Source: Acidobacteriaceae bacterium (lineage in GTDB: Bacteria > Acidobacteriota > Terriglobia > Terriglobales > Acidobacteriaceae). From it: DNA of 40,568 nt. Both the position numbers and the translations under genes were made by a program. Position 1 is the first letter of the stretch, and each line of letters begins with the position of its first letter. Positions 1 to 40,568 of this stretch are shown here, in pieces. Location: positions 1 to 40,568 of the forward strand of contig PLJN01000168.1 of the NCBI GenBank assembly GCA_003140235.1, read 5' to 3'. The notes under the pieces were generated by a model, which was not told the origin of the DNA, searched no databases, and saw only the letters and a program-made list of their open reading frames with translations.

Positions 1-624
1 AAGAAGGCCGACATCGAAGCGCGTATTTCTCAGATCAAAGTGCAGATCGAGGAGACAACATCCGACTACGACAAGGAGAAGCTGCAAGAGCGGCTGGCGA
101 AACTCGTCGGCGGCGTTGCGGTGATCAAAGTCGGCGCTGCAACCGAAACAGAAATGAAAGAAAAGAAAGCCCGCGTGGAAGATGCAATGCACGCAACGCG
201 CGCGGCCGTGGAAGAAGGTATTGTCCCGGGCGGCGGTGTTGCTCTGGTACGGTGCGCGGCTGCTCTGGAGGGTCTCAAGCTGAAAGGCGATGAGCAGACC
301 GGAGCGGACATTGTGCGCCGTTCGCTGGAAGAGCCATTGCGTCAGATCGTCGCGAACTGCGGCGAAGAAGGCGCGATTGTTGTCGGCAAAATCCGCGAGT
401 CCGAGCACAATAGCTTTGGCTACAACGCTCAGACCGATAAATTCGAGGACCTGGTCAAGGCCGGCGTGATTGACCCGACCAAAGTCACTCGCACTGCTCT
501 GCAGAACGCCGGCTCCATCGCGGCGTTGATGCTCACCACCGAAGCGCTGGTCTCGGAGATTCCGGAAGACAGGAAAGAAGCTCCCATGCCCGGCGGCCAC
601 GGCGGCGGAATGGGCGGCTTTTAG
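1..624 (+). CDS. groEL: Chaperonin GroEL, C-terminal part (5' truncated by window)
   Basis: This is the last 207 residues of the 60-kDa chaperonin, the cytosolic ring-forming ATPase that folds proteins together with GroES. The frame is open from base 1, so the gene starts outside the window. The visible part matches the end of the apical/intermediate domain and the C-terminal equatorial domain: [55 protein letters not shown], then LDPTKVTR-like [14 protein letters not shown] and LMLTTEALV. The protein ends in the usual Gly/Met-rich flexible tail ([10 protein letters not shown]). A family member is about 545 residues, so roughly 340 are missing upstream. No groES is visible. A strong intrinsic terminator follows 25 bases after the stop. 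Assignment is essentially certain. Confidence 0.98.
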
Positions 625-649
625 TCGCCAGTTTCAAAGACAACCTCAG

Positions 650-676
650 GCCCCGCAGAAATGCGGGGCTTTTTTT
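650..676 (+). terminator. Rho-independent terminator after groEL
   Basis: A perfect 8-bp stem (GCCCCGCA at 650-657, TGCGGGGC at 662-669) closes a GAAA tetraloop and is followed directly by seven T (670-676). It ends the groEL transcript. Confidence 0.93.
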
Positions 677-953
677 CGCTCAGTGAAGTTGCCTCGCCGT
701 TGACCCCGGAAGTCTCAAGCAAATCCTTCCAAAAAAGGTCCGCAGTATTGCCCCTACGTAACAAGCCCTCACAGCATCTAAGTGTTAAGCTGACTACCAA
801 CACAGAAACAATTGCGTTGCACAAGAGTTAAGTTAAAGTGGTTCGTGGCGGGTGGGGCCGCATCTGAGTTGTGCCAACGTTGACAATTGCAATTCGCTGC
901 TGCCGCGAGTCTAATAAGTGTTATCAGAATGCCGGATTAACGCATTCCTTGAT
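677..953. other. Intergenic region groEL-TonB gene, weak promoter candidate
   Basis: No gene is supported here; the short minus-strand frame at 621-824 runs through the groEL terminator and looks like chance. A promoter-like pair TTGCAA (887-892), 17-nt spacer, TCTAAT (910-915) lies about 50 nt before the TonB-family start. A better -35 match, TTGACA at 880-885, has no hexamer at proper distance. Experimental support is lacking. Confidence 0.3.
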
Positions 954-966
954 GGTGGAGTAAAAG

Positions 967-2028
967 ATGGCGATGGAGCCAGTCAATAATCGCGATTACC
1001 AAAATCGGCTTTCGCAACGCGAGAGCCAGGGGCACCCATTATTTGTTGCGTATGAGGTAAAACCTCGGCAAGGCAAAAACAGGTTTGTCCTCAGTACCGC
1101 ATTGCACGCGGCCGCTCTGGTTGTGCTCGTACAACTTCCGGGCTGGATCTCTTCTCCTCGAGTGGATCCGGTGGTTGTTGCCCAGGTGACTCCCCTGATT
1201 GAGCCAGCGATGGTGAAAAAGGTCGTACTGCCGCCGCCCAAAATTGTGGCACGAGTGGATACACCCAAGGTGATCGTCGCTCCGCCCACTCCCAAGCTGG
1301 TAGAGGTTGTTAAAGTTACTCCGCCGAAGATCCAACCGAGGCCGGAAGTTGTGCAGGTTGTCGCGGATATGACCAAGGTCGTTCCCGCGAAGAAAGAAAT
1401 CCTTTCCACCACTTTTGCCTCCGGCAGTTCTGCGCCACCGACTTTGCAAAAACCTCCGCGTGAAGTCCAGACGGGCGGTTTCGGAGATCCGCAGGGCGTT
1501 CGTGGAACATCCGACAAAGGCGCGCTTCGCGTGGCAGCTCTGGGTTCGTTCGAGTTGCCCAGCGGTCCGGGCAACGGCACCGGTGGATCGCGCGGTGCAA
1601 AGGGTACGGTAGCCAGTTCTGGATTTGGTAATGGCACTGCGGGGCCGGGCTCCGGCGATCGCGGACGACAAGGCCAGACAGCCCAGGCGGGGCAAACCGG
1701 GTTCGATCAGGTAGCCGCGCCCACGGCGCAGAAAACACGGCCACCGGTGACCGCGGCCATGACACCGGTTGAAATCCTGTACAAACCGAAGCCTGCATAC
1801 ACCGATGAGGCCCGCCGGCTCCACGTGGAAGGCGAAGTCGTGATGGAAGTGAAATTCGCCGCTGATGGCCGGCTGCAGGACATGCGCGTTGTCCGAGGAT
1901 TGGGGCACGGATTGGACGAGTCTGCGCAAAGAGCTGCGGCCCAGATCAAGTTCCGTCCGGCAAAGCGCGATGGACAGCCTTTGGATTCCACTGCTTTCGT
2001 ACATATCGTTTTCGAATTGGCTGAATAA
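967..2028 (+). CDS. TonB-family energy transducer protein
   Basis: This 353-residue protein couples the proton motive force of an inner-membrane ExbBD-type motor to outer-membrane receptors. A cytoplasmic N-terminus of about 38 residues is followed by one membrane segment (about residues 40-60, LSTALHAAALVVLVQLPGW). A long Pro/Val/Lys-rich periplasmic linker (PPKIV, PPTPK, PPKIQPRPE) and a Gly-rich stretch come next. The C-terminal TonB domain spans about residues 265-352: PVEILYKPKPAYTDEAR, then VEGEVVMEVKFAADGR, and AAAQIKFRPAKRDGQPL. The ATG is preceded by GGTGGAG at 954-960, which fixes the start. The M48-like gene begins 23 nt downstream, so the two are probably co-transcribed. It likely serves receptors such as the three in this window, but which ones cannot be read from sequence. 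Confidence 0.9.
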   Translation: MAMEPVNNRDYQNRLSQRESQGHPLFVAYEVKPRQGKNRFVLSTALHAAALVVLVQLPGWISSPRVDPVVVAQVTPLIEPAMVKKVVLPPPKIVARVDTPKVIVAPPTPKLVEVVKVTPPKIQPRPEVVQVVADMTKVVPAKKEILSTTFASGSSAPPTLQKPPREVQTGGFGDPQGVRGTSDKGALRVAALGSFELPSGPGNGTGGSRGAKGTVASSGFGNGTAGPGSGDRGRQGQTAQAGQTGFDQVAAPTAQKTRPPVTAAMTPVEILYKPKPAYTDEARRLHVEGEVVMEVKFAADGRLQDMRVVRGLGHGLDESAQRAAAQIKFRPAKRDGQPLDSTAFVHIVFELAE

Positions 2029-2051
2029 GGTCTACGGACCTGGAGGGAATT

Positions 2052-3770
2052 ATGCGTTTTGTTCATAAACTCGTGGGGCTTCTGGCGGCAATGGCTCTTA
2101 TGGTGTCCGTCGCCGCAGCAAAACCAGGTCGCCCTGCGGCCAACACCGCAGACCAATCGGCCCAGGCCGACCCGGTAGCGGCCCGCATTTTTGCCCAGGA
2201 AGCCAAGCTGGTTGAAACCATGCGTGGCTTCACTCCGCTGGTGGAAACTTATATTCAGAATTTGAAGCAGGACCAGGACCTGGGCATGGTGCCTCAGGAA
2301 GACCATTACTTTCTGGGCCGTATGGCGCTCAGCGAGAAAGGCGTCCGCGACCTGACGTTCACTGATGCGGAAAAGAAGGGCAGCAAGGGAGGGTTCTTCT
2401 CCAATCTGATTCCTCACTTTGGCAACATGTTCACCATGAAGTACCTGCCCGCCGGTTTCATGTCTCTGGTCGTCATGAGTCATGAGTTTGACGCGCAGCA
2501 TTACGAGCTCAAGCCGCTCCGCCAGCAGTTTCTGGGAGAGGTGCGTACGTTGGTCTTTGACGTGGTGCCCCGGGCACACATGAAGGGCACGCGTTTCGTG
2601 GGACGGATCTGGGTGGAAGACCAGGACTATAACATTGTCCGCCTGAATGGGAGTTACGAAGGCCATTCCGGCACGAGCTTCTATTTTCATTTTGACAGCT
2701 GGCGCGTGAACATGCACCCGGGCTTATGGCTGCCAGCATACGTCTACACCGAAGAGACCAATCTGCCCTATTCCTATGGCTTAAAGAAGCTGACCATGAA
2801 GGGTCAGACGCGCCTTTGGGCCTATGACGTGAAGCACGCCGGCTCGAGCAGTGAATTTACCAGCATGCAGGTGGAATCCCCGGCGAAAGACATCGCGGAC
2901 ACCTCGGGTGCGGGAGCCAATGAGAGCTCTCCGGTCCAGAGCGAGCACATGTGGGAACGCGAAGCAGAAGACAACGTGCTGGACCGCATGGTGCGTGCCG
3001 GCATCCTGGCGCCGGATGGAGAAGTTTCCAAAGTATTGCAGACGGTGGTCAACAATCTGGAGATCACCAACAATCTCAACATCGAACCGGAAGTCCGTTG
3101 CCGCGTCCTGCTGACCGCGCCCCTTGAGTCATTCACAATCGGCCACACGATCGTGATCAGCCGCGGCCTGCTGGACGTTTTGCCCGACGAAGCTTCCCTG
3201 GCCATGGTGCTGGCACACGAACTCGGCAACATCGCCCTGGGACACCGCATCAACACGCAGTACGCCTTCACTGATCGCATGATCTTCACCGACGAGAGCA
3301 TCTTCCGCAAATTCAAGCTCGGCCAAAAAGACAGCGACGAAGCCGCAGCGGACCAGAAAGGTCTGGAGTTCCTGCAGAACTCTCCGTATAAAGACAAACT
3401 CGAGAGTGCCGGCCTGTTCCTGCGTTCCCTGGAAGCCAACGGACGCCACTTGACTGCGTTGCTGAATACGCACTACGGCGCCGTCATGGCGAAAGGCAGC
3501 ACCGTCCGCAGAATGCCCTCATTGGAGCAATCCGCACCGCAGTTGCAAGTACGTGACGTGAAACAACTCCCGGCGCTGCCTCTGGGCAGCCGCATCAAGG
3601 TCGATCCCTGGGACGATCACATCGAAATGCTCAAGAGCAAATCGGTGGCGCTGCTTTCCGTTCGCGACAAGATGTCGTTCGAAGTCACGCCGACGTTTCT
3701 GAATCTCGTCCGCTACAAGGACGGCACAGACATCGCGGCGCAACCCGGCAAGCAGTCTGACTCCAAGTAA
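2052..3770 (+). CDS. Secreted M48-like metalloprotease homologue with altered zinc motif
   Basis: The 572-residue protein starts with a signal peptide (about residues 1-23, cleavage near SVAAA-KP). Residues ~60-290 form a beta-rich region with IWVEDQDYNIVRLNGSYEGH, reminiscent of LolA/outer-membrane-lipoprotein-sorting folds; this is inference. The second half resembles M48 peptidases: RVLLTAPLESFTIGHTIVIS, then AMVLAHELGNIALGHR and DSDEAAADQKGLEFL, the last matching the segment that supplies the third zinc ligand Glu. The expected HExxH is HELGN: His389 and Glu390 are present, but residue 393 is Asn (codon AAC at 3228-3230). A His sits at 398. The protein may be inactive or bind zinc differently. 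Start is set by GGAGGG at 2042-2047. Likely in an operon with the TonB gene; a bidirectional terminator follows. Confidence 0.8.
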   Translation: MRFVHKLVGLLAAMALMVSVAAAKPGRPAANTADQSAQADPVAARIFAQEAKLVETMRGFTPLVETYIQNLKQDQDLGMVPQEDHYFLGRMALSEKGVRDLTFTDAEKKGSKGGFFSNLIPHFGNMFTMKYLPAGFMSLVVMSHEFDAQHYELKPLRQQFLGEVRTLVFDVVPRAHMKGTRFVGRIWVEDQDYNIVRLNGSYEGHSGTSFYFHFDSWRVNMHPGLWLPAYVYTEETNLPYSYGLKKLTMKGQTRLWAYDVKHAGSSSEFTSMQVESPAKDIADTSGAGANESSPVQSEHMWEREAEDNVLDRMVRAGILAPDGEVSKVLQTVVNNLEITNNLNIEPEVRCRVLLTAPLESFTIGHTIVISRGLLDVLPDEASLAMVLAHELGNIALGHRINTQYAFTDRMIFTDESIFRKFKLGQKDSDEAAADQKGLEFLQNSPYKDKLESAGLFLRSLEANGRHLTALLNTHYGAVMAKGSTVRRMPSLEQSAPQLQVRDVKQLPALPLGSRIKVDPWDDHIEMLKSKSVALLSVRDKMSFEVTPTFLNLVRYKDGTDIAAQPGKQSDSK

Positions 3771-3794
3771 AAGGACCTGCTCCGCAGCAAAAAA

Positions 3795-3829
3795 GAGCGC
3801 GCCGGCCAAGCCGGCGCGCTCAAGTTTTT
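3795..3829. terminator. Bidirectional intrinsic terminator between convergent genes
   Basis: A perfect 12-bp stem (GAGCGCGCCGGC at 3795-3806, GCCGGCGCGCTC at 3810-3821) with a 3-nt loop. Five T follow at 3825-3829 for the plus strand; six A at 3789-3794 give a U-tract for the minus-strand receptor gene. It serves both converging genes. Confidence 0.92.
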
Positions 3830-3844
3830 GGTGCCTGTCCTCAA

Positions 3845-6800
3845 CTAAAACTGCAGTTTCACGGCAAACTGCAGCTGCCGCGATGAACCAGAGTCTCCAG
3901 TCGGGAAGCGAGTGCTGCTGATCGTGCCGAACGTCAGAGAGGCCGGGCCGGTTAAGCTACTCAATACCCGGCTGGGCTGCCCATAGTTGGGATGATTGAG
4001 GACATCGAACGCATCCATGCGGAGCTGAACATTCATTCTCTCCGTTACTTTTGTGTTTTTGACGAATGCGATGTCAATGTCCCCAAAAGCGGGACCAATG
4101 AAGTTATTCCGACCCGCATTGCCCAGAGTGGTCTGACCCACAGGATTGCCAAACCCAGAGACGGTGATCCATTGACCCAGCGCATTACCGGTTATGACCA
4201 CAGGGCCAATCACATTCGGAAATACGGTACCTGCACCGGTGATCGTTGTGGATGGAATCACGACTGTAAACGGGTTGCCGCTCTGGAAGCTGAAGATAGG
4301 CGCCACTTCCCATCCGCTCTTGAAGCGATTGCCTTTGAAAGGCAGATTGTAAATAGCATTGGCGACGAACCTGTGTCTGGCATCATAGTCCGAACTGCCG
4401 CGGCTACCCCCGATGTTCGTGCTGTCCTGCACGATAAGTCCATTGAGGTTGCGGGATACATCGTCAATGGAATGGGACCACGTGTAAGAAGCATTCAACT
4501 GCAAACCATTGGCCAGACGTCGGTTGGCAGTGATCCAAAGCGCGTGATAAGTCGAGTTTGAACTGCTGTCGCGTTCGGTAATGGTGTTGGCCAGGGCAAC
4601 GCCAGGCAGGATCGGACTGCTGGCAGAAAGACTGGTGAACGGTCTGCTCGCGGCTGAATTGAGAACCGTGAACTGGTTAATGTTGCGGTCAATCTCCAGG
4701 TGCGTACCCTTGCTCCCAAAGTAGCCGATCATAAACGCCGTATTGCGGTCCACTTGCTGCTGAATATTCAGGTTCCAGGATTGCACGTCGGCGTTCTTGA
4801 AGTTGGGATTGACCATCAGTGGAGCAATGTTGGTCGGAGGGCCGTTGAACAGCGCAGGAAGCCCGGTAATCGGGGTGGCAGCAACACTGATCGGGAGAGC
4901 AAAGGGCGGGTTGGAAGTGAGACCGGTGATCACACCTGTAATGGGCTGATCCACCTGGTAAGCATACCCGGCGCGCAATACGGTATTGCCGTTGTGGAAC
5001 ATGTCCCAGGAAAAGCCTATGCGCGGCTGGAAGTTTTTGTTGTTCTGCGCGTAAGGCTGGGTCGAAGAAACCAGCATGCTGCCAGTGCCAGCGCCGGGAA
5101 CAAACTGCGTATAGCGGTTCTTGGCTTCCGTGGGAGTCATGTTCCACGCGTAGCGCAGTCCGAGTTCAAGCGTCAGATGGGACGAGACTTTCCAGCTGTC
5201 CTGGGCAAAGAAATCTAAAGCTCCAGCATTGAGACGGTTGGCAACGTTCCCCACGGTCCTGGCAGCGGAACTCACATTACCTGATTGGAACCCCGCTGTC
5301 GTCGCGAAGATCAACTGCCCGGGATCTCCGTTGAAGTTATTGTTGCGAAAATCGCGCAACTCAGTGCCGAACTTGAATGAATGGCGGCCACGGATCCAGC
5401 TTAGGGTGTCTCCAATGACAAACATCGTGTCACCACGCCCCTGAGGGAAGGCCCGTTCATCGCCGAAGGTCAAACCAGGCTGGTCCTGCACCGTGACCGT
5501 TGGCATGAATTGTTCATTGGGACCGAGCGTGGCGCCCAAGCCAAGCGAAGCCGGAGAAGTGGTGTTTTGGGGCGTGAAGGTAATATGGATTCGATTGGCT
5601 CCCACACGCACTTCATTCACCAGGCTCGGGCTGAATACATGGGTTTCATTCACGGTCAGGACCTGACGGCGTCCTTGGCGTATGTCACCGAATCCTGGGA
5701 TATTGGCGCCCTGGGTTGGCTCTCCGCGTAAATCACGCTGGAAAACCCAATAGCCGTTCAAATTGTCCGCTGCACTGAACGCGTGGCTGATGTCCGCCGT
5801 ACCCTGATCGATGTCCACTGGCGCCGTAGCGGAGCCGAAGAATGCGTTCGGAACCGCAGAAGCCCCGAGGGTGGCATTGGGATGAGGAACCAGGTTGAGC
5901 AGCGCATTGGGGACCGGCTGTGCGGCGGCCACAATTGCTGCCCGCTGCGCCTCGGTGAAAACGTTGGAACTCGTCGTGAGTCCCTGACGATGCCGCAGAC
6001 CTTCATAGCTCACAAAAAAGTACGTTGTTCCGCGATGGATCGGACCACCGAGATCGCCGCCGAATTGGTTCCGTTTAAATGGCGACTGGGGTTGCGCAAT
6101 TGGGTTAAATGCGTTGCGGGCATCAAACCAGCTGTTGCGAAGGTAGTCGTATAACTCACCGTGGAACTGGTCGGTGCCCTGGCGAGTGGCGATATTCACA
6201 ATGGAACCCGAGTTGCGTCCGTATTCCGCGCTATAGGTTGAGTTATCGATCTTAAATTCGGAAACGGTATTGATGGTCGGCTGGAAAGTGACTTGGTTCT
6301 GCACCATGTCATTCAAGTTGATGCCGTTGATCATAAAGTTCACGGCGTCTTCGCGGCCGCCGGCGCTATTAAACGCAAATGATCCCTGCCCGCGCAAAGG
6401 GGCGGTGAGGAACCCGTTCTGCGGCGGCACCACGGTGCCGGGTACGAGAAGCGCCAGATCCACAAAGTGGCGGCCGTTCAAGGGAATGTCCTGCACAGTG
6501 CGCTGGTTGATGGTCTGACCGACCGTCATGGTTGTGGTTTCAATCACCGGGGCCGTTGCTTCCACGGTGACAACTTCCTTGCTGCTCGCGACTTTCAGGG
6601 AGAAATTCTGGACAGAATTCTGGCTGACCTCAATGACCACATTATTGGCGAGCTGCGTCTGGAAGCCGGACATCTCGACCTCCACGCTGTACCCGCCCGG
6701 CGGCAATGCGGGAACTTCATAGTTGCCCCCGGATCCGGTCTGGACCGTGCGCTCGATTCGCTGAGCGGTGCTTTTCACGACGACCTTGGCGCCACTTATA

Positions 6801-6922
6801 GCGGCTCCACTTGAGTCTGTAACAGTGCCCTGAATGCTGGCGGTGGTTTGGGAAAATGCCGTCGCAGCAATTAGCAACATCAGCAGCAGCATCCATTGGG
6901 AAAAACCTAGATTTTTGGACAT
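3845..6922 (-). CDS. TonB-dependent receptor, Oar-like, with carboxypeptidase-regulatory domain
   Basis: A 1025-residue outer-membrane receptor, energised by TonB; substrate unknown. After the signal peptide (cleavage near AATAFSQ) comes an Ig-like CarboxypepD_reg domain (about residues 28-110: IQGTVTDSSGAAISGAKV, NYEVPALPPGGYSVEVE). A plug domain follows (about 120-260: DIPLNGRHFVDLALLVPG, GGREDAVNFMINGINLNDM, FKIDNSTYSAEYGRNSGSIV), then a large beta-barrel ending in LQFAVKLQF with the terminal Phe of outer-membrane barrels. I chose the ATG at 6920-6922 rather than the longer frame to 6970, because GGAGGG (6929-6934, minus) lies 6 nt upstream and a clean signal peptide begins there. It lacks the cysteine pairs of the two receptors at 28.9-36.1 kb and is a distant relative of them. 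Confidence 0.93.
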   Translation of the reverse strand: MSKNLGFSQWMLLLMLLIAATAFSQTTASIQGTVTDSSGAAISGAKVVVKSTAQRIERTVQTGSGGNYEVPALPPGGYSVEVEMSGFQTQLANNVVIEVSQNSVQNFSLKVASSKEVVTVEATAPVIETTTMTVGQTINQRTVQDIPLNGRHFVDLALLVPGTVVPPQNGFLTAPLRGQGSFAFNSAGGREDAVNFMINGINLNDMVQNQVTFQPTINTVSEFKIDNSTYSAEYGRNSGSIVNIATRQGTDQFHGELYDYLRNSWFDARNAFNPIAQPQSPFKRNQFGGDLGGPIHRGTTYFFVSYEGLRHRQGLTTSSNVFTEAQRAAIVAAAQPVPNALLNLVPHPNATLGASAVPNAFFGSATAPVDIDQGTADISHAFSAADNLNGYWVFQRDLRGEPTQGANIPGFGDIRQGRRQVLTVNETHVFSPSLVNEVRVGANRIHITFTPQNTTSPASLGLGATLGPNEQFMPTVTVQDQPGLTFGDERAFPQGRGDTMFVIGDTLSWIRGRHSFKFGTELRDFRNNNFNGDPGQLIFATTAGFQSGNVSSAARTVGNVANRLNAGALDFFAQDSWKVSSHLTLELGLRYAWNMTPTEAKNRYTQFVPGAGTGSMLVSSTQPYAQNNKNFQPRIGFSWDMFHNGNTVLRAGYAYQVDQPITGVITGLTSNPPFALPISVAATPITGLPALFNGPPTNIAPLMVNPNFKNADVQSWNLNIQQQVDRNTAFMIGYFGSKGTHLEIDRNINQFTVLNSAASRPFTSLSASSPILPGVALANTITERDSSSNSTYHALWITANRRLANGLQLNASYTWSHSIDDVSRNLNGLIVQDSTNIGGSRGSSDYDARHRFVANAIYNLPFKGNRFKSGWEVAPIFSFQSGNPFTVVIPSTTITGAGTVFPNVIGPVVITGNALGQWITVSGFGNPVGQTTLGNAGRNNFIGPAFGDIDIAFVKNTKVTERMNVQLRMDAFDVLNHPNYGQPSRVLSSLTGPASLTFGTISSTRFPTGDSGSSRQLQFAVKLQF

Positions 6923-7232
6923 GCAAAACCCTCCAGAAGATACTTTTGGGCAGTGCATTCCTCGTGCCATTTTTCGCGATTAGTAAGTGCTTATTTTTCA
7001 GTTAGTTACATGCTGTATCGCGAACTTTGTATGGTATTTCATATATATCAAGCCCGTTATCTACTAAACTTAATAAAGGCAAACTGAATGCTATTCATTT
7101 AAAACAATAGCGTTATTTGCTAACTCCAAAGGTTCATGAGAGGTGGGATCGAGAATCCGAATGCCTTTTGGGCGGCAGATGCGGGGAGGGAGCAGGTCAA
7201 GCCAGAGGCCGCCCGGCCCACACCACAACATC
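6923..7232. other. AT-rich intergenic region upstream of the first receptor gene
   Basis: No gene is supported. The AT-rich block 6985-7125 presumably holds the receptor promoter, but no convincing -35/-10 pair was found. Two TCGCGA hexamers (6974-6979 and 7018-7023) are 44 bp apart, about four helical turns. An inverted repeat GCTATT/AATAGC (7090-7095, 7106-7111) lies farther upstream. Either could be regulatory; there is no direct evidence. Confidence 0.3.
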
Positions 7233-7982
7233 TTAGCGTGGGGTTCGACCGGGTACGTGCAGCTTGCGGCTATCCGCGGGGCGAGGGACAACGGCGTTAT
7301 CGGACTCAACGCGGCTGATTTCGACGGTCAACGAGCGCTGCAGGACCATTTCCAGAGATGCACCCTGCTCAATGCGCACATCCTGGCCGCGCGTGAGCAA
7401 CACCTGGGCCAGTCCGACTGCGGCGCCAATGCCACCGCCAATGCCGGCGTCCTTGAAGCTACGGCCCACAACCGCACCCACAATCGAGCCGGTTGCGCCA
7501 CCCTTGGCAATAGTGCCTGCGTCCTTCCCTTTTTGGCTGTCGGCCTTCACCGTGCCCTCTTTATCAGTCACGGAATGGTTGACCGCCCCCGGCTCGTCTT
7601 CCAGCGCTCCGGGCAGGTCCACGGTATATCCGCCTGGGAAAATCATGGTATTGAAGTGGAACAGCACCTCGGCACGGCCTTTCACGCGGCCAGCGCGTCT
7701 TACCTCGGCGATTTCGCCCTTTACATAAGTGCCTGCGGGAATGACCACCAGATTGTCCAGGGTCACCGGGAAACTGGTCTGGCAGTAAACCCCATCGCCG
7801 GGTCGGGCGTGCTTGGTATCAATGGGACTCTTCAGCTGAAGCAGCACTTTGGTACCCGCGGGTATGGTGACTTGGCGGGAGCTAGATTCAGCCGCTGCGG
7901 TGGCGGGAGCCGGGGCGGCAGGCGTGTCGGTCTGGGCCGCTGCGGCCGTTGCTGCCAGGAGGATAGTCAATACAAGTCGCAT
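7233..7982 (-). CDS. Secreted protein with TrbI/VirB10-like core and glycine zipper
   Basis: A 249-residue protein of uncertain function. It has a short signal peptide (cleavage near ATAAAA-QT), an Ala/Pro-rich linker, and a beta-rich core (about residues 38-120) with IPAGTKVLLQLKSPIDT, DNLVVIPAGTYVKGEI and RAEVLFHFNTMIFPGGY. The repeated IPAGT elements recall the TrbI/VirB10-like fold. A glycine-zipper segment follows (about 165-195: GSIVGAVVGRSFKDAGIGGG, IGAAVGLAQ), of a kind that can insert in membranes. GAGAGG lies 8 nt upstream of the ATG. The gene sits 46 nt downstream of pyrF on the same strand. No type IV secretion genes are nearby, so a role in conjugation is not implied. The fold call is tentative; the secreted, glycine-zipper nature is clear. 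Confidence 0.7.
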   Translation of the reverse strand: MRLVLTILLAATAAAAQTDTPAAPAPATAAAESSSRQVTIPAGTKVLLQLKSPIDTKHARPGDGVYCQTSFPVTLDNLVVIPAGTYVKGEIAEVRRAGRVKGRAEVLFHFNTMIFPGGYTVDLPGALEDEPGAVNHSVTDKEGTVKADSQKGKDAGTIAKGGATGSIVGAVVGRSFKDAGIGGGIGAAVGLAQVLLTRGQDVRIEQGASLEMVLQRSLTVEISRVESDNAVVPRPADSRKLHVPGRTPR

Positions 7983-8028
7983 GATTGGAACCTCTCTTTG
8001 AAAACCTTAGATGCAGAACCAGGAAGAA

Positions 8029-8772
8029 TCAGGTCCCTGAAATTGCACCGGCCATTTCAGCCACAATCGCCTGAGCGGCCAGCACCGGATCGGAAGCACG
8101 AGTGATCGGTCTGCCCACCACGATATGGCTGGCTCCTGCGGAAATGGCTTCAGACGGCGTGGCAGTACGTTGCTGATCATGAGTGTCACTCCCGGCCGGA
8201 CGAACTCCAGGATTGACAATATCAAAGCCCTCGCCCAGAAACCTTCTCAGCTGGGCGGTCTCTCGGGGCGACGAAACCACGCCGGCGCAGCCAGCGGCCC
8301 GGGCCAAAGCAGCCAACCGCAAGACTTGATCGCCGGTCGAGTCGGATATGCCGATCTGCTGCAGGTCCTGGTCGCTGAAGCTTGTCAGTACCGTAACCGC
8401 CAGCACCTTGGTTCGGCCACCGGCCGCTTCCACGGCCGCCTTGAGGACGGCAGATCCGCCGCTGGCGTGTACCGTAATCATGCTGGGACCCAACTCAGCG
8501 GCCGAATTCACCGCGTGGGCCACGGTGTTGGGGATATCGTGCAGCTTCAGATCAAGGAACACCCGCCGGCCGGAGGCCACCATCTCGCGAACGATCCCCG
8601 GCCCTTCAGCCGTGAACAGCTGCAGGCCAATCTTGTAGATGACGGCCGCTTCGCCTAAGCGCTGCACGGTCTCCCGGGCTGTCTTGGCGTCGGCAACGTC
8701 CAGAGCTACGATGAGCCTCTCCCTCAGCTTCTCAAGAGAGGACGGGGACATCACTTCGATAATGGGGGCCAT
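8029..8772 (-). CDS. pyrF: Orotidine 5'-phosphate decarboxylase
   Basis: This cytosolic enzyme converts OMP to UMP, the last step of de novo pyrimidine synthesis. The TIM-barrel signature is complete: RLIVALDVADA with the first phosphate/ribose-site Asp, YKIGLQLF with Lys, and the catalytic FLDLKLHDIPNTV (Lys-Asp network). ITVHASGG and VVGRPITRASDP complete the barrel and the phosphate-binding end. The length (240-247 residues) is normal. Three in-frame ATGs compete (8814, 8772, 8751). I favour 8772 because a minus-strand TATACT (8780-8785) ends 7 nt before it, fitting a leaderless start, and because 8814 would overlap rlpA. The start at 8751 would give the most family-typical N-terminus, so the start is uncertain while the function is not. 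Confidence 0.95.
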   Translation of the reverse strand: MAPIIEVMSPSSLEKLRERLIVALDVADAKTARETVQRLGEAAVIYKIGLQLFTAEGPGIVREMVASGRRVFLDLKLHDIPNTVAHAVNSAAELGPSMITVHASGGSAVLKAAVEAAGGRTKVLAVTVLTSFSDQDLQQIGISDSTGDQVLRLAALARAAGCAGVVSSPRETAQLRRFLGEGFDIVNPGVRPAGSDTHDQQRTATPSEAISAGASHIVVGRPITRASDPVLAAQAIVAEMAGAISGT

Positions 8773-8779
8773 GGGCCCC

Positions 8780-8785
8780 AGTATA
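8780..8785 (-). promoter_or_regulatory. Putative -10 element of pyrF (leaderless spacing)
   Basis: TATACT on the minus strand, 7 nt before the ATG at 8772. No good -35 is present at 16-18 nt. If used, transcription would begin at or next to the start codon. Confidence 0.35.
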
Positions 8786-8797
8786 GTACGGTTTTGA

Positions 8798-9250
8798 CTA
8801 CTGTAGTCCGTCATATCCCTGGACAGATGCCAGGGTTTCAGGTTGGATTACATCGAGACGGACCTTTTGCACCCCGACAATACCAAGCAACCGGGCCGCG
8901 CCATAGCTCAGATCGACAATCCGATCCCCTACGTACGGGCCGCGATCATTGATCCGGACGACGATCCACTTGCTGTTTCTCAGGTTAGTGACCTTCACGT
9001 AGCTCCCGAGAGGAAGCCGTTTGTGGGCCGCGGTGAGCTCAAACATGTCAAAACTCTCGCCGTTGGCCGTGGGTCTGCCGTGGAACTGCTTGCCGTACCA
9101 GGAGGCTGGGCCAACCTGATAGGGCCTGTTTTCAGCTTTAGATAGAGTATTTCCTTTGGATTTGGTGATCGGTCGGGCTGGGACTGGAGCCGCTTCCGTG
9201 CTGGCTACCAGTAAAACAGCAGCCGCCAGAATGGACAGTACTCGTTTCAT
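8798..9250 (-). CDS. rlpA: RlpA-like septal ring lytic transglycosylase (DPBB domain)
   Basis: A 150-residue exported double-psi beta-barrel protein. Members of the family cleave naked peptidoglycan glycan strands during cell separation. The signal peptide (about residues 1-20, cleavage near STEA-AP) has no lipobox Cys, unlike the E. coli lipoprotein. The domain (about 45-135) has ASWYGKQFHGRPTANGE, TAAHKRLPLGSYVKVTN, and RINDRGPYVGDRIVDLSYGA, which include the conserved acid, His and Asp residues of the family. There is no SPOR domain, so this is a minimal form. AAGGAG five nt before the ATG fixes the start. It lies just upstream of pyrF on the same strand. Confidence 0.9.
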   Translation of the reverse strand: MKRVLSILAAAVLLVASTEAAPVPARPITKSKGNTLSKAENRPYQVGPASWYGKQFHGRPTANGESFDMFELTAAHKRLPLGSYVKVTNLRNSKWIVVRINDRGPYVGDRIVDLSYGAARLLGIVGVQKVRLDVIQPETLASVQGYDGLQ

Positions 9251-9283
9251 GCATACTCCTTGGGGTAGTGATCTACCTCTCTA

Positions 9284-9289
9284 ATTATA
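9284..9289 (-). promoter_or_regulatory. Putative -10 element of rlpA
   Basis: A perfect TATAAT on the minus strand, 33 nt before the rlpA ATG, inside an AT-rich block. The expected -35 position (TTCCCG, 18-nt spacer) matches poorly. Confidence 0.4.
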
Positions 9290-9544
9290 TGAAAAATAAG
9301 GAGAAAACGGGAATATGTTGATTTGGTTACGTACAGAAAACTGTTGCTTTTTTGCCACGTTTATGTTAGAAATATCGCCTTCATCGAACAGGGATTTCCT
9401 ACCACTTACATTAGATGCCCTTCGCGCCCGCAATGTTGGGTCAATTTTGGTCGCCGCTAGCTGCACCACTAATTGTGCACTCGCCGAACCCGGGCCGATC
9501 CGTAGTGTTGTCAGACGCGGTCGCACGCCATCCCCGGCCCTGTT
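9290..9544. other. Divergent intergenic region rlpA/CYTH gene
   Basis: About 310 nt separate the divergent rlpA and CYTH starts. Apart from the putative -10 elements at both ends I see no gene, repeat or terminator. Frames through it on both strands lack ribosome sites and recognisable protein features. Confidence 0.4.
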
Positions 9545-9550
9545 TATACT
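9545..9550 (+). promoter_or_regulatory. Putative -10 element of the CYTH gene (leaderless spacing)
   Basis: TATACT ends 9 nt before the ATG at 9560, so a start of transcription near the codon is expected. TTGTCA at 9508-9513 is too far away (31 nt) to be its -35. Confidence 0.35.
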
Positions 9551-9559
9551 GCTGGATAG

Positions 9560-10150
9560 ATGACCACCCATCGCGAAGTCGAGATCAAATTCCGGACTAG
9601 CAGCATTGCGGCCCTGAGCCGGAAGCTCAGGGCCGGCGGTTTCAGGCTTCTAACCAAGCGGACTCTGGAGACAAACACACTTTATGACCTTCCGGGAGGC
9701 GACCTGCGCCGCCGCGGCGCCTTGCTGCGGCTCCGCAAATATGGTCCCACCTGGACTGTTACCTATAAGGACAGGAGCAGGTCAGGCCGCCATAAGTCAC
9801 GCCGTGAGATCGAAACCACGGTGGGGGAGGGTGAAACCCTGGTTGAGATGTTTCAGGCCCTCGGCCTTGGACCAAGGTTCAGCTATGAGAAATTCCGTAC
9901 CGAATGGAGCAAAGGCGCCGGGCACGTGCTCATTGATGAGACGCCCATCGGGGACTTCGGCGAGATTGAAGGCCCTCCGCGCTGGATAGACGCGGTGGCC
10001 AAACAGCTGGATATCGGCCGGGACCAGTACATCACGGCGTCCTATTCCGAGTTGTTCCAGGAATGGAAGGAGCAAACTGGCAGCCGCGCGAGGGATCTGC
10101 TGTTTTCCGAGGTTACCCGGACATCCCGTCGCCCAAGCCGATCGCGTTAA
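9560..10150 (+). CDS. CYTH domain protein (class IV adenylate cyclase / triphosphatase fold)
   Basis: A 196-residue cytosolic protein of the CYTH superfamily, triphosphate tunnel enzymes that act on ATP, thiamine triphosphate or inorganic polyphosphates using divalent metal. The defining ExExK motif is at the N-terminus (E6-V-E8-I-K10). Later tunnel strands are visible: GALLRLRKYG, WTVTYKD, RREIETTV, and FRTEW with DETPIGDFGEIEG near residue 130. ITASYSELF near the C-terminus also fits. The Arg/Ser-rich last 20 residues are probably disordered. There is no clear Shine-Dalgarno (only CTGGA), consistent with the nearby -10. Sequence alone does not separate CyaB-type cyclase from triphosphatase activity. 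Confidence 0.85.
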   Translation: MTTHREVEIKFRTSSIAALSRKLRAGGFRLLTKRTLETNTLYDLPGGDLRRRGALLRLRKYGPTWTVTYKDRSRSGRHKSRREIETTVGEGETLVEMFQALGLGPRFSYEKFRTEWSKGAGHVLIDETPIGDFGEIEGPPRWIDAVAKQLDIGRDQYITASYSELFQEWKEQTGSRARDLLFSEVTRTSRRPSRSR

Positions 10151-10259
10151 GTCATGCCTCCCGAAAAACGGCTAGTGGCGTAATCGCGGCTGGAGAGTCT
10201 AAGCTCTAGTACACTCAAAACGCTCAGGGCAGATCCTCAAAAACCCAAGGAGTTGCCGG

Positions 10260-11876
10260 ATGTACGACTACGTCATCATTGGCGCCGGTTCGGCCGGCTG
10301 TGTCCTGGCAAACCGGTTGACGGAAGATCCATCTGTTAAAGTCCTGCTCCTCGAAGCCGGTGGCCCGGACAAGCAAAAGGAAATCCGCATCCCCGCCGCA
10401 TTTTCGAAGCTATTCAGGACTGCCTGCGATTGGTCCTTCTACACGCAGGAGGAGCCAAACCTGGGGAACCGCAAGCTCTACTGGCCGCGAGGCAAAGTCC
10501 TGGGCGGAAGCAGTTCCCTCAACGCCATGATCTACATTCGCGGCCATCGCCAGGACTATGACCAGTGGCGCGACCTGGGAAATCCGGGCTGGGGATTTTC
10601 CGATGTTCTGCCATATTTCAAGAAGTCTGAGAACCAGACACGCGGGTCGTCCGACTTGCATGGCGACAACGGCCCGCTGCATGTGAGCGAGCAGCGGTGC
10701 GTTAACGCTTTGTCCCAGGCATTTGTGGAAGCGGGGACGGAGTCAGGATTTGCCCGCAACTCTGACTTTAATGGCGAATCCCAGGAAGGCTTTGGTCTTT
10801 ACCAGGTTACCCAGTTAAAAGGCGCCCGCCACAGCGCAGCCGATGCGTTTCTGCGTCCAGCGATGCAGCGGCCCAATTTGAAAGTCCGTACTCAATCCCA
10901 CGTTGCGGGCATCGTCTTTGAGGGAAAGCGCGCGGTGGGAGTGAGCCTGCTGGAAGGCACTGGCACGGTCCATGTCCACGCATCGCGCGAAGTCATTCTC
11001 TGTGCCGGGGCTGTTGGTTCCCCCCACTTGCTGTTGCTTTCCGGGGTGGGACCAGCCGACGACTTACGCAAGATCAATCTGCCGGCAATCCACGACCTAC
11101 CAGGCGTGGGAGCGAATCTGCAGGACCACCTGTGCGTCCCGCTGTCCTATGAATGCACACAGCCCGTCAGTCTGGCGAATGCGGAAAGCGTTGCCAATCT
11201 GGTTCGCTACCTGTGGTCGAAAAAAGGGCCATTGACCTCCAACATTGCGGAGGCCGGCGGATTTGTGAAAGTGGCGCCCGATTCTGCCGTCCCGGACATG
11301 CAATATCATTTCGCGCCCGGCTATTTCATGGAACATGGATTCCAGAAAATCAAAGGCCATGCGTTCAGCCTGGGGCCGACTCATATACGTCCGCGAAGCC
11401 GAGGGCGTATCACTCTGCGCTCGCACGATCCCCTGGACGCGCCCCACATCCAGGCCAACTATCTTTCTGATGCGCGGGACATGGAAGCGCTGCTCGCAGG
11501 TGTCAAACTAGCACGCCAATTGGCCGCCGCCCCAGCGTTTGCGAAATACCGGGGACGTGAACTCTGTCCCGGCCCAGATGCTAAAGATGACAACGCTCTA
11601 CGAGCGCACATCTCAAGAACTGCCGAAACGCTCTATCACCCAGTGGGAACATGCAAGATGGGAAACGACGCAACAGCAGTGGTGGACTCCGAGCTGCGAG
11701 TCCATGGACTGGAAGGACTCCGCGTGGTAGACGCGTCCGTCATGCCGGTGATTGTTGGAGGCAACACCAATGCGCCGACCATCATGATTGCGGAAAAGGC
11801 GGCGGATCTGATCAAGAACAGCGCAAGCTCGGTGAAATCAAACGAGCACGCTCCAGAATTGGCCCGAAGAATCTAG
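10260..11876 (+). CDS. GMC-family FAD-dependent alcohol oxidoreductase (choline dehydrogenase-like)
   Basis: A 538-residue flavoenzyme oxidising an alcohol to an aldehyde or ketone. The N-terminal FAD-binding motif is YVIIGAGSAGCVLANRL (residues 4-20), with LLLEAGG at the ribose site. The first GMC signature is RGKVLGGSSSLNAMIYIRG, and the second is GAVGSPHLLLLSGVGP. The active-site His460 lies in YHPVGTCKMG, and the partner Asn504 in GGNTNAPT. There is no signal peptide, so it is cytosolic. AAGGAG (10247-10252) with 7-nt spacing marks the start. BetA is the closest familiar relative, but no betaine genes are nearby, so the substrate is open. The zinc-ribbon/RDD gene follows by 44 nt. Confidence 0.93.
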   Translation: MYDYVIIGAGSAGCVLANRLTEDPSVKVLLLEAGGPDKQKEIRIPAAFSKLFRTACDWSFYTQEEPNLGNRKLYWPRGKVLGGSSSLNAMIYIRGHRQDYDQWRDLGNPGWGFSDVLPYFKKSENQTRGSSDLHGDNGPLHVSEQRCVNALSQAFVEAGTESGFARNSDFNGESQEGFGLYQVTQLKGARHSAADAFLRPAMQRPNLKVRTQSHVAGIVFEGKRAVGVSLLEGTGTVHVHASREVILCAGAVGSPHLLLLSGVGPADDLRKINLPAIHDLPGVGANLQDHLCVPLSYECTQPVSLANAESVANLVRYLWSKKGPLTSNIAEAGGFVKVAPDSAVPDMQYHFAPGYFMEHGFQKIKGHAFSLGPTHIRPRSRGRITLRSHDPLDAPHIQANYLSDARDMEALLAGVKLARQLAAAPAFAKYRGRELCPGPDAKDDNALRAHISRTAETLYHPVGTCKMGNDATAVVDSELRVHGLEGLRVVDASVMPVIVGGNTNAPTIMIAEKAADLIKNSASSVKSNEHAPELARRI

Positions 11877-11920
11877 AATAATTATCTGTGGGAATGGTCG
11901 AGATTCCTTAAGGCGATCCA

Positions 11921-13054
11921 ATGCAATGCCATCAGTGCAGTTGTATCATCTCCGAAACGGCCCAGACATGCTCAGGATGCGGCGTGACATTAACGCCCGA
12001 GTTGGGATCAGTCGCAGTCCCGAAGGTCTTCGCGGTCGGCCCCTCAGCAATCCCATCGCCAGTCCTTAGCATGGAGAACACGATAGAGACGTTTGGGTAC
12101 GCAACCATGGGAGAGCGGTTTCTGGCATTCCTGTGCGATGCTTCCGTGGAGACAGCGCTGATCGGCGCCTTCCTGGCAATCTTCTATATGAGATCTTCGC
12201 TGAGTTTCGAGGGACTCAAAGAAACTGCGGTATGGGTGATACCCATCGCCTACATGACGCTGGCTGAGTTCTTCTTTCACGGCACCATCGGCAAGCGCCT
12301 GCTGCGTATTCAACTGCGCGCCGATCCTTCGCAAGCACAGTATCCATCACTGCTCAAGGTTTTACTCCGAGAATCGCTGGGAAAGTTCTTGTGCGGCCTT
12401 GTTTTCGGGATCGGTTTTGTTGTGGCTGTGGACCAACCTAAAAAGCAAACCTGGGCTGACCGGATGGCGAACACGGTGGTGCTCCGGACGGGCGTGGCCA
12501 GCCGCAATTTCAAAGTGCTGCTGATACCGGTTTTGCTCTGCGTCTACATAGGGCTGGCCATTGCCCTGACGTCGGTTCCCTCAAACTATAAGAAAGACCT
12601 CGCCGAGCGGTTAACGAAGGCCGAGAGATCGATGGAGGACCTTCACGAGAAAGTGCTTTTGCCCCTTTTCGCTGACGAGCGGCCGTCTCCCGCGGCGTAC
12701 CAGCAAACCATGTCCAGGTTGCTTCCCATGCTGGATGAATACGACTATCTATTGGCAGGCGAACAAGACCTGGTTGAGAGGTCCCGTAAGCTGGCCAGGC
12801 CCTCTGACTTCGGCGACATCGAGCGGTTGAGCGCCTATGGAAAGCTGGTTCGTTTGCGCCAGGAGATTGCTGCGTTGCTGCGCAGGCATGCCGAGGCTGT
12901 GGTCACCTTCGATCCACAAAAGCAGAAATGGGACGACGTGCTCAATGATCGCCGTCAGGCGATGCATGAGATCAATTACAAGAATAATCAGATTAATCAG
13001 ATCAGCGGAATCTACGTTCCCAGGAAGATCGCATTCGAAGAAGAACTTAGGTAA
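11921..13054 (+). CDS. Zinc-ribbon, RDD-family membrane protein
   Basis: A 377-residue inner-membrane protein of unknown role. Residues 3-20 form a short zinc ribbon (C3xxC6, C17xxC20). The RDD domain spans about residues 60-195, with GERFLAFLCDASVETALIGA as its first Arg/Asp-bearing helix, a second helix IPIAYMTLAEFFF, then GTIGKRLLRIQL and QTWADRMANTVVLR. One more membrane helix follows (VLLIPVLLCVYIGLAIAL, about 200-217). The C-terminal 150 residues look helical and polar, with many Glu/Lys/Arg, and may form a coiled coil. The start has AAGG at 11910-11913. RDD proteins have been linked to transport in some bacteria, but nothing here defines a substrate. Confidence 0.82.
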   Translation: MQCHQCSCIISETAQTCSGCGVTLTPELGSVAVPKVFAVGPSAIPSPVLSMENTIETFGYATMGERFLAFLCDASVETALIGAFLAIFYMRSSLSFEGLKETAVWVIPIAYMTLAEFFFHGTIGKRLLRIQLRADPSQAQYPSLLKVLLRESLGKFLCGLVFGIGFVVAVDQPKKQTWADRMANTVVLRTGVASRNFKVLLIPVLLCVYIGLAIALTSVPSNYKKDLAERLTKAERSMEDLHEKVLLPLFADERPSPAAYQQTMSRLLPMLDEYDYLLAGEQDLVERSRKLARPSDFGDIERLSAYGKLVRLRQEIAALLRRHAEAVVTFDPQKQKWDDVLNDRRQAMHEINYKNNQINQISGIYVPRKIAFEEELR

Positions 13055-13065
13055 AAGCTCCCTCG

Positions 13066-14367
13066 TCAACGATCTCCGCCATGCTCTTTGATCTTCGTGT
13101 GCACATAATAAATTACGCCGCTGTAATCGTCCGTTAGCAGAAATGAATCCGTTCCAATGCGAAGGATGTCGCAAGGACGGCCATACAAAACTCCATTCTG
13201 CAAAAAGCCAGTGATGAAATCCTGCGGCTTGGAATGTGCGGTTAAGCGCACGACTCGATATCCGCGTTTCAATCGTTGCTTGGCCGAGCCATGCAGTGCG
13301 ACCAGAAAATAATTCTGCAACGCAGCTTCGTGCGCCATGGAGTCAAAATACTCCAGGCCCAAAGGAGAGCTGTGAGCAGCAAACGTCGCGAACGGCTGGG
13401 GCGTTTTGGAACAGTCCGCTGCCCCTGGCGCTGAAGACCATACCGGATCCGGAAAAACCTTGCCGTCTTGGAAATAGCAATAGGGCCAGCCGTAGTTGGC
13501 GGCATCATTCCCGGAAGGGGCGGCTGAGTTGAACGCGAACAGAGTATCGTCCGGCGCATCGTCGCCGAGGTGGTCCGCACCCATATTGGTGGCATACAGC
13601 GTTCCACCGACAGGGCGCAATCCGACCGCATTGCGCAGCCCACGGGCGATGAGCCGCGCATTCTTGCCGTCTGGCGACATAACGGACAGACTTGCGCGCA
13701 CTTCTTCTTTTTCTTTGCACGCGTTGCAGCTACTACCCACCGACACGTACAGCTTCTCTTGATTCTCCTTTTCGCCGAACGCTACAGTGCGGGTCAAATG
13801 CCAACCGCCGTATTTGTAGTTCAAGCCGTAATCCGGGTATGTAGCCAGGACTTCCGGTGGCGCCGTGGGTGATTCTTCGCCCAGTCGAAAACGGAAACGC
13901 TCGAGTTTGTCGGTCAGTGGAACGTAAAGCCAGGCTTGGCCCGCAGGATCCGTATAGAACGCAACATTATTTGGATTCCGCAAATGTTGCATGTATGGGA
14001 TGACGCGTGCAAACGTGCCCGACCTGGCATCAAAGCCGTCAAGAATATAAATCGTGCCGCGTGAATTGTCGGCACGGTTGTACATGTCTGTGACAAAGAT
14101 CCGCCCATCCGGCGACTTGGCCATGAACCGCACGCGCTTCAGACCCTGTGCCGCTACAGAGATATCGAGTCCCGCGGGCAGGTTCAAGGAAAACGTTTTG
14201 CCGTTGGCCAGATGGATAACGTGCGGCTCCAGTTTTAGACGATCTGGTGACTTGTTTGTTCTTGGCGAGCTTTGGTCCTGCGCTTGAACTCGGGCAGTTT
14301 GAGGGAAAACTACGCCTAGAGAGAAAGCCAGCGTGAGCAAACCAAGCCTGTAATAGAATCTACACAT
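13066..14367 (-). CDS. Secreted PQQ-type sugar (sorbosone) dehydrogenase-like beta-propeller
   Basis: A 433-residue exported protein resembling L-sorbosone/soluble glucose dehydrogenases, periplasmic quinoprotein oxidases of sugars. Features include GLDISVAAQGLKRVRFMA, SPDGRIFVTDMYNRAD, RNPNNVAFY, and GLRNAVGLRPVGGTLYATN followed by GADHLGDDAPDD and NYGWPYCYF. The last two match the loop that carries PQQ and calcium ligands in this family. The signal peptide ends near ARVQAQ. The frame opens at 14391, but the ATG at 14365-14367 gives the best signal peptide. No ribosome site precedes any of the three ATGs, and all of them lie within the vapBC operator, so vapBC repression and this gene's expression are likely connected. 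It converges with the RDD gene, 11 nt away. Confidence 0.8.
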   Translation of the reverse strand: MCRFYYRLGLLTLAFSLGVVFPQTARVQAQDQSSPRTNKSPDRLKLEPHVIHLANGKTFSLNLPAGLDISVAAQGLKRVRFMAKSPDGRIFVTDMYNRADNSRGTIYILDGFDARSGTFARVIPYMQHLRNPNNVAFYTDPAGQAWLYVPLTDKLERFRFRLGEESPTAPPEVLATYPDYGLNYKYGGWHLTRTVAFGEKENQEKLYVSVGSSCNACKEKEEVRASLSVMSPDGKNARLIARGLRNAVGLRPVGGTLYATNMGADHLGDDAPDDTLFAFNSAAPSGNDAANYGWPYCYFQDGKVFPDPVWSSAPGAADCSKTPQPFATFAAHSSPLGLEYFDSMAHEAALQNYFLVALHGSAKQRLKRGYRVVRLTAHSKPQDFITGFLQNGVLYGRPCDILRIGTDSFLLTDDYSGVIYYVHTKIKEHGGDR

Positions 14368-14391
14368 CAACATGTGTATAATATTACACAT
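14361..14391. promoter_or_regulatory. Three-half-site operator/promoter shared by vapBC and the divergent gene
   Basis: Alternating half-sites TACACAT (14361-14367), ATGTGTA (14372-14378) and TACACAT (14385-14391) form two overlapping inverted repeats with 4- and 6-nt centres. A TATAAT (14377-14382) for vapB is embedded in the second repeat. The arrangement fits autoregulation by a VapBC complex; its binding is inferred. The candidate ATGs of the divergent gene also fall inside. Confidence 0.75.
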
Positions 14392-14402
14392 CAGAGGTTC
14401 TT

Positions 14403-14609
14403 ATGGCAACGAACTTGGCAATTGACGAACGCCTTCTGGAAGAAGCCCAGCGTGTGGGAAAACATCGCACAAAAAAGGAAACTGTAAATGCTGCTCTTGA
14501 TGAGTACATACAGCGCCGCAAACAGAAGCAGATTCTGTCCCTTTTCGGAAAGATTGACTACGACGAAAGCTACGATTACAAGCGTGAGCGCAGGTCGAAA
14601 CGGCAATGA
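14403..14609 (+). CDS. vapB: VapB-family antitoxin
   Basis: A 68-residue type II antitoxin that neutralises the VapC RNase and, with it, binds its own promoter. The N-terminal half (TNLAIDERLLEEAQRVG, TKKETVNAALDEYI) is the ribbon-helix-helix DNA-binding module of this VapB class. The C-terminal half (FGKIDYDESYDYKRERR) is the acidic/aromatic then basic tail that normally wraps the toxin active site. AGAGG lies 5 nt before the ATG. The stop overlaps the vapC start by 4 nt (ATGA), giving translational coupling. The upstream operator contains the -10. Confidence 0.93.
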   Translation: MATNLAIDERLLEEAQRVGKHRTKKETVNAALDEYIQRRKQKQILSLFGKIDYDESYDYKRERRSKRQ

Positions 14610-15025
14610 ACGTACTCGTCGATACGCCGGTGTGGTCGCTTGCTTTGCGACGAATACCTGAGAATCTCAACCGGGAAGAACAAAAGATTGTCGCTGAACT
14701 CAGTGAACTGTCCAAGGAAGGACGCATACGAATCATCGGACCAATCCGCCAGGAACTGCTATCGGGCATTAGACTTTTAGAGCAATATGAAAAACTGCGC
14801 ACTTCTCTGAGCGCATTCCGCGATGAGCCGTTGAGCACACCGGACTATGAAGAGGCCGCCAAAGCCGGAAACCGGTGCCGTGCGCAGGGCATCACTGTCA
14901 CGTCAGTGGATATCCTGATTTGTGCCGTCGCGTTAAGCCGGAGCTTTCATATCTTTACGACCGATCACGACTTTCACGATTACGCCTCAGTCCTTCCGAT
15001 CAAGCTCCACGCGCCGCGCCGGTAA
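14606..15025 (+). CDS. vapC: VapC-family PIN-domain ribonuclease toxin
   Basis: A 139-residue PIN-domain endoribonuclease; VapC toxins cut tRNA or rRNA in a Mg-dependent way when freed from VapB. All four acidic active-site residues are visible: D6 in LVDTPVW, E50 in RQELLSG, D102 in SVDILICA and D120 in TTDHDF. The length is normal and the frame intact, so it should be functional. It starts inside the vapB stop. The target RNA cannot be told from sequence. Confidence 0.95.
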   Translation: MNVLVDTPVWSLALRRIPENLNREEQKIVAELSELSKEGRIRIIGPIRQELLSGIRLLEQYEKLRTSLSAFRDEPLSTPDYEEAAKAGNRCRAQGITVTSVDILICAVALSRSFHIFTTDHDFHDYASVLPIKLHAPRR

Positions 15026-15041
15026 TCTTTGGAGCCAGAAA

Positions 15042-16136
15042 TCATCTCCCATGCAAAAAATCATCAATCGCCTTCAAGTAAATGGTCGGCTGGTCCACGA
15101 ACACCATGTGTCCCGACTGCGGTACGATCACCAGCTTTGATCCTGCAATTTTTTCGTGCATAGTGCGTGAAAGCGAAGGATCGGACTCATCATGGTCGCC
15201 GCAGATTACCAGCGTCGGCACGTGAATGGTCGATAGCCGGTCCGTGTACTCCACCGATTTCAAATTGCCGTCGATGATGAACTCCCCGTGCGAACCCCAC
15301 ATTTCGCGGTACAGGTCCCACGCGGTTGAAGTATTGCCGGACATCGGGTCGTAATTCGGATCAGGCCGGCGTTGATATAAAAACGGAAAATATCCGTCGC
15401 CCCATGCGAGTTTGGCGTAGTCGTCGGGGTAACGGTTTTTCTCCCAGTCTTTGCCTTTGCCGAAGAGCCCTGCTTTTTCGAGTGCATCGAGCTTATCGCG
15501 CTCGTCAGCGGGCATATTCTGCTTCATTCGTGCCAGCACTTCATTGATGGCCTTGGTGCTCTGGAATGTGCTGCCCAAAATCAGATGCGTCAGGTTCTTC
15601 TGGTATTTCAAAGCGTAGGCTTGGGCCAGCACGCCGCCGTAGGAGTGTCCCATCAGGCTGATCTTGCCGAGCCCGAGCGCCTGGCGGACGTCCTCAACGT
15701 CTTCCACCATGTTCTCGACGGTGTACTTGGTCGCGTCGTCCAGCTTCTGGGACCTTCCGGAGCCGCGCTCGTCAATGAAGATCAGTTTGTTGGTGCGGGC
15801 CAGCGGCAGCAGATGAGGGAGCAGGTAATCGTGCGAAGCGCCAGGTCCGCCGTGGACGATCATCAGCGGCGCGCCACGGCCAATGATCTTGTAATAAATG
15901 AGCACGCCGTGGGCGTCGACAAACCCCTCCTGCAATGGATAGACAGTGGGAATTTGTGATGCAATTCGGCCCTTCCCGGCCGGCCCATAGGTTGTTGGCG
16001 ACGGCGGAGGCGGGGGCGGAAGCTGAGCCTGAGGAGCAAAGACCAAGGAACCCATCTTGTCGCCGGATGATTGTTGCGCCACAGAGGTGGCGCCCAACAC
16101 CAGAGCGCAGACGATCACGAATATTAGTCGTTTCAT
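15042..16136 (-). CDS. Secreted proline-iminopeptidase-like alpha/beta hydrolase (S33)
   Basis: A 364-residue exported alpha/beta hydrolase. Residues 1-20 are a signal peptide (ending SVAQ), followed by a proline run (about 39-46) before the catalytic domain. S33 family marks are HGGPG (95-99, oxyanion hole), DERGSGRS, nucleophile elbow GHSYGG (Ser165), CGDHDESDP with Asp316 as likely acid, and SGHMVF with His343. The triad is complete. Substrates in this family are N-terminal prolyl peptides, but related secreted enzymes act on other amides and esters, so specificity is open. There is no Shine-Dalgarno; TATAAT on the minus strand ends 8 nt before the ATG. It converges with vapC. Confidence 0.9.
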   Translation of the reverse strand: MKRLIFVIVCALVLGATSVAQQSSGDKMGSLVFAPQAQLPPPPPPSPTTYGPAGKGRIASQIPTVYPLQEGFVDAHGVLIYYKIIGRGAPLMIVHGGPGASHDYLLPHLLPLARTNKLIFIDERGSGRSQKLDDATKYTVENMVEDVEDVRQALGLGKISLMGHSYGGVLAQAYALKYQKNLTHLILGSTFQSTKAINEVLARMKQNMPADERDKLDALEKAGLFGKGKDWEKNRYPDDYAKLAWGDGYFPFLYQRRPDPNYDPMSGNTSTAWDLYREMWGSHGEFIIDGNLKSVEYTDRLSTIHVPTLVICGDHDESDPSLSRTMHEKIAGSKLVIVPQSGHMVFVDQPTIYLKAIDDFLHGR

Positions 16137-16144
16137 GGCCGGTA

Positions 16145-16150
16145 ATTATA
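16145..16150 (-). promoter_or_regulatory. Putative -10 element of the S33 hydrolase (leaderless spacing)
   Basis: A perfect TATAAT on the minus strand with 8 nt to the ATG at 16136 and no ribosome site between. No good -35 at 17 nt. Confidence 0.42.
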
Positions 16151-16225
16151 TTCAATTCTGCCCTGCCCGCAGAGCTTGCAAGAAAAGGTTTACAGTTCTT
16201 TTCTTTCATTGCGCCGCGAACGGAG

Positions 16226-16231
16226 TAGAAT
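16226..16231 (+). promoter_or_regulatory. Putative -10 element of the Gly-rich secreted protein
   Basis: TAGAAT ends 6 nt before the ATG at 16238. The intervening AAGGAC is too close to serve as a normal Shine-Dalgarno. Confidence 0.35.
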
Positions 16232-16237
16232 AAGGAC

Positions 16238-17062
16238 ATGAGAAGCCTACTTTCCCTCGCAGTGATCGGTGTAGCGGCACTTTTGCCATTAACTGCCAGC
16301 GCCCAGCACGGCCGAGGGGGAGGCGGACACGGTTCCTCGGGTTCATCGCGCGGCAGCTCAGGTTTTAGCGGAGGCCATGTGGGAAATGCTGGTTCGCGCA
16401 GCTTCTCTGCTCCGCGAGGCTTCGCTCCAAGAAGCGGTGGTTTTTCAACCGGGCGTCCAGCGGGAAGTTTTGCTCCAACGCACCGCGCATTCGTTTCCGG
16501 CAGGCCGGTGGGCCGGATTGGCGGCTTCAATAATGGTTTTCGCCGATTTGATCGTTTTCCCCGGCCGTTTATTTTTTCCGGCGGATGCATTTACGGTTCT
16601 TTCTTTAGCGGCTTCCCTTGCCGTCGATTTTTCTTTGGCGGCAGCTTCGTTCTGGGCTATGCGCCACTTTACGCCGATTACTCGTATTATCCCGATTACG
16701 CCTATCCTCCGCCGCCCCCGCCGGTGGCCGTCGACAGCTACAACAACAATGACGGCGATTTGAACTACGAAGTGAACAGATTGTCCGGCGAAGTTGATCA
16801 GCTCAGAGATGAACAACAAAACCGCCAGCAGTATGACCAACGTCCGGCAGAGCCGCGCGCGTCCAGCGCCGAACCGGCGGCCGTCGCGACACTTGTGTTT
16901 CGTGATGGGCGTAAACTCACTGTCCCGAACTACGTTATTACCGGCCAGACCATTTGGGTACTGAACGAACGCACCTCACGCCGGATACCGATTGCCGATC
17001 TCGACATCGCGGCCACCCAGCGTGCGAATGAAGCCAATGGCATTGATTTTCGCCTGCACTGA
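16238..17062 (+). CDS. Secreted Gly/Ser/Phe-rich protein with conserved C-terminal module
   Basis: A 274-residue exported protein of unknown function. A signal peptide (cleavage near ASAQ) leads into a low-complexity Gly/Ser/Arg/Phe region (about 23-140) that contains only two Cys (CIYG, PCRR). A Tyr/Pro-rich stretch (YPPPPPPVAV) and a short helical heptad-like segment (about 175-200: EVNRLSGEVDQLRDEQQNR) come next. The last 55 residues (ATLVFRDGRKLTVPNYVITG, TIWVLNE, RRIPIADLDIAATQRANEAN) look like a small beta module. I recognise this tail as recurring in secreted acidobacterial proteins but know no function for it. A structural or surface role is a guess. Confidence 0.75.
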   Translation: MRSLLSLAVIGVAALLPLTASAQHGRGGGGHGSSGSSRGSSGFSGGHVGNAGSRSFSAPRGFAPRSGGFSTGRPAGSFAPTHRAFVSGRPVGRIGGFNNGFRRFDRFPRPFIFSGGCIYGSFFSGFPCRRFFFGGSFVLGYAPLYADYSYYPDYAYPPPPPPVAVDSYNNNDGDLNYEVNRLSGEVDQLRDEQQNRQQYDQRPAEPRASSAEPAAVATLVFRDGRKLTVPNYVITGQTIWVLNERTSRRIPIADLDIAATQRANEANGIDFRLH

Positions 17063-17156
17063 GTTTCTTCTTCTGAAGTAATTCTGCACTTCCCCAAACC
17101 CGCGACCAGGGTGCATACTGTTACGCTTTTCATTTTCAACGTAACGGAGCCGCGAA

Positions 17157-19712
17157 ATGCACAAGCTGCGCAGTCACTTCATCGTTCTGGCCGTATGCGG
17201 ATTGCTGGCAACGACCTGTCTCGCCCAGAAAAAGAACGCCCATGTCCCCACGCCTTCTGAATTCCTTGGCTTTGAAGTGGGAGCGGACCGCCAGCTCGCC
17301 GACTATCGTCAGATTGCGTCGTACTTCAAAGCGCTCAGTGCTGCTTCGGGTCGCCTGCAAATCGAAGAACTCGGGAAGACCACACTGGGCGAAGACATGT
17401 TCATGGCCGTCATCTCCAGCGAGGAGAATCTGCGCAACAAAGCCCACTACCAGGAAATTGCGCACAAGCTGGCTGACCCTCGCGGGCTCACCAAAGAGCA
17501 GATTGACGCGCTGGCCAAAGAAGGCAAGACCATCCTCTTGCTGACCTGCAATATTCACTCCACCGAAATCGGTTCCAGTCAGATGGCCATGGAGTGGGCT
17601 TACAACTTGATCACCGCCGAAGACGAAACAACCAAACACCGCTTGAATGACACCATCGTTCTGCTAGTTCCATCGCTGAATCCCGACGGGCAGATCATGG
17701 TCACCGAGTGGTATCGCAAATACAAAGGCACGAAATACGAAGGCGGCTCTCTTCCCTACCTCTACCACCATTATGTTGGGCACGACAATAATCGCGACTG
17801 GTACATGCTCACCCAGGTGGAAACCAAGAACGTCAGCCGCATGGTGTATCACGCATGGTATCCGCAGTTCTGGCTCGACGAGCACCAGATGGGTTCTTAC
17901 GGACCGCGCATTTATATTCCGCCGAATGCTGATCCCGTCGCCAAGCTGGTGAATCCGCTGGTGCATCGCGGTAATAATCTTATGGGCGCCGCCATGGGAT
18001 GGCGGCTCGAGGAAGCCGGAAAATCCGGCGTGATTTGGGGCTACTCGTTTGACGCCTACTGGCCCGGAGGAACGCGCAATACCGGTTGGTGGAAAAACAT
18101 GTACGGAGTACTCACGGAGGTTGCCTCCGCGCGTATTGCGACGCCCATGCAAATCTCGCCCACGGAACTTCAGGGCGGAAGCAAGGGCCTGACCGAGTAC
18201 GAGCAGCAGATCAACTTCCCCAATCCATGGCCCGGTGGGACGTGGCGGCTGCGCGACATCATGGATTACGAGTTGCTCGTCTCGAATGCTGCTCTCGAGA
18301 CGGTCAGCAAGTATCGCGAGGAACTTCTACATGGCGTTGCGACGATGGCCGGCCAAGCCACGGCGACAGCGAACCCAGCAGAGTTCTGGCGCATTTCGGT
18401 TGACGACCAGCGTGATCCAGTCACCGCCACGCGCCTCGCCGCACTCATGCTGGAACATGGAGTCGAGGTGCGGCTTTCCGGCGACAAGAAATCGTTCCTG
18501 ATTGGCACTGCGCAGCCTTACGGCCGGTTTGTCGACGAGATGCTCGGCATCCAACGCTATCCGGAGGTCAAGCCTGCGGCCAACAGCGGCATCCTTGAAC
18601 CCTACGACGTAGCCGCGTGGTCCCTGCCCCTCATGATGGGAGTTCGCGCCGAGAAAGTCCGCTTGTCATCCGCCGAGCAGCAGAATGCCGCGGTCATCAA
18701 GAACGCGCCGTGGCCCAGCGGCGGGTTGGACGGCAAAGGCAGCTACTACTCGATCGCCGACGACAAGAACAACGTCTTCTCCCTGATCAATGCCATGCAG
18801 AAGGCAGGCGGCACGGCATTCTTGTCCAAATCTGTCAACCAACAACCGCAAATCATTTTTGCCGCCCATGCGCGACTTGCAGCCAACGCGGAAAAATTCC
18901 ACTTACAACTCAAGGCGTCACCTGAACTGCCGGCGGGCGCTACGCCGATTAAGCCGGTACGCGTCGGCATGTACAAGCCATACATCCCATCGCTCGATGA
19001 AGGCTGGACGCGCTTTGTACTCGAGCAGTATGGGTTCGCCCTCAAAAGCCTGGAGAACAAGGAAGTCAAAGCGGGCAATCTGAACGCTGCCTACGACGTC
19101 ATCATTCTGCCTGACTCCTCCAGGGAGGTCATCGTCGAAGGCAAGCAGAACCGCGAAGGCTACTTCGAGGAGCTTCCGCCAGAATACACCGGCGGAATCG
19201 GCAAAGAGGGCGTGCGTTCTCTAAAAGACTTTGTCGACAAAGGCGGCACCTTGATTGCGCTCGCTCGCGCCTCCGAGTTGCTCATGGGAGAGGAATTCAA
19301 TCTTCCGGTACGCAATGCCATTGCGGGTGGAACAGGCCGCGGCGCGGGGGCTTCGGACTTCAACATTCCGGGATCTCTGTTGCGCGCTTATGTCGACACG
19401 AACCACCCGGTCGGCTATGGCATGCCAAATGAAATAGCAGCATTCGTTGACGGACCGCTCGCTTTTCAAACTTCTGCGCCGCCGCCTGACGTCCAGCGCA
19501 CAATCATCGCCTGGTATCCCGACGATGCCAAAGATATTCTGCTCTCCGGCTATGCCCACGGCGCGGAACGCCTTCAGCGGAAAGCGGCGGCAGTGGCCTT
19601 CACTAAAGGTAAGGGAAAAATTGTGATGTTCGGTTTTCGGGTCCAGCACCGGGCGCAGACGGAAGGCACGTTTCAGTTGCTCTTCAATGCCATACTTTGG
19701 GGTGGAATGTAG
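17157..19712 (+). CDS. Secreted M14-family zinc carboxypeptidase, large form
   Basis: An 851-residue exported metallopeptidase. The signal peptide ends near TCLAQ. The M14 catalytic domain is at about residues 40-340, with zinc ligands His134 and Glu137 (NIHSTEIGSSQ) and His243 (WLDEHQMGSYGPR). Substrate-binding HDNNRDWYML and VPSLNPDGQ are also visible. The C-terminal 500 residues include regions like ARGLAANAEKF and DVIILPDSSREVI, with SLKDFVDKGGTLIAL, suggesting a class I glutamine amidotransferase-like fold often attached to these large M14 proteins. GGAG (17146-17149) precedes the ATG at proper spacing. It probably degrades peptides in the periplasm or outside the cell. Confidence 0.9.
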   Translation: MHKLRSHFIVLAVCGLLATTCLAQKKNAHVPTPSEFLGFEVGADRQLADYRQIASYFKALSAASGRLQIEELGKTTLGEDMFMAVISSEENLRNKAHYQEIAHKLADPRGLTKEQIDALAKEGKTILLLTCNIHSTEIGSSQMAMEWAYNLITAEDETTKHRLNDTIVLLVPSLNPDGQIMVTEWYRKYKGTKYEGGSLPYLYHHYVGHDNNRDWYMLTQVETKNVSRMVYHAWYPQFWLDEHQMGSYGPRIYIPPNADPVAKLVNPLVHRGNNLMGAAMGWRLEEAGKSGVIWGYSFDAYWPGGTRNTGWWKNMYGVLTEVASARIATPMQISPTELQGGSKGLTEYEQQINFPNPWPGGTWRLRDIMDYELLVSNAALETVSKYREELLHGVATMAGQATATANPAEFWRISVDDQRDPVTATRLAALMLEHGVEVRLSGDKKSFLIGTAQPYGRFVDEMLGIQRYPEVKPAANSGILEPYDVAAWSLPLMMGVRAEKVRLSSAEQQNAAVIKNAPWPSGGLDGKGSYYSIADDKNNVFSLINAMQKAGGTAFLSKSVNQQPQIIFAAHARLAANAEKFHLQLKASPELPAGATPIKPVRVGMYKPYIPSLDEGWTRFVLEQYGFALKSLENKEVKAGNLNAAYDVIILPDSSREVIVEGKQNREGYFEELPPEYTGGIGKEGVRSLKDFVDKGGTLIALARASELLMGEEFNLPVRNAIAGGTGRGAGASDFNIPGSLLRAYVDTNHPVGYGMPNEIAAFVDGPLAFQTSAPPPDVQRTIIAWYPDDAKDILLSGYAHGAERLQRKAAAVAFTKGKGKIVMFGFRVQHRAQTEGTFQLLFNAILWGGM

Positions 19713-19731
19713 AAGACGGCTGTCAGAGTTC

Positions 19732-20211
19732 CTAATTCAACGGCTGTTTCTCGAGATACTTCCCGATAACGGCGCCGCAGGCTTCCACGAGATCGCGATC
19801 GGCGTCCGCGGCAAAAGTGTCCGCGAAGTAGCTGCCAACGCTGATTTCGGCGGCCAGCTTTCCGCGAGCGAAGATGGGCACAACAATCTCTGATTTGACC
19901 AGGTCCGAAGCCGAGAGGTAACGGGGGTCCGCCGCCACATCATTTACCACCAGGGTCTTCCCGGTGGCGGCGGCCGCGCCGCAGAGTCCCTGATCAAACG
20001 TGATCCGCGCAACCGGGCTAAAGCTGCCCGTATAGGGGCCTAAAAAAAGTGCACGGGCATCTGCCTTGTCGACCACAAAGAATTTCGCGCAATTGTAGCG
20101 CGCCATCACGGAGTGGATGCGGTCCGCGACGCTCTGCATGAGCGCCTCGGCGTTGACCGCGGAGACGGCCAAGGCCTCTACTTCCTGCAACAGTATGGCG
20201 TGCGTGGACAT
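19732..20211 (-). CDS. GAF-domain protein, fRMsr-like fold, copy A
   Basis: A 159-residue single-domain GAF protein, a tandem paralogue of the gene at 20257-20733. The order of motifs follows free methionine-(R)-sulfoxide reductase: FVVDKADARALFLGPYTGSF, then QGLCGAAAATGKTLVVNDV, DPRYLSASDLVKSEIVVPIF and KLAAEISVGSY. From memory of E. coli fRMsr, three cysteines take part in its chemistry. Only the one in GLCG remains; the catalytic position reads Ser in YLSASD and the resolving one is also absent. Reductase activity is therefore doubtful, and a sensing or ligand-binding role is possible. AGGTGA precedes the ATG. The stop converges with the M14 gene, 19 nt away. Confidence 0.82.
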   Translation of the reverse strand: MSTHAILLQEVEALAVSAVNAEALMQSVADRIHSVMARYNCAKFFVVDKADARALFLGPYTGSFSPVARITFDQGLCGAAAATGKTLVVNDVAADPRYLSASDLVKSEIVVPIFARGKLAAEISVGSYFADTFAADADRDLVEACGAVIGKYLEKQPLN

Positions 20212-20256
20212 TGCGTCACCTTATATATCGCAAGACAGTTGCTGCTTCAAGTTACT

Positions 20257-20733
20257 TTAGAGAGGATGCTTTTCCAGATACTTGGCCACGATGCCGGCAC
20301 AAGCCTCTACAAAATTTCGGTCGGCCTCGGAGCTGAAGGAGTCGGTGAAGTAACTCTCCACATCGATTTCGGCGACCACTTTTCCGGCGACGAAAATAGG
20401 CACAACGATTTCTGACTTGACCATTTCCGAGCCCGCAATATAACGATGGTCTCCTGCTACGCTGTTCACCACCAGGGTCTTTCCGCCGGCGGCTGCGGCG
20501 CCGCAAAGTCCCTGTTCAAAAGGGATGCGTGTCAGCGGGCTGAAGCTTCCGACAAACGGGCCCAGAACGAGTACTCGGGGCTCGGCCTTGTCAACCAGAT
20601 AGAACCCTACCCAGTTGTAGCGGGCCATCACAGCGTGGATTCGGTCGGAGACACGTTGCATGAGGGTCTCCGCGTTAGGAGCGGCGGCTGCCAAGGTCTC
20701 TATTTCCTGCAACAGCTTGGTGTGCATCGACAT
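20257..20733 (-). CDS. GAF-domain protein, fRMsr-like fold, copy B
   Basis: A 158-residue paralogue of copy A, 45 nt upstream of it on the same strand, likely from tandem duplication. NWVGFYLVDKAEPRVLVLGPF is closer to fRMsr than copy A, followed by RIPFEQGLCGAAAAGGKT, DHRYIAGSEMVKSEIVVPIF and VVAEIDVESYF. The Cys in GLCG is present, but the fRMsr catalytic Cys position reads Gly in YIAGSE. The start has no ribosome site; TAAAAT (20740-20745, minus) ends 6 nt before the ATG. Function is unknown beyond the fold. Confidence 0.82.
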   Translation of the reverse strand: MSMHTKLLQEIETLAAAAPNAETLMQRVSDRIHAVMARYNWVGFYLVDKAEPRVLVLGPFVGSFSPLTRIPFEQGLCGAAAAGGKTLVVNSVAGDHRYIAGSEMVKSEIVVPIFVAGKVVAEIDVESYFTDSFSSEADRNFVEACAGIVAKYLEKHPL

Positions 20734-20739
20734 GGCAAC

Positions 20740-20745
20740 ATTTTA
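20740..20745 (-). promoter_or_regulatory. Putative -10 element of GAF copy B (leaderless spacing)
   Basis: TAAAAT on the minus strand ends 6 nt before the ATG at 20733, with no Shine-Dalgarno. A TTGCCG lies 19 nt upstream of it. Confidence 0.35.
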
Positions 20746-20961
20746 AATGCCGAAGGCAGACACCCGGCAACAAATTCTGTTTGCGGGGTTACGCGGGTAC
20801 CTAAGCTGATACCTTGACGTTTAATGTCCAGGTCCGGAGTCGATTCCCGGCAGAAATCTGACTTCGGTGCTTGCTCTTAACCTTTACATTCGCCAATAAT
20901 AGTTCACAAATCAAAAGATTCCAGGTGGGCTCTTCTAAAGTAACTTGTATGCCCAGGAAAA

Positions 20962-22842
20962 ATGAATTCTTCCATGCCCAGATCCAAGATATGTTTCATG
21001 GTCGTACTGCATATGTCCCGGAAGCTTTTTTTGCCCGCTACGGTGTGCGCTCTTGTGCTTGCGGGGATCGCACAGACCCAGCAAAGTCCGGCAACGCAAA
21101 GTGCGCCGGCGCAAGCTCCGGCCCCGCCAGCGCCCGCAGCGGGACAACAGCCCAAAACGACTTATGAGTCGGCCACGGTACTGAAAATCACGTCACGGCT
21201 GGTGGTGGTCGACGTGGTGGCGCTGGACCACAAAGGCCAGCCCGTCACCGATCTCACAGCCGCGGACTTCACGGTCCTGGAGGAAGGCAAAGAGCAAAAG
21301 ATTGGAGCGTTTTCCTTCCAGCATCCGGTAGCCACTCCAGGAGGGACGGCGGCGCTGACTCCGCCGATCAAGCTGCCTCCTCATATGTTCACAAATGTTC
21401 CCCGCTATAGCACTGGCGGAGCCTTGAACGTAATACTTCTCGATGCCTTGAACACGCAAATGACCAACCAGGCCTATGCCAAGGAGCAGATGATCAAGTT
21501 CCTGGCAAAAATCCCGGCGGGCCAGCCGGTGGCGGTTTACGCTTTGGGCACAAGGCTCCGGCTGCTGCAGGACTTTACCAATGATCCCGCCGCGCTGAAA
21601 GAGGCTATCGCTCACCTGAAGGACAAAAGCTCTGCCCTTTTGAACAATCCCACCGGAGGCCCCGAATTGGACCTGTTTGGTCCCGGGATTTTTGACGGAC
21701 TACCGGCACAAATGCAACAGCGGATCCTGGTTTTTCAGGCGGAGCAAGTATCTCAGCAGACCGATCTGCGTGTTCGTTTGACCCTGGAAGCATTGGTCTC
21801 GATTGCCCGGACGCTTTCAGGCTATCCCGGACGCAAGAACCTGATCTGGGTGTCGGAAACGTTCCCCATCGTCATCATTCCAGACGGCAATCTGGCCTCT
21901 GGAGCCAGCTCCATGAGAGACTACTCCGCGAGTGTCGCGGCCGCTGCAACCATCCTGACCGACGCGCAGGTCGCCGTTTATCCGGTGGACGCCAAGGGGC
22001 TGACCAACGCCGGGTTTTATAGCGTGGGGAGTAATACAACCTCCACGGGCCAGTACGTGGGGAACACTGTGCGCGGCGGCGGACTCGGTGCGGAACTGAG
22101 TAAGGAATCTGACCAGAACGTGGCTACCCGCAGCACCATGAATGACCTTGCGGAGAGGACCGGTGGAAAAGCCTTCTATAACGGCAACGATCTCGATAAC
22201 AGTATTTTCAAGAGTATCGAAGACGGGTCAACGTATTACACTCTCGCCTATAGCCCGGAAAACAAAGATTGGAACGGAAAGTTTCGCAAAATCACGATCA
22301 AGAGCAAGCGCTCCGGGGTCAAGCTGCGGTATCGTCTGGGATACTTTGCCGTGAACCCGAAGAGCTATGCCAAGCTCGACGACAAGCAACGCGCCATTGA
22401 TCTGGGGCAGGCACTCAGTTTGGATTTCCCCATTTCCACTGCGCTGCCTTTTCGCGTCGGGGTCTACCCTCCTTCGGCTGAATCCCATAACCATGTGACC
22501 ATCAACTACGCCATCGACCCGCACGCCGTCAGCTTCGAACTGCGAGAAGACGGATTGCAGCATGCCTCTGTCGACTGCGCCGCCGAGGTCTATTCCATGA
22601 AAGGCCAAACAGTGAAAACGGACCTGAACGGCATAACCGCTGATCTGAAACCTGAGGATTTCCAGAAGATCATGCGCGGCTTTCTTCCCTGTGGCGAGAT
22701 CTTCGACTTGGCGCCGGGCCAATACATGCTGCGCGTCGGTGTCCGGGACAACGGTTCAGGACTCACCGGTACCACCAACGCTACCCTGACTGTGCCGCTC
22801 TCGACACCGGCCGACGCCAAACCCGAAGACAAGAAACCGTAA
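20962..22842 (+). CDS. Secreted acidobacterial vWFA-domain protein
   Basis: An exported protein of up to 626 residues, matching the vWFA-related acidobacterial family. A signal peptide and an Ala/Pro/Gln-rich linker precede TSRLVVVDVVALDHKGQPVT and DLTAADFTVLEEGKEQKIG, the characteristic leader of this family. The vWFA fold follows (about residues 150-450): ALNVILLDALNT, where the MIDAS is degenerate (DxxNT instead of DxSxS), VAVYALGTRLRLLQDFT, YPGRKNLIWVSE and AVYPVDAKGL. RTGGKAFYNGNDL and STYYTLAYSP close it. The frame starts at 20962 with AGGA close by, but the signal peptide really begins at the ATG at 21013; the start is unsettled. Function unknown, probably protein-protein contact at the cell surface. 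Confidence 0.88.
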   Translation: MNSSMPRSKICFMVVLHMSRKLFLPATVCALVLAGIAQTQQSPATQSAPAQAPAPPAPAAGQQPKTTYESATVLKITSRLVVVDVVALDHKGQPVTDLTAADFTVLEEGKEQKIGAFSFQHPVATPGGTAALTPPIKLPPHMFTNVPRYSTGGALNVILLDALNTQMTNQAYAKEQMIKFLAKIPAGQPVAVYALGTRLRLLQDFTNDPAALKEAIAHLKDKSSALLNNPTGGPELDLFGPGIFDGLPAQMQQRILVFQAEQVSQQTDLRVRLTLEALVSIARTLSGYPGRKNLIWVSETFPIVIIPDGNLASGASSMRDYSASVAAAATILTDAQVAVYPVDAKGLTNAGFYSVGSNTTSTGQYVGNTVRGGGLGAELSKESDQNVATRSTMNDLAERTGGKAFYNGNDLDNSIFKSIEDGSTYYTLAYSPENKDWNGKFRKITIKSKRSGVKLRYRLGYFAVNPKSYAKLDDKQRAIDLGQALSLDFPISTALPFRVGVYPPSAESHNHVTINYAIDPHAVSFELREDGLQHASVDCAAEVYSMKGQTVKTDLNGITADLKPEDFQKIMRGFLPCGEIFDLAPGQYMLRVGVRDNGSGLTGTTNATLTVPLSTPADAKPEDKKP

Positions 22843-22924
22843 TAAAACGCCACTTCTTGTTGGGAGACCCAGAAAGAAGATGCCCGCGCATGATATTCTC
22901 TGCGGTCAGTCTTTCCATGATTCC

Positions 22925-23641
22925 ATGAGCCGACTTTTCTTAGTGCGCCACGGGCAAGCCTCGTTCCTTGAACCCGACTACGACAAGCTTTCCGCCAAGG
23001 GTGAAGCCCAGTCCCGCTTGCTGGGCGAGTATTGGGCAAGGCACAAGATGGTCTTCGATGCCGTCTACTCGGGTCCTCGTGTCCGGCAGATTGCAACCGC
23101 AAGAATTGCCGGCGAGGCATTCGCCGCGGCTGGGCTGCCATGGCCCGAGCCAGTCGTCATGCCCGAATTCGACGAGTTCCGTGCCGAAGCAGTGATGGAA
23201 CAGAGCCTGCCGCGGTTGCTGGAGAGCGACGCCGAAGTCCGTAAGCTACACGAGGCATTCAAAGGCAGCACTACGCGCGAGGAGCAGTTCAAGCTCTTTC
23301 AGAAATTGTTCGAGGTAGTGATCGGCCAATGGGTCAGTGGAAAACTTCTGGCGCCGAACATCGAACCATGGTCCGAATTCTGCCGCCGCGTATCGGCGGG
23401 ACTGGCGCAACTCACCAACGGCGGCCGCGACCGGACGGTAGCTATTTTCAGCTCCGGCGGTCCCGTCGCCCTGGGGATGCAACGCGCCCTGGACCTTTCG
23501 CCGGAAGTAACGCTCCGTACGGCATGGATGGTTAGAAACGGTTCGTACAGCGAGTTTCTTTTTTCCGCCAATCGTTTTACTTTAAGCTCCTATAATTCGT
23601 GCCCTCATTTAACTGAACCTGGTTTCCTGACGTACCGATAA
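22925..23641 (+). CDS. Histidine-phosphatase-superfamily protein (phosphoglycerate mutase-like)
   Basis: A 238-residue cytosolic protein of the branch that forms a phosphohistidine intermediate. The RHG box is intact at the start (LVRHGQAS, His9), and an acidic segment MPEFDEF offers a proton donor. The position of the second catalytic His, normally in a VSHGG-like strand, reads FSSGGPVAL with Ser177. Activity may be reduced or the chemistry altered. The frame is open from 22880, but I chose the ATG at 22925 because it places the RHG strand at residue 5 as in the family. The phosphotransferase gene begins 8 nt after the stop, so they form an operon. Confidence 0.85.
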   Translation: MSRLFLVRHGQASFLEPDYDKLSAKGEAQSRLLGEYWARHKMVFDAVYSGPRVRQIATARIAGEAFAAAGLPWPEPVVMPEFDEFRAEAVMEQSLPRLLESDAEVRKLHEAFKGSTTREEQFKLFQKLFEVVIGQWVSGKLLAPNIEPWSEFCRRVSAGLAQLTNGGRDRTVAIFSSGGPVALGMQRALDLSPEVTLRTAWMVRNGSYSEFLFSANRFTLSSYNSCPHLTEPGFLTYR

Positions 23642-23649
23642 GAGGCGCT

Positions 23650-24711
23650 GTGGATTTTCAAGACCATGCAAGCGTTGTCCGCCCGGGAGAAGAACTCGAT
23701 CTCGCACGACTCGAGTCCTTTTTGCGGACCCAACTCCCCGGCCAGGCGGGAGCACTGGCCGTCCGTCAATTTCCCAGCGGCCACTCTAACCTTACATACG
23801 CCGTCGATCTGGGAGACCGGGAGATGGTGCTGCGGCGTCCTCCGTTTGGCAGCAAGGTCAAGACCGCGCACGATATGGGCCGCGAATACAACGTATTGTC
23901 AAAACTGCATGCTGTGTTTCCCGCGCCCAAGCCACTTGTCTACTGCGCGGACGAATCCGTGCTGGGCGCGCCTTTCTACCTCATGGAGCGGGTCCACGGC
24001 GTTATTCTGCGCCGAAATCTAACTGCCGGGTTGGAGATTCCGCCGCAGACCGCGCACCAGTTGAGTGAATCCTTCATCGACAATCTGGCAGCACTCCATG
24101 GTCTGGATTACACCGCAATCGGCCTGGCTGATCTGGGCAAGCCGCAGGGATATTTGGCTCGCCAGGTCAAAGGCTGGATCGAACGCTATCATGGCTCGAA
24201 GACGCACGATCTCGCAGAAGTCGAGCAAATCTCTACTTGGCTCGCGCAGCGCATGCCGCAGAACAGTGGCGCCACGCTGGTCCACAACGATTACAAGTAC
24301 GACAACATTGCGCTCGATCCCGCTGACATAACCAAAATCAAAGCTGTATTGGATTGGGAAATGTGCACGCTCGGCGATCCCCTCACCGATTTAGGAACCG
24401 CCATTGCCTACTGGGTGGACGCCGAAGATCCGCAGGAGATGCAAAGACTACGCTGGGGGCCAACGATTCTGCCTGGGACGCTGAAGCGCGCTCAACTCGT
24501 GGAGCGCTACGCGGAGAAGACTGGCCGGGACGTTTCTCAGATCGTATTTTATTACGTGTTTGCCCTGTTCAAAGTCGCCGTGATCATCCAGCAAATCTAC
24601 TACCGCTATCACCACGGATTCACCAAGGACCAACGCTTCGCTTCTCTTGGCGAAGTAGCAAAACTGCTTTTTCAGGCAGGGCTGCGCGCAGCAGAGAACG
24701 ACAGGATTTGA
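23650..24711 (+). CDS. ACAD10/11-like phosphotransferase family protein (APH fold)
   Basis: A 353-residue aminoglycoside-phosphotransferase-fold kinase. It resembles the kinase-like domain found in ACAD10/ACAD11 and in bacterial proteins linked with acyl-CoA metabolism. Visible parts are a nucleotide-loop-like FPSGHSNLTYAVDLG, VLRRPPFG, the catalytic HNDYKYDNIALD (Asp as base) and metal-binding LDWEMCTLGDPLTDLG. It starts with GTG, preceded by AGAGG at 4 nt, right after the preceding stop. The three acyl-CoA-type genes at 25-28.8 kb are near but on the other strand. A role in hydroxyacyl-CoA phosphorylation is plausible for this family but not proven here. Confidence 0.87.
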   Translation: MDFQDHASVVRPGEELDLARLESFLRTQLPGQAGALAVRQFPSGHSNLTYAVDLGDREMVLRRPPFGSKVKTAHDMGREYNVLSKLHAVFPAPKPLVYCADESVLGAPFYLMERVHGVILRRNLTAGLEIPPQTAHQLSESFIDNLAALHGLDYTAIGLADLGKPQGYLARQVKGWIERYHGSKTHDLAEVEQISTWLAQRMPQNSGATLVHNDYKYDNIALDPADITKIKAVLDWEMCTLGDPLTDLGTAIAYWVDAEDPQEMQRLRWGPTILPGTLKRAQLVERYAEKTGRDVSQIVFYYVFALFKVAVIIQQIYYRYHHGFTKDQRFASLGEVAKLLFQAGLRAAENDRI

Positions 24712-24773
24712 AACACGCTTAGGTCTAAAACCATTCTCATGGATGATATAGGCCGAGTATCTTTCATGTTTTT

Positions 24774-24922
24774 GTCATTCCGACCCTGAGCTTGCGAAGG
24801 GGAGGAATCTGCTTCCCGCTGCCTAGGGAGATTCTCTGTCTACAAGCGATCGGCTTTTGCGCAGGGGCGAGCATTCTCAAAACCTGAAAAGAAAGCAGAT
24901 TCCTCACTGCGTTCGGAATGAC
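24774..24922. repeat. Dispersed inverted-repeat element, copy 1 (149 bp)
   Basis: The ends are GTCATTCCGA (24774-24783) and its reverse complement TCGGAATGAC (24913-24922). A second arm pair GAGGAATCTGCTT / AAGCAGATTCCTC lies inside. The left arm has an extra insertion CCCTGAGCTTGCGAAGGG, itself self-complementary. A close relative sits at 38054-38189. Similarity continues upstream into GAGTATCTTTCAT (24755-24767). There is no coding capacity of its own; it looks like a MITE-like or REP-like element. Confidence 0.85.
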
Positions 24923-24953
24923 AAGGATCTGATACGCTCGCGCATTAACTGGT

Positions 24954-25421
24954 CTATAGGTAATATCGCACCACCCACTCAGCCACGCAGCAAGGCTTGT
25001 CAGAGCCTTCACTTTCCATGGTTGCCAGAAAGACAGCCTCCACTGCTTTGGGCGGGACATCTTTCAGTGACTGTAGAGTGAATCGGGCGCGAATTCTGGA
25101 ATCGGCGCGCACCGGAGAAACAAAGCGCACACGGTTAAGGCCGTAATTGATGCCCATCCGCACACCGTCTTTTATCGTGAGAACCTGCGGCATAAACTGC
25201 GGCAGGAGAGACAGTGTCAGGAAGCCGTGGGCGATGGTGTCTTTAAACGGCGACTCCCGCCGTGCTCGCTCACGGTCAACGTGTATCCACTGATGGTCGC
25301 CGGTGGCGTCAGCGAACTTCTGAATGCGTTCCTGCGAAACGGCGAGCCAGTCGGTAACGCCGATCTCCTGGCCAATGTGGTCTTTGAGAGCGTCGAGGGT
25401 GTCAATCATGAGTGGAGGCAT
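24954..25421 (-). CDS. MaoC-family (R)-enoyl-CoA hydratase-like protein
   Basis: A 155-residue hot-dog-fold hydratase acting on enoyl-CoA. The catalytic segment is FADATGDHQWIHVDRERA, with the Asp and His of the family, followed by FKDTIAHGFLTLSLLP. A later strand reads YGLNRVRFVSPVRADS. The length equals the family's. Two in-frame ATGs (25421 and 25409) compete and neither has a ribosome site. It lies 84 nt downstream of the acyl-CoA synthetase on the same strand, separated by the inverted heptamer array at 25431-25512. Likely part of the same acyl-CoA operon. Confidence 0.92.
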   Translation of the reverse strand: MPPLMIDTLDALKDHIGQEIGVTDWLAVSQERIQKFADATGDHQWIHVDRERARRESPFKDTIAHGFLTLSLLPQFMPQVLTIKDGVRMGINYGLNRVRFVSPVRADSRIRARFTLQSLKDVPPKAVEAVFLATMESEGSDKPCCVAEWVVRYYL

Positions 25422-25430
25422 AAAGCTAAG

Positions 25431-25512
25431 TATTTAGTACTTAGTACTTGGTATTTAGCGGTCAGGCGCTTCTCGCCAACCAAACTAAGTACCAAATACT
25501 AACTATTAAGTA
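25431..25512. repeat. Inverted pair of four-unit heptamer arrays
   Basis: Left array: TATTTAG, TACTTAG, TACTTGG, TATTTAG (25431-25458). Right array: CTAAGTA, CCAAATA, CTAACTA, TTAAGTA (25485-25512), the reverse complement type. The 26-nt centre holds GGCG/CGCC around CTTCT, so the whole can fold as one long hairpin. The right array includes the stop codon of the acyl-CoA synthetase (25506-25508). Confidence 0.8.
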
Positions 25513-27119
25513 CTGCCCTTCTCCACCATTTCCGGTCGTATGCTTTCCTGTCCGTCCCAGTATTTCTTGCGTAGCTCTTTCTTCAGCACTTTGCCGGTAC
25601 CGGTCTTGGGCAGCGTTTCCAGAAACTCCACGGAGCGAGGACACTTGTAGTGAGACAGTCGTCCGCGGCAAAACTCGAGCAGTTCGGCTTCAGTGGCTTG
25701 GGTGCCCGGCTTCAGGACCACCAGCGCCTTCGGCGCTTCGCCCCATCTGGGATCGGGCACGGGTATCACCGCGACCTCGTACACGTTGGGGTGCGCCAGA
25801 ATGGCCTTCTCCACTTCAAGAGAAGAAACATTTTCGCCCCCGCTCACGATGATGTCTTTCTTACGGTCCACGATGAGGACATAGCCGTTCTCATCCATGG
25901 TGGCCATATCGCCGGTGTGGAACCAACCGCCACGCAGGGCGATGGCGGTGGCTTCCGGCTGGTTCCAATACCCTTCCATCACGCCGTCACCGCGCGCCAC
26001 GATCTCGCCAATGGCTTTGCCGTCAGAAGGGACGTCTCTGTCTTCTGGGTCCACGACTCGAATCTCCACTCCGGGAATGGCATATCCGGTCCGTGCCTGG
26101 ACTTCATAACGTTGCGAGCCTTCCCACTGGATTCCGGATTTCATGCGGGATATGGACAGCACCGGCGCGGTTTCCGTAAGACCGTAGCCGGAATAGCAGA
26201 GGCAACCGATTTTTTCTTCGACTTCGCGCACTAAAGTGGGCGAAGACGCAGCTCCGCCAATCGAAATTCTAGTGAGGCTGCTCAAGTTGAATCGGTGACG
26301 GTCAGGCGAGTTCACCAGTGCCGTGGCCATGGTGGGCACCAGGCTGCAAGATTGCACGCGCTCGCGCTCGATCAGGCGAAACACTTCGACCGGATCAAAC
26401 TTGCGAATCATCACGTGCATGCCGCCGAGGAAGGTAAGCGAGTGCGCCACGCCCCAGCCATTCGCGTGGAAGAGCGGGATCGTATGCAGCTCGACGCCGT
26501 CACCGGAAGTGTTGTGGGCCAGGCTGGCGTTGAGGGCGTGAAGATAAATGTTGCGGTGCGTCAGCATCACGCCTTTGGGCTGGGCGCTCGTTCCGCTGGT
26601 ATAAAAGAGCTCTCCCAGCGCATTCTCGTCAATCTGCATGAGATCAGCCTGGTGCGGCGTGCTGCTCGCCAGCAGGTCTTCGTAATTCATCGGCTGCATC
26701 CAATTTACGCTGGACTGGCCATCAAGAAGAATGAAGGACTCCACGCAGGCGGCTTCCGCACGAAAAGATTCAGCCAGAGCAAGAAACTGTTCTTCGAGAA
26801 AGAGGACTTTGGCCCCGGCATCCGTAAGGATATAACCCAGCTCCTGCGAAGTGAGCCGGATGTTCAACGGTAGCAGGACGGCGCCCGCCTCCAACACTCC
26901 GTAATACGCTTCCAGGAGCCGATGACAGTTGGCGCTTAGGAATGCGACACGGTCTCCCGCCTGGACTCCCATGGCGCGCAGCGCGCCGGCGAGACGGCTG
27001 GCCCGGTCCGCAAATTGCGCATACGTAAAGCGCTGGTCACCACAGACGATTGCGGTCTTGTGTGGAAACTGCTGCCGCGCGTACCGCAGAAAGCGTATGG
27101 GTGTCAGTGGTATGTTCAT
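25506..27119 (-). CDS. Acyl-CoA synthetase (AMP-forming)
   Basis: A 537-residue ANL-superfamily enzyme that activates a carboxylic acid to its CoA thioester using ATP. All core motifs are present: LFYTSGTSAQPKGVMLTHRN (P-loop-like A3), YGLTETAP (A5), GWFHTGDMATMDENGY (A7, ATP ribose Asp), DRKKDIIVSGGENVSSLEVE (A8 hinge) and PKTGTGKVLKKELR (A10 catalytic Lys). It follows the ThDP enzyme by 16 nt, so they are co-transcribed. Chain-length specificity cannot be read; medium- or long-chain fatty acids are the usual substrates of this subgroup. Confidence 0.93.
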   Translation of the reverse strand: MNIPLTPIRFLRYARQQFPHKTAIVCGDQRFTYAQFADRASRLAGALRAMGVQAGDRVAFLSANCHRLLEAYYGVLEAGAVLLPLNIRLTSQELGYILTDAGAKVLFLEEQFLALAESFRAEAACVESFILLDGQSSVNWMQPMNYEDLLASSTPHQADLMQIDENALGELFYTSGTSAQPKGVMLTHRNIYLHALNASLAHNTSGDGVELHTIPLFHANGWGVAHSLTFLGGMHVMIRKFDPVEVFRLIERERVQSCSLVPTMATALVNSPDRHRFNLSSLTRISIGGAASSPTLVREVEEKIGCLCYSGYGLTETAPVLSISRMKSGIQWEGSQRYEVQARTGYAIPGVEIRVVDPEDRDVPSDGKAIGEIVARGDGVMEGYWNQPEATAIALRGGWFHTGDMATMDENGYVLIVDRKKDIIVSGGENVSSLEVEKAILAHPNVYEVAVIPVPDPRWGEAPKALVVLKPGTQATEAELLEFCRGRLSHYKCPRSVEFLETLPKTGTGKVLKKELRKKYWDGQESIRPEMVEKGST

Positions 27120-27135
27120 AGTTTTCTCGGTACGC

Positions 27136-28818
27136 TCACTTCGGCGTCGTTACGGGCATGGCAGGCCGTTGGATGGCCCCCACTTCCCATGGAGCCGCAA
27201 GTACGGTCCGCCATTCGAGCAGCGCCGGACCCGGAAATTCCAGCCAGCCTGAAAGCTTTTCTCGCAGGCCCTCCAGGTCCGTCACCCGTTCGGCGTGAAT
27301 GCCATACGCCTCAGCGAGACGGCAGAAATCGGGATTCTTCAAGTCAACTTCGTACTCATTGCCAAAAACAGAACGCTGTAGAAATCCAATCACGCCGTAC
27401 TTATTGTCGTTGACCAGAAGGATCTTCACCGGCAAATCATACTGCGCCAGGGTTGCCAACTCATGAGAAGTGTACTGGAAACCGCCGTCGCCAGCCACGC
27501 AGACAATCTTGCGCTTGTCGCCATTGCGGCGCATGGCACAGGCTGCTCCGATTGCAGCAGGAAGCCCATACCCCAACGTTCCTGATCCCGAAGGATAGAG
27601 GAAGGTCCGCGGCTCCAGCGCCGGGAAAAAAGCTGACGCCCAGTAATTGAGAATGGACTGGTCGTGGGCCACAATGTCGCTGCGCGAAAGCGCGCTCCGC
27701 AGCAATCCAAGAGCAGCATAGCCATCGGCCTTCAGCGATTCCAACTGCTGCTTCTCCCGCGCTCTGGTTCCGACGGTGTCCCACCACGGCTTTCTCGGCT
27801 TTAATTTTCCAGCAAGTTCGAGCGCCGCGGCGCCGATGTCGGCGACCATCTGGAAGCTGGCAGGGAAGATACTTGCAAAATAACTGGCGTCCTCCGCAAT
27901 CTTGATATGCGCCGCGGGTAATTTGAGCCCGAACCTTCCGGTATCAAATTCGGTAAGGCGCGCACCGACTGAAATCAGCAGGTCGCTTTCCAGCAGTAAC
28001 TGCTGCACTGCGCCCAAACGGGAGACACAGCCCATCGAAAGTGGATGGTCGTCGGCGATCACTCCTTTGCCGCTGGTCGTGGTGATGAACGGCGACTGGA
28101 GAATTTCTATTAACCGAATAAGATTCCCCATCTTGTCCACGGCGAGTCCGGGACCCACCAGAATCACCGGCCGTTGCGCAGCTTCAATGTGCAGGCCAGC
28201 ATCAGCGATCGCGGTCGTCAAAGGCGGCTCCGCTACCGCCTGCTTGAGTTCGGCGGGAAAGTCGGCAGATACGGACGCGAGCAAAAGGTCGTGCGGAATC
28301 TCCACAAAGGCCGGTCCCGGAGCCGTGCCTCGCAATGCGTTGATGGCCGCTGCCATGGCCGCGGGAATCTCGTCCGCGGTATTGACCCTCACGGCGTAGC
28401 GCGTGAGCGGCGCGAGGATTTCAAGTTGTTTAGGCGTCTCGTGCAGCGCATTGCAGACTTTGCCCAGCACCGGTGTCGCAACATTTGTGCCGATTAAGAG
28501 CACCGGAGTGCTGGTCTGCAGGCTCTCCAGCAAGGGGACAAGAGTAAACAGATTTCCTGGGCCGGTCGAAGCAAACACGGCGGCTGCGCGTCCGCTGGCG
28601 CGAAAAAAGCCATCGGCGGCAAACCCTGCTGCTTGTTCGTGGCGTACTACCCAGTGATGAAATTCGGGCGTCCGCCGCAGGACTTCATAGATCGCAATGT
28701 TATGAATACTGGGAATGCCGAAGCCGGAAGTTATGCCGGAACGCAGCAGGCTGGCAACGACCGCCTGCGCGCCTGTGGGCGGAGTGACTTTTGACGTTGG
28801 CTGAGGAGTGGCCGACAT
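27136..28818 (-). CDS. ThDP-dependent enzyme, acetolactate synthase-like
   Basis: A 560-residue enzyme of the ThDP-binding decarboxylase/synthase family (acetolactate synthase, benzoylformate decarboxylase, oxalyl-CoA decarboxylase relatives). The N-terminal PYR domain has the activating Glu in VVRHEQAAGFAADG and GPGNLFTLV. The central domain follows, with ILVGPGLAVD. The C-terminal domain carries GDGGFQYTSHELATLAQYD and LLVNDNKYG, the Mg-ThDP motif (GDG...NDN). The frame is open to a GTG at 28884, but that codon abuts the receptor terminator. I chose the ATG at 28816-28818. The adjoining acyl-CoA synthetase and MaoC suggest acyl-CoA or 2-oxo acid metabolism; the reaction is not determined. 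Confidence 0.88.
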   Translation of the reverse strand: MSATPQPTSKVTPPTGAQAVVASLLRSGITSGFGIPSIHNIAIYEVLRRTPEFHHWVVRHEQAAGFAADGFFRASGRAAAVFASTGPGNLFTLVPLLESLQTSTPVLLIGTNVATPVLGKVCNALHETPKQLEILAPLTRYAVRVNTADEIPAAMAAAINALRGTAPGPAFVEIPHDLLLASVSADFPAELKQAVAEPPLTTAIADAGLHIEAAQRPVILVGPGLAVDKMGNLIRLIEILQSPFITTTSGKGVIADDHPLSMGCVSRLGAVQQLLLESDLLISVGARLTEFDTGRFGLKLPAAHIKIAEDASYFASIFPASFQMVADIGAAALELAGKLKPRKPWWDTVGTRAREKQQLESLKADGYAALGLLRSALSRSDIVAHDQSILNYWASAFFPALEPRTFLYPSGSGTLGYGLPAAIGAACAMRRNGDKRKIVCVAGDGGFQYTSHELATLAQYDLPVKILLVNDNKYGVIGFLQRSVFGNEYEVDLKNPDFCRLAEAYGIHAERVTDLEGLREKLSGWLEFPGPALLEWRTVLAAPWEVGAIQRPAMPVTTPK

Positions 28819-28884
28819 TATTGAAGAAGAAGAATCATAATCCGGCTCGCAAAGTGTCGCCAAATCGACTGGAAATGAGTGCAC

Positions 28885-28928
28885 AAAAAAGAGGGACGAC
28901 GCGAGCAGCTTTCTGCCCCGCGTCGTCC
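28885..28928 (-). terminator. Rho-independent terminator of the second receptor gene
   Basis: On the minus strand a 10-bp perfect stem (28919-28928 with 28894-28903; GGACGACGCG/CGCGTCGTCC) and a 15-nt loop are followed by CTC and six T (28885-28890). It lies 8 nt past the receptor stop. Confidence 0.85.
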
Positions 28929-28935
28929 GTTTAGG

Positions 28936-31900
28936 TTAGAAGCCTATCCGCAAGCCAAGTTGGACTTGCCGCATGGGGAACGCCGAGGTAAAGCCCAGCG
29001 GAGTACTGGCTCCGGTATTGCTTCCGTGCACGTTGAACGTAGTGAAGCCGGAGCCTCCAGCCGATGTGGGAAGGCCGAAGTTGGGGCCCACTTCATTGTT
29101 TACACTGCCATAGTTGATGCGGTTGGTCAGGTTGAACCCTTCCGCCACCAACTGCAGGGTTGTTTTTTCGTGGATCCTGAACTGGCGGGTGAGACGCATG
29201 TCAAACGAGAAGTAGTCCGGCCCCAGACCGGTATTGCGTCCCGCGCCAATCGGACGGTCATTGGTGGAGTGGCGGTCGCCGTTCACGTCAGCACCCGCCA
29301 GCAGGTTGAACGGATGGCCGCTGTTGTAACGGAAAATCGGCGACAGTTGGAACCCTGATAAGGCCCGGCCCCAGGATTTCCCGGTATCGATGACCGAAGC
29401 GACCACAATTTTGTGCCGCTGGTCAAAGGTGGAAAGACCGCGCTCGCCCGCCAGATTCGTGTTGTCAACAGGGCCAAAGTCGCTGTTGAAGTCGGTTGCG
29501 GTATCGATGGCTTTGCTGTAAGTGTAATTCGCCATCACCGTGAAGTGCCCGCTAAAGCGCTTCTTGACCTCCAGAATGCCGCCTTCGTAAATGGATGAGC
29601 CCTTGGAGGAATACTGGTTGTTCTGGAGAAGCAGCGGGTTCGCGAAGCAGAGGAAAGGGTTGGCCGTACATTGCGGCGCTCCCCAGTTGTGGAAAGACAC
29701 AGTCTTTCCGTTCGCCAAAGTAGCTGATTGAACGGGCGCGGCCGCCAGAGCATTCAGGTCAATGGCAGTAGGAAGTCCGATGGTGTGAACGTAGATGCCG
29801 CTGAGGGCAACGGACCATCCCTTTGCGATCTCCCGTTCAATTCCCACCTCAGCCTGCTGCGAATATGGGTTCGTGTAATTCGGCTGGCCGCTGAAGAGAA
29901 CGGTCAACGGAGGAACCGGCCCAGTGTGGGTGACGGCGATACCGAATTGCGCCAGGTCAGCTGGCGTGATGCAGGCCGCATTGCCGGGCGCCGGAATCGT
30001 GCACTGGACTTTGCCCTCCGCGAACAGCGTCTGGAAAATCGCTGCCGACGTGAGGGCCGGATTTCCTGGCGCGCCCGTAAGCGGAACAAATATCTGCGCA
30101 ATCTGCCGGTTGCCGTTCACCAGTCCCAGGGTTTGTACTACGTCCGCAATCTGGCCGTATATCGGAGAGTAAAAGATCCCGTAGCCCGCGCGGATGACCG
30201 TCTTGTGGTCCTTGAACGGGTCCCAGGCGATGGATGCCCGCGGACCAAAATTGTTCTTGTCGGTGACTAAGGACCCATATTGCGAATCCAATTCATAGCG
30301 CACGCCAATGTTGAAGGTGAAGTTTGGTTTGATCTGCCAGGTATCCTGCGCGTAAAACGACGTCCAGGGCCGCGGGTAGTTGTATACGGGGTTGCCGAAG
30401 CCCTGCTGATAGAACTGCGGGAGTCCCAGCGAGGCCGACTGGAGAGCGTTGATGGCTGCAGGATTGGTTCCCGCCAATCCACACGCGGCCGGCACCTGCA
30501 GGCAGGGGCTGATGATGCCGCCCGGCAGGTTGCCAAAAACAAAGCGGCCCGGGAAAAATGTGTTCGACTCACTGTGATTGCCGCGATAGAGTTCGTAGCC
30601 GCCGAATTTCAAAGTGTGGTGGCCGCGGACCAGGGTGATGTTGTCCGCAACTTCGAAGCGTCGCATGATGGTCTTGCTGGGCAGAAATATCTGGGTCCCG
30701 AGATTGGCGAAACCAGGGAGGTCGAGTCCCACTTCGCCTGGCGTATTCGGAATCACGTCAAAATGGGAGTAGTTGAACTGCAACCGGACTTCATTCAGGG
30801 TCCGGGGACTGAACTGGTGGAACCATGATCCCTGGAGTGTGTGATCGTACGCCGGCTTGATGGAGCTGCCACGCGAAAAGCCCGTGAGGGACGTTGCATC
30901 GGTGTTTTCCTCATGGTCATGGGCGAAGCTGTAGCGCAGGTACATCTGGTTCCTCTCACTGAACTGGTGGTCGAGGCGGGCAGACGTTTGGTATTCGCGC
31001 GTGGTGTACGGAAACAGTCCGCCATTGTTCTCGAACTGGTTTACCAGGAACGCGTTCCGAGGACTGGTTGCCGAGTTGACGGTCAAAACATTCTGCAAAA
31101 TTCCCGCACAAGTGGCGGCAGGCAGGGCCGGCTGACCGGTGAGGCAGGGCACCGGAGTGGCGCCTTCAGCTGCAAGGCCATTCAGAATTGCCTGCTGGTT
31201 ATTGGTGGAGCTGCTGCTGGGGCGAAAGATGTTGGTGTTGGTCAGCAGCGGAACTGCATTCTGGGCGTCCTGCATCAGGCCCTCGAAAGCGGCGAATAGA
31301 AAAGTCTTGTCGCGATTAATGGGGAAGCCGATGCTGCTGCCGAATTGTTCACGACCGAGATGGTCTTTGTGATGCACACCCACACTGTCCGGCAAAGCGG
31401 GATTGAACGCCTGCCCCGGCTGGAGCGCCTGGGTAAAAGAGAAAGGATTGGCTGCGTCGAGCGCATCCCTGCGGAACATCGCGAAGAGGCTGCCATGCAC
31501 GTCATTGGTGCCCGACTTGCTTACGATGTTGATGGTGGCGCCGCTCGCGCCACCGAGGTCGGCCCCATAGTTGCTGCGGTTGATCTGGAACTCCTGCACC
31601 GCGTCCTGGCTTAGCGTGAGGCGGACACCGCCCGCGTCGTCGTTAGCTTCGCCACCGTCCACGGTGACGCTGTTGCCACGGCCGTTGCTTCCATAAAAGG
31701 AGAGTCCGCTCTGCGGCGTCTGTTTCACACGATAATCCTGGTCGCTCGCCATGTGGGTGGAATCCGTCACGCCCGGCGCCAGCAACGTAAAGGTAAGATA
31801 GTCGCGGCGATTGATGGGCAGATCGGTGATTAATTCCGATGAAATTGTCTCCGCCTGGCCCGCCTTGTCTGTTTCCACCACCGGCGGCTCAGTGGTGACT

Positions 31901-32262
31901 TCCACCGTTTCGTTCGCGGAGGAGAGTTTCAAGTGAAAGTCCAGAATCACGGTCTCCCCTACGCTCACAACCACGCCCTTTTGGAGGGACGTCTGGAAGC
32001 CAGAATGCTGTGAACTCACGTTGTAAATCGCCGGGAGCAGCCCGGAAATAACAAAGGACCCGTTGTTGTCAGAAACACCGGTGCGCTTTGTGCCCTTGGC
32101 TGCGTCCGTGGCCGTTACCGTTGCGTTGGTTATAACGGCGCCCGAGGGGTCCGTGACCGTTCCCCTGATGTCACCCGAGGCGCCTACACCTTGCGCGAAC
32201 GCAGCGCCTGTAGCCATTAGCAGACTTACAAGAACCATACTCAGCAATCTGAACAACCTCAT
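28936..32262 (-). CDS. TonB-dependent receptor, Oar-like, tandem copy 1
   Basis: A 1108-residue outer-membrane receptor. Signal peptide (ending AAFAQ), then CarboxypepD_reg domain (GDIRGTVTDPSGAVITNATV, about residues 24-110). Plug elements follow: INRRDYLTFTLLAPGV, GNSVTVDGGEANDDAGGVR, INRSNYGADLGGASGATINI. The barrel ends QLGLRIGF. I chose the ATG at 32260-32262 because AGGAGG (32270-32275, minus) precedes it by 7 nt, although the frame opens at 32343. It is a close paralogue of the gene at 32735-36088, with nearly identical stretches (FFPGRFVFGNLPGGIIS). Four cysteine pairs are shared by both copies and absent from the receptor at 3.8-6.9 kb. Substrate is unknown. Confidence 0.93.
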   Translation of the reverse strand: MRLFRLLSMVLVSLLMATGAAFAQGVGASGDIRGTVTDPSGAVITNATVTATDAAKGTKRTGVSDNNGSFVISGLLPAIYNVSSQHSGFQTSLQKGVVVSVGETVILDFHLKLSSANETVEVTTEPPVVETDKAGQAETISSELITDLPINRRDYLTFTLLAPGVTDSTHMASDQDYRVKQTPQSGLSFYGSNGRGNSVTVDGGEANDDAGGVRLTLSQDAVQEFQINRSNYGADLGGASGATINIVSKSGTNDVHGSLFAMFRRDALDAANPFSFTQALQPGQAFNPALPDSVGVHHKDHLGREQFGSSIGFPINRDKTFLFAAFEGLMQDAQNAVPLLTNTNIFRPSSSSTNNQQAILNGLAAEGATPVPCLTGQPALPAATCAGILQNVLTVNSATSPRNAFLVNQFENNGGLFPYTTREYQTSARLDHQFSERNQMYLRYSFAHDHEENTDATSLTGFSRGSSIKPAYDHTLQGSWFHQFSPRTLNEVRLQFNYSHFDVIPNTPGEVGLDLPGFANLGTQIFLPSKTIMRRFEVADNITLVRGHHTLKFGGYELYRGNHSESNTFFPGRFVFGNLPGGIISPCLQVPAACGLAGTNPAAINALQSASLGLPQFYQQGFGNPVYNYPRPWTSFYAQDTWQIKPNFTFNIGVRYELDSQYGSLVTDKNNFGPRASIAWDPFKDHKTVIRAGYGIFYSPIYGQIADVVQTLGLVNGNRQIAQIFVPLTGAPGNPALTSAAIFQTLFAEGKVQCTIPAPGNAACITPADLAQFGIAVTHTGPVPPLTVLFSGQPNYTNPYSQQAEVGIEREIAKGWSVALSGIYVHTIGLPTAIDLNALAAAPVQSATLANGKTVSFHNWGAPQCTANPFLCFANPLLLQNNQYSSKGSSIYEGGILEVKKRFSGHFTVMANYTYSKAIDTATDFNSDFGPVDNTNLAGERGLSTFDQRHKIVVASVIDTGKSWGRALSGFQLSPIFRYNSGHPFNLLAGADVNGDRHSTNDRPIGAGRNTGLGPDYFSFDMRLTRQFRIHEKTTLQLVAEGFNLTNRINYGSVNNEVGPNFGLPTSAGGSGFTTFNVHGSNTGASTPLGFTSAFPMRQVQLGLRIGF

Positions 32263-32351
32263 AGTTGATCCTCCTGTCAAAGTTGTGACGCAGGGGCGGC
32301 TTCGTGGCCGACTCCTCACGCGAAATCCTGAATGGGCATTCATTCATCCCA

Positions 32352-32365
32352 CTGTGCTAGCACAG
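32352..32365. promoter_or_regulatory. 14-bp palindrome upstream of receptor copy 1
   Basis: CTGTGCTAGCACAG is a perfect palindrome 90 nt upstream of the receptor ATG. A regulator-binding role is an inference from position and symmetry. Confidence 0.35.
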
Positions 32366-32691
32366 AATTAGCTGCCATGCTACAGCGGCAAGCCGAAAAT
32401 ATCCACATATTTTGTGTACCAGAGGGGTGACCGGCCTGCAGTCCCCAGCCCCATCGCGCAAGGCCCATGGAATAGTACGCCGCGGCTTCAGAATGTCCAA
32501 GCGTTTTTACGCGCTCCAGGCAGGGCTGCACACGCGGCAAAGCCTGGCTGAAACCGCTTCCTTCGAGTTCTAAGGATCTTTGAGAATCAGGCGGATTACC
32601 TGAATATTAGGAGTGCCGGACAATTGCAATCAGTCGGGAATGTGTCCCATCGGGGCCGCAAAACTCTGTTGAACGATAAGAGAGACGATGA

Positions 32692-32728
32692 GAGAGACAA
32701 TGAAGGCTGGACGCCTGCATTGTCTCTC
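32692..32728 (-). terminator. Hairpin after receptor copy 2 (terminator-like, no U-tract)
   Basis: An 11-bp perfect stem (GAGAGACAATG/CATTGTCTCTC) with a 15-nt loop lies 7 nt past the stop of receptor copy 2. No T-run follows on the minus strand, so intrinsic termination would be weak. The first receptor of the pair has a terminator of the same loop size in the same place. Confidence 0.5.
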
Positions 32729-32734
32729 CACCAT

Positions 32735-35700
32735 TTAGAAGCCGATGCGAAGACCTAACTGCAGGGTGCGAGGAGCCACCACCGAGGTAAAGCCCAGTGG
32801 AGTATTGGCGCCCGTATTGGCTCCATGCACGTTGAACGTGGGAGAGCCAGAGCCTCCCGCCGCGAGGGGAAGCCCAAAGCCAGCGCCCACTACGTTGTTT
32901 ACGCTGGCAAAGTTATCTCGGTTAAACAGGTTGAACGCTTCAGCGACGAATTGCACGCTGGTCTTTTCATGCACTTTGAACGTCTTTGTCAGGCGCATGT
33001 CAAAGTCCATGTAATCGGGCCCCATACCGGTATTGCGGGCAGCGCCGATGGGACGGTCATTGGTGGAGTGCCGGTCACCGTTTACGTCCGATGCCGCCAG
33101 AAGAGTGAAGGGATGGCCGCTGTTGTAACGGAAAATCGGGGCCACCTGGAAATCGGAGAAGAACCGCTTTACACCCGTCCCGCTCTTCCAGGGAGTATCG
33201 AAGATGGCCAACACCACGACCTTGTGACGCTGGTCGAAGGTGGAAAGGGCGCGCTCGCCGGCCAGGTTGGTTTCGTCCTGCGGCGCGAAGTCACTATTGA
33301 AGTCGGTCACCGTGTCAAATGCCTTGCTGTATGTGTAGTTTCCTAACAGCGTGAGGTGCGAGCCAAAACGCTTCTTGACTTCCAGAATGCCACCCTCATA
33401 CAGGGCCGATCCCTGCGAGGAGTAGACGTTGTTCTGGAGCAGCAGCGGATTGGCGAAGCACAAGAACGGATTGGCCGTGCATTGCGGCGCCGCCCAGTTG
33501 CGGAACGTTGTCGTCTGACCGCTCGCCAGGGTCACAGTTTGCATCGGAGCGGCCGCCAGGTTGTTCACGTCCAATGCCACAGGCAGATGAAGGGTGTGCA
33601 CGTAAATTGCGCTGGCCGAAACCGCGACCCCAAAGAAGCTGCGCTCAATGCCGAACTCAGCCTGCTGCGAGTAAGGGTTCTGGTAGTTCGGCTGGGCGCT
33701 GAAAAGAACGCTCAGCGGAGGCACCGGCCCCGTGTGGGTGATGGCGATGCCGAACTGGACCAGATCGGCGGGCGTGATGCAGGCAGCATTGCCGGGCGCC
33801 GGGGTGGTGCATTGGATCTTACCCTGCGCAAACAGCGTCTGGAAAATGGCTGCCGATGTCAGTGCCGGATTTCCCGGTGCGCCGGTGAGAGGAACAAAGA
33901 CCTGGGCAATCTGCCGGTTGCCGTTCACCAGTCCCAGGGTTTGGACTACGTCTGCAATCTGGCCATACACCGGCGAGAAAAAGATCCCATAGCCGCCGCG
34001 GATGACCGTCTTGTGGTCCTTAAACGGGTCCCAGGCAAATGAGGCACGCGGAGCAAAATTGTTCTTGTCGGTGGTGAGAGCGCCATATTGTGTGTCCAGT
34101 TCATAGCGCACGCCGATGTTGAAGCTGAAGTTCGATGCGATCTTCCATTGGTCCTGCGCGTACAGTGCCGTCAGAGGCCGGGGATAGTTGTACGTGGGAC
34201 TGCCGAATCCCTGTTGATAAAACTGGGGCAGACCCAGGGACGCCGACTGGAGCGGGTTGATTGTTGCAGGATTCACGCCTAACAATCCGCACGCGGCCGG
34301 CACCTGCAAGCAGGGGCTGATGATGCCTCCAGGCAGGTTGCCGAACACAAAGCGTCCGGGAAAGAACGTATGGGACTCGGAATGGTTGCCGCGGTACAGG
34401 AAATCGCCGCCAAACTTGAATGTGTGGTGACCACGGACCATGGTGAAGTTATCCGCAACTTCCCAGCGCCGCATGATGGTAGTGCTGGGCAGGAAGATCT
34501 GCGTTCCGAAACTGGCGAAGCCGGGAATATCGAGTCCGGCCTGACCGGGCGTATTGGGAATTACGCTGAAGTTGGAGTAATTCCACTGCAGCCGCAACTC
34601 GTTCGTGGTCTTCGGGCTGAACTGATGGAACCATGCGGCCGCCAGTGTATTGTCCATCGCGTGCACCAGACTGCCGCGCGAAAAGCCGGTCAACGCCTGC
34701 ACGTCCGGCGACTGCTCGTTGTCGTGGCCAAAGTTGTAACGTATATAAGCCTGATTGGTGTCGTTGAATACGTGGTCAAAACGTCCGGAGAACTGATAGA
34801 GGCGCGTGTTGTAGGGAAAAACTCCGCCGTTGTTCTCAAACTGGTTCACCAGGTACGCGCTCAGCGGGCTGGCTGCCGGGTTCACCGTCAAAATGTTTTC
34901 CAGAATATTGGCGCAGGTGATCGCAGGCAACGCAGGTTGACCCGTAAGGCAGGGCACAGGCGGATTCCCAGGCAGCGCCGCCAGGCCATTGATAATGGCC
35001 GCCTGATTGTTGAGGTGCACGCCATTCACGATGCCGCCGTTCTGTGGACGGAAAATGCTGGTGTCCGTGATCAGGGGCACCGCGTTCTGCGCGTCCGAGC
35101 GCTGGTTCTCAAAAGCAAAGAACAACCAGGTCTTGTCCGTGGTGACGGGAAAGCCAATCGTCCCGCCCCATTGCTGGCGGTTCAGCTTGTCCTTGACGTG
35201 GGAGCCGAAGCTATCGGGAAGAAGAGGATTGAATGCTTGCCCGGGAGCGAGTGCCTGTTTGATGGCGAAGGGGTTGGCCGCATCCAGGCCATCGTTGCGG
35301 AAATAGCTATACAAGCTGCCGTGCGTTTGGTTTCCGCCGCTCTTGCTCACAATGTTGATGGAGGCGCCGCTCGCTCCGCCTATGTCCGCCGCATAGTTGC
35401 TGCGATTGATCTGGAACTCCTGCACCGCGTCCTGGCTCAAATTCAAGCGGACGCCGCCGGAATCGTCGTTGGCTTCGGCGCCGTCCACGGTCACGCTATT
35501 GCCGCGGCCGTTGCTTCCATAAAAAGAAAGTCCGGTTTGCGGGGTCTGCTTCACCCGGAAATCCTGGTCGGCCGATAGCCGCGTGGACTCCGACACGCCA
35601 GGCGCGAGCAACGTATAAGTAAGATAGTCGCGCCGGTCGATCGGCAGATCCTGGATATATTGCTCCGTAATCACGTTCGCTTGCGCCGCTTTGTCGGTGT

Positions 35701-36088
35701 CCACCACCGGCGGCTCCGTGGTCACTTCCACGGTCTCGCTCCCGGACGACACTTTCAAATGAAAGTCAAGGACCAGGGTTTCACCTACGTTCACAACCAC
35801 GCCCTTCTGCATCGAAGTCTGGAAACCGGCATGTTGTGATGTCACGTTGTATATCGCCGGTGAAAGCCCGGGGATAATGAACGCTCCCCCGCTGTCAGTA
35901 ACGCCCGTGCGCCTGGTGCCTTTTGCGACATCCGTCGCGGTCACGGTTGCATTGGTCACAACGGCGCCGCTCTGATCGGTGACTGTTCCTTTAATGTCAC
36001 CGGACGCGCCAACTCCCTGCGCACAAGCAATACCCGTCACCAGCATCAGGCATATGCAAACAGTACTGAACAGTTTGAGGGACTTCAT
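32735..36088 (-). CDS. TonB-dependent receptor, Oar-like, tandem copy 2
   Basis: A 1117-residue outer-membrane receptor and paralogue of the gene just downstream. The layout is the same: signal peptide (ending IACAQ), CarboxypepD_reg domain starting GDIKGTVTDQSGAVVTNATV, plug (IDRRDYLTYTLLAPGVSEST, GNSVTVDGAEANDDSGG), barrel ending LQLGLRIGF. It carries the same four Cys pairs, spaced Cx11C, Cx6C, Cx9C and Cx6C. The chosen ATG at 36086-36088 has AGGAG 5 nt upstream; the frame opens at 36151. The promoter TTGACA-18-GATAAT and the palindrome at 36204-36218 lie upstream. Substrate unknown; tandem divergence suggests related but distinct ligands. Confidence 0.93.
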   Translation of the reverse strand: MKSLKLFSTVCICLMLVTGIACAQGVGASGDIKGTVTDQSGAVVTNATVTATDVAKGTRRTGVTDSGGAFIIPGLSPAIYNVTSQHAGFQTSMQKGVVVNVGETLVLDFHLKVSSGSETVEVTTEPPVVDTDKAAQANVITEQYIQDLPIDRRDYLTYTLLAPGVSESTRLSADQDFRVKQTPQTGLSFYGSNGRGNSVTVDGAEANDDSGGVRLNLSQDAVQEFQINRSNYAADIGGASGASINIVSKSGGNQTHGSLYSYFRNDGLDAANPFAIKQALAPGQAFNPLLPDSFGSHVKDKLNRQQWGGTIGFPVTTDKTWLFFAFENQRSDAQNAVPLITDTSIFRPQNGGIVNGVHLNNQAAIINGLAALPGNPPVPCLTGQPALPAITCANILENILTVNPAASPLSAYLVNQFENNGGVFPYNTRLYQFSGRFDHVFNDTNQAYIRYNFGHDNEQSPDVQALTGFSRGSLVHAMDNTLAAAWFHQFSPKTTNELRLQWNYSNFSVIPNTPGQAGLDIPGFASFGTQIFLPSTTIMRRWEVADNFTMVRGHHTFKFGGDFLYRGNHSESHTFFPGRFVFGNLPGGIISPCLQVPAACGLLGVNPATINPLQSASLGLPQFYQQGFGSPTYNYPRPLTALYAQDQWKIASNFSFNIGVRYELDTQYGALTTDKNNFAPRASFAWDPFKDHKTVIRGGYGIFFSPVYGQIADVVQTLGLVNGNRQIAQVFVPLTGAPGNPALTSAAIFQTLFAQGKIQCTTPAPGNAACITPADLVQFGIAITHTGPVPPLSVLFSAQPNYQNPYSQQAEFGIERSFFGVAVSASAIYVHTLHLPVALDVNNLAAAPMQTVTLASGQTTTFRNWAAPQCTANPFLCFANPLLLQNNVYSSQGSALYEGGILEVKKRFGSHLTLLGNYTYSKAFDTVTDFNSDFAPQDETNLAGERALSTFDQRHKVVVLAIFDTPWKSGTGVKRFFSDFQVAPIFRYNSGHPFTLLAASDVNGDRHSTNDRPIGAARNTGMGPDYMDFDMRLTKTFKVHEKTSVQFVAEAFNLFNRDNFASVNNVVGAGFGLPLAAGGSGSPTFNVHGANTGANTPLGFTSVVAPRTLQLGLRIGF

Positions 36089-36189
36089 AAGTTCTCCTAT
36101 CCAAATTGTGGGAGCTTCGCCAGCGGCCCCTATCGACTTTCCTCTTGCCACATAAAGTCACACTAAGTCGACCGCGCGAACCGCTAGGA

Positions 36190-36219
36190 ATTATCCACCG
36201 GAGTGACAGTTACTGTCAA
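36190..36219 (-). promoter_or_regulatory. Promoter and overlapping operator palindrome of receptor copy 2
   Basis: On the minus strand TTGACA (36214-36219), 18-nt spacer, GATAAT (36190-36195). The perfect inverted repeat TGACAG-TTA-CTGTCA (36204-36218) covers the -35 and the spacer, the place expected for repression. Transcription would start near 36183, leaving about a 95-nt leader. Confidence 0.6.
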
Positions 36220-36286
36220 AAGCCATTGAGCGATATCTGGCTTGCTTTTTCATGGTCCCCGAGAAAAATATTGCCTGCGGTGCGGA

Positions 36287-37126
36287 TCAATCCTTCACAG
36301 CTGTCTTTGTCCCCGCCGCTCTTCGTTCAAATATGACGGCCAGCCGGGAGGAAGCGCGCGCAGGCGACAGCCTTTGCAGGATATCAATCTGACGGGCGTC
36401 AGGCCCAATGAGTATCCGCGGTTTGTTGCGCAAGATGCCTTTCACGATGGTCAGCGCCGCCGTTTTCGGAGAGGTCGGGGTCAGCCTCTTGAACCGCTCT
36501 TTGTCTTGCGCGGCTCTTGCTGGCTGTGCTGACGCCCCCGTCCGCGCATTCTCCGCAATGGCGGTGCGAATGCCTCCGGGATGGACGCAAGTCACGTGAA
36601 TCCGCGTTCCCCGGAGTTCACTTCGCAACGACTCAGTAAAACCGCGGACGGCAAACTTGCTGGCCGCGTACGCTGTTTGGCCGGGCGGGCCCACCAGTCC
36701 AAAAACGCTGGATACATTCACAATGTGGGCTTCCGGTTCCCGCTCCAATAGCGGAATAAAAAACTTGCAGCCGTAGACCACGCCCCAGAAGTTGATTTTG
36801 AAAAGCCATTCCATGTCCGCCAAAGAAATTTCAGCAAACGTCCCATGGAGCGCAACCCCGGCATTGTTGATCAGGAGCGTGGCGCGGCCGAAATCCTTGC
36901 CTACCTGGCCGGCGAAGGCCTCGACCGCCGAGACATCCGACACATCGACGACATAAGTCCTGACCGTGGCCGAGCCGAGCATTTTGCTGGTTTCTTCAAG
37001 ACCAGCGCGGTTGACATCAGCTATGGCGAGCTGAGCGCCGGCGGATGCAAGTTCCACCGCCACGGCCCGTCCGATCCCGGACCCCGCCCCGGTAACCACC
37101 GCAACGATGCCGCGAATTTCACGCAT
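36287..37126 (-). CDS. Short-chain dehydrogenase/reductase (SDR)
   Basis: A 279-residue NAD(P)-dependent oxidoreductase. The classical SDR marks are all visible: cofactor loop TGAGSGIG (residues 12-19), an acidic residue after strand 2 (IADVN, favouring NAD), VVDVSD, NNAG, catalytic Ser in NVSSVFG and YAASK with Tyr and Lys. HPGGIRTAI completes the cofactor site. GGAGG lies 6 nt upstream of the ATG. The last 30 residues are basic and probably disordered. The substrate is unknown. Confidence 0.92.
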   Translation of the reverse strand: MREIRGIVAVVTGAGSGIGRAVAVELASAGAQLAIADVNRAGLEETSKMLGSATVRTYVVDVSDVSAVEAFAGQVGKDFGRATLLINNAGVALHGTFAEISLADMEWLFKINFWGVVYGCKFFIPLLEREPEAHIVNVSSVFGLVGPPGQTAYAASKFAVRGFTESLRSELRGTRIHVTCVHPGGIRTAIAENARTGASAQPARAAQDKERFKRLTPTSPKTAALTIVKGILRNKPRILIGPDARQIDILQRLSPARASSRLAVIFERRAAGTKTAVKD

Positions 37127-37172
37127 CAGACACCTCCGAAAAGAGCGCTGGGAAGTCTAGCATGAATTGATT

Positions 37173-37389
37173 GGGTAATTTAGTAACTTGGTAATTGGGT
37201 AATTTCGAACCGCATCCCGCACGGGAATGTTGCACACCAGTAAGAATCACGACGTAGAGACGCGGCACTGCCGCGTCTAACTGTTGGACTGCGGAAAGAT
37301 CACGAGGTCATGGTGAACTTCACGCATTTCTTCTCAATTACCCAATTACCAACTTACCCAATTCCCCAATTCCTCTCGCCCAATTCCTT
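37173..37389. repeat. Inverted octamer arrays flanking a G+C hairpin
   Basis: Left array: GGGTAATT, TAGTAACT, TGGTAATT, GGGTAATT (37173-37204). Right array, inverted: AATTACCC, AATTACCA, ACTTACCC, AATTCCCC, AATTCCTC (37336-37375), with one more AATTCCTT at 37382-37389. Between them a perfect 9-bp hairpin AGACGCGGC-ACT-GCCGCGTCT occupies 37258-37278. No gene is supported in 37127-37423. Confidence 0.8.
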
Positions 37390-37417
37390 GACAGTCGTCC
37401 TCAACCCCTCAGACAAT
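37388..37417 (+). promoter_or_regulatory. Putative promoter of the UGA-containing redoxin
   Basis: TTGACA (37388-37393), 18-nt spacer, GACAAT (37412-37417), then 6 nt to the ATG at 37424. No Shine-Dalgarno is present, so a leaderless mRNA is expected. The -35 is perfect, the -10 matches 4 of 6. Confidence 0.5.
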
Positions 37418-37423
37418 GAATTC

Positions 37424-37954
37424 ATGCCGTCCCTCAGCAGCAAGCTTGCGCCCATCACCCTGCCCGATACGGACGGGCAGCCGGTCCAGCTTGGATCTTT
37501 GTGGGCCAGCCGTCCGGCGGTTGTGGTTTTTCTGCGCCATTGGGGTTGAATCTTTTGCCAGGAGCACGTTGCGCAGTTGCGCGAACATCAGCAGGCTTTC
37601 CAGGACAAAGGAGCACAACTCGCCGCCATCGGCCTGGGAGGCGCGGATTACGCCCGGCTCTTCCGCGAGAAAACCGGCATCACGTTTCCGCTCTTGATTG
37701 ACGAAGAACGTCTGGCCTACAAGGCCGCCGAGCTCCGCAAGGCTTCCGTGGCCCACTTATTTCGCGCGGACAACAAGCTCGCGCGTCAGCGCGCCAGCGC
37801 CGCCGGACATCGCCAGCACAAAATCGGCAAGAATCCCTTTCAACTCGGCGGCAGTTTTGTATTTGGGCCCGGCAATAAGGACTATTTTGCCCACATCAGC
37901 CAGACCTTCGGCGACAATGCGTCGCCCGCCGATCTGCTGGCGGCGATTCCGTAG
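37424..37954 (+). CDS. SelL/PRXL2-type redoxin, probable selenoprotein (in-frame UGA = Sec42)
   Basis: A 176-residue thioredoxin-fold protein of the AhpC/TSA-like PRXL2 (SelL-related) family, presumed cytosolic thiol/selenol oxidoreductase or peroxidase. N-terminal strands read ITLPDTDGQPVQLGSLW and RPAVVVFLRHWG. An in-frame TGA (37547-37549) follows, then IFCQEHVAQLREHQQAF in the same frame. In relatives this site is the first Cys of CxxC (RHFGCxFC pattern, from memory), so UGA gives U42xxC45. The frame then continues undisturbed: GAQLAAIGLGGADYARLF, ITFPLLIDEERLAY, GGSFVFGPGNK, ending at 37954. A SECIS-like hairpin lies at 37568-37586. Standard gene callers split it in two or drop one half. 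Sec insertion needs selA/B/C/D elsewhere in the genome. A nonsense mutation is the alternative, less likely given the exact position. Confidence 0.82.
37568..37586 (+). promoter_or_regulatory. Candidate bacterial SECIS hairpin
   Basis: Within the coding sequence, 18 nt after UGA: stem GTTGCGC (37568-37574) pairs with GCGC-G-AAC (37579-37586) with one bulged G (37583). The loop is AGTT (37575-37578), starting 25 nt after UGA, with G as second loop base. This meets the known bacterial rules of loop distance and an early loop G; pairing was done by eye. Confidence 0.6.
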
Positions 37955-38308
37955 GTGAAAGAACGGCCTTTCAAGGCGATGAGAGTAATCAAACGCGATT
38001 CGATTTGTATCAGGGCTTTAGCATGTCCTGAGCTGAGTGTCTTTCATCTCATTGTCATTCCGACCCTGAGCTTGCGAAGGGGAGGAATCTGCTTTCCACT
38101 GCCAGGCGAGACTCTCGTCTCCAAGCTGCCGGGACAAACATTCTCCCAGGCTCAAAAGAAAGCAGATTCCTCACTCCGTTCGGAATGACAAACGCGCTGG
38201 CCGGCGCCAGGGCTGAAGCCCGCTTTCGTAAGACATTCTTTCACGGCCCTAAAGGAGCCGTTCTTCCACCGTTTCGCGCTGAAGCGCGATGAAAGGGCCG
38301 TTCTCCAC
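37955..38308. repeat. Composite repeat region between redoxin and aminotransferase
   Basis: No gene. The outer ends are inverted relatives: GTGAAAGAACGGCCTTTCA (37955-37973) and TGAAAGGGCCGTTCTCCAC (38290-38308), with a third copy of the CCGTTCTnCCACC core at 38258-38270. Two hairpins share a UGAA loop: GGGC-TGAA-GCCC (38210-38221) and CGCGC-TGAA-GCGCG (38275-38288). The dispersed element copy 2 is nested inside. Confidence 0.65.
38054..38189. repeat. Dispersed inverted-repeat element, copy 2 (136 bp)
   Basis: Same ends and arms as the element at 24774-24922: GTCATTCCGA and TCGGAATGAC, with GAGGAATCTGCTT and AAGCAGATTCCTC inside. The left half is nearly identical for about 45 bp; the centre has diverged and is 13 bp shorter. 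Upstream similarity includes GAGTGTCTTTCAT (38035-38047). Confidence 0.85.
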
Positions 38309-38385
38309 CAAAAACTAACGGGAAACGTTTAGAATAACCAGTCACCCAGACAGCGCTCGCCTGCCAGCAGAAGGGACCATCATCC

Positions 38386-39705
38386 ATGACCAAAGAAGAG
38401 ATCATCAAGAAACATAAACAGTACCTCTTCCCTTCCATCAGCACGTATTACACCGAACCGCTGGTCACCGACCACGGCAGCATGCAACACCTCTGGGACG
38501 TGGATGGAAACAAGTATCTCGACTTTTTTGGCGGCATTGTCACCATCTCGGTCGGCCACGCCAACCCGCGCATCACATCGAAAATCAAGGCCCAGGTGGA
38601 CAAGCTGCAGCACGCCTCCACCGTGTTCCCGAATGAAGCAATTGTGGCCCTGGCGGAAAAGCTAGCACAAATCACTCCGGGCGATATCAGCCAAAGCTTT
38701 ATCAGCAACAGCGGCACGGAAGCCAATGAAACCGCGGTCCAACTGGCACGCATGTCCACCGGCAATTATGAGGTGGTAGCGCTGCGTCACGGCTACAGCG
38801 GCCGTTCACAACTCGCCCAATCGCTCACCGGACACAACACCTGGCGCCGTTCGCTCCCTGTCTCCGACCCGGGAATTGTGCATGCCATGAACGCGTATTG
38901 CTATCGCTGCCCGCTCGGCAAGACCTACCCCAGTTGCGAAGTCGCCTGCGCCCAAGACCTGGAGTCTGTGATCCAGACGAGCACGTCGGGGCAGATTGCC
39001 GCATTCATTGCCGAACCCATCCAGGGCGTCGGCGGATTCATTACTCCGCCCAAGGAGTATTTCAAGATCGTTTTCAAGATCGTAAAAGACTACGGCGGGC
39101 TGTTCATCTCCGACGAAGTGCAAACCGGCTGGGGACGCACCGGCAAACGCTGGTTCGGAATTGAACAATGGGAAGTCACACCGGACATTATTACGTCGGC
39201 CAAAGGGCTGGCCAACGGCACACCGGTCGGCGTGACCATGACCCGGCCGGACATCGCCGCAAGTTTCAAAGGTCTGCAAATCTCCACCTTTGGAGGAAAT
39301 CCAGTTACGTCAGTTGCCGCCAAAGCGACTATTGATCTGATTGAGGAAGACCGGCTCATGGACAACGCGGAAGTCGTCGGAAATTATTTCCGTCAGGGAC
39401 TCGAAGGCCTGAAGGACAAACACGATCTAATCGGCGACGTTCGCGGCATGGGACTCTTGCAGGCCCTGGAACTGGTAAAAGACCGCACCACAAAAGCGCC
39501 GGCCGCACAGGAGACCAACCAGTTCATGGAAGAGTGCCGCAAGCGCGGGCTGCTGGTCGGCAAAGGCGGGCTTATGGGAAATGCTATCCGCATGTCGCCG
39601 CCGCTGAACATCTCCAAGGCCGACGTGGGTGAAGCCATCGGCATCATGGACCAATCACTTACAGCCATGTCGCCGGCCCTGGCAGGCGCCGCAAGCCGGG
39701 GATAA
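38386..39705 (+). CDS. Class III aminotransferase (AGXT2-like)
   Basis: A 439-residue PLP enzyme of aminotransferase class III, related to alanine-glyoxylate aminotransferase 2 and other omega-amino acid transaminases. Motifs: LWDVDGNKYLDFFGGI, FISNSGTEANETAVQLAR (PLP phosphate site), the Asp in LFISDEVQTGWGRTG, and the Schiff-base Lys273 in TSAKGLANG. FGGNPVTSVAA follows. A cluster CYRCPLGKTYPSCEVAC (Cx2Cx8Cx3C) is typical of this subgroup. AAGGGA sits 9 nt before the ATG; a TAGAAT (38330-38335) may be the -10. Amino donor and acceptor are not evident from context. Confidence 0.93.
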   Translation: MTKEEIIKKHKQYLFPSISTYYTEPLVTDHGSMQHLWDVDGNKYLDFFGGIVTISVGHANPRITSKIKAQVDKLQHASTVFPNEAIVALAEKLAQITPGDISQSFISNSGTEANETAVQLARMSTGNYEVVALRHGYSGRSQLAQSLTGHNTWRRSLPVSDPGIVHAMNAYCYRCPLGKTYPSCEVACAQDLESVIQTSTSGQIAAFIAEPIQGVGGFITPPKEYFKIVFKIVKDYGGLFISDEVQTGWGRTGKRWFGIEQWEVTPDIITSAKGLANGTPVGVTMTRPDIAASFKGLQISTFGGNPVTSVAAKATIDLIEEDRLMDNAEVVGNYFRQGLEGLKDKHDLIGDVRGMGLLQALELVKDRTTKAPAAQETNQFMEECRKRGLLVGKGGLMGNAIRMSPPLNISKADVGEAIGIMDQSLTAMSPALAGAASRG

Positions 39706-39801
39706 TTTTCTCATCCCGATCCCGCATAGCGGGAGAGGGATCCCTACCCTCTGAAAGATCGCCGTCATCGCACGTGATCGGGGAAGACCCTGATTTCTCC
39801 T

Positions 39802-39951
39802 ATCAGCGTCATCAGCGTAATCAGCGGCAACGGTTTGTCTTTGCTGTTGGTTTTGGTTTTGGCCAATTGCCAATTGCTAATTGCCAACTGCTGTTTATCA
39901 GCGGTAAGGTTTTTTTGGTTTAGCTAAATACTAATGACTAAGTACTAATGG
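39802..39951. repeat. Cluster of short tandem repeats (9-mers and two heptamer arrays)
   Basis: Three consecutive 9-mers ATCAGCGTC, ATCAGCGTA, ATCAGCGGC (39802-39828), with ATCAGCGGT again at 39897-39905. Four heptamers CAATTGC, CAATTGC, TAATTGC, CAACTGC (39864-39891). Four heptamers CTAAATA, CTAATGA, CTAAGTA, CTAATGG (39924-39951), the same type as at 25431-25512. The rest of 39706-39999 has no gene; a weak hairpin CCCGC-ATA-GCGGG follows the aminotransferase without a T-run. Confidence 0.8.
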
Positions 39952-39999
39952 CTTCCTTCCCCAAAAAACAGATACCATCTCCTAAGAGGTGGAAGTTTT

Positions 40000-40568
40000 A
40001 TGAACGTCAATTCCTCTCGTTTCCGTCTTGCACTCGCCATCGGACTATTGGCCGGATTACCGGCGAATATGGCGGCCCAAAAGGGCAAAGGTCCTCCGGT
40101 GCCGACGCCGTCTCCAACGCAACCCAATATTACGCAGCCGCTGTTCATTTCCGGTAGGGTCCTGCAGGAAGGCGGAGCAGCGCCTCCGGAACCTGTGGCC
40201 ATTGAGCGGGTCTGCAACGGCTCCGCCCGCAAACAGAGCTACACAGATAGTGACGGTTCTTTCCAGTTTCAGCTCGACCAGAACCTCCGCTTTCAGGACG
40301 CAAGTGAGACCACCATCAATCCCAACACAGCCGGTAGCGCGACCCAGAAAAGCATCCTGGGGCCGGATGCCTTGAAGCTGCAATACGATGGCTGCGAAAT
40401 CCGTGCTGTGCTTCCCGGCTTTATCTCCAGTTCGAGCGTGCTTCGCCTCACGGGCAGTAATACGCAATACGACCTGGGGACCATTTTTATCAAACGCCTG
40501 GAGAGCGCCCCCGGCACCACCATTAGCGTGACCACCATGAACGCTCCGAACGATGCCCGGCGCGCGTT
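40000..40568 (+). CDS. Secreted protein with carboxypeptidase-regulatory-like domain (3' truncated by window)
   Basis: The frame is open to the window end (189 codons visible). A signal peptide (about residues 1-26, LALAIGLLAGLPANMAAQ) precedes a Pro-rich linker (KGPPVPTPSPTQP). From about residue 48 a beta domain begins, LFISGRVLQEGGAAPPEPVA, continuing CNGSARKQSYTDSDGSFQFQ and CEIRAVLPGF, and then LGTIFIKRLE. This is the pattern of carboxypeptidase-regulatory-like domains. Its two Cys (VCNG, GCEI) may pair. GAGGTGG at 7 nt before the ATG gives a good ribosome site. Acidobacteria often join such domains to TPR repeats, but the C-terminal part is not in the window. Confidence 0.82.
   Translation, partial: MNVNSSRFRLALAIGLLAGLPANMAAQKGKGPPVPTPSPTQPNITQPLFISGRVLQEGGAAPPEPVAIERVCNGSARKQSYTDSDGSFQFQLDQNLRFQDASETTINPNTAGSATQKSILGPDALKLQYDGCEIRAVLPGFISSSSVLRLTGSNTQYDLGTIFIKRLESAPGTTISVTTMNAPNDARRA

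Follow-up and report, generated by a model that had tools for sequence, protein, structure and literature searches.

A redoxin gene in the stretch of DNA analysed here (the window, 40,568 nucleotides of an Acidobacteriaceae genome) contains an internal stop codon that is almost certainly read as selenocysteine (Sec), and the family to which it belongs is already known to databases. The TGA at codon 42 is, with little room for doubt, the Sec codon of a SelL-related redoxin of the thioredoxin fold, whose decoding would be directed by a SECIS hairpin. The initial annotation of the window had proposed a new selenoprotein, a UxxC redoxin with kinship to SelL and PRXL2. The selenoprotein and the kinship hold, the former through the Sec machinery present in the genome and the conservation of both the TGA and the SECIS. 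The novelty of the family does not, as discussed below. The features of the locus are collected in Table 1.

Table 1. Features of the redoxin locus and its neighbours (window coordinates).
Feature	Coordinates	Strand	Remarks
Putative short-chain dehydrogenase	36287-37126	-	Upstream neighbour; named from sequence reading
SelL-related redoxin CDS	37424-37954	+	176 residues, putative Sec at 42; TAG stop included
UGA, predicted Sec residue 42	37547-37549	+	Conserved as TGA in each full-length close orthologue found
Cys45 of U-I-F-C, putative resolving residue	37556-37558	+	Column Cys or Sec in 46/46 rows of alignment A2
Predicted bacterial SECIS apical hairpin	37569-37584	+	In-frame; 6-bp stem UUGCGC/GCGCGA; loop AGUU at 37575-37578
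Putative aminotransferase	38386-39705	+	Downstream neighbour; named from sequence reading

The translated frame has a lone TGA, in the context RHWG-U-IFC, and is terminated by a TAG. This TGA occupies the first position of a [U/C]xxC site, in agreement with the initial annotation, and the frame shows no other lesion. In Pfam, the read-through protein matches AhpC-TSA_2 (3.1e-14), AhpC-TSA (1.7e-13) and Redoxin (4.3e-10), with 53.7 bits for the PRXL2-type family PF13911 (AhpC-TSA_2) against a cut-off of 27, and the part that follows the TGA matches AhpC-TSA_2 by itself (2.3e-14). The prediction that gene callers would split the gene is borne out by the mechanical list of open reading frames, which holds a separate, TTG-started C-terminal fragment (37577-37954). 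Orthologue alignments start at residues 2-4 of the frame; inspection of the sequence upstream of the ATG revealed no clear Shine-Dalgarno, and the exact start is therefore only putative. With regard to the 41 residues before the TGA, they match no Pfam family and a separate role was not seen for them, which argues against a regulated dual product, whereby selenium shortage would turn the UGA into a stop and release a 41-residue peptide with its own role, while Sec would be inserted when selenium is plentiful. In bacterial selenoproteins generally, Sec insertion competes with termination, which lends the dual product some plausibility, but it appears quite improbable as an account of this gene.

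The TGA is strongly conserved. In a panel of 61 genomes, all 12 full-length close orthologues, the window's included, carry a single TGA, and it always falls in one column of the alignment; the 11 besides the window protein show 60-75 % identity to it. A 13th panel genome with the gene (G002) has it split over two contig pieces, with the TGA in the first, and the gene is present in all nine panel genomes of the window's genus. A sample of 399 genomes of the class, which shares five of its TGA genomes with the panel (the window's among them), gave 26 matches at 1e-20; 25 of these have one TGA and the last is a 5'-truncated copy from which the site is absent. Furthermore, 31 related loci were found in a named genome collection, several contigs of which are identical to panel contigs. 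Of these loci, 28 have an intact TGA, and in L084 a deletion directly follows the TGA; the two others, L086 and L087, are distant Cys forms, although one of the two peptide patterns used in the scan had Cys at the site, a bias that should favour Cys forms. MAGs titled Acidobacteria or subgroups are the source of 25 of the 31 loci. Aligning the homologues at codon 42, as the initial annotation had proposed, shows TGA in each of the close orthologues recovered at full length and Cys in eight more distant relatives, so that the UGA occupies a redox position where homologues have Cys, as in other bacterial selenoproteins.

Alternatively, the TGA might be an error of sequencing or assembly, or the gene might be decaying and the TGA a nonsense mutation. 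The assembly that holds the window (as part of contig C103) is fragmented, with 4.9 Mb in 204 contigs and 89 % completeness, and two decayed copies exist elsewhere: L084:3991-4160, which kept the TGA, lost the hairpin stretch and is frame-shifted, and L139, in which the 5' part is absent. However, the identical TGA recurs in 35 sequences that are mutually no more than 93 % identical, and the frame of the window gene is otherwise intact. Additionally, in 34 comparisons the pS/pN medians are 0.66/0.27 for the 117 nt before the TGA and 0.67/0.24 for the 249 nt after it and, judging by these values, both sides evolve as coding sequence under purifying selection. The chance of an error or of decay is accordingly minute.

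The frame would likewise be open if TGA had been reassigned to, or were read through with, Trp, Cys or any other standard residue in place of Sec, whatever the code. Yet TGA terminates four of the 12 orthologues and so works as a genuine stop here as well, the hairpin next to the UGA is nearly frozen, and the organism possesses tRNA-Sec, SelA, SelB and SelD. Such a recoding is about as improbable as an error, and the error, pseudogene and recoding readings were all rejected on conservation. The components of the Sec machinery, for which the initial annotation had recommended a genome-wide search, were all found over the cut-offs in the window's genome: a tRNA-Sec with the anticodon UCA (tca; 73.1 bits, cut-off 47), a selB with a full-length match (390 bits, cut-off 242), two selA (542 and 540 bits, cut-off 268) and two selD (374.5 and 222.6 bits, cut-off 125). 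The two selA, on contigs C53 and C176 (L053 and L054), are full-length matches of nearly equal score. The 374.5-bit selD (L055:1501-2424, minus strand) has an in-frame TGA of its own near the start of the match (AGUASK), where Sec usually stands in SelD. Another contig of the same genome holds a weak redoxin-like match (L004, C70:61856-62158; 1.4e-5) with one TGA, perhaps a second selenoprotein.

The specificity of these searches was controlled with 14 well-known genomes. Matches to tRNA-Sec, selB and selD were found in all 14, and five, two and two of them, respectively, passed the cut-off; selA matched in four and passed in one. Weak matches are thus unspecific, and only strong matches were relied on. 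Under stricter filters, a convincing tRNA-Sec was not found in four of the 13 panel genomes that bear the gene (G002, G006, G009 and G015; best scores 44.9 to 48.1 bits), the assemblies of which are 81-92 % complete. Three of these have a selB above the cut-off, and G006 has a partial selB match below it.

The predicted hairpin begins 19 nt after the UGA, with a spacing of 25 nt between the UGA and the loop, and its geometry satisfies the constraints for bacterial SECIS elements given in the legend of Fig. 2 of PMC13188914. Its folding energy is -8.1 kcal/mol for 24 nt, which is not extreme, as 8.7 % of synonymous randomisations are equally stable, and an Rfam search of the window returned zero matches. 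The weight of the hairpin, as read from the alignments, lies in its conservation and not in the stability of the window's own copy. Codon usage was compared among 35 near orthologues, after six of 41 had been dropped as more than 93 % identical to another. Counted from the TGA, codons +8 (GCG) and +9 (CAG) are the same in 35/35, +10 is TTG in 34/35 (the commonest codon being expected at a share of 0.37), +11 is CGC in 32/35, and +7 is GTC in 28 of the 29 sequences with Val; the expected shares of the commonest codon for +7 to +11 range from 0.37 to 0.81. The remaining codons mostly vary as expected, with -37, +5 and +30 also at p < 0.002. These p-values are too small because the sequences were treated as independent, and the real control is how these codons differ from the remainder of the gene.

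In the 35 sequences, the six stem pairs are standard in 204/210 cells and the mean folding energy is -10.5 kcal/mol, compared with -5.3 for synonymous randomisations; in the near clade, 214/245 cells of seven pairs are paired. Among 20 further orthologues that were read, L129 retains one pair although both of its positions have changed, and the same pair is lost in L135. In the window's register, 83/154 cells are paired in 22 distant TGA forms, with 46 to 86 for shifted partners, and 31/56 in the eight Cys forms, which are an unfair control of the register since equally distant TGA forms pair no better. Support for the window's register as a set is consequently confined, on these alignments, to the near clade. 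A helix of at least 6 bp lies near the site in 19/22 distant TGA forms and 3/8 Cys forms (raw counts, without a chance control), and seven of the 22 have an AGUU loop in the same place. The conserved TGA and the near-clade hairpin, taken with the machinery, make it very likely that the gene encodes a real selenoprotein which is made as such: SelB carrying Sec-tRNA(UCA) would bind the hairpin just downstream, and UGA-42 would be decoded as selenocysteine.

The family has been described in NCBIfam as NF040769, "SelL-related redox protein". The read-through protein passes the curated cut-off narrowly (122.9 bits against 120), while the genome scan, at the same place, gives 113.9 bits, below the cut-off. 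In a sample of 396 genomes from the phylum, NF040769 is matched over the cut-off 40 times, in 36 genomes; 32 of these matches contain a TGA (three of them two) and eight do not. Since this family exists and most of its matches in the phylum contain a TGA, the word "new" in the initial annotation does not hold if it is taken to mean a new selenoprotein family. Alignment A2 comprises 46 rows that were hand-picked from the loci used for the tree; every row matches NF040769 at E <= 1e-10, and its nine invariant columns include U42 and C45.

Despite this likeness, the window protein falls into a clade of its own character. A tree of 66 rows was obtained from 73 loci after removal of L112 (no match), L084, three short rows and then two duplicates. 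In it, the clade with the motif RH[YW]G-U-[IVL]-FC, which includes the window protein, has Sec in 39/39 members (support 98/99), and the Cys label requires at least three changes elsewhere. Three loci of this clade (L075, L076 and L084) lie on contigs titled Deltaproteobacteria, through either transfer or wrong binning. No Cys form was found in the clade, which comprises Acidobacteriota and these few Deltaproteobacteria-labelled contigs. It may therefore be locked to Sec: a Sec-only clade under a near-invariant SECIS suggests a chemistry that Cys probably cannot do well, although the odds are somewhat against this proposal. In the parts of the literature that were searched, no paper that clearly dealt with this clade or with NF040769 came up.

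Other known systems resemble the window protein to different extents. The predicted AhpC/TSA family selenoprotein (pfam13911 / cd02970) shares the Pfam domain and has Sec first in the motif but, going by its tabled description, is set apart by UxxS in place of UxxC (PMC9312934, PMC13188914). The Prx-like thiol:disulfide oxidoreductase selenoproteins (PF00578) also combine a Trx fold with UxxC or UxxU, according to a 2026 review, the main text of which does not include NF040769 (PMC13188914). Animal SelL is a Prx-like selenoprotein as well (PMC2398784) with Sec in its redox motif; by description, however, it has two Sec, two residues apart (PMC3316567), whereas the window protein reads U-I-F-C and is not a SelL proper. 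Distant SelL-related proteins of the phylum come closer to the animal protein in this respect, as L092, L095 and L103 (from G067, G229 and G205) have two TGA arranged as UxxU (for instance AULPU and GULLU). Two TGA were also found in G392 in the phylum scan.

The kinship with SelL and PRXL2 is corroborated by the narrow pass of NF040769 and by the fold. An AlphaFold2 model built with Cys at position 42 has a mean pLDDT of 95.9 and places this residue directly before helix 43-54. The best fold match in the PDB is human prostamide/PGF synthase (PRXL2B; 9us9, 9usa), with a TM score of 0.80 for 9usa, followed by ResA and, lower, AhpE. The sequences match at 1.2e-6, and U42 and C45 fall without gaps on C44 and C47 of the human protein, which differs in being a Cys enzyme of about 20 % identity; the comparison is one of fold and active-site position. 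PRXL2 is also linked to selenoprotein U.

The same data bear on whether the protein is a canonical peroxiredoxin, reducing peroxides with Sec in the place of the peroxidatic Cys. The Pfam matches to AhpC-TSA and Redoxin, and the presence of AhpE, Bcp and PrxQ among the fold matches, would be in line with this role. Typical peroxiredoxins carry the signature PxxxT/SxxC, and it is absent here: V35 and H39 occupy the P and T/S places relative to U42, as do R38 and U42 relative to C45. With PGF synthase and then ResA as the closest folds, a canonical peroxiredoxin seems unlikely. The protein is better described as an oxidoreductase with one thioredoxin-fold domain, belonging to the AhpC-TSA_2 / SelL-related family. 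Its redox centre of two residues (U/C), combined with the missing peroxiredoxin signature, suggests a reductase linked to thioredoxin, presumably acting on a disulfide or hydroperoxide: the U42 selenolate would attack the substrate, a selenenylsulfide would form as Cys45 resolves the intermediate, and the enzyme would be recycled by thioredoxin or a comparable donor.

With regard to the surroundings of the gene, the initial annotation had described repeat-rich flanks and a possible transfer as a cassette. The first part stands weakly. Upstream, tandem arrays of 8-base units occupy 37170-37205 and 37335-37371, and these units form an imperfect 40-nt inverted pair (37170-37209 / 37331-37370). 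Downstream, a 20-mer at 38055-38074 is identical to one at 24775-24794 (0.01 expected by chance) and is part of a dispersed repeat. Neither these nor the upstream repeats speak for a cassette. The neighbourhood was compared in 40 loci, several of which are the same contig from two collections and some of which have a flank of 1.5 kb only. The putative short-chain dehydrogenase adjoins the gene in five of the seven other same-genus genomes examined (G004-G008, not G001 or G003; G002 was left out), and the putative aminotransferase is conserved beside it in G006 and G008. The redoxin gene has no match at 1e-5 among 72,556 plasmid and 50,697 phage records. Cassette transfer was rejected on the conservation of the upstream neighbour in the genus, the recurrence of the downstream 20-mer at 24775 and this lack of a plasmid or phage match. 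Because the gene is patchy beyond the genus (26/399 class genomes in all), an older transfer or a loss of the gene may still have taken place.

An early survey lists four selenoproteins in three families for Acidobacteriota (PMC1794560), and the window gene adds a firmly supported selenoprotein to this phylum. It also illustrates cleanly how mechanical calling of open reading frames splits a gene. It leaves the general understanding of selenoproteins unchanged. Nevertheless, the clade has a frozen SECIS and shares its phylum with UxxU and CxxC relatives, which would suit it to the comparative enzymology of Sec and Cys. If the clade were indeed locked to Sec, the UxxC, UxxU and CxxC forms would constitute a natural series in which to see what advantage Sec gives a thiol-type redoxin.
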